Below are positions 1 through 64,000 of a stretch of 64,000 nucleotides of DNA, one piece after another. This DNA is from Pontiella agarivorans. GTDB taxonomy: Bacteria; Verrucomicrobiota; Kiritimatiellia; Kiritimatiellales; Pontiellaceae. The stretch's first letter is position 1; every line of letters begins with the position of its first letter. Position numbers and translations under genes: made by a program. The DNA is taken from positions 310,001 through 374,000 of the forward strand of contig NZ_JARVCO010000012.1 in NCBI RefSeq assembly GCF_034531395.1, in the 5' to 3' direction. The notes under the pieces are model-generated. The model made no database searches, was not told where the DNA came from, and saw only the letters and a list, made by a program, of their open reading frames with translations.

Positions 1-914
1 AAAATTCCAAGTTTCCGCAATACACTTCCAACGCCGTGGTTCAGCAAAGAAAAATGGGTGTTATATAGTCTGTGCTGTATTTTCTTTGACGGCTCGATAT
101 GTGCGGGGAGGTTGACGGGGTGCGGATTCAGTGTCTGACGGGCATAAGTGATTCCTGTTCCGCAATGGGTTCCCGAGCCGTCGAATCCGCTGTTTACGGT
201 GAGTGTCCGGTTCGGAAAAACGGCATAGCGGCCGGTCAGGAAAACATGCAGATTCAGACGGGCATCCAGGTGAAGGTTTCCGCGGGTATAGCGGGCCTGT
301 GTACCTAGAATGGGCCGGTTACTGCGGAATTTTTTCCACTGCCGGGGATCTTTCAGCTGTAAGTGGTCTGTTTCTGAATCGGCGAGAAAAGCGGTCCATC
401 TGTTTTTCCAGATGGCAAATCCCCAGGTGGAGAAGGACTGCCATAAATGGATGTCGTGCGGGTAGGACTCGGGGGGCGTGAATCTGGGATGTGTGTGTGC
501 GCAGATTCCGAAGATCCGCGGGTCGTGTTCAAAGGTCGATAGGGCCCGGTTCATAAAATCCAGATAATAGGGCGAACAAATGATGTCATCTTCCATCCGG
601 ATCATCCGGTCGTTTTCACTCATGACCCAGTTGATGGCATCCAGTGCCGATGCGCGCATGCCCCAGTTTTTATCGCGGAAGCGCATCTTGACAGCTTTAA
701 ATCCATCGATCGTCCGGATGTATTCACGTGTGGCATCAATGGCCGGTTTATGATGCTCTTCCTTTGCCCCGTCCGAGACGATATAGAGCGTGGTGCGGGC
801 CGCTTCTCTGTTTTTTGAAAGGGCTTCAATGCATCGTTGCAGATGTGCCTTGCGGTCGTAGACGGAAATCAGAACCGGAGCACAGTCGACTGGATGGACA
901 GGTTGAGCCGTCAT
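1..914 (-). CDS. Glycosyltransferase, GT-A/GT2-like (3' end outside window)
   Basis: This frame is open from an ATG at 914 to the window edge (about 304 codons). It begins with a nucleotide-sugar transferase-like segment (VLISVYDRK, then LYIVSDGAKEE) and carries an acidic RMEDDI motif near residue 115 that fits the metal-binding DxD of GT-A enzymes. The expected role is transfer of a sugar from an activated donor onto a surface glycan. No signal peptide or membrane helix is visible, so it should act at the cytoplasmic face. The start overlaps the stop of the upstream methyltransferase as ATGA, so the two are probably co-translated. It is the last visible gene of the glycan operon. The donor and acceptor cannot be read from the sequence, and the C-terminus is missing. 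Confidence 0.75.
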   Translation of the reverse strand, partial: MTAQPVHPVDCAPVLISVYDRKAHLQRCIEALSKNREAARTTLYIVSDGAKEEHHKPAIDATREYIRTIDGFKAVKMRFRDKNWGMRASALDAINWVMSENDRMIRMEDDIICSPYYLDFMNRALSTFEHDPRIFGICAHTHPRFTPPESYPHDIHLWQSFSTWGFAIWKNRWTAFLADSETDHLQLKDPRQWKKFRSNRPILGTQARYTRGNLHLDARLNLHVFLTGRYAVFPNRTLTVNSGFDGSGTHCGTGITYARQTLNPHPVNLPAHIEPSKKIQHRLYNTHFSLLNHGVGSVLRKLGI

Positions 915-1726
915 GCCTTTGAACAGATGGCTTCAACATTTTCTTTGAGGCCGGGATGAAGATTGTTGAACAGGGAGTAAAGTCGCTGCGCCGGTGAATT
1001 GTAGCTGGCCGGCGGATAGGAGGCGGTTCGGGTATCAACGCAGGTTCCGCCGCAATGGGCCACCAGCATTTTCAGATCGTCGAGCGTATATTCGCGCCAG
1101 TGCGGGGAAACCTCTGCTCCCGGTTTTTCGGTGTCTACATCGATGAACGACTGCATCGATGGATAGGGATTCCGGCCGCTCAGGGCTGCCAGCCGGCGGT
1201 AGAGACTGGCGGCATTCGGTGCGGTCACCAGCAGGCGCCCGGTATCCGACAGCAGATGGCTGAAGAGCTGTCGGAATACAGGGATCGGCGAGAAATTCCA
1301 ATGCTCGATACACTGACAGCATTCAATCATTTCAAAGGGACCCGAAACCGGAAGGGGCATTTCGGCTGCTTTAGCAAAATCGAAGGCAGCGGTTTTCAAC
1401 CCCTGCTTCTCGTAAAAGCCGGCCATATTTCCGGTCAGCAGAGCGGGGTGATCAACCAGAGTGCTCTGAACGCCGGTCAGGCGGTTCAGGATAATAGGGG
1501 CAATGCCGGGCCAGCCGCCCAGGGAAAGCATACGTTGATTTTCAAAGTTTTCTTTTTTGATGATCGCCAGCTGACAGGTGATCTGTGTGCTGATTCTTTT
1601 TTTATACCGGACTAAATATTCGTGCGCTTTGTTGTCTCCGTAATCCGATGATACGGAGCGGAAGGATTCCAGAAACCGTTCATATTCTGTGTCGACTTGA
1701 TGGAATAACTTATTATTGATCTTCAT
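911..1726 (-). CDS. Class I SAM-dependent methyltransferase
   Basis: This 271-residue protein has a Rossmann-type methyltransferase core. A glycine-containing motif I region (MLSLGGWPGIAPIILNRL) near residue 66 is followed by an acidic strand, then EMIECCQCIEHW around residue 130, and LSDTGRLLVTAPN around residue 155, which is the usual motif order for ubiE/group-11-like methyltransferases. The motif I glycines are less regular than the textbook DxGxGxG. It lies between glycosyltransferases and overlaps both neighbours (14 bp upstream, 4 bp downstream), so it probably methylates a sugar or a lipid-linked glycan intermediate in the same pathway. The substrate is inferred from context only. Confidence 0.75.
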   Translation of the reverse strand: MKINNKLFHQVDTEYERFLESFRSVSSDYGDNKAHEYLVRYKKRISTQITCQLAIIKKENFENQRMLSLGGWPGIAPIILNRLTGVQSTLVDHPALLTGNMAGFYEKQGLKTAAFDFAKAAEMPLPVSGPFEMIECCQCIEHWNFSPIPVFRQLFSHLLSDTGRLLVTAPNAASLYRRLAALSGRNPYPSMQSFIDVDTEKPGAEVSPHWREYTLDDLKMLVAHCGGTCVDTRTASYPPASYNSPAQRLYSLFNNLHPGLKENVEAICSKA

Positions 1727-2882
1727 AGCTGTTTGCTCTCTGCTGCGAATGATAGAAGCTCATCCACTCAGCATACACTTTTGCTGTTGAAAATCCGCTT
1801 AGATCTGCAGGGTCCGGGATTCGCTGGGGAAGGGCGTCCGCTTTAAATTGCTGAAGAGCAGAAATCCATTTTTTCGGATCAAGTTCTGCAACATGAGTCA
1901 ACTGGGCCGGCAGGAATTCTGTGACTCCGACATGAGGGGAGAGGAGAGTCTGTGTTCCGCAGGCCACGGATTCTGCCGCTACAATACAGAAGTTTTCGTC
2001 AAACGATGGAAGGGCAAATAAATCGGCCGCTGCCAGCCAGTTACTGCGCTCTTTGCCCTTGGCAAAATCTATAAAGCGTACCCGGTCTTTAATTTGGAGT
2101 GCATCAACCTGGTTAAGAAGTTCGCACTTCAGGTCCGGCTCCGGAGGGCCGATAAAAGTAAGAAACGAATCGCTTCCTAAATTCGCCTGCGCAAAAACAT
2201 CGATTAAAAAAGGCAGATTTTTCTGTTTGGCCAGTCGGCCTAAATGCACGATGTGAAAGTCCTTATCTGAAAGACCCAGTTTCTGTCGGGCCTCCTGACG
2301 CAAAGGGGGATTCCTGAAGTCGGTTAAATCAACTGGATTGGGAATAACGATTACCTGTCTGGCGTATTGCAGGGCCATCGCTGACGTTTCAACTTCCCAT
2401 TGTGCTGTGGCATGCATTGCGCAGGCGTGTCGGATGTTTGTTTTTTCAAAAATCCGGAAGATCAGTTTTTTCAGTGAGGGCATTCTCCGGAAGTGGTATT
2501 CACCAAAATGCCCCCGCATGGTGATGATATAAGGCGTCTTCCTTGAACGGGCAATGAGGGCCCCGAGAACGGTGGTCAGGTTCCATGCTCCGTTGAGATG
2601 AATGAAGTCAAATTCACCGGCCCGTTTCCAGAGCTTGAATAAAGCGCGGGGAAACAGTCCCAGTACGCTCGGGCCCCAGAGAACGGATGCATTGACCGGC
2701 GTCTCCCTGCAGCTGAACTGTTCCTGGGTCAGCGGATACTTTCGGCTGAAGCCCACAAACAGTTCTACATGGTGCCCTTGTTCGGTCAGCACCGTTGCCT
2801 GTTGCGCCATGGAACGTGGGGCACCTCCTCCATAGGTGGATAGAGAGCCTCCAACGATAGCGATTTTAAATCTAGATTCCAT
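1713..2882 (-). CDS. Glycosyltransferase family 4 (group 1)
   Basis: This 389-residue protein has the two-domain GT-B layout. The N-terminal half opens with a glycine-rich loop (GGSLSTYGGGAPRSM), and the C-terminal Glycos_transf_1 half contains HLGRLAKQKNLPFLIDVF and a conserved acidic stretch (LPSFDENFCIVAAESVACG) matching the E-x7-E motif region. GT4 enzymes are retaining transferases that use NDP-sugars at the cytoplasmic membrane face. It starts 7 bp after the stop of the GT61 gene and overlaps the methyltransferase gene. The sugar specificity cannot be deduced. Confidence 0.88.
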   Translation of the reverse strand: MESRFKIAIVGGSLSTYGGGAPRSMAQQATVLTEQGHHVELFVGFSRKYPLTQEQFSCRETPVNASVLWGPSVLGLFPRALFKLWKRAGEFDFIHLNGAWNLTTVLGALIARSRKTPYIITMRGHFGEYHFRRMPSLKKLIFRIFEKTNIRHACAMHATAQWEVETSAMALQYARQVIVIPNPVDLTDFRNPPLRQEARQKLGLSDKDFHIVHLGRLAKQKNLPFLIDVFAQANLGSDSFLTFIGPPEPDLKCELLNQVDALQIKDRVRFIDFAKGKERSNWLAAADLFALPSFDENFCIVAAESVACGTQTLLSPHVGVTEFLPAQLTHVAELDPKKWISALQQFKADALPQRIPDPADLSGFSTAKVYAEWMSFYHSQQRANSYEDQ

Positions 2883-2889
2883 CCTTCTA

Positions 2890-4047
2890 TCACAACATGG
2901 TTGCCAGTGCTGTTTCGAGCGCTAAAGCATCTATATTTATATTGGCCCACACATGGTGAGCATCGAGCTGTTTACGCACGACACGGGTTCCGCCTTTGCC
3001 AACGAGTGCGGTATGGCGCAGGCCGCGAACAGCGGCGAGCTGTTTGAAGCAGGGATTAAGGTAATAGGGCGAGAACATTTCGATGACCTGGGTTCCTGCT
3101 GAGCAGAAGGCCAGATTAGTGAGTTCCGCACCATGAGGAGCAATGATTACGCTCGCCGAAGCAAACGTTTCCATTTGTTGTTTTACCGTCATTCGGCCGG
3201 GTTCAATGGTTTCGAACGCATATTTCTGCAAAACGGGAGGTAACACCTCTTCGTTGAGGATTCGGCGCCGACGGGCTCCGGCGCGGGAGATGTATAGCCG
3301 GCGTCCTTTGCTGTGCGGTGGTATAAAGTTGCGTAGAAAATCGAGCCCGGCGGGGGTGGGGAGGCTGGGCAGTCCGGCGAAAGATGGGACGATGAGTTCG
3401 TCGGCCTCTATATGGCGGTTCGGTGCGGCGGCGATAATCTTATTTTCGGAAATGCCGAGCATGCTGATCCATTCTTGATGAAATCGACTGGAGCAGTCGA
3501 TGTAGTAGGCATCGATTTCATCGTCCATGTCATTGAGCAGATTCAGGCGTGGCAGGGAGGCCAGCGTCCAGTGAAAATAGTTATCGCTTCCAGGAGAGGT
3601 AATGACGGCAAGCCGGCCGTTAAAGCGTTCCGGTGCGGGAACACGGCGTTCATAGATGAGATGGTGGTATTTCTGTTTGCGATGAAAATCGGTGGTGCTT
3701 TCTGAAAGGATTTTGTTTTTGGGGGTCACGACGGTGCCGTCGCCCAGTACGTGTCCGTTATGCAACCGGAAAATAAACGATTCCGGATAGGTGGCAGGCG
3801 TGTGTGTTTCGAGTATGCGGGAGGCTTCTGCCGGAATGACTACTGAAGTATTTTCAATGGGTATGGGAGAGGAATCGGTGCATTTTTTATAGGAACCGTC
3901 GTTCCCGGAGTCATGTACTCCAATGAGTGCAACGGGAGCCGGATACGAGTAGCGCAAAGCATTTCGGGCCGCCTGGAGGCGCATGCGGGCTTCGGATAAG
4001 GTACGGAAAAGACACGAGCCCGTTTTGTATTTTTCCAGATAGCTCAT
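2890..4047 (-). CDS. Glycosyltransferase family 61 (DUF563-like)
   Basis: The ATG at 4047 is preferred because it overlaps the upstream stop as ATGA, like other joints of this operon; a longer in-frame version starting at 4107 would run deep into the upstream gene. The 385-residue product carries the GT61 signature: SDNYFHWTLASLPRL, then LYISRAGARRRRILNE, and a C-terminal VIIAPHGAELTNLAFC segment. In bacteria these proteins are annotated as capsular or exopolysaccharide transferases. The family is known mainly from plant xylosyl- and arabinosyltransferases, so the sugar here is unknown. It is flanked by two GT4 genes in the same operon. Confidence 0.85.
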   Translation of the reverse strand: MSYLEKYKTGSCLFRTLSEARMRLQAARNALRYSYPAPVALIGVHDSGNDGSYKKCTDSSPIPIENTSVVIPAEASRILETHTPATYPESFIFRLHNGHVLGDGTVVTPKNKILSESTTDFHRKQKYHHLIYERRVPAPERFNGRLAVITSPGSDNYFHWTLASLPRLNLLNDMDDEIDAYYIDCSSRFHQEWISMLGISENKIIAAAPNRHIEADELIVPSFAGLPSLPTPAGLDFLRNFIPPHSKGRRLYISRAGARRRRILNEEVLPPVLQKYAFETIEPGRMTVKQQMETFASASVIIAPHGAELTNLAFCSAGTQVIEMFSPYYLNPCFKQLAAVRGLRHTALVGKGGTRVVRKQLDAHHVWANINIDALALETALATML

Positions 4048-5267
4048 ACGCGATATGCGTCCTCTTCGAGATGACCTAAAATCGGAGCGAGCGTTTGCTC
4101 TGCGCATTTCTGATAATTGCAGGTCTGTTTGCTGAAGGCCAGTGCGTTGAGGCCGAATTGCCGTCGTTTTTCGGCTGATCCCGCCAGAGCAATGAGTTTG
4201 CTGCGGAATGCTTCCGGCTCCGATCCGCTGAAGAGATAGCCGTTCGTCCGGTCATCGATAAATTCGGCGATCCCCTTTAAGTTGACGGCGAGAATGGGTT
4301 TTCCGCAGGCCATTTCATGGTTGAGGGTGTCGGTCATATGGAAATGGTCGGTTTCCTGGCCGATGCGCATGACGAGACCGATGTCGGATGAGGCAAGGGC
4401 GTTATTGAGGTCGGCCTCGGCGGGCAGCCAGCCGGTCATTATGATGCGGTCTTCAATTCCGAGCTTGGCGGCGAGCTTTTTCAGTCGGCTGTATTCGGGG
4501 CCGTTGCCGATGAGGAGAAATTTAAGATGGGGGAGTTCGTTTTTCACTTCGGCAATACGTTCAAAAATCCAGTCGTTTCCTTTGTTGGGATGGAGGATGC
4601 CATGGTGACTCAGCACCAGGTCCTGATCCGAGAGCCCCAGTTGCTTTCGGGTTTGCCGTCGCACTTTTTCGTCGACCGGGTGAAATTTGGAGTGATCGCA
4701 CGGATTGGGCACAACGTGAATGTTTTCAGAGGGCAGGCCGCGCTCAATCAGAAACTGCTTTGCATATTCAACATGAGTATAGACGACTGGAATTTTTTTC
4801 CAGTTTTTGCAATCGAACTTTTCGACCAGGTCGCGGAAGCAATTGAGCCAGGGATGTTGTTCGGCATAAATGCGAACAAAGAAGTCCATGACCATGATGC
4901 CGATGTCTGAGCCATAGAACCGTTGCAGAATTCCGGCACCGAGCGGGAGTGTTTCCTCCCAGTAGATAAAGTCGATACCCAGTTTTCTGCACTTTTTACC
5001 AATCGCAGGAAGAGCGAGATAGAATTTGAGTGTTCTGCTCCATTTATGGTCCGGATTTGCCCGGTCAAATGTCCAGGGCAGCAGGTGCAGGTTCAGTCGG
5101 GAACGAAGAGCATCATTTGCGGGTTCGGTGGTTTCGGGGCCGAAGAAATAAACTTCCGTTTCCGGCAGGAGCTGTTCCACCATGGCCGGAACGGCATGGC
5201 CGCCGCAACAGATCCATCCCTCAAGTCCGTAACGGTGGATAAAGGCTATTTTCTTTTTAGCGGTCAT
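4044..5267 (-). CDS. Glycosyltransferase family 4 (group 1)
   Basis: This 407-residue GT-B protein has HHGILHPNKGNDWIFERI around residue 230, FLLIGNGPEY, and MRIGQETDHFHMTDTLNHEM followed by ACGKPILAV, which together match the C-terminal nucleotide-sugar domain of GT4 enzymes. The N-terminal half shows an acceptor-side GGHAVPAMVEQLL segment. It overlaps recO upstream and the GT61 gene downstream, both by four bases (ATGA). The expected role is adding one sugar during lipopolysaccharide-core, O-antigen or exopolysaccharide assembly in the cytoplasm. Nothing in the sequence fixes donor or linkage. Confidence 0.87.
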   Translation of the reverse strand: MTAKKKIAFIHRYGLEGWICCGGHAVPAMVEQLLPETEVYFFGPETTEPANDALRSRLNLHLLPWTFDRANPDHKWSRTLKFYLALPAIGKKCRKLGIDFIYWEETLPLGAGILQRFYGSDIGIMVMDFFVRIYAEQHPWLNCFRDLVEKFDCKNWKKIPVVYTHVEYAKQFLIERGLPSENIHVVPNPCDHSKFHPVDEKVRRQTRKQLGLSDQDLVLSHHGILHPNKGNDWIFERIAEVKNELPHLKFLLIGNGPEYSRLKKLAAKLGIEDRIIMTGWLPAEADLNNALASSDIGLVMRIGQETDHFHMTDTLNHEMACGKPILAVNLKGIAEFIDDRTNGYLFSGSEPEAFRSKLIALAGSAEKRRQFGLNALAFSKQTCNYQKCAEQTLAPILGHLEEDAYRV

Positions 5268-6001
5268 GCTGCAGGGATGGCCATTCGGTGTTGGGGGTTC
5301 ATGTTGAATTGCTCCTGCATAAATGCATTTAGAATGATGCTGATGCCGCTTTCCTGTTCCGGCGGAATCGGTTTTTCCGCAACATCGGGTGAGTCGGTTC
5401 GCTGTAGGTTTCGTAAAGTTCTCAGTATTTCCGGCGGGCTTTCAAGGGTTGGAAGTTTCCGGTCTTTGGAACAGCTGCTGCAGACGGTGCCGCCCTGAGA
5501 GGCACAGAAGTTCAGGGATTGCGTCGAAGAACAGAAAATGCAGCTTCCGAGATTCGGGGCATGGCCGTGGGCATCGCAGAACTGCAGCTCTGTCCAGGGG
5601 ATGAACTGCGGCCGGTCGCCGAAGTTTTCCGCCAGGTCGAGCAGTTCTTCGAACAGCGCAAACAGTTCGGGGTGGGGGGCGTTCTCCGGCGAGGTCCGGT
5701 TAAACAAGGCGGCCAGATAGGAGGCTGCCTGCATGGCGCGCCAGTTGGTCCGGAACGAGCTGCGCCGCTCCAGCAGGGCACATTCTTTGGCGGTGTACAG
5801 GGTGCTGCTGGATTTGGCGAAGTAGAGCAGTTCCGAAGTGCTGAACAGTTCATATTCGCCGATGAACCGGCTCTGTGCGCGCAGAGCTCCTTTGAGAAGA
5901 GTGGATATTTTTCCGTGATGACGGGTCATCCAGTGGACAATGTGTGATGTACTGGAATAGGGATAAATCGCAAGCGGAATAGCTGTGGCCCGAATAATCA
6001 T
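5264..6001 (-). CDS. recO: DNA repair protein RecO
   Basis: RecO loads RecA onto SSB-coated single-stranded DNA in the RecFOR gap-repair pathway. The 245-residue product has the N-terminal OB-fold region (AIPLAIYPYSSTSHIVHWMT), a helical middle and a zinc-ribbon-like C-terminal half with cysteines at 154, 157, 174 and 177 (C-x2-C, C-x2-C). Length and layout match the family. It starts 9 bp downstream of mgtE and overlaps the first glycosyltransferase by ATGA, so a repair gene heads a glycan-assembly run; this is probably operon geography rather than shared function. Confidence 0.93.
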   Translation of the reverse strand: MIIRATAIPLAIYPYSSTSHIVHWMTRHHGKISTLLKGALRAQSRFIGEYELFSTSELLYFAKSSSTLYTAKECALLERRSSFRTNWRAMQAASYLAALFNRTSPENAPHPELFALFEELLDLAENFGDRPQFIPWTELQFCDAHGHAPNLGSCIFCSSTQSLNFCASQGGTVCSSCSKDRKLPTLESPPEILRTLRNLQRTDSPDVAEKPIPPEQESGISIILNAFMQEQFNMNPQHRMAIPAA

Positions 6002-6010
6002 GGTGATCTG

Positions 6011-7387
6011 TCAGCTCCTTAGACTGATCATCAGAAAGGTCACCCCGTAATAGATCAGCAAAGCGAGAATATCGTTGGAAGAGGTTACAAAAGGGCCGGA
6101 TGCAACAGCCGGATCAATTCTCATCCGGTTCAGAATAACCGGGACCACTGCGCCGAAAACCGCAGCAAAGGCCATGGCGGAGAAAAGAGCGCTGCCCACG
6201 GTAAGCGCAAGATAGGGCGGTCCGAAGGCGGTCTCTTCCCGGCCGATGACGAATAAGGCGTAGAGTCCGAATACAATACCGCAGATGGCCCCCATAATGG
6301 CTCCGGCGGTAATTTCGTGGAGCAGAATTTTCGGGATGTTTTTGGTGTGGGCGGTGCCCAGCGCGATACCGCGGATCACCAGGGTGGATGACTGGATGCC
6401 CGTGTTACCGCCCATGGCCAGGATCACAGGAACAAAAGCTCCGAGGATGATGGCGTGGGAAAAGGAAAGATAGGCATGGTAACTGTTGAGCAGGAGTACA
6501 CTGAAAAACCCGGTTGTCAGGGTGATCAGCAACCAGGGCAGACGACTTTTTGAGGCATGTAGAGCTGAGGTATATTCCAGCTCAGATTCGCTGGAACCAG
6601 CCAGTTTGAAGATATCTTCCGAGGCTTCATCTTCCATGACGTCCATAATATCATCCATGGTGATCCGGCCGACGAGTTTGTGCTGCCAGTCCAGTACCGG
6701 AAGGGCGCTGAGGTCGTATTTTGAAGCCAGTCGTGCAACCTCCTCCTGGTCGGCGTCGGTATGAACGGAAATGGTTTCGGATTCTGCCAGATCCGCGAGC
6801 GTCTGGTTGCGGTTTCCATGTTTCAGCAGTTCCCAAAGTTGAATCCAGCCGGTCAGCCGGCCCTTGGAATCTACGACGTAGGCATAATAAACCGGTTCAT
6901 CAAGATCCAGAGAGCCGATGAAATCGGTGGCTTCTGCAGCGGTCATATCAGCCTGCACCGCCACAAAGTCGGGGGTCATAATCCCCCCGGCGGTTTCCTC
7001 ATCGTATTGAAGCAGTTCGCGAACTTCGTCCGACTCTTCCTCTTCCATGAGTCCGAGAATATCTTCGCGCTGCTCATCTTCGAGTTCGCCCAGCACATCG
7101 GCGGCGTCGTCCGGAGCCATCTCTTCGACGATGTCCGAAATCTCTTCATCAGTCAGCTCGTCAAGAATATCGGCCTCGACTTTGTCATCGAGTTCGGCCA
7201 GCACATCCGGCTTAATCTCGTCGCCGAGCATTTCGAAGAGTTGTTTGTATGAACTGGCCGGCGCGTGGTTGATGATTTCGGCGATGTCGGCGGGATGCAG
7301 TTCTTCGAAAAACTTCGGAATCTGTTCCCAAAGTTCCCCTTTAATGCAGAAATTGATCCGTTCTTTGATCCGATTGACGTCCGACAT
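6011..7387 (-). CDS. mgtE: Magnesium transporter MgtE
   Basis: MgtE is a Mg2+-gated magnesium channel of the inner membrane. The 458-residue protein has the full family layout: an acidic helical MgtE_N domain (about residues 5-130, with ELHPADIAEIINHAP and repeated DELTDEE-like stretches), a CBS pair (about 135-260, with MTPDFVAVQADMTAAEA and GRITMDDIMDVMEDE), and a C-terminal membrane domain of about five helices carrying LGAFVPVILAMGGNTGIQSS, the pore-helix signature. No strong Shine-Dalgarno precedes the ATG. The 61-bp upstream space is too small for a magnesium riboswitch, so gating by the cytosolic domain is the expected control. Confidence 0.95.
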   Translation of the reverse strand: MSDVNRIKERINFCIKGELWEQIPKFFEELHPADIAEIINHAPASSYKQLFEMLGDEIKPDVLAELDDKVEADILDELTDEEISDIVEEMAPDDAADVLGELEDEQREDILGLMEEEESDEVRELLQYDEETAGGIMTPDFVAVQADMTAAEATDFIGSLDLDEPVYYAYVVDSKGRLTGWIQLWELLKHGNRNQTLADLAESETISVHTDADQEEVARLASKYDLSALPVLDWQHKLVGRITMDDIMDVMEDEASEDIFKLAGSSESELEYTSALHASKSRLPWLLITLTTGFFSVLLLNSYHAYLSFSHAIILGAFVPVILAMGGNTGIQSSTLVIRGIALGTAHTKNIPKILLHEITAGAIMGAICGIVFGLYALFVIGREETAFGPPYLALTVGSALFSAMAFAAVFGAVVPVILNRMRIDPAVASGPFVTSSNDILALLIYYGVTFLMISLRS

Positions 7388-7448
7388 GTTTTAACTCATT
7401 TAAAGCTGCGGCAAACCATACGGATTTGAGGGAGGTGAGTCTACGCTT

Positions 7449-8423
7449 TTAATAGTCTGGATAGCTGGCGGGATAGTTGCCGCCAGCCTGCCTGCGCCAA
7501 TGTTTATACGACCACAGCCAGAATTGCGGATATTTATGAATCTGTGCGGAAATCCGGTCTTCAATTTTCTGCGTCAGCTGCTGCACGATGCCGTCCATAT
7601 CCGCTTCTTTTTGAAAGGCAGGCGGTTTCAGCGAATCGGTGATTTCTATGCGGTAACCGCCTGTAGAATCGGGAATGCTGAAACCGAAATAAACCGGCGT
7701 TCCCGTGCGATAAGCCAAAGCTGCCGGAGCGGCGGAAACAGACATTGGAAGCCCCAGAAAATCGACGGTAATGCCACCGTTTTCCGGGGCGGTATGCTGA
7801 TCGAGTACAAAAGCGGTTTTCCCTTTTTTCCGCAGTCTGGAAATCAGCGTTTTCAGTGCCCCTTTCTGAGGAATAATAGTCTGCCCTGTTTTTTCCCGCA
7901 GTTCAATCAGGACGCGGTCCACGGTTCTGTTTTTCACGGTTGCCGCAATGCTCGCCAGATCCGCTCCACGCAGGGCGGTAGCCTGCCCGAGAATCTCCCA
8001 GCTGCCCATATGCGCCGTAATGCAGATTACCGCCCCGTCTTCAAAAAAACGTTCTACGAGCGGTGACGGATCAAACGTTACGAAATCAGCAATTCGCTTC
8101 GCCGGATTTTTTGAGAACCAGAATACATCAAACATGGTTTGTGTGAAGGTGGCCAGCGAAGTGGCAAGAATCGCCTTTTTCTCAGCCGTGCTTTTGGAAT
8201 CGCCGAAAACCGCATCCAGATTTTTAAGCCCCACCTCCCGTTCCCGGATCGGCAGCCGCAACGCGACCCATCCGGCAAAACGGGCCAGCCCGATCACCAT
8301 CCTCCGCGGCAGCAGGGGAATCGTCCATTTCAGAAAGACATATCCCGCCGCCTCAAACGGACGGCGTACTGCGCGTCGGATTTTCCGAATGATTCTTTTA
8401 ATTTTTCTCTTCAGGGTCGGCAT
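7449..8423 (-). CDS. LpxL/HtrB-type lysophospholipid acyltransferase
   Basis: The ATG at 8423 is chosen over an upstream TTG at 8435. The 324-residue protein starts with a very basic segment (KRKIKRIIRKIRRAVRR) followed by a hydrophobic stretch, as in inner-membrane late acyltransferases of lipid A synthesis. The catalytic HX4(D/E) motif is visible as AHMGSWE near residue 127, and the later FVLDQHTAPENGG motif is the conserved DQ region of the family. It likely moves an acyl chain onto lipid A or a related lipid. Placement beside the surface glycan operon fits outer-membrane biogenesis. Which acyl position it modifies cannot be told. Confidence 0.85.
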   Translation of the reverse strand: MPTLKRKIKRIIRKIRRAVRRPFEAAGYVFLKWTIPLLPRRMVIGLARFAGWVALRLPIREREVGLKNLDAVFGDSKSTAEKKAILATSLATFTQTMFDVFWFSKNPAKRIADFVTFDPSPLVERFFEDGAVICITAHMGSWEILGQATALRGADLASIAATVKNRTVDRVLIELREKTGQTIIPQKGALKTLISRLRKKGKTAFVLDQHTAPENGGITVDFLGLPMSVSAAPAALAYRTGTPVYFGFSIPDSTGGYRIEITDSLKPPAFQKEADMDGIVQQLTQKIEDRISAQIHKYPQFWLWSYKHWRRQAGGNYPASYPDY

Positions 8424-8519
8424 AGTGAGATCCAAAAATGAGCGGAAACTTTATCGACAACCCTCAGACATACCAATATTTTTCGACACATTGCTGTAAC
8501 CCCGAAACAGGAGTGAAGA

Positions 8520-9209
8520 ATGAAGCGTTTTATATTGTTGTTGGCCGTGGCCGGACTGATGTCCGGCTGCCGAACCGCCCGTATCGATCCCGTTGCTGAA
8601 ACGGATGAATCCGTCGGAAAAGCTGTTGTTGCGGAACCTGTAACGCCGACTGAAAACGTGGAAGCGACTCCCGCTTCGGCCGCTGTTGACGAACCCAAGC
8701 CAGAAGAAAGGAATACTGTTATGATTTTAATGAAAACGTCGAAGGGGGATATCCACCTCGAACTCGATGCCGAAAAAGCCCCGAAAACGGTCGCTAACTT
8801 TTTGGCTTATGCAAAATCCGGCCACTACAACGGCACCATCTTTCACCGCGTAATGGACGGTTTCATGATTCAGGGCGGTGGTTTTGATGAAAACATGAAT
8901 CAGAAAGACGCTCCGAATACCGTTGAGAATGAAGCGAAAAACGGACTTAAAAACGATGCCGGAACCATTGCCATGGCCCGTACGCCTGATCCGCACAGCG
9001 CCAGTGCCCAGTTTTTCATCAATGTAAACGATAATGCATTTCTCAACTATCCCGGGCAGGACGGCTGGGGCTACTGCGTCTTCGGAAAAGTGGTTGAAGG
9101 CATGGACGTCGTGAACGAAATTAAAGGCGTGAAAACCGGTAACGCCGGTCCTCACCAGAATGTGCCGGTTGAGCCCGTATTCATCAACGAAGTCACCGTG
9201 ATCGACTGA
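8520..9209 (+). CDS. Cyclophilin-type peptidyl-prolyl isomerase with lipoprotein leader
   Basis: This 229-residue protein joins a lipoprotein signal ([17 protein letters not shown], lipobox LMSGC with Cys17), a 45-residue Ala/Glu/Pro-rich linker and a complete cyclophilin domain. The domain shows [29 protein letters not shown] and [10 protein letters not shown], which include the catalytic Arg and the Phe/Met/Gln pocket residues. Cyclophilins isomerise Xaa-Pro bonds during folding; here the anchor predicts action in the periplasm. An internal ATG at 8721, preceded by GAAAGGA, sits exactly where stand-alone PpiB proteins begin, so a second cytoplasmic form is possible. A hairpin terminator follows. 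Confidence 0.93.
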
Positions 9210-9215
9210 AAATAG

Positions 9216-9230
9216 TTCCAAACATTGGAA
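9216..9230. repeat. TTCCA-N5-TGGAA palindrome
   Basis: Exact copy with core AACAT in the ppi-cinA intergenic space, just 5' of the ppi terminator. Confidence 0.85.
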
Positions 9231-9234
9231 AACC

Positions 9235-9272
9235 AAGGCGTGACAGCACCGGCTGTTGCGCCTTATTTTTTT
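9235..9272 (+). terminator. Rho-independent terminator after the cyclophilin gene
   Basis: The stem pairs AAGGCG (9235-9240) with CGCCTT (9259-9264), extended inward by ACAGC/GCTGT, and is followed by a run of seven Ts. It sits between two palindromic repeats. Confidence 0.85.
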
Positions 9273-9285
9273 CCAATGATTGGAA
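9271..9285. repeat. TTCCA-N5-TGGAA palindrome containing a start codon
   Basis: Exact copy with core ATGAT. Its first five bases overlap the terminator T-run, and the ATG at 9276 inside it is the best start of the CinA-like gene. Confidence 0.85.
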
Positions 9286-9731
9286 ACAAAACCATCGAAC
9301 GAATCCAGGCCAGCGGTTTCCGCTCGGTCTGGGCGGTTACCGGCGGGGGCATTGCCGCCGTGCACGCCATGCTGGTCCATCCCGGTGCCTCGCGTTTTGT
9401 GCTCGATGTGCGCATTCCCTACAGCGCCGAAGCTCTCGAAAAATTTCTCGGGGATAAGCCGGTCTCCGCCTGTTCTGAAGCCGCCGCGCGGCTGATGGCC
9501 GCAAAAGCGCTGGAATCGGGAACGCTGGGCGTTGCCTGCACGGCCGCACTTCAAACCAATCGCGCGCGCAAAGGGGCTGACCGCGCTTATATCTGTATCC
9601 AGTCTTTGGAAAAGACCGTTTGCAAACGGATTGATCTGGAGCCGGGTACGCGTGCCGAACAGGATACGACGCTCAGCGAAATACTCCTTACGCTGCTCGC
9701 CGATTTTGTAGGGGAACACGATGAACGATAA
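9276..9731 (+). CDS. CinA C-terminal-like (nicotinamide-nucleotide amidase-like) protein
   Basis: The protein (151 residues from the ATG at 9276; a TTG at 9225 is an alternative that would lie across the terminator) matches the CinA-C/PncC fold: AVTGGGIAAVHAMLVHPGAS near the N-terminus, then YSAEALEKFLG, and CSEAAARLMAAKAL. PncC enzymes hydrolyse nicotinamide mononucleotide to nicotinate mononucleotide. The canonical AESCTGG motif is reduced to AVTGGG, so activity is uncertain. The gene ends 11 bp inside the downstream adenylyltransferase-like gene, which supports a shared pyridine-nucleotide role. No clear ribosome-binding site is visible before the start. Confidence 0.7.
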   Translation: MIGNKTIERIQASGFRSVWAVTGGGIAAVHAMLVHPGASRFVLDVRIPYSAEALEKFLGDKPVSACSEAAARLMAAKALESGTLGVACTAALQTNRARKGADRAYICIQSLEKTVCKRIDLEPGTRAEQDTTLSEILLTLLADFVGEHDER

Positions 9732-10281
9732 ACTGCAGCAGCTGCTCGACGGCGGAATTGACCATGTGCTGATGGGCTGTGAAAAACTGCCTGCAAATCC
9801 GCTGTTTTATCCCGGTTCCTTCAATCCGCTGCATCCGGGACATCGGGGCTTGCTGAAAACCGCCGAAAACCTAAGCGGACGGAACGGCGTGCTGGAACTT
9901 TCTGTAAAAAATGTGGATAAGCCTGCGCTGGAACGCGAAGAAATTCATCGACGGCTTTCCGGAATTGATCTGCCGGTGGTGTTGACCCGTTCACCCACAT
10001 TTATTGAAAAAGCCGAACTTTTTCCCGGTGCCTGGTTTGTTTTGGGCTATGACACCGCGATTCGCCTCATCGACCCGAAATATCATCCCGACGTCCCGGC
10101 GATGCTGCAAAAGTTCCAAACTCTGGAAACGAAGTTTATTGTGGGCGGCCGCCTTCACCGCGGACGGTTCCAGACATTGGAAAATGTCGTCATTCCTGAA
10201 GAATTCAAGGCGCTGTTTATTCCAGTTCCGGAAGACCTGTTCCGGGCGGATATCAGCTCAACGGCGCTGCGAAACCAATAA
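9721..10281 (+). CDS. Nucleotidyltransferase, NadD-like
   Basis: This 186-residue protein has the HxGH nucleotidyltransferase signature in YPGSFNPLHPGH (residues 30-41) and a C-terminal ISSTALR motif, both typical of nicotinate/nicotinamide mononucleotide adenylyltransferases. Such enzymes transfer AMP from ATP to NMN or NaMN. About 40 residues separate the start from the usual NadD beginning, so it is not a standard housekeeping NadD and could be a related cytidylyltransferase. It overlaps the CinA-like gene, pointing to NAD recycling. Two exact palindromic repeats occur within it 54 bp apart, both read as FQTLE. Confidence 0.75.
   Translation: MNDKLQQLLDGGIDHVLMGCEKLPANPLFYPGSFNPLHPGHRGLLKTAENLSGRNGVLELSVKNVDKPALEREEIHRRLSGIDLPVVLTRSPTFIEKAELFPGAWFVLGYDTAIRLIDPKYHPDVPAMLQKFQTLETKFIVGGRLHRGRFQTLENVVIPEEFKALFIPVPEDLFRADISSTALRNQ
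10114..10128. repeat. TTCCA-N5-TGGAA palindrome
   Basis: Exact copy, core AACTC, inside the NadD-like gene; read in frame as FQTLE. Confidence 0.85.
10168..10182. repeat. TTCCA-N5-TGGAA palindrome
   Basis: Exact copy, core GACAT, inside the NadD-like gene; read as FQTLE, 54 bp after the previous copy. Confidence 0.85.
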
Positions 10282-10313
10282 AAAAGGCGCCCGCTCGGAC
10301 GCCTTTTCTTTTT
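10282..10313. terminator. Bidirectional terminator between convergent genes
   Basis: AAAAGGCG (10282-10289) pairs with CGCCTTTT (10300-10307), with T-rich tails on both strands. It serves the NadD-like gene on the plus strand and leuB on the minus strand. Confidence 0.9.
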
Positions 10314-10327
10314 CATGTGTTCATGAA

Positions 10328-11413
10328 TCAGAGCGCTGCCAGAGCGGCATCTTTCACCAGATCACCCAGTTCAGTGGTGGAGGCCAGGGTGTTGCCCTCT
10401 TTCCACAGGTCGCCGGAGCGGTAGCCGTCGGCCAGAACTTTATCAACACCGGCGCGGATCGCGTTGGCTGCGTCGCTTTCGTTCAGAGTGTCGAGCATCA
10501 TTGCGGCCGATAAAATCATGGCAAACGGATTGGCTTTGCCCTGTCCGGCAATGTCCGGCGCTGAGCCGTGTACCGGTTCGAAGATGCCGACCGGACCACC
10601 GACGGAGGCGGATGGCAGCAGTCCGAGTGAACCGCCGAGTGTGGCCGAAGCGTCGGAAAGAATATCACCGAAAATATTTCCGGTCAGGATCACGTCAAAT
10701 TGACGGGGATTCACAACCATCTGCATTGCGGCATTATCGATGTAAAGATGATCCAGCTCCACGTCGGAATATTCCGCGGCATGGAGTTCAATCACGGTGT
10801 CGCGCCAGAGACGGGAAACGTCGAGTACGTTGGCTTTATCGACGCTGGTCACTTTGTTGCGGCGTTTTCGGGCCCATTCAAATGCCACGCGGGCAACCCG
10901 TTTAATTTCGGCAACGGAGTAGACCATGGTGTTCCATGATTTTTTTTCATCGCCTTCTCCTTCGGTACCGCGAGGCTCGCCGAAGTAGATGCCGCCGGTC
11001 AGTTCACGAACGGTGAAGAGATCCAGACCGGCTACGGTTTCCGGACGCAGCGGGGAATTTTCCGCCAGTGATTCGGGAACCGTGACCGGGCGCAGGTTGG
11101 CGAATGCACCGAGTTCTTTGCGGATTTTGAGCAGACCGCTTTCCGGACGCATGGCCCCGGTGAGTTCGTCCCATTTCGGGCCGCCTACCGCACCGAGCAG
11201 GACGGCGTCGGATTTTTTACAGGTTTCGACTACGGAATCAGGCATCGGGTCGCTGTGCGCATCGATGGCTGCCCCGCCGGCATTCTGTTCGGTGTAATTC
11301 AGGCTGAAACCGGCTTTTTCCGATACGGCGTCGAGTACTTTGACGGATTCCGCGATCACTTCAGGGCCGATGCCGTCGCCCGGAAGCAGGGTAATATTGT
11401 ATGATCTGGACAT
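10328..11413 (-). CDS. leuB: 3-isopropylmalate dehydrogenase
   Basis: LeuB oxidises and decarboxylates 3-isopropylmalate with NAD+ in leucine synthesis. The 361-residue product is family length and shows the start region LLPGDGIGPEV, the substrate-side SGLLKIRKEL segment, and the NAD-binding EPVHGSAPDIAGQGKANPFA motif near residue 270. A good ribosome-binding site (AGAGGAAG) precedes the ATG. No other leucine gene is in the window, so it is a stand-alone copy ending at a bidirectional terminator. Confidence 0.96.
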   Translation of the reverse strand: MSRSYNITLLPGDGIGPEVIAESVKVLDAVSEKAGFSLNYTEQNAGGAAIDAHSDPMPDSVVETCKKSDAVLLGAVGGPKWDELTGAMRPESGLLKIRKELGAFANLRPVTVPESLAENSPLRPETVAGLDLFTVRELTGGIYFGEPRGTEGEGDEKKSWNTMVYSVAEIKRVARVAFEWARKRRNKVTSVDKANVLDVSRLWRDTVIELHAAEYSDVELDHLYIDNAAMQMVVNPRQFDVILTGNIFGDILSDASATLGGSLGLLPSASVGGPVGIFEPVHGSAPDIAGQGKANPFAMILSAAMMLDTLNESDAANAIRAGVDKVLADGYRSGDLWKEGNTLASTTELGDLVKDAALAAL

Positions 11414-11621
11414 GATTCTTCCTCTTGGAGCCTGTCCGCTCCGGTTATTAGTTAATGGTTATCTGGAAAACGGATAACCTTAACGATTAACACATAACTG
11501 CCGCAGGGAAATCCGTAGATGCGCCTGCGGCTGTTTAAAAAATAAGCGCGGAATTATACGTGGACCTGCAAATAGTGCAAACCCGTATTATCCGGCGCTT
11601 TTCTGGATTCTGGAAGGATGA
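11414..11621. other. Intergenic region with leader-like inverted repeat
   Basis: This space holds the leuB 5' region. Bases 11451-11463 (GTTAATGGTTATC) are roughly inverted by 11472-11484 (GGATAACCTTAAC). The element resembles the CCGGTTAT/GATAACC inverted repeat upstream of tig around 49449-49520. No gene or leucine-rich leader peptide is evident. Confidence 0.35.
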
Positions 11622-12401
11622 TCAGCGCCCTCGACTGCTTCCGCGCCCACGGCCACCCGGCATATTTAGTGTGGTGGCTTCATAGATCTCACCAATATAC
11701 AGAGCAAAAGCTTCGGCGTCCTCGCCTTCGTAGCCCAAATCTGCGCCCAGTTGTTTGAGCATGACTTCCCGTTCGGTTTCAAGCAGAGGACGCGTATCGC
11801 GGGCCACTTCCATCATTTCACGCATGGTTTCGCGGTCCGGTGCGGCTTCAGGATCCTGAAACAGTTCCGTCATTTCCCAGATTTGTGCCATTTGGGCAAT
11901 GAGCTGTTCATGGTTTGCGAGCTCCTCCTCTGTCATGGATGAGGTATTGATATCCATAAATGTCGCGGTGCGTTCCGCTAGATTGTAGCGCATCTGGCTG
12001 GAGCGTTCTTCCCGTCGCTTGATCATTTCGGCATAACCTTGCGGATCCTCCTCTTTCATTTGCGCCATACGCTCTTCAAAGGATTGCCGATTGTTGCGGT
12101 CCCGCTGTTCCGGGCGGTTGGTATTCGACTGAAAAGCCTGCAGTAACGCTTCCTTTTCGGCCAGTTGAGACTTCAGTGCCGTGATGTCATTGGTGTCGCC
12201 GTTGTGGGTCAGATAGATGATTTCCGGTTCTTTGGAAACGTCGGGCAGCGTCGCTTCCATTTGGGCAATCTGTGTTTTAAGTTTAAAATTCTCTGCTTTG
12301 ACCGCTTTATGCTTCGCCGCCAGAGTCATGGCCGCTCCGATGCTGATCAGGGCCGCAAAAGACGCGATTCCAATCAGGATATAGGGTGTGTTGCTTTTCA
12401 T
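11622..12401 (-). CDS. Membrane-anchored coiled-coil protein, function unknown
   Basis: The start at 12401 follows GGAG with an 8-base spacer. The 259-residue product has one N-terminal membrane helix (YILIGIASFAALISIGAAMTL), then a heptad-rich coiled coil (about residues 30-75), a charged middle with EERMAQMKEEDPQGYAEMIK, and a Gly/Arg-rich C-terminus (GGRGRGSSRGR). The helix orientation suggests most of the chain is periplasmic. I do not recognise a named family; the central Glu/Met/Gln-rich helices vaguely resemble Spy/CpxP-like proteins, but no signature motif supports this. Two copies of the CATTGCAATG palindrome lie directly upstream, so it is probably controlled by the double winged-helix regulator at 30411. 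Confidence 0.7.
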   Translation of the reverse strand: MKSNTPYILIGIASFAALISIGAAMTLAAKHKAVKAENFKLKTQIAQMEATLPDVSKEPEIIYLTHNGDTNDITALKSQLAEKEALLQAFQSNTNRPEQRDRNNRQSFEERMAQMKEEDPQGYAEMIKRREERSSQMRYNLAERTATFMDINTSSMTEEELANHEQLIAQMAQIWEMTELFQDPEAAPDRETMREMMEVARDTRPLLETEREVMLKQLGADLGYEGEDAEAFALYIGEIYEATTLNMPGGRGRGSSRGR

Positions 12402-12507
12402 AAAATCGCTCCGGGAACAGCATAACATACGTTTTTATTTTTGCTGAATTTGTCTTCGGAAAAATGCCGGAAGCAGGATTTTTCTACAAGTTGTTGGGTA
12501 TGAAAAA

Positions 12508-12529
12508 ATCACACATTGCAATGTATGAT
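12508..12529. promoter_or_regulatory. Candidate operator, imperfect CATTGCAATG palindrome
   Basis: The half ATCACACATTG is followed by CAATGTATGAT; there is one mismatch between halves. It lies 107 bp upstream of the coiled-coil gene start. Confidence 0.7.
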
Positions 12530-12564
12530 ATTTATTATGAATAAATATTATTGAGTGAATTGGT

Positions 12565-12590
12565 ATTTCATACATTGCAATGTATGAAAT
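12565..12590. promoter_or_regulatory. Candidate operator, perfect CATTGCAATG palindrome
   Basis: A perfect 26-bp palindrome: ATTTCATACATTG followed by its exact complement. Its centre is 59 bp from the centre of the copy at 12508, the same spacing as between the two copies upstream of the regulator gene at 30411. Confidence 0.8.
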
Positions 12591-12624
12591 TTGTGGTTTT
12601 TAAATTAAAGGATCGGGTTTCGGC

Positions 12625-13407
12625 TTATTGAAAAATATCAGGTTTCAGGCGTTGGTGATCGTCGAATGCCGCGGGCAGGCTGAGCAGGATGTTGATGAGG
12701 GCGGCGATGACCATGGCGGTGAAGATGCAGAGCATGATGCCGATCTGGTATTTTATGGCGGGCATCGGCAGTGCGCCGCCGAGGATCTGGCCGGTCATCA
12801 TGCCGGGCAGGGAGACGATGCCCATGGTGGCCATGGTGGAAATTGATGGGTTGACGGTGGCTTTCAGTGATGTGCGCAGGTAGGGGCGGATGGCTTCGTG
12901 AAGGGAGGCACCGAGCATGAGGTAGGTCATGAATTCCTGTTCATTTGCTCGGATGCCGCTGAAGAAGCGTTCGAGACTCATGACATTGCTGCGCTGGCAG
13001 TTGCCCAGAATCATTCCAATGATTGGAACCATATAGCGTGCGTCGTAGAAGGGTTCCGGGCGAATGGCGACCAGAATGAACCATGCACTGACGATGAAGG
13101 TGCTGACTGCAATCCCGGTCAAGGTGCGCCAGAAAAAAATCTTTCGTTTAAGCCCTGATTTTCCGAGTACGCTTAGGTTTGCGGCAACCATCATGATCAG
13201 TACCCAGATGAGATTCATAATCCCGTTGTTCAGCTGGAAAATATATTTGAGATAGATGCCGACGAGCAGAAGCTGAACCGCCATTCGAATGGCGGAAATG
13301 ACGGTTTCACGGACCAGGCCGAGATGCAGCCAGATGAAGATGCCGATCGGGATGAGCAGCAGCGCAAACATCGAAAGTGTGGAAAGTATATCCATTTCGA
13401 CGATCAT
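12625..13407 (-). CDS. fetB: FetB-type (UPF0014) metal-export permease
   Basis: This 260-residue integral membrane protein has about seven hydrophobic helices and the family hallmarks RMAVQLLLVGIYLKYIF near the N-terminus, MVPIIGMILGNCQRS, and SLPGMMTGQILGGALP. In E. coli FetAB exports iron and protects against peroxide stress. The gene overlaps the ATPase gene by ATGA, the same order as in fetAB operons. Metal specificity is inferred from the family. An exact copy of the 15-bp palindrome encodes the VPIIGM part of a conserved motif. Confidence 0.9.
   Translation of the reverse strand: MIVEMDILSTLSMFALLLIPIGIFIWLHLGLVRETVISAIRMAVQLLLVGIYLKYIFQLNNGIMNLIWVLIMMVAANLSVLGKSGLKRKIFFWRTLTGIAVSTFIVSAWFILVAIRPEPFYDARYMVPIIGMILGNCQRSNVMSLERFFSGIRANEQEFMTYLMLGASLHEAIRPYLRTSLKATVNPSISTMATMGIVSLPGMMTGQILGGALPMPAIKYQIGIMLCIFTAMVIAALINILLSLPAAFDDHQRLKPDIFQ
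13014..13028. repeat. TTCCA-N5-TGGAA palindrome
   Basis: Exact copy, core ATGAT, in fetB; on the coding strand it reads PIIG. Confidence 0.85.
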
Positions 13408-14042
13408 ACTTCGGCCTCCTGCAGTTTGCTGTTGATGATGTCGATGATGCGGGTGCTGGCCTTGATCCAGTCGGGATCGTGGGAAACGGACAGGACGGTG
13501 AATTCGCTGTGGAGAAGCTGCGTTATCACGGCTTGTTTACTCTCAGGATCAAGGGCGGAGGTGATTTCATCGGCAATGAAAAGGGTTTTATTCAGCAGCA
13601 GGGCGCGAGCAATGACGATGCGCTGTTTTTCACCACCGGATATACGCTTGGCTTCGTTCTGCAGAATCCCGGGTTTGAGATGCAGTTTTTCCAGGGTTTG
13701 GAAAATTGTTTGATCGTCCGGTTGTTTTCCGCGGTGGGCTTTGTAGGTGAACGGCAGGAGCAGTGCCTCGCGGACGGTTTCTGCACCGAGGATCGGTTCC
13801 TGGCCGATGAATGCAATGCGGCGGCGAATTTCCGCGATGCTTTCTGCGGTCAGTGCGATGCCGCCGACTGAAATTTTTCCAAGGATTGGACGTGCGCCCG
13901 CTACGGCTTTCAGCAGTGAACTTTTGCCGCTTCCGGATGGTCCCCGTATGACAACCTTATCGCCGGGTGCGATCCGCAGCCCGGTTTCTTTCAGCAGGGT
14001 CTGTCCGGGAACATTCAGGGTTATATTTTCAAAATGAATCAT
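13404..14042 (-). CDS. fetA: FetA-type ABC transporter ATP-binding protein
   Basis: This 212-residue ATPase carries Walker A GPSGSGKSS (residues 35-43), the ABC signature ISGGEKQRIVIARAL, Walker B LFIADEITSALD and a switch histidine in VLSVSHD. It energises the adjacent FetB permease. It overlaps the AEC permease upstream and fetB downstream, both by ATGA, so all three are likely translated together. Two copies of the 15-bp palindrome (one exact, one with a mismatch) fall in the coding sequence. Confidence 0.9.
   Translation of the reverse strand: MIHFENITLNVPGQTLLKETGLRIAPGDKVVIRGPSGSGKSSLLKAVAGARPILGKISVGGIALTAESIAEIRRRIAFIGQEPILGAETVREALLLPFTYKAHRGKQPDDQTIFQTLEKLHLKPGILQNEAKRISGGEKQRIVIARALLLNKTLFIADEITSALDPESKQAVITQLLHSEFTVLSVSHDPDWIKASTRIIDIINSKLQEAEV
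13689..13703. repeat. TTCCA-N5-TGGAA palindrome
   Basis: Exact copy, core GGGTT, in fetA; coding strand reads FQTLE. Confidence 0.85.
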
Positions 14043-14971
14043 AGTCCAACCGCGATAATGACAGGCAGGGTGATGGCGGAGAGCAGCGTGCTCAACGCGA
14101 TAATACGGGCGGCGAGGGTGGAGTCGGATCCCATTACATCAGCCATGACATAGGACATGCCGGCGGTGGGGCAGCCGAGAAAGAAAATGGCGATCATTTT
14201 TTCAGTGACCGATAAATCAAAAAATCCAGCCAGCAGGAATCCGATGGCGGGGGTGACGGCCACTTTGATGAGCGAGGCGATCAGGGAGGGCGAGGCGGCT
14301 CCTTTAAGTTTTTCGACGGCCAGGCTTGCGCCAATGCTCATCAGAATCATGGGCAGTGCAGCGCGCCCCAGGGCTTCGAGGGAACGGTTTAGAAAAAGGG
14401 GGAGTTCCAGTTTCAGCAGGTTGAGCGCAATGCCGGTGACGCAGGACATAATCAGCGGATTTTTTACCATCTGCAGAAAGAAGGTGGAAATGGAATCTCC
14501 AGTGCTGTGTTTGTCTTTTCCATAGTGCAGCAGAACGGTTACGGCAAGAATGTTGAATATGACAACGACGGGGGCCAGTACAACGGTGGCGAGCTGTTCC
14601 GCGGAGGCATCGATGCTGCCCAGGGAATAGACAATGACGGGCAGGCCGACAAATGCTCCGTTGCCGCGAAACGATCCCTGAATAAAGGCTCCGGTTTTCG
14701 GTGCAGGAAGTTTTAAGACTTTGGCGACGCCCCACGCAAAGGCCAGACTGAGCACGGTTCCGAGGGAAAAGATTCCCAGAATCCGTGAAATGGTCGGGAA
14801 GTTAAGATCTGCCCGGCTGATACTGCTGATCAGCAGTGACGGCAGGGCAAACCAGAAGACAAAACGGCTGAGGCTCTTGAAAAACACCTCAGGCATAAAA
14901 CCGGTTTTCTGAAGTGTTTTGCCGAGCAGGATCAGCAGAAAAATCGGGGCGATGCTGTTGAGAATAAACAT
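14039..14971 (-). CDS. AEC (auxin-efflux-carrier) family permease
   Basis: The start at 14971 is preferred because the first membrane helix (MFILNSIAPIFLLILLG) begins there, as in the family; a longer frame from 15040 adds 23 polar residues. The 310-residue protein has about ten helices in two halves, with SFRGNGAFVGLPVI in the first half and MSIGASLAVEKLKGA plus FFLGCPTAGMSYVMA in the second, matching AEC permeases. These proteins move small organic anions or amino acids. Its operon with fetAB is unusual and might hint at a metal-chelating substrate, but that is speculation. Confidence 0.85.
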   Translation of the reverse strand: MFILNSIAPIFLLILLGKTLQKTGFMPEVFFKSLSRFVFWFALPSLLISSISRADLNFPTISRILGIFSLGTVLSLAFAWGVAKVLKLPAPKTGAFIQGSFRGNGAFVGLPVIVYSLGSIDASAEQLATVVLAPVVVIFNILAVTVLLHYGKDKHSTGDSISTFFLQMVKNPLIMSCVTGIALNLLKLELPLFLNRSLEALGRAALPMILMSIGASLAVEKLKGAASPSLIASLIKVAVTPAIGFLLAGFFDLSVTEKMIAIFFLGCPTAGMSYVMADVMGSDSTLAARIIALSTLLSAITLPVIIAVGL

Positions 14972-15060
14972 GCGCCAAAGGTAGAGATTGCCGATGTGTG
15001 TGACAAGTGACGATTCAGGTGCGGTGCTTTTTTTGCACAACGCACCTCAGTCATTTCAGC

Positions 15061-15981
15061 TTAATTTTTCAGCGGGGTTGCCCAGACGTTTCGGTATATG
15101 ACCGGGGTGCCGTGAGACTGGAAAAAAATCGGGCCTTCGGCAAGCTGCGGCCGTTTTGCGCCGAGGCCGGTTCCGGTTTCGAGCTCTACGTCATCGTGAA
15201 TCAGTACGCCGTTGTGCCGGACTGTGATGCGGGCGTTTTCAACCTTTTCGCCGTCTTTCAGAACCGGTGCGGTAAAGTCGATGTCGTAGGTCTGCCAGCG
15301 CAGCGGCGGGTAGCACATCGTTACATCGGGGAGTTTCTTTTTATATAGACTTCCGCACCACTGATAATTTTTGGAATTAATGGTATTGGCATTGTTTTCG
15401 GGATGCTCAAAGTCGAGGCCGAATGAATCCATTACCTGCAGTTCGTAGTTGTTGAAGATGTAGATACCGCTGTTGCAGCGGTCCTGGCTTGAGAGGTTGC
15501 GGTCCGGTTTGAACGGAAGCATGAATTCCAGATGCATCGAGAACGAGCCGATGTTTTTCCGGGTTTTTCCGCCGGCCATCAGAAATCCGTTTTTCACATT
15601 GGTGAAATCTTCGGGAAATTTCAGAATGGCATGGTCGGGCTGGGGTTTTCCAAGGGTTGGAGAGACGCGTTCCACCTTCTGGAAATTCTGTACGGCGGTT
15701 TTCAGTTCGTCCGGGGTTTTCAGGGCGGAGACGATGGCGGACTGATTCCAGCCCATGCCGGGGAGTCCGCCGGCATATTGTGCAACGAGGAATTTGCCGC
15801 CGGGCAGTTTGTTGGCTTGAAGTGCAATTTTCCCATCGTTGGAAATATATTCTCCAACCATTGAAAAATCGGGATGAGCCTTTTCGGCCTCGGTCACAGA
15901 GGAGTAGGAGGGGACCGGCGCGGGTTTGGCGCAGGTGCCGATGGCCAGGGCTACGGCAGGAAGAATCAGCAGTTTTTTCAT
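15061..15981 (-). CDS. Exported DUF1080 (3-keto-disaccharide hydrolase-like) protein
   Basis: This 306-residue protein begins with a signal peptide (MKKLLILPAVALAIGTC); the Cys could serve as a lipobox although the -3 to -1 residues are not ideal. The body is a concanavalin-like DUF1080 domain, recognised by SGIYIFNNYELQVMDSFG and by the closing FQSHGTPVIYRNVWATPL strand. DUF1080 proteins act on 3-keto-glycosides made by Gfo/Idh/MocA dehydrogenases, often in the periplasm. It shares a TAATG joint with the second DUF1080 gene and is divergent from three TAT-exported Gfo/Idh/MocA genes. One exact and one near copy of the 15-bp palindrome lie within it. Confidence 0.85.
   Translation of the reverse strand: MKKLLILPAVALAIGTCAKPAPVPSYSSVTEAEKAHPDFSMVGEYISNDGKIALQANKLPGGKFLVAQYAGGLPGMGWNQSAIVSALKTPDELKTAVQNFQKVERVSPTLGKPQPDHAILKFPEDFTNVKNGFLMAGGKTRKNIGSFSMHLEFMLPFKPDRNLSSQDRCNSGIYIFNNYELQVMDSFGLDFEHPENNANTINSKNYQWCGSLYKKKLPDVTMCYPPLRWQTYDIDFTAPVLKDGEKVENARITVRHNGVLIHDDVELETGTGLGAKRPQLAEGPIFFQSHGTPVIYRNVWATPLKN
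15670..15684. repeat. TTCCA-N5-TGGAA palindrome
   Basis: Exact five-base arms with core CCTTC; the only exact copy lacking R at position 6. Coding strand reads FQKVE. It may be a chance match, though a one-mismatch copy ends 8 bp upstream (15648-15662). Confidence 0.6.
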
Positions 15982-16742
15982 TAGAGTTCTTTCACTTTAA
16001 GGTTGCGCCACAGAATGGTTCCCTGATGTCCGGCATGGACCTGCAGACCGAAAAATCCCTGCATATATTCAGTGGTTTTCCAGTGTGCGGCCGGAACGCC
16101 GTTGAGCCAGGTTTTGATGGTATCGCCTTCGGCTTTGACGGTTAGACGGTTCCAGTCATCTTTTTTAAGCTGTTTACGCACTTCGCTGTGGGCTTCGAGC
16201 CAGAGCGGATATTCCCATCCGCCGTAGCCCTGTCCGTAGATTCCGCCGGACCAGCCGCGGAGGCTGCCGGTATTCGGTTTGAAACCTTCCATTTCAGCCT
16301 GCGGACCTTTGATGTTTTCGAAGCCCTGTTTTCCGCCGGGGGCTGCAATGGCGCGCAGCATGACGCCGGAGTTGCCGTCGACCAGCCACTTCATTTCGCA
16401 GGTGAAAATAAAATCTTTGAAATCCGATTTATCGGTGCAGAGGTAGGTGCTGGGGGAACCTTTGACACAGGATCCTTTGATGGCTCCGTCGACGACTTCA
16501 AAAGTTGATTTTCCACCGCGGGGGGTCCATCCGGTGAGGTCTTTCCCATTGAAAAGCGGAGTGAAGCCGCAGCAGAGGTCAGGCTCTTTGTCCGTATTGA
16601 TCAGCATCTCCTCCGGGGTCGGAATGGTTTTCTGCTTTTCATATTTTTTAATGTATTTCCGCTGACTTTCAGAAATCGTGTTGGCCTGTACTGCAGGAAC
16701 CAGCACCGTTGCGCACAAGGCGAAAAATAACAGCTTTTTCAT
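15981..16742 (-). CDS. Exported DUF1080 (3-keto-disaccharide hydrolase-like) protein
   Basis: This 253-residue protein has a clear signal peptide (cleavage likely after AVQA) and a DUF1080 domain starting at FTPLFNGKDLTGWTPRGG, the classic family opening, followed by FIFTCEMKWLVDGNSGVMLR and ending FGLQVHAGHQGTILWRNLKV. The WxxxGG opening and HxG ending are the conserved core of the fold. It is predicted to be periplasmic and to cleave a 3-keto-glycoside bond. It is the first gene of a two-gene operon whose promoter region is shared with the oxidoreductase operon on the other strand. Confidence 0.9.
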   Translation of the reverse strand: MKKLLFFALCATVLVPAVQANTISESQRKYIKKYEKQKTIPTPEEMLINTDKEPDLCCGFTPLFNGKDLTGWTPRGGKSTFEVVDGAIKGSCVKGSPSTYLCTDKSDFKDFIFTCEMKWLVDGNSGVMLRAIAAPGGKQGFENIKGPQAEMEGFKPNTGSLRGWSGGIYGQGYGGWEYPLWLEAHSEVRKQLKKDDWNRLTVKAEGDTIKTWLNGVPAAHWKTTEYMQGFFGLQVHAGHQGTILWRNLKVKEL

Positions 16743-16833
16743 GGTATAAATCTCCGTTTCCGTGGCGTTTATTCATTAAACAGTTCATGCACCCAACGCT
16801 CACCATACCGTGTAACTGGACAGCGCGGGGAAT

Positions 16834-16856
16834 ATTTGTAATTAAAAGTTACAAAT
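16834..16856. promoter_or_regulatory. Inverted repeat in the divergent promoter region
   Basis: ATTTGTAA (16834-16841) is perfectly inverted as TTACAAAT (16849-16856) with a 7-base A/T-rich spacer. It lies between the DUF1080 operon and the Gfo/Idh/MocA operon and is a candidate operator for a shared regulator, which is not in the window. Confidence 0.55.
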
Positions 16857-16942
16857 TAGATTTGAGTATGCAAGGTTCAATTGATAAATGTTCTGATAGT
16901 TGTGCGCATTAGAAGTGGCCGGCTGAATATACAAGGAGATTG

Positions 16943-18367
16943 ATGATGAGTTTTTCGAGAAGAACAACATTGGTCGCGGGGGCTGCGGTTTCCGGCTGGG
17001 CCATGATTCCGGGCCGGGCGCTTGGCGCAAATAATCAGGTGAATCTTGCGGCGATCGGGATTGGTCAGCAGGGTGGAAATATTCTGCGTGCAATTGGAGG
17101 GCAGCCGGGTGTGAATGTGGTTGCGCTGTGCGATGTGGATATCGACAGCGATTCTCCGGTGGTTCCGAAAGATGTGAACCCGAAATATTCGGTTCGCGGC
17201 TGGATGAATCCGAATGCCACGCCGGCCGCCAATGCGGCAAAGTTTCCGAAGGCGAAAAAATATCGCGATTTCCGGAAGATGTTTGACGAAATGGGGGATC
17301 AGATCGATGCGGTCTGTATCGGCCTGCCAGACCATTCCCACTTCCCGGCCACAATGGCGGCGATGATGATGGGTAAACCGGTTTATGTGGAAAAACCGCT
17401 GGCGCGCACGTTTCAGGAGTGTGAACTGCTGATGCAGGCGGAACAGAAATACAAGGTGCCGACGCAGATGGGCAACCAAGGGCATTCCGGCGATAATTAT
17501 CATCAGTTCAAACTTTGGACCGAGATGGGAATCATTAAAAATGTCCGCCATGTTGATGCCCAGATGAACGGGATCCGGCGCTGGCATACGTGGGGCAATG
17601 TGACCGGCTATCCGGGCGGTGAAAAAATGCCTGCCGGCGTCAACTGGAATGTCTGGAGAGGCACTACGCCCAAACCGGTGGATTTCAGCGATAAGCTTCA
17701 TTATGGAAACTGGCGCGGCTGGCACCAGTTCGGCACGGGCTGTTTCGGCGACTGGGGCGCACACATTCTTGATACGATTCACGAATTTCTGGATTTGGGC
17801 CTGCCGGAAAAAATTTCCGCGACGCATCTGGTGGGCAGAAATGATTATATCTTCCCGCTGGAATCGACCATTAATTTCCAGTTCCCGGAACGCGGACCGG
17901 GCCTGCCGGCCATGGACATCGATTGGCGCGACGGCGTGGGCAATCGGTCTCTGATGCCGAAAGAGCTGGGCGGAGACGAGGGCAAGGAACTCTGGGGGAA
18001 CGGAAAGATCATCTATTCCGACGATCTCACATTTAAAGGTTCAACCCATGGGCGTCCGCTTCAAATTGTTCCGCTGGATAAATTCAAGGATATGCTGCGG
18101 TCCGGTCAGGTTTCCAAGGATTACGGCAAGCATTCGACGCATCATGCCAATTTCATTCATGCGGTACGCGGTGATGAAAAGACGCGTTCGCCGTTTTCAG
18201 TGGCAGGACCGCTCTGCCAGATGTTTGCGCTCGGCTGTATTGCCCAGCGCCTGGGAGGGGAATACACGTTCGATCGAAAGACGAAGCAGATCACCAACGA
18301 TAAACGGGCAAACAGCCTGCTGCAGGACGAGGTCCGCAAAGGTTGGGAGCAGTATTATAAAATCTAG
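16943..18367 (+). CDS. TAT-exported Gfo/Idh/MocA oxidoreductase (copy 1)
   Basis: The start is at ATG 16943 or 16946, just after AAGGAG. The 474-residue product begins with a twin-arginine signal (SFSRRTTLVAGAAVSGWAM), then a Rossmann domain with AAIGIGQQGGN and CDVDID, and the EKPLARTFQE motif (the EKP signature, residues near 150). The C-terminal half holds GCFGDWGAHILDTIHEFLDL, in which the GDWGxH(I/L)xD motif carries the catalytic-site histidine. TAT export implies folding with NAD(P) bound before secretion. It probably oxidises a sugar hydroxyl in the periplasm to feed the DUF1080 proteins. The gene lies 4 bp before a close paralogue. Confidence 0.9.
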   Translation: MMSFSRRTTLVAGAAVSGWAMIPGRALGANNQVNLAAIGIGQQGGNILRAIGGQPGVNVVALCDVDIDSDSPVVPKDVNPKYSVRGWMNPNATPAANAAKFPKAKKYRDFRKMFDEMGDQIDAVCIGLPDHSHFPATMAAMMMGKPVYVEKPLARTFQECELLMQAEQKYKVPTQMGNQGHSGDNYHQFKLWTEMGIIKNVRHVDAQMNGIRRWHTWGNVTGYPGGEKMPAGVNWNVWRGTTPKPVDFSDKLHYGNWRGWHQFGTGCFGDWGAHILDTIHEFLDLGLPEKISATHLVGRNDYIFPLESTINFQFPERGPGLPAMDIDWRDGVGNRSLMPKELGGDEGKELWGNGKIIYSDDLTFKGSTHGRPLQIVPLDKFKDMLRSGQVSKDYGKHSTHHANFIHAVRGDEKTRSPFSVAGPLCQMFALGCIAQRLGGEYTFDRKTKQITNDKRANSLLQDEVRKGWEQYYKI

Positions 18368-18371
18368 GAAA

Positions 18372-19778
18372 ATGATGATGAAGCTTTCACGTAGAACGAC
18401 ATTGGGGGCCGGCGCGGCTGCAGCCGGCTGGGCCATGATTCCGGGCCGGGTGCTCGGCGCAAATGAAAAAGTTAATTTTGCCGCGATCGGACTGGGGCAG
18501 CAGGGCGGGGGGATTACCGGTGCGTTCGCCGGAAATCCATACGTCAATCTGATTGCTATCTGCGATGTGGATATCGACAGTTCCTCGCCGGTGAAAGAGG
18601 ACTCCAAAGGACAGCTGGGCTGGGGCAAAGCGACCATCACTCCGGCCCACAATGCCGCAAAATATCCGAAGGCGAAAAAATACCGCGATTTCCGGAAGAT
18701 GTTCGATGAAATGGGGGATCAGATCGATGCGGTCTGTATCGGGGTGCCCGACCACTCCCATTTTCCGATTGCGATGCATGCGATGTCACTGGGCATTGCG
18801 GTTTATGTGGAAAAACCGCTGGCGCGCACTTTCCAGGAATGTGATCTCCTCATGAAGGCCGAAAAAAAATATGATGCGATCTGCCAGATGGGGAACCAGG
18901 GCCATTCCGGCGATAACTATTTCCAATTCAAAGCGTGGCGTGAAGCGGGGATTATCAAGGATGTTACGCATGTGGATGCCTATATGAACAATTGGCGGCG
19001 CTGGCATCCGTGGGGCGATGTGACCGGTTACCCGACCGGGCAGAACGTGCCGGCCACGTTGAATTGGAAGGTTTGGCAGGGCACCACGCCCATGAGCGTT
19101 GATTTCAGCGATAAGCTGCACTATGGAAACTGGCGTGGCTGGCATCAGTTCGGCACGGGCTGTTTCGGTGACTGGGGTGCGCATATCCTCGATACCATTC
19201 ATCAGTTCCTCGAACTTGGACTGCCCGAAAAGTTCGGCACAAAAATGATCGAAGGCCGTAACGATTATATTTTCCCGATGAAGTCGGTTATTAATTTCCA
19301 GTTCCCGGAACGCGGCCTCGGACTTCCGGCGATGGATATCGATTGGTATGACGGACAGAAAAACTGGTGCCCGAAGCCGAAGGAAATGGGCGATCGCAAC
19401 CCCGGCGGGCCAGGAAAATTCATCTATTCCAAAGAGCTCGTTTTTCATGGCAACAGTCATCATCGTCCGTTGCAGGTGATTCCATACGATAAGTTTAAAC
19501 AGATGTTGGTCGATGGAGTTGTTACCAAGGATTACGGGAAGCATTCCAACCACTATCAGAATTTCATCAATGCGGTGCGTGGTGAAGAGCAGACCCGTTC
19601 CCCGTTTTCGGTGGCTGGACCGCTCTGTCAGATGTTTGCGCTCGGCTGTATTGCTCAGCGGCTGGGCGGCGAGTTTGAGTTTGACCGCAAAACGCAGCAG
19701 ATTACCAACAGTAAAAAGGCCAATGCTCTGCTGAAGGATGATGTACGCAAGGGCTGGGAACAGTATTATAACGTGTAA
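18372..19778 (+). CDS. TAT-exported Gfo/Idh/MocA oxidoreductase (copy 2)
   Basis: The true start is the ATG triplet at 18372, preceded by AGGAAA; the open frame extends further upstream only as overlap with copy 1. The 468-residue product has a TAT signal (KLSRRTTLGAGAAAAGWAM), AAIGLGQQGGG, the EKPLARTFQE motif and GCFGDWGAHILDTIHQFLEL. It is strikingly similar to copy 1 along its whole length, including SRSPFSVAGPLCQMFALGC-like segments near the C-terminus, so the pair arose by tandem duplication. Differences in the linker after CDVDID suggest divergent substrate pockets. Confidence 0.9.
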   Translation: MMMKLSRRTTLGAGAAAAGWAMIPGRVLGANEKVNFAAIGLGQQGGGITGAFAGNPYVNLIAICDVDIDSSSPVKEDSKGQLGWGKATITPAHNAAKYPKAKKYRDFRKMFDEMGDQIDAVCIGVPDHSHFPIAMHAMSLGIAVYVEKPLARTFQECDLLMKAEKKYDAICQMGNQGHSGDNYFQFKAWREAGIIKDVTHVDAYMNNWRRWHPWGDVTGYPTGQNVPATLNWKVWQGTTPMSVDFSDKLHYGNWRGWHQFGTGCFGDWGAHILDTIHQFLELGLPEKFGTKMIEGRNDYIFPMKSVINFQFPERGLGLPAMDIDWYDGQKNWCPKPKEMGDRNPGGPGKFIYSKELVFHGNSHHRPLQVIPYDKFKQMLVDGVVTKDYGKHSNHYQNFINAVRGEEQTRSPFSVAGPLCQMFALGCIAQRLGGEFEFDRKTQQITNSKKANALLKDDVRKGWEQYYNV

Positions 19779-19831
19779 GCAGGATCGGCATTTTTCAAAA
19801 GGAGAGGTGCCCGTTTAACAGGAGAAAAAAT

Positions 19832-21181
19832 ATGAACTTAAACCGACGGAATGCTTTATTTGCCAGCGGCGCTGCGGCTTCGCTATCCATGATTCCGGGC
19901 CGGGTGCTTGGGGCCAATGAAAAAGTCGATGTGGCCTGGATCGGCGTAGGCGGGCGCGGTCCGCGCATTATCAGCAATTTCGAGCGTTCAGGCATTCTGA
20001 ATGTCGTAGCCCTTTGCGATGTGCATGTGGATAACAAGAACATGCAGGCCATGAAGGCCAAATATCCCAATGCCAAGGTCTATCAGGATTGGCGGAAACT
20101 GTTTGATGAAATGTCCAATCAGTTTGATGCCGTCATTAATCTGACGCCGGACCATCAGCATTTTCCGATTTCGATGGTTTCGATGGCCCATGGAAAGCCG
20201 GTCTATACCGAGAAACCGCTGGCCCGCACTTTCCAGGAAATTGACCTGCTGATGGCGGCTGAAAAGAAATACGGGGTTCCGACGCAGATGGGAAACCAGG
20301 GCCATTCCGGCGATAACTATTTTCAGTTCAAAGCCTGGAAAGAGGCCGGCATCATCAAAGATGTCACGCATGTGGATGCCTACATGAACAAATGGCGCCG
20401 CTGGCATCCGTGGGGCGATCTGCAGGCTTATCCGACCGGTGCGAAAAAGCCGGCCGGACTCGATTGGGATATTTGGCTGGGCGTCACGCCGACTCCGAAT
20501 GTTTACGATCCGAAATTCCATCCCGGCAACTGGCGCGGATGGTATCAGTACGGTACCGGCTGTTTCGGGGACTGGGGCGCTCATATTCTGGACACGATCC
20601 ACCGCTTCCTTGAGCTGGGCATGCCGGAGAAAATTTCGGCCACAAAATGGGTTCAGCCCAATGATCTGATTTTTCCGTTGGCGACGACCATCAATTTTGC
20701 CTTTCCGGCACGTGGTGACATGCCGGCGATGGATATCGACTGGTACGACGGGCAGGAAAATCTTCCGCCGATTCCGAAAGAATTTGCCGGTCGCGAGCTG
20801 AAGAAGGATAAACCGGGCAAGTTTATTTATTCAAAGGACTATGTGTTCCAAGGGGACAGCCACGGTTCCACACTTCAGATTCTGCCTTACGAAAAATACC
20901 GTGAACTGCTGAAAGCCGGCAATGTGCCGAAAAATTTCGGCAAGAATTCCGACCACTATACCAACTTCCTGTTGGCCTGTAAGGGCGAAGAGGAAACCCG
21001 TTCGCCGTTCTCCGTTTCGGGGCCGCTTTCGCAGGTGTTGGTGCTCGGTTGTCTGGCACAGCGGCTTGGTGGTGAGTTGCACTTTGACCGCGAAACCCGC
21101 CGGATTACCAATAATAAACTGGCCGACAGTCTGCTGAAAGACGAGGTCCGCAAGGGCTGGGAGCAGTATTATAAGCTGTAA
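19832..21181 (+). CDS. TAT-exported Gfo/Idh/MocA oxidoreductase (copy 3)
   Basis: This gene starts at 19832 after AGGAGA. The 449-residue product has a signal with NLNRRNALFASGAAAS, so the twin arginine is kept, followed by VAWIGVGGRGPR, EKPLARTFQE and GCFGDWGAHILDTIHRFLEL. It is the most divergent of the three tandem paralogues: it lacks the roughly 20-residue insertion after the CDV strand that copies 1 and 2 carry. The gene ends 30 bp before a strong terminator, so it closes the operon 16943-21181. A periplasmic sugar dehydrogenase role is inferred from export and neighbours. Confidence 0.9.
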   Translation: MNLNRRNALFASGAAASLSMIPGRVLGANEKVDVAWIGVGGRGPRIISNFERSGILNVVALCDVHVDNKNMQAMKAKYPNAKVYQDWRKLFDEMSNQFDAVINLTPDHQHFPISMVSMAHGKPVYTEKPLARTFQEIDLLMAAEKKYGVPTQMGNQGHSGDNYFQFKAWKEAGIIKDVTHVDAYMNKWRRWHPWGDLQAYPTGAKKPAGLDWDIWLGVTPTPNVYDPKFHPGNWRGWYQYGTGCFGDWGAHILDTIHRFLELGMPEKISATKWVQPNDLIFPLATTINFAFPARGDMPAMDIDWYDGQENLPPIPKEFAGRELKKDKPGKFIYSKDYVFQGDSHGSTLQILPYEKYRELLKAGNVPKNFGKNSDHYTNFLLACKGEEETRSPFSVSGPLSQVLVLGCLAQRLGGELHFDRETRRITNNKLADSLLKDEVRKGWEQYYKL

Positions 21182-21211
21182 AACATAGATGAAGCGTTAT
21201 GCTTCATTATG

Positions 21212-21250
21212 AAAAAAGCCCTTTCCAAGGTTTGGAAAAGGGCTTTTTTC
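21212..21250. terminator. Terminator whose stem contains the 15-bp palindrome
   Basis: AAAAAAGCCCT and TTCCAA pair with TTGGAA, a single bulged A, and AGGGCTTTTTT. The apex is one exact copy of the TTCCA-N5-TGGAA repeat. T-runs on both strands suit the convergent genes ending at 21181 and 21281. A small hairpin (TGAAGC/GCTTCA) precedes it at about 21190-21206. Confidence 0.9.
21223..21237. repeat. TTCCA-N5-TGGAA palindrome
   Basis: Exact copy, core AGGTT, forming the loop-proximal stem of a terminator. Confidence 0.85.
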
Positions 21251-21280
21251 TTTGCGGGATAATGGAGTCGGATGGTTGGC

Positions 21281-22363
21281 TTATTTGACTCCATCGGCCA
21301 TGGCCTGTGCCTTCATGGAAAGCTCCGCCGCTTTGAAGGCATGGTCCTGTGTCATCGCGTTCTCGGTGCGATGGATGCAGTCGAGAATCAGGTCGCCGAA
21401 AAACGGGAAGCCGGTATTTTCCAGACATTGGATTTCCTGCTCTTCTTTCCCATTAACCAGAAAAATTTTGCTCGCCGGCGCTTCGCGGGCAACATCCATA
21501 TATTTCCGGACTTCGAGTGTGCCCTCTGTTCCGACCACAAAGGTTCGGCCGTCGCCCCAGACCGGAGAACCATCCGGCGTGAACCAGTCGATCCGGCAGT
21601 AGAACGAGGCCCCGTTATCCGCCGTCAGCGACGCTTCACCAAAATCATCCAGACCCGGTTTGTCGGGATTGTTGAAGTTTTCCACGCGCGCAAAATTGAT
21701 CGTGGCATCTGCGGCTTTGGTGTAATGCAGAAACTGCTCAAACTGGTGAGAACCGATATCGGTTAAAATACCGCCGTATTTATCCTTCTCGAAAAACCAG
21801 TCCGGCCGGATGGATTTGCTCAGCCGGTGGGGGGCAAGATTGATCACCTGCAGCACGGTTCCCACAGCCCCTTCATCGATCAGTTTCCCGGCCGCCATAC
21901 CGCCTTCATTGTGTAGCCGTTCGGAATAGTAGACCATGTATTTCCTGTCGGTTTGTCTGACCAGTTCCCGGGCACGTTTCAGTTGATCAAGTGTGGTGAA
22001 GGGGGATTTGTCGGTAAAATAATCCTTCCCGGCTTCCATGGCCTGGAAACCGATGCCCGCCCGTTCCGATGGAACCGCCGCGGAACAGACCAGTTTCACT
22101 TCCGGATCATTCAGAATCTGTTCATAAGATTCCGCCGCTCTGGCCTCCGGATTTTTTTCAAGGAAATCGGTGAGTCGTTTCGGGTCGGGATCGTAAGCCC
22201 ATTTCAGGGTGGCTCCGGCATCGCGCAAACCATTGGTCTGTCCGTGAATATGGCCGTGATCAAGGAAGGCCGATGCAAAAACAAATTCGCCCGGGGCAAC
22301 GACTTTTTCGGTTTCGGCCGTGGGGGCATAATCCGCCCCGCTGGCAATCTGGTGTTTACTCAT
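21281..22363 (-). CDS. Cytosolic Gfo/Idh/MocA oxidoreductase
   Basis: This 360-residue protein lacks a signal peptide and starts after AGGAAA. An N-terminal 25-residue extension precedes the Rossmann strand FVFASAFLDHGHIHGQ, where the usual GxGxxG is replaced by a His-rich turn, as in one subgroup of the family. The EKP motif reads TDKSPFTTLDQ, and the C-terminal half has DIGSHQFEQFLHYT. These features are typical of Gfo/Idh/MocA members that act on sugar or inositol derivatives, with weaker cofactor motifs than the exported paralogues. It probably continues metabolism of imported keto-sugars in the cytoplasm. A one-mismatch palindrome copy lies at 21419-21433. Confidence 0.8.
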   Translation of the reverse strand: MSKHQIASGADYAPTAETEKVVAPGEFVFASAFLDHGHIHGQTNGLRDAGATLKWAYDPDPKRLTDFLEKNPEARAAESYEQILNDPEVKLVCSAAVPSERAGIGFQAMEAGKDYFTDKSPFTTLDQLKRARELVRQTDRKYMVYYSERLHNEGGMAAGKLIDEGAVGTVLQVINLAPHRLSKSIRPDWFFEKDKYGGILTDIGSHQFEQFLHYTKAADATINFARVENFNNPDKPGLDDFGEASLTADNGASFYCRIDWFTPDGSPVWGDGRTFVVGTEGTLEVRKYMDVAREAPASKIFLVNGKEEQEIQCLENTGFPFFGDLILDCIHRTENAMTQDHAFKAAELSMKAQAMADGVK

Positions 22364-22421
22364 GCTGTTTCCTGAATGCTGTTTTTTTATAAGTGCACAC
22401 CTGCGCAGGTGTGCGCTTCGG

Positions 22422-23567
22422 TTATCGATAGGATTTTGACATATCCACTTTGGCGGCGGTTTTTATGATTTTGCGGGGTTGGGATTCCGCTATTTTTTGG
22501 TTAATCACCTGTTCGTAGGCTGCGCTGTCGAGCGGCAGGCAGACTTCATCGTTGATCCAGGTGGAGTAAATCATAGCACCGGCCAGTTCAAGCGAGTTAA
22601 GTCCTTCAACCGCCGGGGCAATCAGTTTTGCCTCTCCGCTGGCGGCTTTTACAACGTTGTTTAAAATCGCGGCGTGCTGATTTACCTCTTCCAAAGGTTG
22701 GAAAATTTCCTCGGTGGTTTCGGGGGTGCCGAACATTTCATCCGTATTTTTACTGAAGGTGGAAACCGATTCGCTGGTGCGAATGAGTTTCACCTCATTA
22801 CCGTCCGTGATAATGGTGCCGCGATCTCCGACAATTTCGAGGCGGTTGCTGCCCGGACATTCGCCGGTGCTGGCGGAAAACTGACCGGTTGCGCCGTTGG
22901 CGAATTCGAAATAGGCGTTCACTTCGTCTTCCACTTCAATATCGTGATATTTACCGAAAGAGCACTGCGCACGGACTTTTACGGGCATGCCGACCAGCCA
23001 TTGCAGGACGTCAATGTTGTGCGGGCACTGATTCATCAAAACGCCGCCGCCTTCACCTTTCCAGGTGGCGCGCCAGGGACTGGAAGCGTAGTAGATTTCG
23101 GGCCGGAACCAATTGGTCATGGTCCATGAGATACGCTGCAATTCACCGAGTTCCCCTTCATCGATCCATTGTTTGATCCGGACATAGCAGGGGTGGGTGC
23201 GCTGGTTCATCATCAGCGATGCAATCTGATCTTCGCGCTGAACGGCGGCCAGAATACGCTCTCCTTCGGCCTTATGGCAGGCCAGCGGTTTTTCCATAAC
23301 CAGGTGCAGCCCGGCTTCCAGTGCCTGAATGCCGATAGGGGCGTGCAGGTGTGTCGGAAGCGCAATAATCACCGCTTCGCACAGTCCCGATTCAATGAGT
23401 TCCGAAGCATCGCCGAAACAGGCAATACCCTGTTTCTTGAAGTCGTCGGTTGTATCAATCGGCTGGTTGGCCACAGCCGCCAATTCGGCACCCTCTACTA
23501 AACCGTCCTGAATATTTTTTGCGTGAACCCGGCCGATGTTGCCGAGACCGATAATACCAAATTTCAT
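22422..23567 (-). CDS. Cytosolic Gfo/Idh/MocA oxidoreductase
   Basis: This 381-residue protein opens with a standard NAD-binding fingerprint (KFGIIGLGNIGRVHAKNI), followed by the EKP motif (LVMEKPLACHKAEGE, about residue 92) and the catalytic-site segment MNQCPHNIDVLQWLVG near residue 186, where the expected D-x3-H arrangement is seen as HNID. No signal peptide is present. It has AAGGA before its start and sits upstream of the other cytosolic paralogue in the same direction, 58 bp apart, so they are likely co-transcribed. It probably acts with that protein on a sugar derived from the periplasmic steps. Confidence 0.88.
   Translation of the reverse strand: MKFGIIGLGNIGRVHAKNIQDGLVEGAELAAVANQPIDTTDDFKKQGIACFGDASELIESGLCEAVIIALPTHLHAPIGIQALEAGLHLVMEKPLACHKAEGERILAAVQREDQIASLMMNQRTHPCYVRIKQWIDEGELGELQRISWTMTNWFRPEIYYASSPWRATWKGEGGGVLMNQCPHNIDVLQWLVGMPVKVRAQCSFGKYHDIEVEDEVNAYFEFANGATGQFSASTGECPGSNRLEIVGDRGTIITDGNEVKLIRTSESVSTFSKNTDEMFGTPETTEEIFQPLEEVNQHAAILNNVVKAASGEAKLIAPAVEGLNSLELAGAMIYSTWINDEVCLPLDSAAYEQVINQKIAESQPRKIIKTAAKVDMSKSYR
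22689..22703. repeat. TTCCA-N5-TGGAA palindrome
   Basis: Exact copy, core AAGGT, inside the oxidoreductase gene; coding strand reads FQPLE. Confidence 0.85.
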
Positions 23568-23643
23568 AGCAAATCCTTAATTTGTCATGAAAGGTAACAA
23601 ACGGCGCGGGCCGGTGTCAACTGCTCGTGGATTGATTCGCCCT

Positions 23644-23677
23644 GCGTCCGGTCGAGCGCGAATGTGCTCGACGGATG
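23644..23677. other. Intergenic hairpin, no T-run
   Basis: GTCGAGC (23651-23657) pairs with GCTCGAC (23666-23672), extended by GCGTCCG and GGATGC with one bulge and one mismatch. No T-run follows, so it is not a clear terminator; the role is unknown. Confidence 0.4.
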
Positions 23678-23737
23678 CAGACGGGGGAGGGATGAGGTCG
23701 GGTCCTTTGGAGGAGAACAAGCCCGTAAAAAGGGGAA

Positions 23738-24415
23738 TCAGAGGAGGGCGTTGAGCAGGTTATTCATGGCCGTATTGACGCTTTCGATGTTTGATCGGCC
23801 GTTTTTTATTTCGGCGGGATTCTGAATATAGGGCGCATCGACGAGTTCATTTCCGCATTCCTGAATCAGTGTGTCGATTCCGTATTCGGTGATTTCCATG
23901 TGGAACTGGAGGGCGACCGCATGATGGTTATAAATGAAGCCCTGATTAATCCCGGGCTCGCTGGTTGCGAGGGGAAGAGCGCCGTCGGGAATATCGAAAG
24001 TATCGCCGTGCCAGTGAAAAACGGTGATCTGTTCAGGGATCAGATCCGGGGCTTCGGGTGAGCGGGTGACGGGGAACCAGCCGATTTCCTTTTGAGGGCC
24101 GGGATAGACGTCGGCACCGAGCACATCGGCCATCAACTGGGCACCGAGGCAGATGCCGATGACGGTCTTTTCTTCATCCAGCGCGGTTTCGATAAATTCT
24201 TTTTCGTCGGTAAGCCAGGGATAATCATTATAATCAAAAATCCCCATGGGACCGCCCATAACGACCAACCAGTCGAAGTCGTCCACATCGGGAAATTCAT
24301 CATCTTCATCGTAAAGCCGCGTGCAGGTGATGTTGAATCCCTGATCTTCCGCCCAGTCTTCGATATAACCCAGGCCTTCGAAGGGAACATGCTGAAGCCA
24401 GTGCAGTTTTTTCAT
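23738..24415 (-). CDS. Class I glutamine amidotransferase-like protein
   Basis: This 225-residue protein has the complete GATase1 triad: Cys89 in the nucleophile elbow GICLGAQLMA, His172 and Glu174 in LQFHMEIT. It resembles the stand-alone GMP-synthase-like amidotransferases rather than a subunit of a known synthase. Such proteins hydrolyse glutamine or a gamma-glutamyl amide such as a polyamine conjugate. The N-terminal MKKLHWLQHVPFEGLGYIED stretch is typical of that subgroup. It follows the giant transglutaminase-like gene by 8 bp and has a GGGAG ribosome-binding site. The substrate is unknown. Confidence 0.85.
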   Translation of the reverse strand: MKKLHWLQHVPFEGLGYIEDWAEDQGFNITCTRLYDEDDEFPDVDDFDWLVVMGGPMGIFDYNDYPWLTDEKEFIETALDEEKTVIGICLGAQLMADVLGADVYPGPQKEIGWFPVTRSPEAPDLIPEQITVFHWHGDTFDIPDGALPLATSEPGINQGFIYNHHAVALQFHMEITEYGIDTLIQECGNELVDAPYIQNPAEIKNGRSNIESVNTAMNNLLNALL

Positions 24416-24423
24416 TCTACTCC

Positions 24424-27400
24424 CTACTCCTTTGTTTTTTTCAAAAGGATAGTACGCATATCAGGATGGGCCAGCTTTTTCATGGCCTGGATTATGTCAG
24501 GAAAATCCTTGGCCGGAATGAGGGTCGGTTTGAGGTCGGCCATCTGCACCATGCGGATCGTGTGGTTCTTTTCTGAATATTCCACAGCCATTTCAACGAG
24601 TCCGGCGCCCTGCGGGGCCTGCCAGGAAAAGGCGCGTGGCTGGATGACCGGTTCGTAGCCCTCCGGAAGGGCAATCGTGTATTCCACAATGCTGTCGATG
24701 TAGTTATTCCAGGCCAGCGGCAACGTGCGCTCGTTGGAACGGTAGGAGAGCAGGCCGCCGAGTCCGCCCGGAACACTGAAGTACAGGTATTCACCGTCGG
24801 CGACGGCATAGCGCTCGGCCGAAACGGTGTATTCCAGTTTTCCGGGATAGGATGCATAATCCGTGATCAGTTCTGATGCTGCTTTGGCAGACTGGGATAC
24901 GCTGTTCACCAGTTCGAGATAATGACGCCGGCGTTTTTCCGGCGTAATTTCCGCATAGCCGCGGTGAAAATTTTCGAAGGCGGTCCCCTGTTGAATAGAC
25001 GTTTGTTTAATTTCGGCTTTTCCATCCGCAGTGATGGTGATGTCATAGATCTGATGCCCGCGGTCTTCCTTTTCACCATCGACTTTGATAGTGCCGGTGG
25101 TGCCATGTTGGAGATCCAGATAAGCACGGTGGTCGTACGGTGTTGTGCCGAGTTCGGCATATTGTGATTCGCCGCCCATGAATGCCGTTTCTCCGTCAAT
25201 CTCCACTTTGATCATGACTTTGCTGAAGGCGCGGCGTGACGGAACTGCAAGCTGGAGATCTGCTGCTTCGGGAATCAGGGAAACGCTTCCGGACAGAATA
25301 AATTCCGGATTGAATCCCGAGGCTTTAAACAAAGTGAACAGCAGGATCATGCGGTCGGCATTGTTGCCATAACGATCGGTCAGGGTGGTGTCGGCTGCAC
25401 TGAGTGCGGAAAGAGGAAGGCGCGTCAGCGACGGGCCTGCCTGCCGTATATTTTCGGCCAGCCAGTTGCGCAGGGCCACGGCTTTTTGGGTTTCGCTTTT
25501 CAACGATCCCGTGAGTTTTTCGGCCAGTGCGACTGCATTGGTCTGGTTGCGGGTATGGCTGAGCAGGGCTTCGCGGATGATGGTGCTGTAGCCTTTCCAG
25601 TCGCTGGAAGCGATGGCGACGACGGGATTGAAGGTGGACCATGGGGGCAGGGCCTCTTCTTTTTCAACCGCCGGCTGGTTTGCCGCACGCCAGACATAGG
25701 AAACCGTTCCTTTGCTTTCGGTGCGGTTTTCTTCGATGCCGGTGTTGCGGATTTTAAGATCAAGGTCCGCCGGGGCATTCAGCGTCAGCGTTTTTCGGTC
25801 GATCGGCTCGTGGGCATTGAATGCCTGCAACGTGGAGAAAAACGGTTTTCCGTTCACGGTGGAAACAAATTCATAGTCCAGCACGCTGCCGACTTCTACA
25901 CCGGGCAGGTTGGCGACCAGGAGTTTTTCGGCGGGATAGCGCGGGGCCGCCGAGACCCAGCCTGCATCCATGATGTTGAGTTCGTCTTCGTTCAGCACTT
26001 TCACGGAACCGTCAGGCAATGTGACTTCCGCTTTGGTCAGTTCGATGTGCTGCCAGGCGGGGTTGTAGGCCAGTTTGATTTCCGAGTTCGATTTTTTTCC
26101 GGCATAGGTGAGAATTTCAATGCGGGAACGCTGGGTCTCTTTCCAGACACTGGAAGATTCGAGGTCGATGGTGGTTTCGCGCGACAGGATACGGATGTCG
26201 GGCTCGGTGGAATTTCCGGGAGCTGGGACATCAAGAATCAGTTTTTTACGGAGATTGTATTCGATGGCTTTCAGGTTGTCCTTCAGCGCAAGATATTGTT
26301 TCGGCGCAAATTCAACCGCATTCAGCAGAAACGTGTTGGTGGCCGTCAACATTCCCGGTTGCTGGGTGACCTTCATCTTCCAGGTCAGTTCGTCACTGTC
26401 GATGATCTGGTAATCAGGAATGTTCAGCGTGCCGATATCGTCCGGGATACTGAGGTCGAGAGTTTCCCGGATGCCGGCGGTCATACGGGTGTAAAGCGGG
26501 TATTTGCGCTTTTCGAGGCCGGTCTGGCCGATCAGAAAATTGGCATAGCCCAGCGAACTTCCAAGCCTTGGAAGGTTCAGCAGTTTTTTGGTTTCGCCTT
26601 CGACGAGAAGATTATCGGCGGAATAACGGAGTTTTATGGTTAGTGGCTGCGTGGTGTCGCGCAGCTCAACCGGAAGAATTTCCAGAGACTGGAGCTCGGC
26701 CGTCGGCATGGATCGTTTAATGTGGCCTTCGAAAAAGCGCCGGCGTTCTTCCGGTTTGATTTTTGAGAAATAGCCGCGGTAGGCGGTGTCGTTGATGCCT
26801 TCAAAAACCATTGTGCTTTCGGCTTCGAGGTTGCCGGCTTTGTCGAGCGTTCCGGCAGAGCTGATGGTCAGCAGATTATCATCGGCCGGAATGATCGGTG
26901 ACGTGCGCAGTGTATCGCCTTCGGGACGGGCTACGATATAGCTCATATTCTGCAGATAGGTCGGGAAAATATCTTTTGTATTTTCGTCGGTGGAATCCAT
27001 CAGAATATAGTTTCCGTCATCATCGAGTGCGGCGGTGACGGCATGGTTGAAAAAGGGCTGCGGCACTTCTTCATCTTTTTTCGGGCCGGCCATGATGATG
27101 ACCGGAAAAGCCTCTACGTCCACATCGCGGAGCATGGCGGCAAGGAGGGCGGCTTTATCGCGGCAGACGCCGTAGCGATTGGAAAAGGTCATGCTGACGT
27201 CGTGCGGTTCATAGCCCGGGGCTTCGTCCTCGGTGGTGATGCCCATGTAGCGGATATCCTGAGAGACAAAGTTGAAAACGGCGTTGATTTTTTCCTGTGT
27301 TGTTTCGGCGCCTTCGACGAGCTCCTCGGCTTTCGCCTTCATTTCCGGAGTGGTCTGCAGCCGGGGGAGGCAGAGTTCCCAGTACCATCTGGACAGATCT

Positions 27401-28188
27401 TCCCAGCTTTCCATGGTGCTCACCAGCAGGCGCTGGACGACCGTGTAGCGCGTCGGCATATCCGGCTCGTCGAACATGCGCGGAACATCCTTCACTTTCC
27501 ACGTGTAGACAATTTTTCCGCTCTGCTCGCTCTTCTGTTCGGAAAATTCGACGGTGCCGGGAATTTCATCCTTCAGTGCAATTTTTACGAGCGGGCGTTC
27601 TTTGGGCGCAATGATGCGATAGGTCATTCGTTCATAGGGCGTGGCGCCTTCGAAGGTCTGATAGTCGCTGAAGGAGTCGGGTACTACGGTTTTATGGCGC
27701 TGGCGGCGGATGACATAGCGCAGGGTATCACCGATTTCGAGGCCGGGGATGGAGAGGGTCATCTGTTTGGAATTCGGATTGTAAATGTTGGCATTCATCT
27801 GCCCGGGATCGGTCATCACCTTACTGTTGGCTTCGGGGTCGATTTCGACGATCGATCCGTCGGGTTTGAGCAGTTGGACCCGGGTGAAATAGTTTGTTCC
27901 GTAGGCAACATCGAAGCCCAGCGTCATGGTGCGATTGTTACGCTTGCCTCTTTCGGTGAGTATTTTTACAGCGGTGTCGTCCCAGGAATCGGAGGTTCCG
28001 TCGGTCTGATATTCGATTTCAATTACATCATCAACGAGTACTTCATCGGAATCGGGATATTTTTCGACGGTGACGGCTTCGGCCTGTTTTCTGATCGTAT
28101 CCAGATTCAGAAATTCTTTGGCTGAAAGGGGCAGGGTGAACAGAAAAACAGTGAAAACCGTAAAGCCGGCGCGCAACAAACTCTTCAT
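24424..28188 (-). CDS. Duplicated DUF3857/transglutaminase-like exported protein
   Basis: This 1254-residue protein has a signal peptide (FTVFLFTLPLSAKEF) and two similar halves. The first (about 30-640) has a DUF3857 domain and a transglutaminase-like core with a full triad: Cys342 in RYGVCRDKA, His382 in FFNHAV and Asp398 in LMDSTDE. The second (about 650-1254) repeats both domains, but the matching positions read RYGNNADR (941-946), FSKV and MGGE, so Cys, His and Asp are all lost. The proteins are expected in the periplasm. Family members occur widely in Bacteroidetes and PVC bacteria, where their substrate is unknown. Two exact 15-bp palindromes lie within the gene. Confidence 0.85.
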   Translation of the reverse strand: MKSLLRAGFTVFTVFLFTLPLSAKEFLNLDTIRKQAEAVTVEKYPDSDEVLVDDVIEIEYQTDGTSDSWDDTAVKILTERGKRNNRTMTLGFDVAYGTNYFTRVQLLKPDGSIVEIDPEANSKVMTDPGQMNANIYNPNSKQMTLSIPGLEIGDTLRYVIRRQRHKTVVPDSFSDYQTFEGATPYERMTYRIIAPKERPLVKIALKDEIPGTVEFSEQKSEQSGKIVYTWKVKDVPRMFDEPDMPTRYTVVQRLLVSTMESWEDLSRWYWELCLPRLQTTPEMKAKAEELVEGAETTQEKINAVFNFVSQDIRYMGITTEDEAPGYEPHDVSMTFSNRYGVCRDKAALLAAMLRDVDVEAFPVIIMAGPKKDEEVPQPFFNHAVTAALDDDGNYILMDSTDENTKDIFPTYLQNMSYIVARPEGDTLRTSPIIPADDNLLTISSAGTLDKAGNLEAESTMVFEGINDTAYRGYFSKIKPEERRRFFEGHIKRSMPTAELQSLEILPVELRDTTQPLTIKLRYSADNLLVEGETKKLLNLPRLGSSLGYANFLIGQTGLEKRKYPLYTRMTAGIRETLDLSIPDDIGTLNIPDYQIIDSDELTWKMKVTQQPGMLTATNTFLLNAVEFAPKQYLALKDNLKAIEYNLRKKLILDVPAPGNSTEPDIRILSRETTIDLESSSVWKETQRSRIEILTYAGKKSNSEIKLAYNPAWQHIELTKAEVTLPDGSVKVLNEDELNIMDAGWVSAAPRYPAEKLLVANLPGVEVGSVLDYEFVSTVNGKPFFSTLQAFNAHEPIDRKTLTLNAPADLDLKIRNTGIEENRTESKGTVSYVWRAANQPAVEKEEALPPWSTFNPVVAIASSDWKGYSTIIREALLSHTRNQTNAVALAEKLTGSLKSETQKAVALRNWLAENIRQAGPSLTRLPLSALSAADTTLTDRYGNNADRMILLFTLFKASGFNPEFILSGSVSLIPEAADLQLAVPSRRAFSKVMIKVEIDGETAFMGGESQYAELGTTPYDHRAYLDLQHGTTGTIKVDGEKEDRGHQIYDITITADGKAEIKQTSIQQGTAFENFHRGYAEITPEKRRRHYLELVNSVSQSAKAASELITDYASYPGKLEYTVSAERYAVADGEYLYFSVPGGLGGLLSYRSNERTLPLAWNNYIDSIVEYTIALPEGYEPVIQPRAFSWQAPQGAGLVEMAVEYSEKNHTIRMVQMADLKPTLIPAKDFPDIIQAMKKLAHPDMRTILLKKTKE
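26141..26155. repeat. TTCCA-N5-TGGAA palindrome
   Basis: Exact copy, core GACAC; coding strand reads SSVWK, the rarest of the three frames. Confidence 0.85.
26569..26583. repeat. TTCCA-N5-TGGAA palindrome
   Basis: Exact copy, core AGCCT; coding strand reads PRLG. Confidence 0.85.
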
Positions 28189-28287
28189 ACAAATCTCCAG
28201 AATAAAAGCTCAGGAAACCGTACCTTTCGGTAACGGCTCCCGCAAACTCTTTCTATGGACCCGATGCGTGCGGTTAAGTTGAATCCG

Positions 28288-29667
28288 CTACAGATCTTTT
28301 TTTGAATACTCAATGGTATTGATCATGGTGCGCTGTTCGATTTCTTCAAAATCCTGCCGGATTTTCTTTTTGCCGGTTCTGTGATTTTTGCGGATCACAG
28401 CGCGGTCATACCGCTCACCGGTGGCGATATAGGCTTCATAGACCAGCTCATCATTACCCACCTCGATCACCTGGAAAAACTGCGAGTTTTCGCCGCGGCG
28501 AACCGGCTCGTAGTGTTCCGGTTCATACTGTTTTAAAAACTCTTTTTGGGTCGGATATTGCTTGGGACCGCTGACGGAGACCACGTAGAGCGTTTTGAAG
28601 TCATCTTCCGGTTGCCCGTTTTTTCCAAGGGTCGGAACCTGTCCGCGAAGATAGCTGTGGTCATGACCCTGCAGCACAAGGTCCACATTGTATTCGGCAA
28701 ACAGATCGCGCCAGGCTTCGCGGTCTTCCGGTTTATAATTGCTCCGTCCGCCGGGGGCAAAAATCGGATGGTGGAAGGAGACGATTTTCCAGCGAGCACC
28801 GGGTTTCTTCAGCTCTTTTTCCAGAAAGCGGGTTTGCACTGCATTTTCGGCGCAGGAGTTCAGAATGATAAAACGCGCGCCCTGATAGTCGAACGAATAG
28901 ACGGTTTCCTTCAGTGAATCCGGAAGAGATTCATCAGTCGGCAGGGTGAACTGGGGCTGCCACAGTGCAGACATGGTTTTATCGGCCCGGTTGGCACCGC
29001 CCACCGGATTGTATTCATGATTTCCAATCACAGGAACACCGGTCCACTGTGCATGCAGGTAGCTGCCGGCCTTGAACCAGCCAGCCCGTTCGGGGTCGGC
29101 ATTGGCGTGGTTGATCAGATCTCCGGCATGCAGAGCAAACGCGGCGTCGGGAGCGGTTTGATGGGCCATACGGATGACCCGCGACCAACGGCTGAATACA
29201 TCGTTCTGGGCATCCCCGAAATAAACAAAGCGGAAATCCTCTTCTTTGTCGGAAGCGGTTTTAAACTGAATCCATTCCGACCAGCGGTTTTTGCCGTCGC
29301 CCACGCGGTAGGCATAGAGGGACTCCGGTTCCAGATCCTGGAAAATAACGCTGTGATAATGGACGGGTTCCCGGTCTTTGCTGATGATCTGGCTCAGATC
29401 AACCGTTTCTGTTCTGGCTTTGATCCGCATGGCTTTATGGATAAAGCCCGGTTCTCCCAACGCCGGAGCAATTTCCGCAAAGGCCTGTTCGACAGATTGG
29501 TCGGTCCTCCACGTTACCGCTCGAGAGGTCGCTGGATCACCATGGAACGTAAGGAAAATACGGTCGGGATCCGGGCTCGGGATCTCCCAGTGCCGCATAG
29601 AATGTTCGCCGATGTGGGCTAAGGCTGAGCTGGTGAGCAGGGCGGCTAAAACAATTGATCTTTTCAT
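28288..29667 (-). CDS. Purple-acid-phosphatase-like metallophosphoesterase, exported
   Basis: The start at 29667 follows AAGGA with an 8-base spacer. The 459-residue product has a signal peptide (SIVLAALLTSSALA), an N-terminal fibronectin-like domain (about 30-135) and a calcineurin-like phosphoesterase domain. The metal ligands appear in order: YFGDAQ, ALHAGDLINH, IGNHEYNP, FHHPIFAP and QGHDHSY. This is the purple acid phosphatase layout, although the first motif is GDAQ rather than GDxG. It should release phosphate from organic phosphates in the periplasm or outside. A one-mismatch palindrome copy is at 28623-28637 and an exact one at 29329. Confidence 0.9.
   Translation of the reverse strand: MKRSIVLAALLTSSALAHIGEHSMRHWEIPSPDPDRIFLTFHGDPATSRAVTWRTDQSVEQAFAEIAPALGEPGFIHKAMRIKARTETVDLSQIISKDREPVHYHSVIFQDLEPESLYAYRVGDGKNRWSEWIQFKTASDKEEDFRFVYFGDAQNDVFSRWSRVIRMAHQTAPDAAFALHAGDLINHANADPERAGWFKAGSYLHAQWTGVPVIGNHEYNPVGGANRADKTMSALWQPQFTLPTDESLPDSLKETVYSFDYQGARFIILNSCAENAVQTRFLEKELKKPGARWKIVSFHHPIFAPGGRSNYKPEDREAWRDLFAEYNVDLVLQGHDHSYLRGQVPTLGKNGQPEDDFKTLYVVSVSGPKQYPTQKEFLKQYEPEHYEPVRRGENSQFFQVIEVGNDELVYEAYIATGERYDRAVIRKNHRTGKKKIRQDFEEIEQRTMINTIEYSKKDL
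29329..29343. repeat. TTCCA-N5-TGGAA palindrome
   Basis: Exact copy, core GATCC, with six-base arms; coding strand reads FQDLE in the phosphatase. Confidence 0.8.
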
Positions 29668-29735
29668 AATCAATGTCCTTGTATTGGGTTTGATTGAACT
29701 TTAGCCGCGAAATGTTGGGTTTATGTGAGCCGTGT

Positions 29736-30239
29736 TTAAATAATGCCTTCCCGTCCGAGTTCCCTGAAGATGCGCTCGACTTCGGCGTGGGCGACTTCGA
29801 TAAATTCTTCAAAATCGGCGGTGTTCTGTCCGGTAGGGTCGGGGATGTCCCGGATGTCAGAGGGATCTTCGTGCCAGAGATATTCCATCATTCGGAAGAT
29901 TTTATCGCCGAATTTCGGAAAACGTTCAAGCAGCTCCTCTTTTTGCCACTGCTCCATCACGAGAATAACATCCGCTTCTTTCACCAGTTTTTTGGTGAAC
30001 GGGTCGGAGTGGTGTGTTTTCAGGCTGAAGCCGTTGACCCGGGCAACGTGTTTGACCACCGAGTTGGCCGAGCTGCCGCGCCGGGCACGTACGCCGGCGG
30101 ACTTGATGCGGATCCTTTTTCGGGCATATGGATAATGATCCTTCAAATACTGCTCCATATAGCCATGCAAATAGGCACTCCGGGTGATGTTGGCTTTGCA
30201 GGCCACGACAATTGTAAATTTCTTCTCAAAAAATCCCAT
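29736..30239 (-). CDS. Low-molecular-weight protein-tyrosine phosphatase-like protein
   Basis: This 167-residue protein shows the LMW-PTP loop C-x5-R-S as ACKANITRSA (Cys14, Arg20) and the general-acid loop in DIPDPTGQ near residue 137, as in the family. The usual CxGNICRS is CKANITRS, with Lys and Ala in place of the small residues, so it belongs to a divergent subgroup. Such enzymes dephosphorylate tyrosine on kinases that control exopolysaccharide export, or arginine. It is divergent from the regulator at 30411 and shares its upstream region, so the two palindromic operators may also affect it. No Shine-Dalgarno is evident. Confidence 0.8.
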   Translation of the reverse strand: MGFFEKKFTIVVACKANITRSAYLHGYMEQYLKDHYPYARKRIRIKSAGVRARRGSSANSVVKHVARVNGFSLKTHHSDPFTKKLVKEADVILVMEQWQKEELLERFPKFGDKIFRMMEYLWHEDPSDIRDIPDPTGQNTADFEEFIEVAHAEVERIFRELGREGII

Positions 30240-30312
30240 GGGAGGAAGATAGATGGAATGGAGACAAGGTGCAATCCGAGTTTCAGCAGCAGTCCGTGGT
30301 TTGATATGCGGA

Positions 30313-30336
30313 TTTCATACATTGCAATGTATGAAA
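30313..30336. promoter_or_regulatory. Candidate operator, perfect CATTGCAATG palindrome
   Basis: A perfect 24-bp palindrome (TTTCATACATTG then its complement) in the divergent promoter between the phosphatase and the regulator. Confidence 0.85.
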
Positions 30337-30371
30337 AATATAAAATTCATTTCTTTATAAACGTTCCGCTG

Positions 30372-30395
30372 TTTCATACATTGCAATGTGTGAAT
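30372..30395. promoter_or_regulatory. Candidate operator next to the regulator start
   Basis: TTTCATACATTG followed by CAATGTGTGAAT, two mismatches between halves. It ends 5 bp before the ribosome-binding site of the regulator, so bound protein would block its expression. The centre-to-centre spacing to the copy at 30313 is 59 bp. Confidence 0.85.
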
Positions 30396-30410
30396 AATAT
30401 GGAGGAAATA

Positions 30411-30965
30411 ATGACTGATTTACATCCATCGCTGTGGCGAACATGCCGGGTTCTGGCGAACGAAAATCGGCTGCATTTGCTGTGGAAGCTTTTTCAGGAG
30501 GGGGAATCGAGTGTGTCCCGGCTGGGCGAGGCGGTCGGGTTGACTGAACCGGTGGCGAGTTCCTATCTGCGCGCATTGAATGCCCGGGGGCTGATTCTTC
30601 CGCGCCGGCAGAAGAATTTTGTGTTGTATCGGCCGTTAGCCAATCCGGAGGTTGCGGGGGCTGATCGGCTGTTGGAAGCTTTGCGGGGAGCATATGATGC
30701 CTTTATGCCGGTTCCTGCTGTGATACGGTCCGTGACGGCGTTTACGCATGAGCGTAGAATTGAGATCGTACGGGCGCTTTCCGGAGGTGAGCTGGCGGAG
30801 CTGCAGCTGTCGATGAAAACGGGAATTTCGCCGCAGGCGCTTTATCGGCATCTCAGAAAACTTGAAGCCCGTAATTTCGTGGAGCGTGGCGGCGAGAAGC
30901 TGCATTTGTCGGAGCCGGATGAGGGGTTAAGCAAAGAGCTGTTGGCGCTGGCGGTTAGTTTATAG
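30411..30965 (+). CDS. Double winged-helix (ArsR-like) transcriptional regulator
   Basis: The start at 30411 is set by GGAGGA four bases upstream; the frame is open further 5' but without a good site. The 184-residue product has two winged-helix domains in tandem. The first (about 1-90) reads VLANENRLHLLWKLFQEGES and VSRLGEAVGLTEPVASSYLR, which is ArsR-like; the second (about 100-184) has HERRIEIVRAL and KTGISPQALYRHLRKLEARN. No metal-binding cysteine pair is present, so the signal is not an obvious metal. Two palindromes at its promoter suggest autoregulation, with each monomer possibly covering both half-sites. Confidence 0.85.
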   Translation: MTDLHPSLWRTCRVLANENRLHLLWKLFQEGESSVSRLGEAVGLTEPVASSYLRALNARGLILPRRQKNFVLYRPLANPEVAGADRLLEALRGAYDAFMPVPAVIRSVTAFTHERRIEIVRALSGGELAELQLSMKTGISPQALYRHLRKLEARNFVERGGEKLHLSEPDEGLSKELLALAVSL

Positions 30966-31015
30966 TTTTTCTGGTGGTGAAAACGCAGGGCTCGGGTATT
31001 CTCAAATGGTGATTT

Positions 31016-32398
31016 ATGAAGGCGACGTTTAAAGTTCTGGGACTGATATTCGGACTGGGAGCGGTGATTTTAATCATCATTCATCTGGTGATGCTGTTTG
31101 GATTGACAAAAGCAATGCGCGAGGTGGTGCTGCCGAGGATCAAAGCTGAAACCGGTATTGATGCCGGGGTCGGTCGGCTGTCCATCAATGTAGCGAAAGG
31201 GATGCTGTATCTTGACGACGTCGAGGTGCGCAATCCCGAGGGATTTCTGTTGGAGAATCTGGCTTCGATTGAACGTATTAATGTGAATGTCGATGTCAAA
31301 TCCATGTTGCTGCAGAAGCCGCTCGTGGTGAAATATGTCGAGGTTGAAAATGCCGTCGTTAATGTGATCCGTAATGAAGACGGCGAGATCAATCTCAACA
31401 AATTAAAAGAGGGGCTGACGGCATCGTCCGCTGATCCGGCAGCCTCCACGGATTTTCCTGAGTCCGGAAAACGACCGGTTGAAAAGGAGCCGCAATCCGG
31501 GCAGGAGTCTGTTCCGCCAAAACCGAAGAAGCCGCTGCCCGAGCTGCTGTTTGAGCGCATTGTTTGCGATGCAGAAGTGCGCTATCTCGATTTTGATCTG
31601 GATCAGCTGGATATTGTGCTGGATCTCAATTTGAAAGCGGCAAATCTCTCAACTCTTTCGGATTCGGCCGCTCCGTGGGGGGGAGCGGTGATTGAAGGTG
31701 CCCTGGGCAATGATCACAACAGTTATGTCACCAAGCTGAATCTGAGGCTGGCACCTGTGCGGGATGTTGAGCAGCTGTCTTTTGATCTGTTCGGCAAAAT
31801 CATGGAAATTGATCCGCGCTCACTGGAATCGCTCTGGAAGCGGGCCGGTATTCGGCCGGAGCCTTTTTCCATTGAGCCGCTTCTTCAGGTGCGTGAACAT
31901 CGTTTTGTGGATTCCACGATCAGAATGGCCATGCAGGAAATTGAACTGGAGGATAAATTATCGCGTAAGCTCGGCGGTATGGCGACGGTGGAGTCGCTCG
32001 AGTTGTCGGTTCCAATTACGGGGACGCTCCGTAAACCGCGCGGTGATTTTCAGGGCGCCTTGATGTCGGCGATCAGTCAGAATGCGGGCTCGTTGCTTAA
32101 TGCGTGGATTAAAGGGCAGGCGGAAAAGCACGGGGTGGACCCTGCTGACGTGCCGGCGAATGTTGATGCCGCCGTGGAGGCACTGGGCGAAGCCGTTCCG
32201 GAAATCGGCGAAAACGAAGCGGTAAAGAAGGTTTTAAAGGGGTTGGCAGGCGGAGAGCCTTCCGCTACAAACGCGCCTCCTCCGACTGTGTCGGATGCGA
32301 TTGTTGACATGCTCGGCGAAGAGGTGAAAGAGATCGGCGAAGATGAAGCGCTCAAGCAGGAGCTCAAAAATCTGGGGAAATGGCTCTTCGGGGAATGA
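31016..32398 (+). CDS. AsmA/DUF748-like membrane-anchored protein
   Basis: This 460-residue protein has one N-terminal membrane helix (VLGLIFGLGAVILIIIHLVML) and then a periplasmic segment starting TGIDAGVGRLSINVAKGMLY, with VEVRNPEGF and VVKYVEVENAVVNV, as in AsmA-like and DUF748 proteins that form beta-groove lipid-transfer or envelope scaffolds. A Pro/Lys/Glu-rich linker (about 140-185) separates it from a second beta-rich region. The C-terminus holds two similar acidic segments (EAVPEIGENEAVKKVLKGL and EEVKEIGEDEALKQELKNL), an internal repeat. The role in envelope maintenance is inferred from family only. Confidence 0.75.
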   Translation: MKATFKVLGLIFGLGAVILIIIHLVMLFGLTKAMREVVLPRIKAETGIDAGVGRLSINVAKGMLYLDDVEVRNPEGFLLENLASIERINVNVDVKSMLLQKPLVVKYVEVENAVVNVIRNEDGEINLNKLKEGLTASSADPAASTDFPESGKRPVEKEPQSGQESVPPKPKKPLPELLFERIVCDAEVRYLDFDLDQLDIVLDLNLKAANLSTLSDSAAPWGGAVIEGALGNDHNSYVTKLNLRLAPVRDVEQLSFDLFGKIMEIDPRSLESLWKRAGIRPEPFSIEPLLQVREHRFVDSTIRMAMQEIELEDKLSRKLGGMATVESLELSVPITGTLRKPRGDFQGALMSAISQNAGSLLNAWIKGQAEKHGVDPADVPANVDAAVEALGEAVPEIGENEAVKKVLKGLAGGEPSATNAPPPTVSDAIVDMLGEEVKEIGEDEALKQELKNLGKWLFGE

Positions 32399-32470
32399 TC
32401 GGAGCCGTAAAAACACGTAAATGAATTTAAACAGAACAGATCCGTTCTGCGGCAGAAAGCATAGAATTAA

Positions 32471-33073
32471 ATGACCATAGCACTACTGACAATTACAGCC
32501 TATTTTTTCGGTGCAATCCCCTTCGGGTTGCTGGTGGCGAAATCGCGGGGCGTGGATATCCGGGAAAAGGGCAGCGGCAATATCGGTGCCACCAATGTTT
32601 TTCGGGTGGTTGGAAAAGGGTGGGGGGTGTTCACCTTCCTGCTTGATGCGCTGAAGGGATTCATTCCTTCTTTTGTGTTTCCAATGATTGGAAATCTTAA
32701 CGGGGATTACGGCGTGCTGTTCGGCATGGTGGCCATTCTGGGGCACAGCTTTCCGGTTTATCTTAAATTCAAGGGCGGCAAGGGGGTCGCCACCAGTGCG
32801 GGGATGCTGCTCGGTGTGGCTCCGGCATCGGTGGGGATCGGCTTCCTGGTCTGGCTGATCTGTCTGCTGCTTTCGCGTATTGTATCGCTGGCCTCGATTC
32901 TGGCTGCTCTGACTGTCGGTATCAGCGTCTGGTTTATTAAAGACAGTCAAATTGTCTGTATTGCACTGAGTATTCTGGCCGTGCTGGTTATTTGGCTGCA
33001 TCGGGCCAATATCAAACGACTGATGAATGGAACTGAAAACCGCTTTGGAAAGAAAAAGGAGACATCCGCATGA
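32471..33073 (+). CDS. plsY: Glycerol-3-phosphate acyltransferase PlsY
   Basis: PlsY moves an acyl group from acyl-phosphate to glycerol-3-phosphate at the inner membrane. The 200-residue protein shows the family motifs in order: IPFGLLVAKSRGVDIREKGS, GSGNIGATNVFRVVGK, and GHSFPVYLKFKGGKGVATSAG, with about five membrane helices. Its stop overlaps the gpsA start by ATGA, and the two encode consecutive steps of phospholipid precursor synthesis. An exact 15-bp palindrome lies in the gene, reading PMIG. Confidence 0.95.
   Translation: MTIALLTITAYFFGAIPFGLLVAKSRGVDIREKGSGNIGATNVFRVVGKGWGVFTFLLDALKGFIPSFVFPMIGNLNGDYGVLFGMVAILGHSFPVYLKFKGGKGVATSAGMLLGVAPASVGIGFLVWLICLLLSRIVSLASILAALTVGISVWFIKDSQIVCIALSILAVLVIWLHRANIKRLMNGTENRFGKKKETSA
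32679..32693. repeat. TTCCA-N5-TGGAA palindrome
   Basis: Exact copy, core ATGAT, in plsY; reads PMIG. Confidence 0.85.
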
Positions 33074-34059
33074 AAGTAACCGTAATTGGAGACGGAGGCT
33101 GGGGCACTGCACTGGCCATGGTATTGGATCGCAACGGACACGAGGTAACCGTTTGGGGACCCTTCGAAAGTTATGTGGATGAAATGCGGATTTTCAAGGA
33201 GAACGTAAATTATCTTCCCGGCGTGAAGCTGCCCGATTCCATCCACTGGACATCGTGTCATGAAAATGCCGTCGATGAAGCCGAACTGGTCGTGATCGTT
33301 GTGCCGTCGCGTTATTACAAAGACACGGTCGAGGCCTTTAAACCCTACCTTCCCGAAAGCGCCCTTGTTATCAGTGCCACCAAGGGGCTTGATGAAAAGA
33401 CCTATGAACGCATGAGTGAAGTGGCTGAAAAAATTCTGGAGCGCGATGTTGCGGTGCTCTCCGGTCCGAGCCACGCCGAAGAGGTTGCACGCGGTGTGCC
33501 GTGTGCTGTGGCGATTGCGGCCAAAGACCATGCTGTGGCCGAACAGATTCAGGAACTGTTTGTCAACGATACCTTCCGCGTCTACACCCTCGATGATGTC
33601 ATCGGTGTCGAGTTGGGCGGCGCACTGAAAAACGTGGTTGCTGTGGCGGCCGGGATTTCCGATGGGCTGGGCTTCGGCGATAATACCAAGGCGGCCCTGA
33701 TGACCCGCGGAATTGCGGAAATTACGCGGCTCGGAACCGCACTCGGCGCCAAACCCGAAACATTTATGGGCCTCAGCGGTATCGGCGATCTGATGGTCAC
33801 CTGCATGAGTCAGCATTCGCGCAACCGCGGGGTGGGTGAGCGTCTTGGTAAAGGCGAAACACTCGAGGATATTATGGGCTCCATGAAAATGGTGGCTGAA
33901 GGTGTCTGGAACTGTCAGGCCGCAGCCGAGCTGGCGGCTGAAAAGAATGTTCCGGTTCCGATTACCGATCAGGTCAACGCGGTTGTTCATGAAGGCAGGG
34001 ATCCCCGCGAAGCGGTTGTTGCTCTCATGGGCCGTGCCCCTAAAGCCGAAAGCGAATAG
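33070..34059 (+). CDS. gpsA: NAD(P)-dependent glycerol-3-phosphate dehydrogenase
   Basis: GpsA reduces dihydroxyacetone phosphate to sn-glycerol-3-phosphate, the substrate of the upstream PlsY. The 329-residue product has the NAD fingerprint GDGGWGTALAM, SGPSHAEEVARG, and the substrate/catalytic region LKNVVAVAAGISDGLGFGDN with TKAALMTRG, including the catalytic Lys. It overlaps plsY by four bases and is followed by a strong bidirectional terminator. Confidence 0.96.
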   Translation: MKVTVIGDGGWGTALAMVLDRNGHEVTVWGPFESYVDEMRIFKENVNYLPGVKLPDSIHWTSCHENAVDEAELVVIVVPSRYYKDTVEAFKPYLPESALVISATKGLDEKTYERMSEVAEKILERDVAVLSGPSHAEEVARGVPCAVAIAAKDHAVAEQIQELFVNDTFRVYTLDDVIGVELGGALKNVVAVAAGISDGLGFGDNTKAALMTRGIAEITRLGTALGAKPETFMGLSGIGDLMVTCMSQHSRNRGVGERLGKGETLEDIMGSMKMVAEGVWNCQAAAELAAEKNVPVPITDQVNAVVHEGRDPREAVVALMGRAPKAESE

Positions 34060-34106
34060 ATTTTCGCCCTTACCCCGTATTTTACGGGAATCTGATTTTA
34101 AAGAAA

Positions 34107-34138
34107 AACCCCGCCATCGTTACCGATGGCGGGGTTTA
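34107..34138. terminator. Bidirectional terminator between gpsA and tRNA-Lys
   Basis: AACCCCGCCATCG pairs perfectly with CGATGGCGGGGTT around the loop TTAC. T/A-rich flanks on both sides suit termination of gpsA and of the minus-strand tRNA gene. Confidence 0.92.
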
Positions 34139-34141
34139 ATA

Positions 34142-34217
34142 TGGTGATCCGGCTGGGGCTCGAACCCAGGACCCTTTGATTAAAAGTCAAATGCTCTACC
34201 GACTGAGCTACCGGACC
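34142..34217 (-). tRNA. tRNA-Lys (anticodon TTT)
   Basis: Read on the minus strand, the acceptor arm begins GGTCCGG and pairs with CCGGATC, the D-arm contains GCTCAGTCGGTAGAGC, the anticodon loop is CTTTTAA giving TTT, and the T-arm contains GGTTCGAGCC. Discriminator A and an encoded CCA follow. One G-T pair occurs in the acceptor stem. The gene is free-standing and reads 76 bases with the CCA. Confidence 0.97.
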
Positions 34218-34395
34218 AAAAATTTTTTCTTTTCACGAACCGTTTGTGAGGTCTTTCCCGTGAAAGGAGCGCATGTTTTACAGAACCCCCCCTGATGACG
34301 CAAGCGATTATTTTTATTTTCTTTTGTTTCGCAAAAATACTCACTTCTCCTATGCTCAGTTTATGCCTCGGCAATTACAACCCAAGGGGAGTGGA

Positions 34396-35631
34396 ATGAA
34401 CGTTGTTGGACTTATTTTAGGGGGCGGAGCCGGTTCCCGTTTGCAGCCGCTAACCGCTGAACGAGCAAAGCCGGCGGTGCCGATTGCCGGGAAATACCGG
34501 CTGGTCGATATTCCGATCAGTAATTGTATCAATAGCGGTATCCGGAATATTTTCCTGCTTACTCAGTTTAACAGTGTTTCGCTGCATCAACATATTGGGA
34601 ATACCTATCGGTTTGATCAGTTCAGCGGCGGGCATGTCCGGATTCTCGCCGCCGAGCAGACGCCGGATTCCGCTGGCTGGTTTCAGGGTACGGCCGATGC
34701 TGTGCGGCGTTCCATGCGGTATTTCCGGGATGAAGATCCGGATCTTGTGGTAATTCTTTCGGGGGATCAGCTCTATCGGATGGATCTGGAGGAAATGATT
34801 AACGAGCATCTTGAAAGAGGGGCGGATCTGACGATCAGTACCAAGCCCGTTGCCCGGGAAGAGGCCGGAGCTCTGGGTATTATGAAAACCGACAAAAATG
34901 GTCGAATTGTCCGCTTTGCTGAGAAGCCGGGCGACTCAGGGCTGCTGGATGAGCTCAAGGCATTGCGTGACGATGAGACCTATCTGGCAAGTATGGGGAT
35001 CTATGTCTTCAATATGGACGTGATGCGGGAGCTCCTTTGCAACTGCGATGATTCCGATTTCGGTAAACACATTATTCCCGGTGCGATTGATAACTTTAAA
35101 GTATACAGCTATATCTTCGAAGATTACTGGGAGGACATCGGAACCATTCGCTCCTTCTGGGCAGCCAATCTGGCGCTGACGGAGCCGTTGCCGCAGTTTT
35201 CGTTCTATGATATGAGCAAGGTGATCTACACCCGTATGCGGTATCTTCCGCCTTCCAAGATCAATCAGTGTAACCTCAGCCGCTGTCTGCTTTCTGACGG
35301 CTGTATTATTTCCGGCGAGCGGGTTGATCACTGTGTGGTCGGTTTGCGGGCGCTGGTGGGGGAAGGATCGGTTGTTGAAGATTCGATTCTTATGGGTGCT
35401 GATTTTTACGAGCACGGACTGGTGGATGATCCTTCCGGTATTCCCATTGGCATCGGGAAAAACTGCCGCGTTAAAAACGCGATTATCGATAAAAATGTCC
35501 GTATAGGGGACGGCGTAACCATCTCTCCCGAAGAGAAACCTGAAAATGAACGGACGGATCTTTACTGGATTCGCGATGGGATCATGGTGATTCCCAAGAA
35601 TACCGTAATTCCGTCCGGTACCATATTGTAG
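34396..35631 (+). CDS. glgC: Glucose-1-phosphate adenylyltransferase
   Basis: GlgC makes ADP-glucose for glycogen. The start at 34396 follows GGGGAG and places the GLILGGGAGSRLQPLT motif at the N-terminus. The 411-residue product has KPAVPIAGKYRLVDIPISNC, the nucleotide loop GTADAVRRSM, SGDQLYRMD with the catalytic Asp, and a C-terminal beta-helix ending IMVIPKNTVIPSGTIL, which resembles cyanobacterial and plant enzymes. It is a little shorter than E. coli GlgC. No glycogen synthase or branching gene is nearby, so it is an isolated gene; control is probably allosteric. Confidence 0.95.
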   Translation: MNVVGLILGGGAGSRLQPLTAERAKPAVPIAGKYRLVDIPISNCINSGIRNIFLLTQFNSVSLHQHIGNTYRFDQFSGGHVRILAAEQTPDSAGWFQGTADAVRRSMRYFRDEDPDLVVILSGDQLYRMDLEEMINEHLERGADLTISTKPVAREEAGALGIMKTDKNGRIVRFAEKPGDSGLLDELKALRDDETYLASMGIYVFNMDVMRELLCNCDDSDFGKHIIPGAIDNFKVYSYIFEDYWEDIGTIRSFWAANLALTEPLPQFSFYDMSKVIYTRMRYLPPSKINQCNLSRCLLSDGCIISGERVDHCVVGLRALVGEGSVVEDSILMGADFYEHGLVDDPSGIPIGIGKNCRVKNAIIDKNVRIGDGVTISPEEKPENERTDLYWIRDGIMVIPKNTVIPSGTIL

Positions 35632-35883
35632 ACTTTCATATCCGGCTGGAGCGGATTGGTGGGAGGTGGTGCGGGCCGTAGAAAAACCGGAATAACGGAC
35701 GGACTTCCGCTTCCAGACGTTGGGAAATCGGGGCTTGCGCCGGTTGGTGGGTTGAGGTACTTTTTTGAACTTTAAACGCACGGCAGCACATCGCCACCGC
35801 TGTAAATCTCAACCAGACGCTTACAGCCGGAACGACGATGCATGTGCATGGAAAAGTGAAAAGCCAACATAAAGGAAATAAAT
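35632..35883. other. Intergenic region after glgC
   Basis: No gene is seen. Position 35711 holds a degenerate form of the 15-bp palindrome (TTCCAGACGT then TGGGAA, one base longer), and an AAGGA site before 35884 serves the next gene. No T-run terminator was found. Confidence 0.4.
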
Positions 35884-36492
35884 ATGGGTTTATTCAACCT
35901 ATTTAAGCCGGCCCGTACAGTGCTGGTTGTCGACGTCGTATCGCTTAACGAGGCCACGGGTCAGAAAGGCAAGATTCCGCCGCGTAATCAGTTGCAGATG
36001 CTGCGTCGCCTCGCACGTTTTGCTCAGCGCGAAAAGCTGGAAGTGATTGCTGTGTTGTGCGGTACGCCGCTCAACAAGGCCCCGGCAGGGAAAAATTTTG
36101 AAGGGATTGCTGTGGCTTACAGTGCTTCCATGGATGAGCATGCGAAATGTCTCGTCAAAACCGCTCAATCCAAAGGTGCTGGTGCTGTAATGATCTCCGG
36201 GAATGCCGCCGCGGAAAAGCTCGTCGGCAGTCAGGTGAAAAAGATGCGGGTGAGCACCTTCCGCAAAGCATTCGACACCGGAGGTGATGACGGGGGCAAT
36301 GAGCGCAGCGAAGGTGGAAACAATAACCGTTCGCGAGGCAATCGTCCTCCGCGCCGCCGTCAGAAGAAAAACGGCGGAGGCGAAAACAATAATAACGGGA
36401 ATAACAACAATAAGCCCAAAGCTGAACGCAAGCCGAAGGACAATATGTCCGAATCTGATGCCATCAATGAACTGATTGATCTGGTGGATTAA
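35884..36492 (+). CDS. NYN/PIN-like domain protein with Asn/Arg/Gly-rich tail
   Basis: This 202-residue protein begins with an NYN-like fold (TVLVVDVVSLNEATGQKG, then LEVIAVLCGTPLN, FEGIAVAYSASMDEHAKCL and GAGAVMISGNAAAEKL), the layout of YacP/NYN nucleases. The acidic catalytic positions are altered: the DGxN turn reads DVVSLN and the TSD strand reads ISGN, so activity is doubtful. Residues about 135-185 are disordered and rich in Asn, Arg and Gly (RSRGNRPPRRRQKKN and a run of Asn), as in RNA-binding tails, and the chain ends with a short helix (SDAINELIDLVD). An RNA-binding role is inferred. A good AAGGA precedes the start. Confidence 0.6.
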   Translation: MGLFNLFKPARTVLVVDVVSLNEATGQKGKIPPRNQLQMLRRLARFAQREKLEVIAVLCGTPLNKAPAGKNFEGIAVAYSASMDEHAKCLVKTAQSKGAGAVMISGNAAAEKLVGSQVKKMRVSTFRKAFDTGGDDGGNERSEGGNNNRSRGNRPPRRRQKKNGGGENNNNGNNNNKPKAERKPKDNMSESDAINELIDLVD

Positions 36493-36498
36493 GGGCTG

Positions 36499-37167
36499 GT
36501 GACTGCGGTGCAGAACCGATTCATATTCTGCGATATCGACGGCACTTTGCTGTATGCGAAAGGGTCGGGTCGCCCCGCTTTCGGAGCGGCCTTTTTTGAT
36601 GTGTACGGCGTTGAGATATCGGTGGATCATATTAATTTTGCCGGAGCGACCGATCTCGGAGTGCTGGCCCGGCTGGCCCGGGAAAACCGGCAGGAGCTGT
36701 CAGAAGAAAAAACGGCGCTTTTTTTTGAGCGCATGGCGGTTTATCTCGACGAAAATATGCGTAAGTGGCCGCCGATCGTTTTTCCGGGGGTCGGCCGTTT
36801 TCTCGAACGCGTTTCCAGCCATTGGAAACTCGGGCTTGTTTCCGGGAATATTCGCCGGACCGCCTATCTGAAGCTCAGGCACGGCGGACTGGAACACTAT
36901 TTTTCCGATATCGGCGGATTTGGCGATGACAACAGTGATCGCAATCGCATGGCGGCACTGGCCCTTGAGCGTGCTGGTCAGCCGTCCGGTTCGTTTCTGC
37001 TGGGAGATACACCTTCGGATATCGAGGCGGCCCGGGTCAATGGAATGACCTCCGTTGCGGTTTGTAACGGTCAGTTTACCCGCGAAATGCTTGAAGGTGA
37101 GAATCCGGATATTATTGTCGACTCATTTGAGGATGCAGAACATCTTTTCCAGGCATTGGATGTATGA
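36499..37167 (+). CDS. HAD-superfamily hydrolase, phosphoglycolate-phosphatase-like
   Basis: The GTG at 36499 follows AAGGG and nearly abuts the upstream stop. The 222-residue protein carries HAD motif I (FCDIDGTLL), a helical cap, motif II (LGLVSGN) and motif IV (SFLLGDTPSDIEAA), so it hydrolyses small phosphate esters. The conserved GxxGxD order and cap size fit Gph/PGP-type enzymes, but the substrate is not proven. It overlaps srkA by ATGA. An exact 15-bp palindrome is inside the gene and a one-mismatch copy (37147-37161) sits at its 3' end, 3 bp before the srkA start. Confidence 0.85.
   Translation: MTAVQNRFIFCDIDGTLLYAKGSGRPAFGAAFFDVYGVEISVDHINFAGATDLGVLARLARENRQELSEEKTALFFERMAVYLDENMRKWPPIVFPGVGRFLERVSSHWKLGLVSGNIRRTAYLKLRHGGLEHYFSDIGGFGDDNSDRNRMAALALERAGQPSGSFLLGDTPSDIEAARVNGMTSVAVCNGQFTREMLEGENPDIIVDSFEDAEHLFQALDV
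36813..36827. repeat. TTCCA-N5-TGGAA palindrome
   Basis: Exact copy, core GCCAT, in the HAD gene; reads SSHWK. Confidence 0.85.
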
Positions 37168-38156
37168 GTGTATTTGACGATCTGACACCTGATCGCATTC
37201 TTGAGGCTGTGGAGACCGGCATGGACTGCCGGTTGACCGGTCTGACCGCGCCGTTGCCGAGTTATATCAACCGGGTCTATGAACTGGAAACGGTTGGCGG
37301 GGAGAAGCTTATTGCCAAATTTTATCGCCCGGGGCGCTGGGAGCGCGCGGCGTTGCAGGATGAGCATGATTTTGTCCGCGATTGTGCTGCGGATGAAATT
37401 CCGGTGGTTGCTCCGCTGGAATTGGCGCAGGGTGGAACGATCGGTAGTTTTGATGAGATTCTTTATGCGGTTTTTCCGAAAAAATCGGGTCGTGAAATGG
37501 ATCTGTGCGATAGCGAGGGCTGGGTGCGTCTTGGCCGTCTGGTAGGGCGGATTCATCAGGCGGGCTGGGAGCGGACTGCGAAGCATCGGCTGCAGATGCA
37601 TCCGGAAACCACAACGCTTCCGGAGATCGGAATGCTGCTTGATGGCGGCTTTATGTCGCGGCATCAGGCGGACCGTTTTAAAGACGTTACCGCTCGCATT
37701 ACAGAGATTGCTCTGCGGGAATTTGAAGGCATTGAGCTGCAGCGTATTCACGGGGATTGTCATCGCGCAAATATCCTTGAGCGGCCCGGCGAAGGGCTGA
37801 TGGTAATTGATTTTGATGATATGGTTATGGGCCCGGCGGTGCAGGATATCTGGTTGCTGCTGCCCGGCCATGCGAATCAGACCCGCACTGAAATTAATCT
37901 GATTCTTGATGGTTATGAGCAGTTTATGGAATTTGACGACCGGCAGTTGAGGCTGATTGAAATTCTGCGGGCAATGCGTATTATTTACTTTCTTTCATGG
38001 TGCAGTACGCAGGTGGACGACTTTAAGTTCCAGGCTAACTTTCCGGACTGGGGAAGTGAAATGTTCTGGCAGCGGGAGATCGCCGATCTGGAGCATCAGT
38101 ATCATGCTATTTTAAATGATGAACGCCTTAACGGCGGTATGGGAAACAGTGTATGA
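37164..38156 (+). CDS. srkA: Stress-response serine/threonine kinase SrkA (RdoA/YihE) family
   Basis: This 330-residue protein is an APH/ChoK-fold kinase. It has the opening LPSYINRVYELETVGGEKLI, KFYRPGRWERAAL, the catalytic IHGDCHRANIL (Asp in HGD), the metal-binding VIDFDDMVMGPAVQDIW and LLLPGHANQT, which match YihE. The E. coli homologue counteracts envelope and MazF-linked stress by phosphorylating proteins. The gene overlaps both the HAD hydrolase and the CpXC gene by four bases, so this three-gene run is coupled. Confidence 0.9.
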   Translation: MSVFDDLTPDRILEAVETGMDCRLTGLTAPLPSYINRVYELETVGGEKLIAKFYRPGRWERAALQDEHDFVRDCAADEIPVVAPLELAQGGTIGSFDEILYAVFPKKSGREMDLCDSEGWVRLGRLVGRIHQAGWERTAKHRLQMHPETTTLPEIGMLLDGGFMSRHQADRFKDVTARITEIALREFEGIELQRIHGDCHRANILERPGEGLMVIDFDDMVMGPAVQDIWLLLPGHANQTRTEINLILDGYEQFMEFDDRQLRLIEILRAMRIIYFLSWCSTQVDDFKFQANFPDWGSEMFWQREIADLEHQYHAILNDERLNGGMGNSV

Positions 38157-38842
38157 GTATCAGCAGAACAGTTAATATCACCTGTCCTTCCTGCGGGACA
38201 AAGCAGGATGTACGTCTCTACGATGTTATCAATGTGAATACCGATCCGGAGCTGAAGGATGCGTTGATGCAGAACATGCTCAATCGTATTCATTGCAAAG
38301 GATGTGATTTGAATTTCCGTGTGGATAAACCGCTCATGTATAATGATCCGAAACTGGGTATGCTGATTCATTGGGTACCGGAAACGGAGGAGATGGGGCG
38401 TGAGGAAATTCTCGATGAATTCGAAGAGTCGCTTGAGCGCATGCATCAGCAGATGCCGGAAGGGCAGGAGGCGCCCAATGTGCGTCTGGTGCTGACCCGC
38501 GTGGAGCTTGTGGAGCTGATCTTTATGCTGGAAAAGGGATTGAATCAGCGGGTGGTGGAATATGTTAAATACAGCATTTTTACCCGGAATCCGGAAAAGG
38601 CGGATCCTAAAACGCACCGTCTGTTACTGAATGTGGAGGATTCGACGGATGAGGAGTTCTGTTTTGTGCTTCAGAATACGAAAAGTCAGGAGCTTGGACA
38701 GATTCTGCGTTACGGCCGAGCGGCTTATGATTCCATGATTGAGCTCTATGAAGAGAACGACGGTGAATTTCTTGAGATGTTTCCCGGGCCGCTCATCAGC
38801 GCGCGTGAGCTACTGCTTGAAGATGCTGAGTTCGGGGAATAA
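38153..38842 (+). CDS. CpXC-domain zinc-ribbon protein
   Basis: This 229-residue protein starts with a CpXC domain: NITCPSCGTKQDVRLYDVIN, then HCKGCDLNFRVDKPLMYND, giving two CxxC pairs that should hold one zinc, followed by MLIHWVPETE. The rest is acidic and helical, with ELVELIFMLEKGLNQRVVE and a segment before FEEFCFVLQN-like strands. The family function is unknown; it usually accompanies housekeeping genes. It ends 26 bp before a bidirectional terminator shared with the converging TPR gene. Confidence 0.85.
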   Translation: MSISRTVNITCPSCGTKQDVRLYDVINVNTDPELKDALMQNMLNRIHCKGCDLNFRVDKPLMYNDPKLGMLIHWVPETEEMGREEILDEFEESLERMHQQMPEGQEAPNVRLVLTRVELVELIFMLEKGLNQRVVEYVKYSIFTRNPEKADPKTHRLLLNVEDSTDEEFCFVLQNTKSQELGQILRYGRAAYDSMIELYEENDGEFLEMFPGPLISARELLLEDAEFGE

Positions 38843-38867
38843 GAGTAAAGCAATTTACAGATTTAAA

Positions 38868-38899
38868 TGAAAAGGCAGGCCCATGTGAGCCTGCCTTTT
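38868..38899. terminator. Bidirectional terminator
   Basis: AAAAGGCAGGC pairs with GCCTGCCTTTT around an 8-base loop, with a T-run on the plus strand, between convergent genes. Confidence 0.9.
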
Positions 38900-38916
38900 T
38901 TCAGGATCCGGGGTGT

Positions 38917-39918
38917 CTATTTCAGCTTGCTGTCGATAATGCTGATATTGCTCTGAGCCAGTTGAGCCCATCCGCTGTCCGGGTAAAAGGCCATGATATC
39001 TTCATAGACCTGTTTGGCTTCAGCATAGTTTTCCATTGCTTCGAGACAACGGCCCTGGCCCAGCAAAGCAACGGGGGCAAGGTGTGATTTTTCGTGGGAC
39101 TTCCGGAAGGCAGCAAATGCTGCCGCCGCTTCGCTGTATTTCCGCTCCGCTTCCAGGCAGGAGATGGAATTGAATTCCGCCTGGACCGCCATTTCGTGTT
39201 TTGGATATTTTTTGACAAAGTCGCTGTAAAGTTTGGCGGCTTCTCCCGGACGGGCATCGTTGAATATGCTCTGCGCCAGACCCATCAAGGCCATCGGAGC
39301 GGAGGGGGTGTTTTCATACTGATCCAGAATCGCCTGATAATCTTCGGCCGTACGGGCACTCATGAGCGCGGAATCGGCCGCCGCTTCTTTTTGAATCCGG
39401 TTGTTGCGCATGAGACTGGAGGCCACGACCGCAATGCAGACTACGATAATGACGGCGGCCGCTGGTTTGAGGTATTTCAGGTAGAAGTTAAGAACCTCTT
39501 TGACTTCAGCCTTTTCAACCGCTTCGTGCCGTTGTTTCACAGCCTGCTCATGATTGGCCGGCTTTTTCTTTTTCGGAGCCGGTTTGGCCGGGACTTCCGT
39601 GACGACCGGAGGCACTTCGGCGACCACCTTCTGCTCGACGACCTGCTCCTCTTCAACCGGTTTTTCTTCCGTCGCCGTTTCTTTTGCGGCTACAGCAGAT
39701 TCACTCTCCACCGGCTTCGCGGTGACTTCTTCGGGCTCCGGTTCATTGCGGGGCTGTTCAGCCGGTTTCTGGGTCGTTTCTTCCGGGACTGGATTTTCAG
39801 TGGATTCTGTCTCCGCTGCGTTTTCTTCCTCCGGCGTTTCTGTTTTACTGTTGATGCTGTTCAGCAGTGCTTCGTGACCGCTTAGAAAGTCCTTTTGTTC
39901 TTTTTTTTCTTCGCTCAT
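38917..39918 (-). CDS. TPR-repeat membrane protein
   Basis: The ATG at 39918 is used; the frame extends one codon to a TTG. The 333-residue protein has a long acidic Pro/Glu/Val-rich N-terminus (about 1-120), one membrane helix (AAAVIIVVCIAVVASSLM, about 153-170), and a C-terminal region of TetratricoPeptide repeats: YQAILDQYENTPSAPMALMG, ALYSDFVKKYPKHEMAVQAE and VYEDIMAFYPDSGWAQLAQ, like the YbgF/BamD fold. It probably organises a protein complex on the periplasmic side of the inner membrane. No partner is indicated by its neighbours. Confidence 0.8.
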   Translation of the reverse strand: MSEEKKEQKDFLSGHEALLNSINSKTETPEEENAAETESTENPVPEETTQKPAEQPRNEPEPEEVTAKPVESESAVAAKETATEEKPVEEEQVVEQKVVAEVPPVVTEVPAKPAPKKKKPANHEQAVKQRHEAVEKAEVKEVLNFYLKYLKPAAAVIIVVCIAVVASSLMRNNRIQKEAAADSALMSARTAEDYQAILDQYENTPSAPMALMGLAQSIFNDARPGEAAKLYSDFVKKYPKHEMAVQAEFNSISCLEAERKYSEAAAAFAAFRKSHEKSHLAPVALLGQGRCLEAMENYAEAKQVYEDIMAFYPDSGWAQLAQSNISIIDSKLK

Positions 39919-39986
39919 CAAACGTACCCCGAGTGGTTCAAATCAAATTAAAGGTCAACACAGTTTCGGTATTCATCCTGCGAATA

Positions 39987-40502
39987 TCAAGAATTGAATG
40001 TGTTGTAGAGGGCAATAACTTCTTCCGCGGTCTGTACCGGCGGGAACGGCCGGCCGCTGGTGTTTATTTTGTGTGTCACGGCTTCGTAGAGCGGTTTGCG
40101 GGATTCGAGTAACTCTACAATGGCTTTTTCTTTGTCGCCGGCGAGCAGGGGACGGGTGTCGTCGTTGCGCACACGGTCGAGGACGGATTCGGCATCAACC
40201 AGCAGACAGACCACGAGACCGGTTTTTTCAAAATCGGCAATGTTGTCCGGATTCAGGACAATGCCTCCACCGGTGGAGATGATATTGCCCTCGGTCTGAG
40301 CCAGTTCCTGAACCAGTTCCCGTTCCAGTTTTCGGAAGTGGGCTTCGCCTTCATCGGCAAAGATTTCATTGATGGATTTTCCTGCACGTTCCACGATAAT
40401 GGAATCCATATCAAGCAGGGGCATACCGGTGCGTTCGGCAATCAGTTTGCCTACCCAGGTTTTTCCGCTGCCCATAAAGCCTACGAGCACAATGTTTTTC
40501 AT
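39987..40502 (-). CDS. aroK: Shikimate kinase
   Basis: This 171-residue enzyme has the P-loop GFMGSGKTWVGK (residues 8-19), the shikimate-binding DMDSIIVERAGKSI and ISTGGGIVL motifs, and the lid RNDDTRPLL with the Arg that contacts shikimate. It phosphorylates shikimate at the 3-OH in chorismate synthesis. AAGGAG precedes the start. It is not beside other aro genes. Confidence 0.95.
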   Translation of the reverse strand: MKNIVLVGFMGSGKTWVGKLIAERTGMPLLDMDSIIVERAGKSINEIFADEGEAHFRKLERELVQELAQTEGNIISTGGGIVLNPDNIADFEKTGLVVCLLVDAESVLDRVRNDDTRPLLAGDKEKAIVELLESRKPLYEAVTHKINTSGRPFPPVQTAEEVIALYNTFNS

Positions 40503-40533
40503 GCCAATCTCCTTACAATGACCCCCGAGACAG

Positions 40534-40562
40534 AAAAAACGCTCCGTTCAGGAGCGTTTTTC
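40534..40562 (-). terminator. Terminator after the small basic protein gene
   Basis: AAAAAACGCTCC pairs with GGAGCGTTTTT around GTTCA, T-rich on both strands. It separates the small basic gene from aroK, both on the minus strand. Confidence 0.88.
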
Positions 40563-40582
40563 AAACTGCATTAGCGTACTGC

Positions 40583-40765
40583 TTAAGCACCGGTTTCGCG
40601 AATTGCTGCGCGAATCTCCTTGGTGTTCATGTGCACCAGCTGTTCTTCTGTGTAGCCGGCGCCCTCCAAGCGGGATTTCTGCTGCTTGATGCGGTAGCGC
40701 TTCAGACGCGGTTTTTTGACCGGACGACGCAGCGGCTTCTTACGCATTGCTCTTCTAATTCTCAT
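40583..40765 (-). CDS. Small basic protein, 60 aa, function unknown
   Basis: GAGG followed by a 6-base spacer points to the ATG at 40765. The product is rich in Arg and Lys (MRIRRAMRKKPLRRPVKKPR), then has a helical half with GAGYTEEQLVHMNTKEIRAA. The basic head resembles ribosome- or RNA-binding tails, and the C-terminal half looks like a small helical hairpin. I know no named family for it. Its own terminator follows, so it is a real unit. A ribosome-associated role is only an inference from charge. Confidence 0.65.
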   Translation of the reverse strand: MRIRRAMRKKPLRRPVKKPRLKRYRIKQQKSRLEGAGYTEEQLVHMNTKEIRAAIRETGA

Positions 40766-40872
40766 GGCAAACCTCAATTCATTTGTTGAAAAATCAAGGC
40801 GAGGAACCTACACACCCCCCTTCATCGACGCAACCCTTATCTGGTGAAAAAGTTCGGAAAATCGGTCCGTAA

Positions 40873-41370
40873 TCAGGCCGGTTTTCTCGGGTAATCGATA
40901 AAAAGCAGTTCGCCGGTGCAAATTCCGGCCAGATTCCAGTCGTTCGAATCGAGCCTGATGGCCGCGACAGAGCAGGTCGGGAGGTTGCCGCCCGGTTCTG
41001 CGCTGAGTTTTTCAATGGCCCAGCTCATGGAGGGGTTGTGGCCGATAATGAGTGCTGAATCAGCGGTATTGTTCAGAGCCTGGATGATCTCGATCAGGAT
41101 TTCGGTTGATGCTTCATAGAGCCGTTTCTGCATGAAAACGGAATCAGGATTTACCTGCAGTTCGCGGTTTAGACCATCCAGCGTTTCTGTGGCGCGGCGG
41201 GCAGGGCTGGAGATGATGATTTCGGGGAGAATTCCTTTCTCTTTAAGCCTCCGTCCCATTTCGGGGGCATCGTGCCGGCCGCGGTCGTTAAGCGGCCGGT
41301 CGAAATCGCTGTAGCTCGGGTTGACCCAGCTTGATTTGGCGTGACGGACAAGGTAGAGGGTTTTAGGCAT
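40873..41370 (-). CDS. sixA: SixA-type phosphohistidine phosphatase
   Basis: The ATG at 41370 follows GGAG with a 6-base spacer. The 165-residue protein has the histidine-phosphatase motif LVRHAKSSW (RHx), SSPARRATETL and a later IIGHNPSMSW, the layout of SixA. SixA-like enzymes remove phosphate from histidine phosphotransfer domains or the nitrogen PTS. Its start overlaps the 3' end of cdd by 8 bp, making it the last gene of the salvage operon. Confidence 0.87.
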   Translation of the reverse strand: MPKTLYLVRHAKSSWVNPSYSDFDRPLNDRGRHDAPEMGRRLKEKGILPEIIISSPARRATETLDGLNRELQVNPDSVFMQKRLYEASTEILIEIIQALNNTADSALIIGHNPSMSWAIEKLSAEPGGNLPTCSVAAIRLDSNDWNLAGICTGELLFIDYPRKPA

Positions 41371-41758
41371 TGGAATCTCCAAGGTCAAAAGCGTGGGGAA
41401 GCAGTTCGCCCAGCGTCACCGTTTGGAAGCCGTCGCCATCGGCGATATAGACTTTGAATCCGGGACTGCAGAATTCAGCGAGTACCTGACGGCAGGCTCC
41501 GCAAGGGAAGGGAGGCGGGGCAGCGGATGATGCAATGGCGATGGCGGTGAAGCTTTTGTGTCCGCCGGAAATGGCGGAAAAAACGGCGGAACGTTCGGCG
41601 CAGTTGGTCAGTCCGTAGGAGGCGTTTTCCACATTACATCCGGTGAAAACGGTTCCGTCTTCACACTGTAATGCCGCGCCGACGGCGTAACCGGAATAGG
41701 GCGCGTGTGCATGTTCCAGGGCCTGGAACGCACGAAGAATCAGTTTTTCAGGCGTCAC
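41363..41758 (-). CDS. cdd: Cytidine deaminase
   Basis: This 131-residue enzyme starts with GTG at 41758. It carries GCNVENASYGLTNCAERSA with the catalytic Glu and zinc Cys, and PCGACRQVLAEF with the other two zinc Cys, as in tetrameric Cdd. It deaminates cytidine and deoxycytidine for salvage. It overlaps punA by 11 bp upstream and sixA by 8 bp downstream. An exact 15-bp palindrome near its start codes FQALE. Confidence 0.95.
   Translation of the reverse strand: MTPEKLILRAFQALEHAHAPYSGYAVGAALQCEDGTVFTGCNVENASYGLTNCAERSAVFSAISGGHKSFTAIAIASSAAPPPFPCGACRQVLAEFCSPGFKVYIADGDGFQTVTLGELLPHAFDLGDSNA
41714..41728. repeat. TTCCA-N5-TGGAA palindrome
   Basis: Exact copy, core GGGCC, in cdd; reads FQALE with six-base arms. 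Confidence 0.85.
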
Positions 41759-42572
41759 GGGCGAGATCCTTGAGAAAATGGGTGATGGTGGATTTCATGC
41801 GGGGCATGGCGTCGTGGGCGGTGTTGTTGACATCTTCGTGGGTGAGGGGATGTTGTGCAATACCGGCGGCCCAGTTGCAGACGCAGGAGAGACCGGCAAC
41901 CTGCAGGCCGATGGCGTTGGCTACGATGGCTTCGGGGACGGTGGACATGCCGACGAGGTCGGCGCCCATGGATTTGTACTGCCGGATTTCTGCAGGCGTT
42001 TCAAAGGTCGGGCCGGAGGTGGCGATGTAAACGCCTTCGGAAGCGGCTCCGGCTTTGATCAGTTTTTTGCGGAGGGGTTTGCGGTAGATTTCACTCTGGT
42101 CGGGGAAACGGGTTCCAAGCTCTGGAAGGTGCGGGCCGATGAGGGGATTGGAGCCGATCTGGTTGATGTGGTCGGAGAGGGCGACGAGGGATCCGGGCGC
42201 GAGGTCTTCGCGAATACCGCCGGATGCGTTGGTCAGCAGGACTGTGTCGGCTCCCATTGCCTTCAGGAGATAGACCGGCAGAATGACCGGAGTCCAGCCT
42301 TCGCCTTCATACCAGTGGCGGCGTCCCTGAAAAATGAAAACCTCCATGTCATCGATGATGGTGCAGCGCAGTTTTCCGACATGCCCCATTACACCGGTGT
42401 TTCCAAGGCCTGGAATGCGGTCGTAGGGAATTTCGATGCCGTCAAAATCCTCGACGGCTTTTCCCCAGCCGGAGCCGAGGATGATGCCGCATCTGACGTT
42501 GGACTTCGGCCACATCGCTTTCAGCTCTGCGGTCGCGGTTTTCAGCATGGCCGGATTGATCATGTTTTCCAT
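41748..42572 (-). CDS. punA: Purine nucleoside phosphorylase (trimeric type)
   Basis: This 274-residue enzyme has CGIILGSGWGKAVEDF, the substrate loop GHVGKL, FQGRRHWYEGEGW, TNASGGIRED and a late MSTVPEAIVANAIGLQV segment, as in trimeric PNPs that phosphorolyse inosine and guanosine. It heads the operon punA-cdd-sixA. The start could be ATG 42572 or the in-frame ATG 42563, because the Shine-Dalgarno is weak. Two exact copies of the 15-bp palindrome occur here, reading PELG and PGLG. Confidence 0.93.
   Translation of the reverse strand: MENMINPAMLKTATAELKAMWPKSNVRCGIILGSGWGKAVEDFDGIEIPYDRIPGLGNTGVMGHVGKLRCTIIDDMEVFIFQGRRHWYEGEGWTPVILPVYLLKAMGADTVLLTNASGGIREDLAPGSLVALSDHINQIGSNPLIGPHLPELGTRFPDQSEIYRKPLRKKLIKAGAASEGVYIATSGPTFETPAEIRQYKSMGADLVGMSTVPEAIVANAIGLQVAGLSCVCNWAAGIAQHPLTHEDVNNTAHDAMPRMKSTITHFLKDLARDA
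42113..42127. repeat. TTCCA-N5-TGGAA palindrome
   Basis: Exact copy, core AGCTC, in punA; reads PELG. Confidence 0.85.
42401..42415. repeat. TTCCA-N5-TGGAA palindrome
   Basis: Exact copy, core AGGCC, in punA; reads PGLG. Confidence 0.85.
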
Positions 42573-42627
42573 GGCAAAAAAATAGATGCGAGTGGCTCCG
42601 GGTTCAACCTTTTGCTAACGTGAATAT

Positions 42628-44121
42628 ATGAAAAGTTTCATCGTTATTATGGTTTTCGGTATGCTGGGTTGCGGGGTTGCCGACGAAGAGCGCCTCTACT
42701 ATTCAGCGGAGCAGAAGCAGTGGGGTATTGCCGCGTCGGCGGTACTCACGAAAAAAAATGAGCACGATCTGTTTTCGTTGCGCGGCGTTCCGGACTCTGT
42801 GTGGGAGCAGGAACGGAACAGGGAATTTCTGGAGGGAGACGGCTGGGACGTGAGCGGTCGCGAGGATCTGATCAAGACGATAGAGCGTGTGATGAAGACC
42901 GGGCATCGCAGCTCGTTTAAGCAGATTCATGACAGTTTGGAGGCCGGGCCGGCCGTTTACTGGATCAATAATTTTCTGCATCGTTTGAAATATGGTTATG
43001 CGTTCCGCCCCCATCGCGTGGCTTTTGTCGAACGGTATGCGGAGGAGCTGGCGGGACGGTCGCTGATCGGTTGGGATCTTGCGCGTGTCATTTCTCTGGT
43101 CCGGTGGGGGGTGGCGGCAGGATATCTGGAGGAAGAGGAGGCCTGGCAGTGGATCATGCCCGCAGCGCAGGAAATTCAGAGGATTTATGGGTCATGGGAG
43201 GAGCTGGGCGAGGCCTATGTGACGGGCCGGATGTTCTGGTCGTCCTATCATTTTCGTACCGGCGGGGAGGAGATTCGGCCGGTGGTTTACTGGCTGCTGA
43301 AAAATCCGAACAGTCCCTGGGTGAAAGTTGACTGGAACCTGGATCTGACCGGATCGACCGAAGCTTATGCCGGTGACGAAAAACTGCCGAAAGCTGAACC
43401 GTATTATGAAGGGGCCCGTTTCGGCCGGTACGGGGGATATACCAATACGGTCAGAGCTCTCCTTGAGCTGAAGGATTCGGGATCGGCTTATTCCCGGGCG
43501 ATGTGCCATGAAAAGCTGGGTGATTATTATCAGTATGGTCGTCCCGGAATAGAGCCGAATTTACAAAAAGCACTGTCTTTCTATCAAACTGCCGCAGAGC
43601 TGGGTGAGGACGGTGCGATGCTGGATCTGGGGCTGGCCTATTACCGCGGAAAAGGACGGCCGAAAGATTTTAACCGGGCGTACGTCTGGTGGAGCCGGGC
43701 GGCGGAATCGGGGCATGTGACTGCACTGAGAAACCTGGGGATTCTGTATGCCGAGGGAAAAGGGGTGGAGCAGGACCTTGAAAAAGCAATGGAACTCTAT
43801 GAGTTGGCCGGAAAATGGGGGGATTCCGGTGCGGAAAACCAATTGGCTTGGCTGATGTTCAAAAATGAGGAGGTATGGGATGCTGATCAGGCTGTGGCCT
43901 ATGCGTATACCGCCATCCGAAAAGATGCGTGTCAGCCACATTATGACACCCTCGTCCGGGTGCTGATCAAGGCCGGGCGCTGGGATGAGGCATGGACGCA
44001 GTTGAATGCCTGGGAACGTTTGAATATGCGTCAGCGCAATAATTATGACCCGCTGAAGCTGCCTGAAAAATTTAAAAAGCTTCGTGAAAGAATCGAGTCC
44101 GGAAGGATCGGTGGTGCGTAG
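42628..44121 (+). CDS. DUF1266/Sel1-repeat lipoprotein
   Basis: This 497-residue protein begins with a lipoprotein signal (SFIVIMVFGMLGC, lipobox MLGC). The N-terminal half (about 25-210) matches DUF1266: QWGIAASAVLTKKN, GWDVSGREDLIKTI, and IGWDLARVISLVRWGVAAGY followed by WEELGEAYVTGRMFW. The C-terminal half has three to four Sel1 repeats, such as DGAMLDLGLAYYRGKGRPKD and TALRNLGILYAEGKGVEQDL. It should be anchored in the periplasm and bind partners. The ribosome-binding site is weak. DUF1266 function is unknown; the joining to Sel1 repeats is uncommon to my knowledge. Confidence 0.8.
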   Translation: MKSFIVIMVFGMLGCGVADEERLYYSAEQKQWGIAASAVLTKKNEHDLFSLRGVPDSVWEQERNREFLEGDGWDVSGREDLIKTIERVMKTGHRSSFKQIHDSLEAGPAVYWINNFLHRLKYGYAFRPHRVAFVERYAEELAGRSLIGWDLARVISLVRWGVAAGYLEEEEAWQWIMPAAQEIQRIYGSWEELGEAYVTGRMFWSSYHFRTGGEEIRPVVYWLLKNPNSPWVKVDWNLDLTGSTEAYAGDEKLPKAEPYYEGARFGRYGGYTNTVRALLELKDSGSAYSRAMCHEKLGDYYQYGRPGIEPNLQKALSFYQTAAELGEDGAMLDLGLAYYRGKGRPKDFNRAYVWWSRAAESGHVTALRNLGILYAEGKGVEQDLEKAMELYELAGKWGDSGAENQLAWLMFKNEEVWDADQAVAYAYTAIRKDACQPHYDTLVRVLIKAGRWDEAWTQLNAWERLNMRQRNNYDPLKLPEKFKKLRERIESGRIGGA

Positions 44122-44238
44122 GGGCAGGGTGAGCGCCGGGAAGGCGGGGGTGTAATTTGAACTTTTCGGTGACTAATCGTTGTTGTTTCTGTGAATTAGG
44201 AATGAACGAGTTGCTATAAGCGTCTGATTGGGAGTGTT

Positions 44239-44766
44239 ATGACGGAAACCGCTTTAATTGAAACCCTGCTGCGCCGGTTCTATGCGAACCAGGGCCGGTT
44301 GCGCGGATATATTTTTTCCGCGACGCGTGATTATCATGCCACAGAAGATATTCTGCAGGAAATTGCCATTGTTGTGGCTAAAAAGGCCGTAACCTATGAT
44401 TCTGAACGTCCGGCCCTTCCGTGGTTTATGGGTATTGCGCGGAATCAGATTCACCGCTTTTATCGAACGAAAGGACGGGAAGCCGCCAATGTCAGTTTTG
44501 AACTTCTTGAAGACTTTATGCCGCTCTATGCCTCGTACGATAATGATGAGATTTCAGAACGTCAGCTGGCCTTGAAAAACTGTGTGGAGAAATTGCCGGA
44601 AAAGCAGAAGCGTATTATGCAGATGCGCTATGTCGAGGAGTTGGACTGTTCTCAGATTTCGAAAACGATCGGTCGTTCGATTCAGGGAATTTACGGGCTG
44701 CTTAAGCGGATGAAGCTGGGGCTGCGGAAATGCGTTGAATTTCAGCTTTCTCAACCGGAGATATAA
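44239..44766 (+). CDS. ECF-type RNA polymerase sigma factor
   Basis: This 175-residue protein has a region 2 with GYIFSATRDYHATEDILQEI and WFMGIARNQIHRF, then region 4 with CVEKLPEKQKRIMQMRYVEE and SQISKTIGRSIQGIYGLLKR, the order of an extracytoplasmic-function sigma factor of the Rhodopirellula/Verrucomicrobium kind. It directs RNA polymerase to a small regulon in response to an envelope signal. The stop shares an A with the FecR gene start (TAATG), a standard sigma/anti-sigma pair. A GGGAG site precedes the ATG. Confidence 0.93.
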   Translation: MTETALIETLLRRFYANQGRLRGYIFSATRDYHATEDILQEIAIVVAKKAVTYDSERPALPWFMGIARNQIHRFYRTKGREAANVSFELLEDFMPLYASYDNDEISERQLALKNCVEKLPEKQKRIMQMRYVEELDCSQISKTIGRSIQGIYGLLKRMKLGLRKCVEFQLSQPEI

Positions 44767-46019
44767 TGAGTCCGATCAAAAACAAACCCGATCTGATTTC
44801 GGAATATTATCTTCGTACGCTCAGTGCCGACGAACTGAAGACGCTGCAGGATCTGCTTGCCGAGGATGTCGGGGCTCGCGAAGAATTTGTGCGCGTGGGG
44901 CGGGATGAATGGCTGCTTCATCATATGCACCATGCGGAAGGGCAGCGGATTATTCATCTGCTATCCCGTCGGAGCCGTCGCCGGAGTATTCAGGTTATTG
45001 CCGCGGCTGCGGCACTGTTTGCAACGCTTGGTATGCTGATCTTTTCCCAGTCGGCCACTATTTCGGAAATGATCGCTTCCTCCAGACCGTCAGCTCCGGT
45101 GATCGCCAATGTTACGGATTATTTTGCGGTGGAAGGTGAGGCGATTTCTGTGGTGAACAACGGGCATGTTCGCAAACTGAATTCCACGTCAGCTATTCGT
45201 TCGGGGGACCGTGTGATTATTCCGCCGGGCTGCCAGCTTTCGTTCCAATATCTGGAAGAGCAGACGGATATCCGTCTCGGCGGGAATTCGCTGGTTCATG
45301 TGAAGGATGTTGAGGGGGCGAAGCGCATTCGGTTGGACCACGGGTATTTATCGGCAGAGGTTGCCCGACAGCCGGAAGGGCGGCCAATGCGCGTGGTTAC
45401 GCGCGATGCCGAGGTGGTCGTGCTGGGCACCTCCTTCGAAGTTGTGGCGGAAGAGCGTACGCGTTTGTCGGTGATCAGGGGCAAGGTGCAGTTTACTTCG
45501 CTCGACCGTTCCGAAAGTCGCATCGTCAGCGCCGGATATTTTTCGGATACCTCTGAAAAGCTGGAGCCGGCGCTGCCGTTTATGAAACTGCGGATCAAGC
45601 CGGAGTTGGTGCAGACGCTGAATTTCAGCCGTAAAAAATTTATGGTGGTTGATCCCGAGCGCAATGCAGAGGGGTTCATGGTCTTTGATATCGGCGCGGT
45701 GAAAGGACGTATTCTGGAGGCCAGGCTCAGATTGCGTGTGACCGCGTGGCAGAAGGAATACGGAGGACGCGGAGATCTGAGGCTGTATCGGGTGGATCCC
45801 GATCAGCAGGGGGAGGGAAGGCGTATTTCCATTGCCCATTTCAGCGGCGGTGCCGGCAAAGGAAAAGACCTGGAGCTGGATCTGGATGTCTCGCTGCTTT
45901 CCGCCGGCAGGAATGCGTTTGTGCTGACGATGGATAAGGGGGGGAACGACTTCTGGTTCAGTGCGGATGAAAGTGAGCAGGCCCCGGTTCTTGAACTTAA
46001 AATCGCCGATCAACGGTGA
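44766..46019 (+). CDS. FecR-domain membrane protein with C-terminal DNRLRE/CBM96-like domain
   Basis: This 417-residue protein has a cytoplasmic N-terminal region (about 1-70), one membrane helix (VIAAAAALFATLGMLIF, about 77-93), a FecR domain (about 115-270) with IRSGDRVIIPPGCQLSF, HGYLSAEVARQPEGRP and ILGTSFEVVAEE-like strands, and a beta-sandwich tail from about 275 with ILEARLRLRVTAWQKE and LELDLDVSLLSAGRNAFVL, like DNRLRE or CBM96 domains. The sigma gene is immediately upstream, so it probably senses an extracellular ligand and controls that sigma factor. The sandwich could bind a polysaccharide. An exact 15-bp palindrome codes FQYLE. Confidence 0.82.
   Translation: MSPIKNKPDLISEYYLRTLSADELKTLQDLLAEDVGAREEFVRVGRDEWLLHHMHHAEGQRIIHLLSRRSRRRSIQVIAAAAALFATLGMLIFSQSATISEMIASSRPSAPVIANVTDYFAVEGEAISVVNNGHVRKLNSTSAIRSGDRVIIPPGCQLSFQYLEEQTDIRLGGNSLVHVKDVEGAKRIRLDHGYLSAEVARQPEGRPMRVVTRDAEVVVLGTSFEVVAEERTRLSVIRGKVQFTSLDRSESRIVSAGYFSDTSEKLEPALPFMKLRIKPELVQTLNFSRKKFMVVDPERNAEGFMVFDIGAVKGRILEARLRLRVTAWQKEYGGRGDLRLYRVDPDQQGEGRRISIAHFSGGAGKGKDLELDLDVSLLSAGRNAFVLTMDKGGNDFWFSADESEQAPVLELKIADQR
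45243..45257. repeat. TTCCA-N5-TGGAA palindrome
   Basis: Exact copy, core ATATC, in the FecR gene; reads FQYLE. Confidence 0.8.
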
Positions 46020-46059
46020 GGAGTACCGCTGCCTTCTGATTTTGCGCGGGTTCGGACAC

Positions 46060-46098
46060 GAAAAAACGCCTTTGCAGTGGATGCAGAAGGCGTTTTTT
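46060..46098. terminator. Bidirectional terminator
   Basis: AAAAAACGCCTT pairs with AAGGCGTTTTTT around a 14-base loop, which itself has TGCAG/ATGCAG-like symmetry. It lies between the convergent FecR and clpX genes. Confidence 0.9.
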
Positions 46099-46100
46099 AT

Positions 46101-46115
46101 TTCCAGTGTTTGGAA
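46101..46115. repeat. TTCCA-N5-TGGAA palindrome
   Basis: Exact copy, core GTGTT, between the terminator and the clpX stop codon; intergenic. Confidence 0.85.
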
Positions 46116-46118
46116 AAA

Positions 46119-47378
46119 CTAGGCCGATTTCTTTTCGGTTTCGATCAGTTTGAGTCCTTCAAGCGGATGGAGTCCGTGTTCAACCATATCACGGGTGATG
46201 ATACAATGGGTGACATCGTCGCGCATCGGCACCTCGTACATTACGTCGAGCATAAGATGTTCGATGATGGCTCGCAGTCCGCGGGCTCCGGTTTTACGCT
46301 TAATGGCCATGCGGGCGAGGGATCGCAGGGCGTCTTCCTCAAATTCGAGCTCAACATCATCCATGGCGAGCAGTTTTTTGTACTGCTTAATCATGGCGTT
46401 TTTCGGCTCGGTGAGGATATGCATGAGATCGTCTTCGGTCAGTTCCTGCAGGCGGGTAACTACGGGAAGTCGGCCGATAAATTCAGGAATCAATCCAAAA
46501 CCTAACAGGTCTTCGGATTCAACGTTCATGGTGACAAAGTTCGGCGAGAGTTCTTCTTCCGATTTGCTGCTCGGGCCGAAGCCGATGGTTTTCTTGTCGA
46601 CGCGTCTTTTGATGATCTCTTCGATGCCGACGAATGCCCCGCCGCAAATAAAGAGAATGTTGGAGGTGTCGATTTCAAGATATTCCTGCTGTGGATGCTT
46701 GCGTCCGCCTTTCGGCGGAACCCGGGCTACCGTGCCTTCAATGATTTTCAGCAGAGCCTGCTGTACGCCTTCGCCCGAAACATCGCGCGTCAGAGATACG
46801 TTATCCGTGCGGCGGCCGATCTTGTCGATTTCGTCGATATAGATGATGCCTTTTTGCGCGCGGGCGACATCGAAATCCGCCGCCTGAAGCAATTGCAGAA
46901 GAATGTTTTCAACATCTTCCCCCACATAACCGGCTTCAGTAACGGTGGTCGCATCGGTGATGGCATATGGCACATTCAGCGAACGCGCCAGCGTTTTGGC
47001 GAGCAGGGTTTTTCCACTGCCGGTGGGGCCGATGAGCAGAACGTTCGATTTGTCAATTTCAACGCCGTCCTCGTCAAGTTCTGCAAACATGCGTTTGTAG
47101 TGGTTGTGTACGGCGACGGAAAGGACCTTTTTGGCCAGATCCTGACCGATGACATAAGCATCAAGCTTTTCTTTGATTTCGTGCGGAGCCAGAACCCCTA
47201 TTTCCTGAGATGAGTTGGGCTCTTCATCATGTTCGCCGGACTGATGCCCCAGCAGGGCATCGCAGAGTCCGACGCACTCATCGCAGATAAATACACCCGG
47301 CCCGGCAATGAGGCGTTTAACCTCTTTTTCATTTTTTCCGCAAAACGAGCATTCGGGAGTGTTGTGTTTATCTGCCAT
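46119..47378 (-). CDS. clpX: ATP-dependent Clp protease ATPase subunit ClpX
   Basis: This 419-residue AAA+ unfoldase has an N-terminal zinc finger with [11 protein letters not shown] and [10 protein letters not shown], Walker [17 protein letters not shown], Walker [11 protein letters not shown], and a sensor-2 [15 protein letters not shown]. It unfolds substrates and feeds ClpP, which is encoded 15 bp upstream. AAGGAA precedes the ATG. The loop that docks to ClpP reads ELIGF-like as [15 protein letters not shown]. Confidence 0.97.
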
Positions 47379-47393
47379 GGGAGATTCCTTACC

Positions 47394-47993
47394 TTATTTT
47401 GCTTTTGTGACAACTTCGTCGATCAAACCGTATTCTTTGGCCTGTTCGGCGGACATAAAGTTGTCGCGGTCCGTATCTTTTTCGAGATCTTTGAGGCTTC
47501 GGCCGGAGTGGCTCGAGAGAATCCCGTTGAGGATCTGCTTTATACGCATGATTTCCTGCGCCTGGATATTGATGTCCGTGGCCTGACCCTGCGCACCGCC
47601 GAGCGGCTGGTGAATCATGATGCGGGCATTGGGGAGGGCGAAGCGTTTTCCCGGAGCACCTGCCGCGAGAAGCACTGCACCCATAGACGCCGCCTGACCG
47701 ACACAGTAGGTTGTGATATCGCACTTGAGGAACTGCATCGTATCATAAATAGCCAGTCCGGCTGTCACTACACCGCCGGGGGAATTGATGTAGACGCTGA
47801 TATCTTTTTCCGGATCTTCACTCTGGAGGAAAAGAAGCTGGGCAATGATCAGATTTGCGACATTGTCGTCGATTCCGGTTCCCAGAAAGATGATGCGTTC
47901 CTTGAGCAGGCGGGAATAGATGTCAAAAGCACGTTCCCCGCGGCCGGTTTGTTCGATCACAGTAGGAACCAGATAGTTCGCCATTTCGTTCAT
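47394..47993 (-). CDS. clpP: ATP-dependent Clp protease proteolytic subunit ClpP
   Basis: The ATG at 47993 is preferred, as GGAG lies nine bases upstream; an in-frame ATG at 48062 would add 23 atypical residues. The 199-residue protein has the catalytic Ser in GQAASMGA, the His in [14 protein letters not shown] and the late acidic [18 protein letters not shown]. It assembles the proteolytic barrel for ClpX. It sits between tig and clpX, the usual gene order. Confidence 0.96.
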
Positions 47994-48102
47994 TAAAAAC
48001 ACTCCGTTATGTTGGTTTTGCAAGGATGGCCGAATTATCTGACTAAATGGGCGTCCCATCAACCCTATAATCCAGCCTCCCGAATCGGCGAAAAGGTCGG
48101 GG

Positions 48103-49398
48103 TTATTTGACCTTCGCGTTGTCGACCATGTAGTCGAGCGCTTTGTTGAAGCGGATCTGTTCTCCTACACTGTCGATCGATCCGTTTTCCATCATTTCTT
48201 TGCGCAGGGCCTGAGCATCTTTGCGCTGCTGGATCGCCATCGATGCGATTTCTTCGTCGATCTCCATTTCAGAAGCTTCGAATCCTTCTTCTTTAGCAAT
48301 TCCAAGGCCAATGTAGCGAAGTTTTACGTTCTCCAGTGCCTGATCAGCAGCTTCTTTCTGCAGGTTTTCCAGATCGGCCATGATGGCGTCCTGGGTTTCG
48401 CCCATCATCATACGACGGTTGGCGATGTCGTTGATTACGTTCCGGGTCTGTTGCTGCACTACGCTTTCAGGAACTTCAAGTTTGGTCTTTTTGATCAGGT
48501 ACTCAACGATCTGTTCGTGTTTTTTTCCGAGCGCCGCGTTGGCCGCCTGGGCTTCGAGTTGTTCGCGGATGCTGGCACGCAGGGTTTCTTCGGATTCCAC
48601 CTGGAGTTTGGAGAGAATATCTTCGTTCAGTTCCGGTACCGTGCGGACGCGCACAGCAGTAACTTCAATATTGTAGAGGGCTTTGACACCGGCCAGTTCT
48701 TTTACCATGAAGTCTTCCGGGAAGGTGACTTCCACCTCTTTTTTGTCGCCGATGTTCAGGCCGACCAATGCTTCACCCATACCGGGGATGAAGGCATGCT
48801 CGTCGGCGGACACCCAGTAGCCTTCGCCGGAGCCGATGCCTTTGGCTTCCGGAATGGCATCCTGCAGAGGCTGACCTTCGGTGGTGGCTTCATAGGTCAG
48901 CTGGCCCATATCACCGGCTTCGATGGCTTTGCCTTCCACTTCTTCATAGTTGGCGTGCTGGTTCAGAATCATGTCGATCTGGGCCTGTACCTGCTCGTCG
49001 GTGACCTCTACCTTTTCTTCCTTTATTGGAATGGCGGTATATTTCGGGAGCGTGAATTCCGGCTCAATATCAACCGTGACGTCGAACGAAACGGGAGCGT
49101 CGTCTGCGATTTCCGGTTCTGTGGCATCAACCACGTTCACCACTTTGAGTTCCGTTTCAGCTAATGCCTCGTGGTAGAATTTAGGCAGCACGCGTTCCTG
49201 CAGGTCTTTGTTGATGTCGGAAGCATATTTTTTGGCAATCACGTGTTTCGGTGCTTTACCTTTTCGGAAGCCGGGAATGTTCGCAAATTTGATATAAGCC
49301 TTGAGAGTTTCGGCTTTCTCCTCGGCAATTTTGTCGGCCGGGATCTCAATGGTCATGATTTTGCGACAAGCGCTGTCGTCTTTAACTGAAACGTTCAT
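48103..49398 (-). CDS. tig: Trigger factor
   Basis: This 431-residue ribosome-associated chaperone has the ribosome-docking signature in [21 protein letters not shown] near residue 35, an FKBP-type isomerase domain (about 150-245, [10 protein letters not shown] and [20 protein letters not shown]) and the helical C-terminal arms. It heads the run tig-clpP-clpX. AGGAGAAG precedes the ATG. A hairpin lies in the 5' untranslated region. Confidence 0.96.
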
Positions 49399-49736
49399 AA
49401 ATTCTTCTTCTCCTGTAAAATGGAACCGGAAACCGCAGGTTTCCAGTTCCGGTTATCGGTTAGGGGTCATCGGAAATCAGGTCAACTGATCTGCTGGCAA
49501 GGCTTGTTCCGATAACCCATAACGGAATCCTATATAACAGCCTTTGTTCCGACAGCATCGGACAAGCGGCTTACTGATTTTTTGGTCAAAGAAAGCGCAC
49601 AATACGCATAGCGGCTTGTCAGGTCAAGCCCGTCGACAAGGCGATTTGCATCAAATGCCAACAGTTTTCAGGGTTTGGAAAACTGGGGATTCAGGAACGG
49701 AGAGGAAGGGAAGATCTGATGTTGAAGGACGCGCGG
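49399..49736. other. Intergenic region upstream of tig
   Basis: No gene is seen. Bases 49422-49434 (GGAACCGGAAACC) are nearly inverted by 49438-49450 (GGTTTCCAGTTCC), a hairpin in the tig leader. Further out, CCGGTTATCGG (about 49449) is partly inverted by CCGATAACCC (about 49510). A one-mismatch 15-bp palindrome (TTTCA-GGGTT-TGGAA) is at 49656-49670. The tig promoter should lie here, on the minus strand. Confidence 0.5.
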
Positions 49737-50921
49737 CTATGGAATGAACAGAGGTTCTGCTAAATCTTCCTGAGGGATGCTGACCTTAATTTGGTAATAC
49801 TTTTTCAGCGTTGGGATATGTGCGGGGTCGATGAGTGAATCGGGCCCGCCTGAGCCGCTCTGATCGGATGTTACAGGGATCCACAGTGGTTCCATGAGAT
49901 TGGTGGTGGATAGTAGCGTGTATAACCGGTTGGTGGACGAAGTAAAAAAGATCGTGTTGTTTGAGAGGGCAGTGATGTGAAACCAATCATTCGGATTGTC
50001 AGGATCTGTGTCGGCAATCACTTCGTTGGCATCGCCGACCCCGTCACTGTCAGTATCGTTGTTGCCTGAGAAATTCCATCGCAATACGGCATCGCCAGAC
50101 TCACCGAAATATCCATCGACCGCGATCCAGTAGTTGGAACCGTTTTCTACCGGAATAAGAACATAACTCTGGTCATGTTGATACTGATCGCTGGCTTTAA
50201 GTTCTGATAGTGAGTTTAAATTGCTTCCTGAATAAACGGCAAGGAGAGTATCGAAATCGGATAGAAAGGTGTCTATTTCAAGAGCCCCGCTTGCGGCAGC
50301 CATGTATTGCCACCAGACTGAATTGAACGCACCGACAGCAGCATGGTCCGGTTCGTCGTTTTCTGCCGTTGCTGTTAGCGTGTTGACAGTTGATGTGCCG
50401 GCGTTTTGTGTGATGAGTGTCGCATTGGTGAAGTCATCATTGATCGGAGGGCTCAGCGTATCTCCAATCCGGAGTTTCCAGGTTAAAACGGCATTGCCTG
50501 TGGCGTTATCAAAGCCGTCGATCGCTATCCAATACGTAATATCCTGTTCAGCTTCAGCAACAAGATAACTTTGCCCACTGTCGTTAGCCTGATCGTTTGA
50601 AGCAATTTCTCCCAGAGCACTAACCACTGTTCCGGTGTAAACCGCCAGCAAAGTGTCGAAATCAGAATCGAAGGTATTCAGTTCAAGTACGCCGTTTTTG
50701 GACGGGGTGTATGCCCACCAGATGGAGTGAAAAGGCCCGTTTTGGGCATGCGCGGATTCACCAAGTTCGGCTGAGGCCTCGGACGTTTCTATTGCGGTGG
50801 ATACACCATTAGTGTAATTAATGATGACGGTCGCATTGGTGAAGTCGTCATTAACAGGGGGCGCGCCGAAGGCGGCTGAGGACAGGAGGATGATGGTGCA
50901 TGAAGTCAGCATGTTTCGCAT
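49737..50921 (-). CDS. Secreted protein with two similar PPC-like domains and a TSP3-like repeat
   Basis: The start at 50921 follows AGGAG. The 394-residue product has a signal peptide (LTSCTIILLSSAAFGA) and two similar beta-sandwich units of about 120 residues. Each opens PPVNDDFTNATVI or PPINDDFTNATLI and holds FDTLLAVYTG or FDTLLAVYSG and YWIAIDGF or YWIAVDGY, like pre-peptidase C-terminal domains. A calcium-binding thrombospondin-3-like stretch (NDTDSDGVGDANEVIADTDP) and a final beta domain follow. It should be secreted or surface attached. No catalytic domain is visible, so binding is the likely role. Confidence 0.75.
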   Translation of the reverse strand: MRNMLTSCTIILLSSAAFGAPPVNDDFTNATVIINYTNGVSTAIETSEASAELGESAHAQNGPFHSIWWAYTPSKNGVLELNTFDSDFDTLLAVYTGTVVSALGEIASNDQANDSGQSYLVAEAEQDITYWIAIDGFDNATGNAVLTWKLRIGDTLSPPINDDFTNATLITQNAGTSTVNTLTATAENDEPDHAAVGAFNSVWWQYMAAASGALEIDTFLSDFDTLLAVYSGSNLNSLSELKASDQYQHDQSYVLIPVENGSNYWIAVDGYFGESGDAVLRWNFSGNNDTDSDGVGDANEVIADTDPDNPNDWFHITALSNNTIFFTSSTNRLYTLLSTTNLMEPLWIPVTSDQSGSGGPDSLIDPAHIPTLKKYYQIKVSIPQEDLAEPLFIP

Positions 50922-51169
50922 GGTAGTCTCCTTTTTAGCAGCGGATTTGTAAATATGCGCCTTTATAAATGTTGTAAAGTATGTGTTTATAATAATCAAT
51001 CTGATAATAGGCCTGTATTGTTTATGCTAAATCAGCATGAAGCTGGAGTTATAGCAGTTTAAGTGCCAGTCGATGGGTGAATCTGCGCGAGAGTGGAGAC
51101 AGTTTTTGAAATCATAAATAGGGGATGGAGCGCCGGAGAGGTATAGGTTGCGCTCGTCAGGAGATCACA

Positions 51170-51625
51170 ATGGAACCATCGCATGAAGTATTAAAAAAAT
51201 CGGTCAGCGATTTAGGGGTTAAGTCTGTCGCTTCGGACCTCGGTCTCTCTACGTCATTGATTTATAAATGGTGCCAGCCAACCGGTGCTGAAGATGCCAG
51301 TGGTGCTGAAAATCCGTTGGATCGGCTGGCCCGCATCTATGAGCTGACCGGAGATCGGGGGCCGGTGAAATGGCTCTGCCAGCATGCTGATGGTTATTTT
51401 GTCGAAAACGTGCCACCCGCCGAAATTAATAAAATTCCGTTGCTCCACATGACCCGCCGTATCGTTCGCGAATTTTCCGATTTGCTCGACGTGCTTACGG
51501 AAAGTATCGAAAATGATGGGAAAATTGATCCTGAAGAATCGCAAAAAATCCGACGGGAATGGGAAGAGTTAAAATCTTCTGCGGAAAGTTTTGTGAGCTC
51601 CTGTGAAAAGGGCCTTTATCGCTAA
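51170..51625 (+). CDS. Phage CII-like (CP76) regulatory protein
   Basis: The ATG at 51170 follows AGGAG. The 151-residue protein has an N-terminal helix-turn-helix (VKSVASDLGLSTSLIYKWCQ) and then LARIYELTGDRGPVKWLCQH with ADGYFVENVPP, which match the phage CII/CP76 regulator family. The C-terminal half (about 85-151) is helical and acidic. No other phage gene is near, so it is probably a domesticated regulator. The large CATTGCAATG palindrome lies 107 bp downstream. Confidence 0.75.
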   Translation: MEPSHEVLKKSVSDLGVKSVASDLGLSTSLIYKWCQPTGAEDASGAENPLDRLARIYELTGDRGPVKWLCQHADGYFVENVPPAEINKIPLLHMTRRIVREFSDLLDVLTESIENDGKIDPEESQKIRREWEELKSSAESFVSSCEKGLYR

Positions 51626-51732
51626 TCTGAAAAATTTTCTCTGGCGCTCATAATTTTGGGTGCGAGATCTACGTGCAGCGGAAAAGTTCAGTTAGATGTC
51701 CTATAAGGAAAAATATGCTTTCGCATGCTAAA

Positions 51733-51760
51733 TATTTCACACATTGCAATGTGTGAAATA
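51733..51760. promoter_or_regulatory. 28-bp perfect CATTGCAATG palindrome
   Basis: TATTTCACACATTG is followed by its exact complement. It is the longest copy of the putative operator family and sits between the ends of two convergent genes, 18 bp after no terminator and 18 bp before the carboxypeptidase stop, where no start codon is near. Confidence 0.8.
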
Positions 51761-51778
51761 TACTGAAGTGTTGTTGAA

Positions 51779-52915
51779 TTATTCTAATGCGGCAAAACCT
51801 TTGTCGAGCAGTTTGCGGATTTCAATATCTCGTGTATTGCGGTTTTCGCAACCGAGAATCACCGCGACAATCCGGTTGTTGCCTCGTTTGGCTGTGGCGG
51901 CGAGTGAAAAGCCGCCTTTGGAGTGATAGCCTGTTTTCAGGCCGTCGCATCCCTGGTAGGGCTTTTTGCCGACCAGGGCGTTTCGGTTTGCGAGCATAAA
52001 CTTTTCTTTGCGCAAACTGTTGGTGGGCAGCCAGGAGAGTTTGGTGCTGGTGTAATGCAGGGTTCGCGGATGGCGGAGGCAGGCGAGTGACAGGATGGCG
52101 ATGTCGTAGGCATTGCTGATATCCGGCTGTTTCCCGCCGGAGGGCGGGAGGCCGTGCGGTGAATGATATTTGGTGGAATTCATGCCCAGCTCTCGTGCTT
52201 TCTGATTCATCATATCCACAAAACCTTCAATGGAGCCGCCGACATGTACGGCGAGTGCGGCGGCGGCATCGTTGGCGGAGTGAATCATAAGGCATTCGAG
52301 CATCTGGTCGACCGTAAACGCGCCGGATTCCCGGACATCGAGGTAGACGCCCGAGCCGCCGATGCCGGCAATTTCCTGGGTGATTTTTACGCGGTCGTTC
52401 AGGCTGATGACACCGGCATCGATCTGTTCCAGGGTCAGAAGCATTGTCATCATTTTGGTGACGCTGGCGGGGTAGGAATACACGGCGGAGCGGTTTTCAT
52501 ATAAAATCTTTCCGGTGCGGGCATTTATGACGATGGCGCTCTGGTAGGGATCGTTTTTGAGTTCTGCAAAAACCTGTTTAGTTCGTTTGTCCGGGCGGTC
52601 GGAGCGGAGGTAGCCGGCGGCGTTTACAGTTGTTGCAATGGTTTCGAGCGGTGTTTCAGGTTTCATTTCCACCACTTCAACCGGCATGATTACGGGTTCC
52701 GGCATCGGGGCAATGGCGGGCGCTTCAGGAATGGCCACTTCGGGAACCTTAAATTCCGGAAGCTCAATGGGTTCTGCTGCTGCGATTGGTTGTGGTGTGG
52801 ATTTGGTCCGGTCTGGTTGGGAATTTGTATTTTTTGTGCCGATGACGAACATAAAGACGAGAACGTGAATGGCAATAAGGGCGAGGGCAATGAATGTGAC
52901 GTTGCTTTTCTTCAT
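51779..52915 (-). CDS. D-alanyl-D-alanine carboxypeptidase (S11, DacF-like)
   Basis: This 378-residue enzyme starts at 52915. It has one N-terminal membrane helix (VTFIALALIAIHVLVFMFVI), a Pro/Glu/Val-rich linker (about 35-85) and an S11 peptidase domain with SVTK in YSYPASVTKMMTML, SAN in MIHSANDAAAALA and KTG in DGLKTGYHSKGG. It trims the terminal D-Ala from peptidoglycan stems in the periplasm. A divergent mvaD gene begins 47 bp away, so the two share a short promoter region. Confidence 0.92.
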   Translation of the reverse strand: MKKSNVTFIALALIAIHVLVFMFVIGTKNTNSQPDRTKSTPQPIAAAEPIELPEFKVPEVAIPEAPAIAPMPEPVIMPVEVVEMKPETPLETIATTVNAAGYLRSDRPDKRTKQVFAELKNDPYQSAIVINARTGKILYENRSAVYSYPASVTKMMTMLLTLEQIDAGVISLNDRVKITQEIAGIGGSGVYLDVRESGAFTVDQMLECLMIHSANDAAAALAVHVGGSIEGFVDMMNQKARELGMNSTKYHSPHGLPPSGGKQPDISNAYDIAILSLACLRHPRTLHYTSTKLSWLPTNSLRKEKFMLANRNALVGKKPYQGCDGLKTGYHSKGGFSLAATAKRGNNRIVAVILGCENRNTRDIEIRKLLDKGFAALE

Positions 52916-52962
52916 ATAGAACGGTATTCCTTTTAGTAAATCCATAATATCACAGGGAATTC

Positions 52963-53952
52963 ATGAGCCAGATTCAAACCCAATTTATCAAAAACGTCTT
53001 GGCCGGTACTGAGACGCAGCTGTCGGAGAAGGGCTCGGCCTTTGCTCCGGCGAACATTGCGCTTTCCAAATACTGGGGAAAACGCAATGCCGAACTCAAC
53101 CTGCCGGCAACGTCCAGCCTGTCGGTTTCGCTGGGTGATCTCGGAACAAAAACTGAAATCCGCGTGGCCGCTGAGGATTCGGTTTTTCTGAATGGTGAAG
53201 CGATGGGGTCCGAAACGCTCTTTTATAAACGAACGGTTGATTTTCTGAAGCTGTTTCCAATGGTTGGAGCGCATTTTGAAGTTCGGACGCAGAACAGTAT
53301 TCCAACGGCCGCGGGGCTGGCATCCTCAGCATCGGGCTTCGCGGCCCTGGTTCTGGCATTGAACGATTTGGCGGGTTGGGGGCTCGGCCGGCGCATGCTG
53401 TCATTAATCGCCCGGCTCGGCAGCGGCAGTGCTGCGCGCTCGGTTTACAGCGGATTTGTTCAGTGGTATGCCGGTACCGATGATGACGGCAGCGATTCCT
53501 ATGCAGAGCGGATTGATGCAGAATGGCCGGAGTTGCGGGTCGGTATTCTTGAAGTTTCCAATGTTCACAAGCCGGTCGGTTCGCGTGAAGGTATGAACCG
53601 GACTGTCGCAACGTCTGAGCTGTATAACAGCTGGCCTGCGCAGGCGGATGCCGATCTTGAAGCCATTCGTCTCTCTATCCGGGAAAAGGACTTTCCAATG
53701 CTTGGAAAAACGGCAGAGCACAATGCGCTTTCAATGCATGCCACAATGTTGGCTGCCTGGCCGCCGCTTATTTATCTGCAGCCGGAATCGCTTGAAATCA
53801 TTCACACCGTTCAGCGTCTGCGCGGGGAGGGGCTTGAACTTTTTCTCACCATCGATGCCGGTCCGAATATTAAACTGCTGTTTCTGGAATCAGTGGCCTC
53901 CGATGTAATCGCCGCCTTCCCAGACCTCCGGATCATTCAGCCGTTCGGATGA
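52963..53952 (+). CDS. mvaD: Diphosphomevalonate decarboxylase
   Basis: This 329-residue GHMP-family enzyme has the signature KYWGKRN, NSIPTAAGLASSASGFAAL and a GSGSAARSVYSGFVQW motif, which carries the P-loop-like Ser cluster and the ATP-binding region. MvaD converts mevalonate diphosphate to isopentenyl diphosphate with ATP. The final part keeps LFLTIDAGPN with the catalytic Asp. Mevalonate pathways are uncommon in bacteria. No other mevalonate gene is in the window. An exact palindrome (53693) and a near one (53255) lie in it. Confidence 0.92.
   Translation: MSQIQTQFIKNVLAGTETQLSEKGSAFAPANIALSKYWGKRNAELNLPATSSLSVSLGDLGTKTEIRVAAEDSVFLNGEAMGSETLFYKRTVDFLKLFPMVGAHFEVRTQNSIPTAAGLASSASGFAALVLALNDLAGWGLGRRMLSLIARLGSGSAARSVYSGFVQWYAGTDDDGSDSYAERIDAEWPELRVGILEVSNVHKPVGSREGMNRTVATSELYNSWPAQADADLEAIRLSIREKDFPMLGKTAEHNALSMHATMLAAWPPLIYLQPESLEIIHTVQRLRGEGLELFLTIDAGPNIKLLFLESVASDVIAAFPDLRIIQPFG
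53693..53707. repeat. TTCCA-N5-TGGAA palindrome
   Basis: Exact copy, core ATGCT, in mvaD; reads PMLG. Confidence 0.85.
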
Positions 53953-54133
53953 TGCTGCTGTATGGCTGAAGAAGATCCGGGAATAACGCTCAGGCTTGTC
54001 GGGGAGGCTGTATTCTGCAGACGATATTCTTGACTGCTTGCAGTCACTGTCCGTCTCTGCGACGCAATGGAATAAAGTCGGAGCTAATTTTCTTACATTG
54101 ATTTAGCCGGAATGCTCAATCTTATGGGGCACC

Positions 54134-54910
54134 ATGAGATCTCGTTGGGATGGACAGTGGTCGCTCTGGTCAGGTCATTACCTTGGTATGCGTATTACAG
54201 GAAGCGAGGCCGCATCATTCGGGATCGGTATTTTGGGTCCACTTGCTTTGGGCGTTGAGGGATTGTCTGCCGGAAGGAAGGCGTTCGTATCCCTGTTTGG
54301 CCCTCTGTTCGGCTGGGGGATTGCTGTATTATGTTTAATCAGCGGTTCTTATAGTGGAATTTACGGACTTACTGTTTTTGCAAATTGCCCTTATTTTTGT
54401 CTCCGCCATGAATCTGGTGCCGGTGAAACCGTTCGATGGATACTCCGTCGTTGAGCATTTGATTTTTCTGCACAAACCTCATACACGGTTGGCCTATCGG
54501 ATTGTGACCGGTCTGTTGATGAGTCTTTTTTATGTGAAGTCCTTTTGCCGCCATGATCAACCTACATATGCGTTTTTTTCGTTGTTCTGGGAATGGCGAT
54601 GTTTGCCGGAGCAAAGAGGGAGGACAATATGTCCGGGATGATTTTACGGCTCAGAAAAGAGGGTAAAAGAGATTTTGAAATGGGCCGTTATCGACCGGAA
54701 ATGTTGAAGAGAATGGAATGTTCCTTAAACCTGTTTGATATCCAGAATGAAGTGAATCAGGCTCACTTTCTTCGAGAAATCTGGGACCGGGCCTGGGAGG
54801 TTCCTGCATCTAGAATGGAGATGTATGCGGTATTGGGAATGTATATCCTTCTCCTTTTAGGCTGTGCTACCTCGCCGATCATTCCTCAGCTATATTCATA
54901 TATTTTTTAG
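54134..54910 (+). pseudogene. Frameshifted M50/site-2-protease-like membrane gene
   Basis: The protein is split across frames. The first frame (from 54134) reads GHYLGMRITGSEAASF and then FVSLFGPLFGWGIAVLCLIS, a membrane helix. A second frame (about 54354 onward) continues with LLFLQIALIFVSAMNLVPVK and PFDGYSVVEHL, which is the N-x2-P-x2-P-x-DG motif of M50 metalloproteases. Then the first frame resumes near 54565 with YICVFFVVLGMAMFAGAKR, a helical tail and a final helix (MYAVLGMYILLLLGCAT). The expected HExxH is not intact. Two compensating shifts may be real decay or sequencing errors. Confidence 0.6.
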
Positions 54911-55064
54911 AACTCATTCGTTTGGTGCTTGGTGCAGTGTCGCACGTCTCAATTTCTTGGTGTCCTTCAGAGCACGTGCCTTCTTGCGCTATGAAAACGG
55001 ATTATCATCGGTCAATGAGCAGAATCCCGCTTTTTTTGTCCGACAGGCTGAGCTCAATGAATTT

Positions 55065-55808
55065 CTACGGGGCTTTGGGTTCGCAATAGTCCGGGTAGAT
55101 CTTTTTTGCACATTCCGGGCAGATGCCGTGGCTGAAGCGAGTGTCGGAGTGGGCGCTGATGTAGTCTTCCATCGGTTGCCAGTCACCCTTTCCGTTGTGA
55201 ATTTTTTTACAGCTGGAGCAGATGGGAATAATGTCTTCGAGCATGTTGATGTGGCGGGCGGCCTGCTGCAACTTAGTGATGAGGTTGGCCTGTTCCTGGT
55301 TGGTCCGTTCGAGGCGGTAGGTTAAATGACGGAGCTCAAGGTGTGCAATAACCTGATTGGCCAGCGTTTTCAGGGCGTCAACTTGACTCCGGCTCAGCTC
55401 GCGGGGTTTGCGGTCGATCACACACAGGGTGCCCAGCGAATGGCCGGCGGGAGTAACAAGCTGTGCTCCGGCATAAAAACGGATTTTCGGGTCGGTGGTC
55501 ACGAGGGGATTGTGGATAAAGCGGTCATCATCCAGTGCATCGGGAACGACAAAGAGTTCGGACTGAAGAATAGCATGGGTGCAGAAAGCAATGTCGCGCG
55601 GTGTTTCCGGTGCCTCGATGCCGACCTTGGCCTTGAACCACTGACGGGTTTCATCCACCAGGCTAATGAGTGCGATCGGCGCGTCGCAAATGTAGGAGGC
55701 GAGCTGTGTGAGATCGTCGAGCTCCTGCTCCGGAGGCGTGTCCAGAACGGCGTAGTTCTTCAATGCCTGAAGGCGTTCAACTTCGTTTTTGGGGCGGGGG
55801 TAGGGCAT
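55065..55808 (-). CDS. GAF-domain protein with C-terminal zinc-finger-like motif
   Basis: The start at 55808 follows GGAG. The 247-residue protein has an N-terminal region (about 1-25), a GAF domain (about 25-165) with LTQLASYICDAPIALISLVD, FCTHAIL and FYAGAQLVTPAGHSLGTLCV, then a helix, and a C-terminal CSSCKKIHNGKGDW with HGICPECAKKIYPD. That CxxC/CPxC motif often ends sensor kinases and response regulators of environmental bacteria. No kinase domain is present, so it is probably a small sensor or an adaptor that works with a separate kinase. Confidence 0.82.
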   Translation of the reverse strand: MPYPRPKNEVERLQALKNYAVLDTPPEQELDDLTQLASYICDAPIALISLVDETRQWFKAKVGIEAPETPRDIAFCTHAILQSELFVVPDALDDDRFIHNPLVTTDPKIRFYAGAQLVTPAGHSLGTLCVIDRKPRELSRSQVDALKTLANQVIAHLELRHLTYRLERTNQEQANLITKLQQAARHINMLEDIIPICSSCKKIHNGKGDWQPMEDYISAHSDTRFSHGICPECAKKIYPDYCEPKAP

Positions 55809-55947
55809 GATCAACTCCGTTGTTAATATTCTCCTAGCTTATAACAAGTTAGTCTAGTCAAATTTACTAGGGTAGCCCACTTTTTAAATTGCTTTCTTTC
55901 CAGTCTTTCCGGAAGGATGGTTTAAGCGGAAGAAAACAGGAGAGGAT

Positions 55948-56763
55948 ATGCCGGAACTGCCAGAGGTTGAAACCATTGCTTCGCAGCTGCGGGGAAGGGG
56001 TGTTGAGGGAAAGAGGATTCTTTCGGTGACGGTGAACTGGGCTCCGATGATTGAGCCGCTGAGTTCGGAACAGTTTTTACAGGATGTAAATGGCTGCACC
56101 ATTGAAACCATTTCCAGAGTCGGGAAATGGATGCTGTTTTCGCTGAGTTCGGGACAGACACTGATGGTGCATCTGCGGATGGCAGGTTCGTTTGCACTGG
56201 AGCAGGGGAGTCATGACCGGATTGTGCTCGGATTGTCAGATGGACTGACGCTCTATTATCGGGACACCCGAAAGTTCGGCCGCTGGAAACTCGTTGATGA
56301 CCCGCAGGTAATTCTGGGGGCTCTGGGGCCCGATGCGCTGACGCGGTGTTTTTCCCTTACTTATTTTTCGCAGCAACTGCAGAAAAGTAAGCGCGCGATC
56401 AAAGCGTTACTGTTGGACCAGTCTGTGGTGGCTGGACTTGGAAATATCTATGCCGACGAGGCGCTCTGGTATGCGCGGATTCACCCGGAACGACATGCTG
56501 ATTCACTTTCTGATACGGAAGGTAAAAAACTGTTCAAAGCCGTTAAAGAGGTGTTGCGGCAGGGGGTCAGAAACCGCGGAACCTCGCTGGGAGACGGTAA
56601 GACCAACTACCGGCAGGTCGATGGCGACTCCGGAGAAAATCGGGGTGAAGTCAGGGCCTATGGAAAAGCCGGCAGACCGTGCTTTCGGTGTAAAACGGTT
56701 CTTGAAAAAAGGATTGTGGCTCAGCGGGGCACCACATTCTGCCCGCGATGTCAGGTGTTATAG
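55948..56763 (+). CDS. mutM: Formamidopyrimidine-DNA glycosylase
   Basis: This 271-residue base-excision enzyme begins PELPEVE, so Pro2 and Glu3 of the catalytic dyad are present once Met is removed. It keeps the helix-two-turn-helix region (LLDQSVVAGLGNIYADEAL) and a zinc finger with CFRCK and CPRCQ. It removes 8-oxoguanine and formamidopyrimidines and nicks the DNA strand. It is alone in its direction and not beside other repair genes. Confidence 0.95.
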   Translation: MPELPEVETIASQLRGRGVEGKRILSVTVNWAPMIEPLSSEQFLQDVNGCTIETISRVGKWMLFSLSSGQTLMVHLRMAGSFALEQGSHDRIVLGLSDGLTLYYRDTRKFGRWKLVDDPQVILGALGPDALTRCFSLTYFSQQLQKSKRAIKALLLDQSVVAGLGNIYADEALWYARIHPERHADSLSDTEGKKLFKAVKEVLRQGVRNRGTSLGDGKTNYRQVDGDSGENRGEVRAYGKAGRPCFRCKTVLEKRIVAQRGTTFCPRCQVL

Positions 56764-56964
56764 ATAGAATTATATCGATCCTCATTAGGCTAATGGAGTG
56801 TTTTTTTGCATATGATTTGTGGGAAGCACCTGTTTTTGTCTGTTTTATCAATGCCGCAGAAATTATTTTCGCCGTTTTAGGTAATAAAAACAGGGGTTTT
56901 GTTAAAACGTTAAAAAAGTATCCATATTCCTATTTACAAACCGAACGCAAATGGTACTGTTTGA

Positions 56965-56987
56965 TCCGTTGTTTGGGAAACAATGGA
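56965..56987. promoter_or_regulatory. Inverted repeat upstream of ahpC
   Basis: TCCGTTGTTT (56965-56974) is inverted by AAACAATGGA (56978-56987) around GGG, with one G-T pair. It lies 20 bp before the ATG, just ahead of AAGGAG, so it could be an operator or a leader hairpin for peroxide control. Confidence 0.4.
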
Positions 56988-57006
56988 TTAACCAAGGAGA
57001 GTAAAA

Positions 57007-57570
57007 ATGGTCAAGATCGGTCAGGAAGTACCTGAATTTGCAATGGCGGCGTTTCAGAATGATGAAATTAAAGATATCAAGCTGTCAGACTTTAAAGGTA
57101 AATGGGTAGTGGTTGTATTCTATCCGGCAGACTTCACGTTTGTTTGTCCGACCGAACTGGAAGACGTTGCTGCGCTTTATCCTAAATTCCAGGAAGCCGG
57201 TGCTGAAGTTATCTCTGTTTCCACCGACACCGCTTTTGTTCACAAGGCATGGCATGACGAATCTGATGCCATCGGCAAAGTGAACTATCTCATGGGTGCT
57301 GACCCGACTGGAGAGGTTTCCAAACTGTTCGGTGTTTATATTGAAGAAGAAGGTCTGGCGCTTCGTGGCACCTTTATCATCGACCCCGACGGAAACCTCA
57401 AAACAGCAGAAATTCATGATCTCGGTATCGGCCGCAGTGCTGTAGAAGCACTGCGCAAGCTGGAAGCCGCAAAATTTGTACACGAGCACGGCGATCAGGT
57501 TTGTCCTGCAAACTGGCAGCCGGGTAGCGATACCCTCACTCCGGGTCTCGACCTCGTAGGAAAAATCTAA
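57007..57570 (+). CDS. ahpC: Peroxiredoxin (AhpC/typical 2-Cys)
   Basis: This 187-residue protein has the peroxidatic Cys in FTFVCPTELED, the conserved Thr and Arg, RGTFIIDPDGNL, and the resolving Cys in GDQVCPANWQPG near the C-terminus. It reduces hydrogen and organic peroxides and is recycled by a thioredoxin-like partner or AhpF, neither of which is in the window. A clear AAGGAGAG precedes the start and a strong terminator follows. Confidence 0.94.
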   Translation: MVKIGQEVPEFAMAAFQNDEIKDIKLSDFKGKWVVVVFYPADFTFVCPTELEDVAALYPKFQEAGAEVISVSTDTAFVHKAWHDESDAIGKVNYLMGADPTGEVSKLFGVYIEEEGLALRGTFIIDPDGNLKTAEIHDLGIGRSAVEALRKLEAAKFVHEHGDQVCPANWQPGSDTLTPGLDLVGKI

Positions 57571-57600
57571 CTTCCCCTGGTTAGTTAACACCCCACCCCC

Positions 57601-57640
57601 TGGCCCCGTCAGCACCCCCGCTGGCGGGGCCAATTTTTTT
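57601..57640 (+). terminator. Terminator after ahpC
   Basis: GGCCCCGTCAG pairs with CTGGCGGGGCC around a short loop and is followed by AATTTTTTT. Confidence 0.92.
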
Positions 57641-57939
57641 GAGGATGGTAAATCTTACAGCCTCAGGAAATGTCCGTTATCGGTCCTGTTTCTGGTATGG
57701 TGCGGCCGATTTTTTTTGTTTCCTAGGATTGGCAGCAGGCTGCTTCGTCGCAGTCGGCGGTGAGGGTGGGCTGAATTGTACTGTTCTTCAGTAAAGGGGA
57801 CGGGTAATGATTTTCTAAATAATTAGTAATTATAGGCTTATTAATAACTAGTAAATCCTGATCATATTTTAAACTATTATAAATTGCATTGCAAAAAAAG
57901 AGACCTAAAGTCGCCATTCCAATTCAAAGGATGGCAGCG
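57641..57939. other. Intergenic region, A+T rich
   Basis: No gene is supported. A 64-codon frame on the minus strand (57723-57917) has no family features. Promoters for the secreted-protein gene that starts at 57940 should lie here. The composition is much more A+T rich from about 57790 to 57900 than the rest of the window. Confidence 0.5.
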
Positions 57940-59850
57940 ATGAATTTTTATAAAACTAGTATCTTTACTGCATTCGCAACTGCCCGTAGCCGATCTTTTT
58001 ATGAACAGTCAATATTTCGGCCAGGAGCGCTGATCGGTTTCTTTGCATTGGCTCTGTTCAATGTGCAGGCACAGTGGGTTACGGAAACCTATGAGCTGAA
58101 GCAGGGCTGGAATGCGGTTTTTTTACATATTGATCCCTCCCATGTATCCATTCCGGAATTGCTGGACCGGGATATTAACAGTCCGATCACACAGATTTGG
58201 CGCTGGAATGCCCCGTCGACGGGAAATTTCTATGAGGATCCGTTTGAATATACGCAGGTTGCAACGGGGTGGAAGCAGTGGATTGTCAGCGATCCTTTCA
58301 AGGGCCTGCAGACGATGGTCGGTGGTATGGCTTATCTGGTGGAAACGGGAAGCGATTATTCCTGGGCAATCAAGGGACGTCCGGTCGTTCCGGCCTATGA
58401 CTGGAATGTGGACGGCCTGAACCTTTTCGGATTTCCGACCGACAAAACGAGCCCGGCGACTTTTGAAGATTATTTCAATGCTTCGGCGGAACTTCAGGCG
58501 ACGGATTATACATTTTACAGCTACAACGGAATTCAACTGGATTCGACCAATCCGAAAAAGATCCACCCTTTTCTTTACCGCAATGAAGCGCTCAACCGGG
58601 GGCAGGCTTACTGGATGTCTGGCGGGGAGACGTTCAATCGCTATTTCGGGCCCTTTGAAGTCGATTTATCGGGAAGGGAGGGGCTGAATTACCGCGATTC
58701 CGGTAGTGCACTCAGTTTACGCATACGGAATATGAGCGGACAACCGGTTACAGTACAGATGGATTTGCTTCCATCGGAGAATCCGCCCGCCGGGGAACCG
58801 ATGATTGACGGTTTGCCTCAACTGCTGGTCCGCGGTCCGACGGATCCGGAAACACTGACGGCCGGGTTTGAGATCCTGATTCCGGGTGCTGGAAACGGCT
58901 CGCAATGGACACTTGCGGAAAAGGATGAAGAGGGTTCGGAAATTGAAGTGGTGCTGGGGCTTGATCGGGCGGCGATTACAGATCCGCCGGGAAGTTTGCT
59001 CGCGGGTATTCTGAATTTCTCCGATTCGGGCGGGATGCTGGACATCCATGTTCCGATTCAGGCCGACGTTTCTTCGGATGCCGGTCTATGGGTCGGACAG
59101 GCGTTGGTTACCGAAGTGGGACAATACCTGAAAACCTATGCGGCCGGATCGACGGATCCTTTAATTGTAACCAATGCGGATCTGGTGGTAACCAACGACC
59201 TCCAGATCTCGGAAGAGGGCAGTTATATTGTCGATTCCGTTAACCGCAATATCGAGTCGGTCGCGCGGCCCTATCCTCTGCGTTTGATTGTGCACAGCCC
59301 GGAATCGGGAAATGCGCTGCTGATGCAGCAGGTCTATTTCGGAGTGGATGCTTTTTCCCGGCCGGTGATTACCCGCGAGGAGTCGGTGCTGGATCCGGAA
59401 AAGTATGATCAGGCCCGCCGTGTCACGGCTATTCATCTGCCCTGGAGCGAGGAAAATCCGGGCTGGCTGTTTGATGGAACGCTGGAGCGGGGCGGTGCCA
59501 TCAGCGCCCGGATAATCACCGCGTTCAATGATCAGCGTTCGAATCCTTTTCTGCATACCTATCATCCGGATCATGACAATCTGGATAGCCGCTTTAAACA
59601 GGAACTGGGGCAAGGGGCAGAGTCCTACACGATTGAACGTGAAATTATGCTGAATGTGGCCCCGCCGGGTACCAACTTTTCGGATCGGGTACAGGCCCAT
59701 CAGCAGCTGACCGGATCGTATCAGGAAGTCATCCGGGTCATGGGTCTTCCGCGTGCCGGCGGAACAAATGATACCCAGATTTTTGAAGTGCACGGTTTGT
59801 TCAGTATGGGTCGTGTTTCTGAGATTTCAGAAATTACTGATCCGCTTTGA
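57940..59850 (+). CDS. Large secreted protein, function unknown
   Basis: The ATG at 57940 follows AAAGGA with a short spacer. The 636-residue protein has a long N-terminal segment and a hydrophobic helix (ALIGFFALALFNVQAQ) that should be a signal peptide. The mature part begins WVTETYELKQGWNAVFLHID and is beta rich, with repeated YWMSGGETFNRYFGPFEV-like aromatic segments and a C-terminal half of mixed strands. I recognise no family signature. It is followed by two further exported proteins in the same direction, suggesting a shared surface structure. Confidence 0.7.
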   Translation: MNFYKTSIFTAFATARSRSFYEQSIFRPGALIGFFALALFNVQAQWVTETYELKQGWNAVFLHIDPSHVSIPELLDRDINSPITQIWRWNAPSTGNFYEDPFEYTQVATGWKQWIVSDPFKGLQTMVGGMAYLVETGSDYSWAIKGRPVVPAYDWNVDGLNLFGFPTDKTSPATFEDYFNASAELQATDYTFYSYNGIQLDSTNPKKIHPFLYRNEALNRGQAYWMSGGETFNRYFGPFEVDLSGREGLNYRDSGSALSLRIRNMSGQPVTVQMDLLPSENPPAGEPMIDGLPQLLVRGPTDPETLTAGFEILIPGAGNGSQWTLAEKDEEGSEIEVVLGLDRAAITDPPGSLLAGILNFSDSGGMLDIHVPIQADVSSDAGLWVGQALVTEVGQYLKTYAAGSTDPLIVTNADLVVTNDLQISEEGSYIVDSVNRNIESVARPYPLRLIVHSPESGNALLMQQVYFGVDAFSRPVITREESVLDPEKYDQARRVTAIHLPWSEENPGWLFDGTLERGGAISARIITAFNDQRSNPFLHTYHPDHDNLDSRFKQELGQGAESYTIEREIMLNVAPPGTNFSDRVQAHQQLTGSYQEVIRVMGLPRAGGTNDTQIFEVHGLFSMGRVSEISEITDPL

Positions 59851-59908
59851 TTCCCGCCGAAATGTTAACCTGCAGAATTTTGAAATGACTATTGAAACGG
59901 AGAAAACA

Positions 59909-61339
59909 ATGAAAACTCAGATCAACATGAAACTGCCGAACATCCTGTTTTCAATGCTGACCGCCAGTGTGCTGCTTGGCCTGCCTGCCCGGGTTTCCGC
60001 TGCAGAGGAGCCGCCGGAGCGCATGACCTATCAGGGTTTTGTGGTAGATGGTAACGGATCCGCACTCGGCAACAGTGCTCCGGAAAATTTCGAAATTATT
60101 TTCAGGATCTGGACGGCGCAGTCCGGCGGGACCCTGAAATGGTCGGAACAGCAGACCGTGACGGTGGATAAGGGCTACTTCAGTGTGCTGCTAGGAGAAG
60201 GTACTGAGGTGAACGGGGAGCTTCGGCCGGCTCTTTCTTCAGTATTTTCGGGAAGCGATGCTTCAGAGCGTTTTATGGGCATCAGTGTTAAAGGAATCGG
60301 GTCCGGCGGGTCGGATGCGGATATTCTGCCGCGGCTCCAACTGGTCACGGCTCCTTACGCTTTTATGGCGCATCACGTTGCCCCGGATTCCATCAGCGGT
60401 GCAAATATTGCCGATAACACGGTTTCTTCCGCCGATATTCTGAGTAATACCATCAACAGTTCTGATATTCAGAATGAATCCATTACGTATCAGGACCTTG
60501 CTCCCAACTCCGTTTATGCGTCTGAAATCGCGACCGGAGCCGTTGGCACTTCAGAAGTGCAGGATAATTCGCTGACGGCCACTGATCTCGCGGCGAATGC
60601 GGTGGGCGCTTCCGAAATTGCAGCGAATGCGGTGGGTAACTCCGAGCTGCAAAGTGATTTAACGCTGAATGGGAGTATCGGGATAAACCAGCGTTACTTT
60701 AATACTGCCCTGACGATCAAGCCGGGGGTCGGTGATAACTATTCGCGTTGGGTTGCTTATGAGGATGGGACTTATACCTTATTTCAAAATGCAGATGGCT
60801 TAATGGGTATTTGCCGTCGTGTGGATTATAATTCCAGCGGTCTTGAGGTGTTGCGTTTGTCTTGTACGACACCGAATTCCGGCACGGATGACTGGTCATT
60901 GCGAATTGATACCGACGATTCCGGCGGTCTGGACGAGGATCTGTTCTTTTATTTGAATGGCTCTTTAAAGGGTTGGGTTGATGCTGATGGGTCCGGGTTC
61001 AAAGGGAACAGTGATGCCCGGTTGAAACAGGATATCACGGATATGGATTCGGTTCTGAATCGGGCGGTACAGCTTCAGCCCCGTCTGTATCGTTTTAAAG
61101 ATAATCCGAATGGAGAACTCCAGCTCGGTTTTATTGCTCAGGAGGTGCAACCCTATTTTCCTGAAATTGTGGACGATGGGGAAGAATATCTGGGTCTTTC
61201 ATACGGCCGTGTCGGAGTGATTGCGATCGGCGCCATTAAAGAACTCAATACAAAGGTGGAAATGCTGAAGGCGGAAAACAGGGCCCTCAAAGATCGGCTG
61301 GATGTATTGGAGTCCCGCATTCTTTCTCTGGAACAATAA
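59909..61339 (+). CDS. Secreted protein with C-terminal S74 intramolecular chaperone domain
   Basis: The ATG at 59909 follows GGAG. The 476-residue protein has a signal peptide (SMLTASVLLGLPARVSA), a beta-rich N-terminal domain (about 30-150), a repeat region (about 155-250) with ADNTVSSADILSNTI and similar 15- to 20-residue units such as ANAVGASEIAANAVGNSELQ, and a C-terminal S74 peptidase-chaperone domain from SDARLKQDITDMDSVLNRAV. The conserved Ser and Lys of that motif form the self-cleavage dyad in phage tail spikes. The end is a coiled coil (LKAENRALKDRLDVLESRI), which suits a trimer. The chaperone domain is expected to cut itself off after trimer folding. Confidence 0.85.
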   Translation: MKTQINMKLPNILFSMLTASVLLGLPARVSAAEEPPERMTYQGFVVDGNGSALGNSAPENFEIIFRIWTAQSGGTLKWSEQQTVTVDKGYFSVLLGEGTEVNGELRPALSSVFSGSDASERFMGISVKGIGSGGSDADILPRLQLVTAPYAFMAHHVAPDSISGANIADNTVSSADILSNTINSSDIQNESITYQDLAPNSVYASEIATGAVGTSEVQDNSLTATDLAANAVGASEIAANAVGNSELQSDLTLNGSIGINQRYFNTALTIKPGVGDNYSRWVAYEDGTYTLFQNADGLMGICRRVDYNSSGLEVLRLSCTTPNSGTDDWSLRIDTDDSGGLDEDLFFYLNGSLKGWVDADGSGFKGNSDARLKQDITDMDSVLNRAVQLQPRLYRFKDNPNGELQLGFIAQEVQPYFPEIVDDGEEYLGLSYGRVGVIAIGAIKELNTKVEMLKAENRALKDRLDVLESRILSLEQ

Positions 61340-61373
61340 TCCATTTCTTTGACTTAGCCTCCCGAGGGTGCTC

Positions 61374-64000
61374 ATGAAAAAACGACATCATCAATACACT
61401 GAGGAAAAGATGGGTGTGCCCAAAAATACTCCGGCCGAAACGGTTTTGAGCGAGGGCATCTGCAAACTTTTTCAGGTTGTACTTTTAACCGGTTGTTTTA
61501 TGACATCCTCCCCTGCGGGGGCTCAGGTGCTTCCGTTGCAAATTGTTCAGGATTCAACGACGTATAATCTGCAGTCGACGAATGGAGTTCCGCTTTCTCA
61601 TGTTGTGGGGTCACCGCCGGGGTCCGATGGCCGGGCCCCTGAGGTTCCTCCGGCTACGGGAAAACAATACAGCTCTTTGCTCAGTCTGGGCGGCGCGGTC
61701 AATGACACGGCACCGGCAGATTCAACGGAAAGCGCGACATTTGTTCTTAAACGGGTCCAGATCGGCGCACCGTTTCTGAATCGGCCGATCACCTATCTTT
61801 TCGGTTCGGTGGTCGCGGTACCTGAAACCGATCAAACCGGTGTGCTGCTGTCCGATACCGCCGAAGGGTTGCTCTATTGGGATGCGGAACCTTATACCGA
61901 AAACAGTCATGAAAATGAGGGCTATTACTGGAGCCCTCACTCCGGCGAAGTTTATACGGTGCAGCCGGGACCGATGAACATTACATGGAGAAAACGGGTT
62001 CCTTTTGCTCAGGGGGCCGAACCGGCCTATGTGAATGAACTGGGCAGCAAAAGTTTTGTGACGAACGGGGCTAATGTATACCTGCTCTATACGCAGCAAT
62101 ATCTGGTATCCGGAAGCCCGGTAAAAAAGCCGAAAAATATGTACTGGACCGAGAAATCATTTTTGTCCAGGGGCAAGCCGGTCCAGATACCGGGGGGCTC
62201 CGTAGGAGCAGTGAATATTGTTTACAATGAGGTGACATTCCCTCAAAGCGTGGCGGAGGAATATAAGGCTATCGGAGATACTTCACCGGCCACCAATGCG
62301 CTGCCGGAACTGCGCACGCTCTGGTATAACCAGCAACAGGGTTACCTGTATGCCTATAACGTGGAAGGCCGCGTCTTTGTTGAGCTTCTCGGGGATCTGC
62401 GTGATGACAATGTGACCCGGGAACAGCTCGGGTTTGAAATTGTGGATGTCTATCGGCAGGCCCAGCCGGTGGATGAATGGACTGAGCTCGGTGAGCGCAT
62501 TCATCCGCCGTTTCCGGATACCGTCGATGAGGTGACGCCGGAACCGCTGAATCAGCTGAATGCATTAAATTTTGCTTATCGTCATGTCATAGAAGGCAGT
62601 GCACAGGTTGAATACTATGCCGCCCGGAAAACCTTGAACCAGTCTGACCTTCAGATCTTCTGGATGGAGGAAGGGGTGGCATCGATCCGCTGGCCCAAAC
62701 GGCTTGCCCGGTATGAACTGGACTGGCCGACGGATATCGGCAGCTACAGTCATTATGTCCGTCCGGATGCGCCGACGGATGAAGAAGCTCTGGCAACGGC
62801 CGTTCAGTTGAATCCGGATAATGTTCCGTTCATTCAGTATCAGGATCCGTTTGATCGCCCGCGGGCCAAAATTTCGCCGACATCGGCCTTCTATACCATG
62901 TTGGATTCAACGGTTCCGGCACACCGTACCCTGCTGCGTTTTTCATCTGGAGACAACATTGCGTTTCAACGCGTGTATTCCTGGCTCGACGATAATCTCA
63001 AAGGCACCAACTTTGCGGATACCATTGTGGAAGATCTGCAGGCCTGGCAGGATTATACGAATTATCCGGCAGTCTATGCGGAGTATCTGGAAGAGTATGC
63101 CGAATACCTCGTAAATTTCGGGAACTATACCAATTATATCAGTGATGTAACCCGAGGGGTTAACGGAGATTGGAGCCTGTTTGTCAGTGATGATGTTTCC
63201 GGTAGCGAAGGCGGGTCTATTTCAAACTGGAGTCTTGAGGTTATATCCTATCTTGAAAATGAGGATGTGTATTTAACGAACACTTTCAGTCAGGCCACCC
63301 CGATCCTGATACCGGCGCCGGAAGCAACGGCATCGCCATATCCTTCAGTGGTAGCGGTATCCGGACTGACCGGTGCTGTTGTGCAGATTAAGGTTCACCT
63401 TCAGGACATCAGTCATGCATGGTTGAATGATTGGGATATCTTTCTGGCATCTCCATCGGGACGGGGGTGTGCGCTGCTGTCCGATGCCGGTGGCGGCGGA
63501 GCGATAATAAGCGGGTTGAATTTGTCCTTTGAAGACCAGGCCATATCCGTGCCCGTATCGACTCCTGCCAGCGGGACTTATCGTCCCACGGATTATCAGG
63601 CCGGCGAAAGCCTTCCGCCCGGGGTGCCCGGACCGACAGTCAGCCGTCTGGATGAACTGCTTGATCCGGTATATGAAATGCCGGCTGTACCGGAAGCCCC
63701 GGCGAATGCATCGAGCCCATGGGTAAATACCCCGGGATCACCTAGAATTCTGTTTGAAACAGTATATGTCGGGCAGCGGATCGAGGCCCCAGTAGGAGAA
63801 GACGATCAGGCAGGATACCTGAATCCGGAGATCGGCACATCTTATCATCCGGAGGCCTATATTGATCCGTTCAGTGCCGGTTTTGAGGCCGCCGCGTTGG
63901 GTGCGATTATTCCGGTGAATGCGATACCGGGAGCAAATAAGCTGGAAGCCTGGTGGTTCCGGAAGAATACCGGGAATGCCGGTTACAATGCCGGTGACGG
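61374..64000 (+). CDS. Large exported protein with P-domain-like repeats (open at window end)
   Basis: The ATG at 61374 follows GAGGG and the frame stays open to the window end (about 875 codons seen). After a polar N-terminus of about 40 residues comes a hydrophobic stretch (LFQVVLLTGCFMTSSPAGAQ) that may be a signal peptide with unusual length before it. The long middle has no recognised family. Near residue 595, NGDWSLFVSDDVSGSEGG and SISNWSLEV form the last strands of a proprotein-convertase P-domain. A fuller P-like unit follows: VVQIKVHLQDISHAWLNDWD, IFLASPSGRGCALLSDAGG and YRPTDYQAGE. No protease triad is seen so far. It forms a run with the two upstream exported proteins. Confidence 0.7.
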   Translation, partial: MKKRHHQYTEEKMGVPKNTPAETVLSEGICKLFQVVLLTGCFMTSSPAGAQVLPLQIVQDSTTYNLQSTNGVPLSHVVGSPPGSDGRAPEVPPATGKQYSSLLSLGGAVNDTAPADSTESATFVLKRVQIGAPFLNRPITYLFGSVVAVPETDQTGVLLSDTAEGLLYWDAEPYTENSHENEGYYWSPHSGEVYTVQPGPMNITWRKRVPFAQGAEPAYVNELGSKSFVTNGANVYLLYTQQYLVSGSPVKKPKNMYWTEKSFLSRGKPVQIPGGSVGAVNIVYNEVTFPQSVAEEYKAIGDTSPATNALPELRTLWYNQQQGYLYAYNVEGRVFVELLGDLRDDNVTREQLGFEIVDVYRQAQPVDEWTELGERIHPPFPDTVDEVTPEPLNQLNALNFAYRHVIEGSAQVEYYAARKTLNQSDLQIFWMEEGVASIRWPKRLARYELDWPTDIGSYSHYVRPDAPTDEEALATAVQLNPDNVPFIQYQDPFDRPRAKISPTSAFYTMLDSTVPAHRTLLRFSSGDNIAFQRVYSWLDDNLKGTNFADTIVEDLQAWQDYTNYPAVYAEYLEEYAEYLVNFGNYTNYISDVTRGVNGDWSLFVSDDVSGSEGGSISNWSLEVISYLENEDVYLTNTFSQATPILIPAPEATASPYPSVVAVSGLTGAVVQIKVHLQDISHAWLNDWDIFLASPSGRGCALLSDAGGGGAIISGLNLSFEDQAISVPVSTPASGTYRPTDYQAGESLPPGVPGPTVSRLDELLDPVYEMPAVPEAPANASSPWVNTPGSPRILFETVYVGQRIEAPVGEDDQAGYLNPEIGTSYHPEAYIDPFSAGFEAAALGAIIPVNAIPGANKLEAWWFRKNTGNAGYNAGD

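Follow-up and report, generated by a model that had tools for sequence, protein, structure and literature searches.

A predicted two-compartment keto-sugar gene cluster with a shared candidate operator in Pontiella agarivorans

The window analysed here, a 64-kb stretch of the Pontiella agarivorans genome, was confirmed to carry a cluster of seven genes, two encoding PF06439 (DUF1080) proteins and five encoding Gfo/Idh/MocA oxidoreductases, which are listed together with two candidate operators and the neighbouring transport genes.

13404-14042 and 12625-13407, minus strand: FetAB-like ABC pair (ABC ATPase and UPF0014 membrane protein)
14039-15040, minus strand: AEC-family permease, directly 3' of DUFa (PF03547, 103 bits)
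15061-15981, minus strand: DUFa, exported DUF1080 protein, 306 aa (Pfam PF06439, 90.9 bits)
15981-16742, minus strand: DUFb, exported DUF1080 protein, 253 aa (Pfam PF06439, 126.2 bits; phmmer 4jqt, 1e-36)
16834-16856, plus strand: operator 1, candidate, perfect palindrome (position kept in 11 genomes)
16943-18367, plus strand: GDH1, RR-signal glycoside-3-dehydrogenase-like protein (NF058561, 243.8 bits against a cut-off of 750; orthologous clade in tree)
18378-19778, plus strand: GDH2, RR-signal glycoside-3-dehydrogenase-like protein (NF058561, 244.5 bits against 750; AF2 model nearest 8tdf/8tdh)
19832-21181, plus strand: GDH3, RR-signal glycoside-3-dehydrogenase-like protein (NF058561, 286.3 bits against 750)
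21281-22363, minus strand: cyt1, cytosolic Gfo/Idh/MocA oxidoreductase, 2p2s/3u3x-like
22422-23567, minus strand: cyt2, cytosolic Gfo/Idh/MocA protein, nearest P2B11 glucuronide-3-dehydrogenase (8tdi, E 2.3e-61)
23580-23602, plus strand: operator 2, candidate, imperfect palindrome ATTTGTCATGAAAGGTAACAAAC

The DUFa and DUFb genes overlap by 1 nt and are separated by a 200-bp divergent region from those of GDH1-3, which follow one another with spacers of 10 and 53 bp, the start of GDH1 being ATG 16943 or 16946 and not TTG 16940. This divergence of exported DUF1080 and dehydrogenase genes around one region, described in an earlier note on the same DNA, recurs in relatives. On the minus strand, the DUFa/DUFb unit runs nearly gapless into the AEC permease and then into the FetAB-like pair; the permease is a possible member of the DUF1080 unit, its linkage being present in several relatives and missing in others. 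The two cytosolic dehydrogenases said to follow the exported genes are indeed present and lack a signal sequence, but they do not continue the same unit, since their minus-strand genes converge on the exported operon and must therefore be transcribed separately. The cluster contains neither a PF01261 eliminase/hydratase-type gene nor a clear importer, both of which are found at other loci of the genome.

All five oxidoreductases exceed the Gfo/Idh/MocA family cut-offs. The N-termini of the three plus-strand proteins (MSFSRRTTL, MKLSRRTTL and MNLNRRNAL) combine a twin arginine with a hydrophobic stretch, as in Tat substrates, both arginines being invariant among 29 homologues, and the genome encodes a single TatC (C2:245994). 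NF058561 (BT_2158 glycoside 3-dehydrogenase) is the nearest NCBIfam model for all three, at scores (243.8, 244.5 and 286.3 bits) below its equivalog cut-off of 750 bits. A profile of the trio built from the 29 homologues matches the Alistipes AL3 glucoside-3-dehydrogenase (8tdf/8tdh) over its full length (about 409 positions, 450 bits, E 1e-133), while the next entry (4e-22) and the rest of the matches listed cover the Rossmann part only. Likewise, the AF2 model of GDH2 (pLDDT 81.7) gives TM values of 0.73-0.76 to AL3, including its trehalose complex, against 0.40-0.55 for the other matches listed (normalised by query length), and the EKP, GxGxxG and GDxGxH motifs are retained in every full-length cluster copy. 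By full-length similarity and predicted fold, the closest solved relative of GDH1-3 is thus a glucoside-3-dehydrogenase. The nearest named match of GDH2 comes from Pontiellaceae bacterium B12227 (86% identity), followed by Pontiella sulfatireligans and other Kiritimatiellales. GDH1, GDH2 and GDH3 fall into separate clades of the tree, each with orthologues in two further genomes (G011 and G019), which rules out a recent or artefactual triplication and identifies them as old paralogues. The three copies occur together in three genomes, one of them with a fourth copy, and other relatives carry one or two.

Both DUF1080 proteins score well over the Pfam gathering cut-off for PF06439 (90.9 bits for DUFa and 126.2 bits for DUFb, against 26.8 bits). 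The expectation that both families are exported is borne out for GDH1-3 by their RR signals, while the signals of DUFa and DUFb are Sec-type rather than Tat-type, that of DUFb being MKKLLFFALCATVLVPAVQA. DUFb is of the BT3469 (4jqt) type and DUFa of the BDI_3914 (4qhz) type. In the model of DUFa, residues ~107-306 adopt the DUF1080 fold, with Z values of 17.7 to 4qhz and of 10.9-11.7 to entries described as 3-keto-glycoside eliminase/hydratase or 3-keto-2-hydroxy-glucal-hydratase; all fold matches listed for this model fall on the C-terminal domain. The N-terminal domain (residues ~20-138) is nearly confined to the cluster, being found in 15 of 193 genomes of the class, nine from the family and six distant. 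DUFa and DUFb are thus predicted to share the 3-keto-glycoside eliminase/hydratase fold in subgroups that differ from the tested BT2157 group, and their predicted catalysis is unproven because both resemble BT3469/BDI_3914 instead of that group. A third DUF1080 type, DUFc, lies between DUFb and DUFa in some relatives, and in G021 it is fused to DUFa in one protein of 507 aa. Of the 17 DUF1080 genes in the genome, 12 have a related dehydrogenase no more than 4 kb away, where 0.58 would be expected and 5000 random trials gave at most five; given this excess and the recurrence of the gene order in relatives, the cluster is more than a chance assembly. Across phyla, the same DUF1080-dehydrogenase linkage was observed at 35 of 61 loci.

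Regarding the cytosolic pair, cyt2 aligns through residues 3-360 with residues 6-390 of the P2B11 glucuronide-3-dehydrogenase (8tdi; E 2.3e-61) and shares with it the conserved NQRT and YY..S.WRATW.GEGGGVL.NQ.PH motifs, so that this enzyme is its closest solved relative, similar over nearly the full length; cyt2 differs in forming a two-gene cytosolic operon together with cyt1. The latter matches two structures of unassigned function, 2p2s and 3u3x. Orthologues of cyt2, and with them the cytosolic module, are present in 15 of the 29 family genomes, and the periplasmic module (DUF1080 proteins plus dehydrogenases) in 12, all within those 15, counts that overstate independence, the genomes compared being related. 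Relatives also have a gene of the Nramp family, placed between cyt1 and cyt2 or immediately ahead of cyt2. DPGN and MPH are hallmark motifs of the Nramp family; a role as metal importer of the pathway was considered and rejected, as the members found in the cytosolic module lack both motifs and the sole copy of the window genome is unlinked.

Operator 1 (ATTTGTAATTAAAAGTTACAAAT, 16834-16856) reads ATTTGTAA-TTAAAAG-TTACAAAT and ends ~90 bp before GDH1. Eleven genomes have the palindrome ATTTGTAA-N7-TTACAAAT, its end lying 86-93 bp ahead of the first exported dehydrogenase, a distance that holds although the extracted divergent region ranges from 133 to 203 bp; in a twelfth genome (G026) it is eroded. 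Since this site was noticed by eye before any profile was built, its own conservation is descriptive. The independent test used a profile made solely from the 11 divergent sites. Run on the cytosolic operons, it gave a match 11-12 bp ahead of the first start codon (that of cyt2, or that of an Nramp-family gene leading the operon) in 14 of the 15 genomes, G002 among them; in G001 this profile found no match at the expected place. The seven strongest scores (16.4-27.6) all exceed the maximum of 12.3 over 336,786 background positions, and the other seven sites are weak (3.4-10.2, with a background rate of at most 3e-5 per position). In the window, a mismatch scan returned one further site, operator 2 (23580-23602), which lies 12 bp ahead of the start codon of cyt2, just after a TTGACA box. 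Operators 1 and 2 alone stand out in the window genome, the other two-mismatch matches being about as frequent as in the reversed-pattern control. Absence of co-regulation, which the earlier note had named as grounds for abandoning its proposal, is thus not what was found: a candidate operator is common to both modules.

A regulator for this operator is suggested by a ROK gene near cyt2 in P. sulfatireligans: among the 29 family genomes, each of the 15 with cyt2 carries an orthologue and the remaining 14 carry none, a count weakened by the relatedness of the genomes. Proximity of this gene to cyt2 is limited to some relatives; the window genome has it alone on another contig, away from the cluster (C2:260026-261207), and in G024 and G026 it is broken into fragments. 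Palindromic operators at catabolic genes are common among ROK regulators (PMC9599254), and the NagR-type ROK regulons of bifidobacteria are likewise organised, with target genes that differ from those of the candidate regulon. Given the shared operator signal and the ROK orthologue in the same 15 genomes, both modules probably form one ROK-controlled regulon, the pairing of regulator and operator being inferred from homology. Autoregulation was discarded, no convincing operator being found upstream of the ROK genes except for a weak one in G028.

The computed gene content, export signals, catalytic-type residues, linkage, shared operator and matching phyletic distributions of regulator and cytosolic module are consistent with oxidative, two-compartment cleavage of glycosides through '3-keto' intermediates, with both units switched together by the ROK regulator, a reading that we hold with somewhat better than even confidence. 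In the periplasm, one of the three Tat-exported dehydrogenases, with tightly bound NAD(H), would oxidise the C3 hydroxyl of a glycoside, after which exported DUFa and/or DUFb would split off the aglycone or the adjoining sugar by elimination and hydrate the product to a 3-keto sugar. This sugar may then be imported, or the exported dehydrogenase that began the reaction may reduce it again, while in the cytosol cyt2 and cyt1 might reduce or process keto (possibly keto-uronate) sugars. The sugar-sensing ROK protein, encoded elsewhere, would bind the palindrome at both units and so produce joint switching. Each chemical step, as well as the substrate class, is predicted by homology. The nearest solved relatives, a trehalose-bound glucoside-3-dehydrogenase and DUF1080 eliminase/hydratases, favour the original suggestion of 3-keto-sugar chemistry outside the cytoplasm.

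The distribution of the modules in the family also bears on whether they act in one pathway. The cytosolic module was seen without an adjoining periplasmic one in G001, G022 and G027, and in G002 the two are far apart on one contig (0.08 and 3.2 Mb), which, together with a match of cyt2 to the myo-inositol 2-dehydrogenase model (123 bits, below the cut-off), would suit separate functions, the periplasmic module acting on glycosides and the cytosolic one belonging to an older pathway for uronate, inositol or similar compounds that merely has the sugar regulator in common. The shared operator, the adjacency of the modules in most genomes, and the fact that no genome among the 29 has the periplasmic module without the cytosolic one argue against such a separation, which we judge unlikely, though not far-fetched.

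It might alternatively be considered that the exported Gfo/Idh/MocA proteins cleave glycosides on their own, as NAD-dependent glycosidases of the GH109 type, with DUF1080 proteins as carbohydrate-binding accessories, in keeping with the resemblance of DUF1080 folds to CBM66 and lectins. This is improbable, since the trio profile matches 6t2b and 2ixa over the Rossmann part only, at 56 and 35 bits against 450, and the fold similarity is TM ~0.5 against 0.73 for the glucoside-3-dehydrogenase. Membership of GDH1-3 in GH109 was rejected on the same grounds, the match being N-terminal and without full-length similarity. That the exported enzymes are instead aldose oxidoreductases resembling glucose-fructose oxidoreductase (GFOR), which would serve osmoprotection or redox balance and cleave no bonds, is hardly credible: the Zymomonas GFOR, which belongs to the Gfo family, leaves by the Tat route and binds its cofactor tightly, does appear among the fold matches of the GDH2 model, but the trio profile matches GFOR weakly (46-48 bits) and the tight DUF1080 linkage points to cleavage of keto-glycosides.

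The oxidative two-compartment reading has clear precedents, the 3-keto pathway having already been described in Bacteroides and Agrobacterium (PMC9007349, PMC11300592, PMC10628242). In Bacteroides, periplasmic glycoside 3-dehydrogenase activity is attributed to BT2158 (PMC11300592) and hydrolysis of 3-ketotrehalose to BT2157 (PMC9007349). The Bacteroides/Alistipes system (BT2157, BT2158; 8tdf, 8tdh, 8tda, 8v31, 8rr2, 9fbe) likewise joins exported Gfo/Idh/MocA and DUF1080 proteins of the same folds, whereas in the present cluster three dehydrogenase genes stand in tandem, the two DUF1080 proteins belong to other subgroups, a PF01261 gene is missing, and there are in addition a cytosolic pair and a common palindromic operator. 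Caulobacter, too, oxidises C3 in the periplasm and is proposed to use a DUF1080 protein for the next step (LacABC and CCNA_01705; PMC9007349), its dehydrogenase being the membrane-bound LacABC complex instead of a Tat-exported Gfo/Idh/MocA protein. The route of the Agrobacterium phlorizin operon (GlycDH, AtOGE, AtHYD and Gfo) runs through C3 oxidation, beta-elimination and hydration to a proposed reduction of 3-keto-glucose by Gfo (PMC10628242), the eliminase and hydratase being a Mn-dependent enzyme and a putative sugar phosphate isomerase and not DUF1080 proteins; this Gfo reduction provides the model for the role proposed for the cytosolic pair.

A periplasmic keto-sugar route is, as a kind, well supported, with its individual steps predicted and its chemistry already known; what is new is the two-module layout under one conserved candidate operator, together with the paired DUF1080 proteins of other subgroups and the tandem dehydrogenases. 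That glycosides can be cleaved oxidatively, and not only by glycoside hydrolases, was recognised recently, and a conserved keto-sugar regulon in Kiritimatiellales suggests a second, non-hydrolytic route in marine anaerobes. More tentatively, and with doubt as to the whole, this might be a ROK-controlled two-compartment pathway for uronide glycosides in Kiritimatiellales, in which the DUF1080 pair would split elimination and hydration between its members (the third type being sometimes fused) and GDH1-3 would differ in glycoside specificity. The operator and the DUF1080 pairing offer cheap and concrete handles on regulon membership and on the division of the DUF1080 steps.

Growth on fucoidan, carrageenan and chondroitin sulfate is documented for Pontiella species, which possess notably many sulfatases and glycoside hydrolases (PMC7356697). 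The window genome holds 17 PF06439 matches, at least 20 BT_2158-like proteins, 10 PF01261 matches and ~150 sulfatases. The suggested link of the cluster to sulfated polysaccharides loses ground, the nearest sulfatase lying 122 kb away. In relatives, where the earlier note had proposed to look for sulfatases with the same cluster, the regions fetched from those with the exported module contained no homologue of four sampled sulfatases; a homologue appeared only beside the cytosolic module of G027. Sulfated substrates suit other loci of the genome better, because several DUF1080-dehydrogenase pairs there, among them paralogues of GDH3 (62-64%) at C6 and C2, adjoin sulfatases at 1.4-5 kb.

Another keto-glycoside-type locus, more complete than the window cluster, is placed at about 626-631 kb of contig C12 in the same genome (G000), with the following contents:

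L063:6397-11241, DUF1080 protein, exported dehydrogenase, cytosolic Gfo, PF01261 TIM barrel and MFS-like transporter

A comparable TIM-MFS pair is also displayed by the relative G002 (L120:2304-4282), about 5 kb away from its periplasmic module. Beyond Kiritimatiellales, an Opitutales MAG (L006:10001-12195) carries a GDH2 homologue (71%) immediately followed by a DUFb homologue (63%), and this adjacency of both homologues suggests transfer of the GDH2-DUFb pair out of the order.

In Nramp-family transporters linked to these dehydrogenases (L003:14079-15512, L008:13836-15542 and, in the window's own genome, G000:C2:838302), neither of the metal-site motifs DPGN and MPH is present; these proteins may consequently carry a cargo other than metal.

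Regarding regulation, only fragments of the cyt2-adjacent ROK gene are left in the relatives G024 (L124:6170-6649) and G026 (L125:5227-5448), both showing weak operator sites at the cytosolic operon, and the divergent-region operator of G026 is eroded.

Elsewhere in the window, a gene resembling diphosphomevalonate decarboxylase is found at 52963-53952 in this Kiritimatiellales host, and the interval 57889-61339 holds two ORFs, one of 653 aa without Pfam match that overlaps the beginning of the other, the latter exhibiting a C-terminal Peptidase_S74 chaperone domain.
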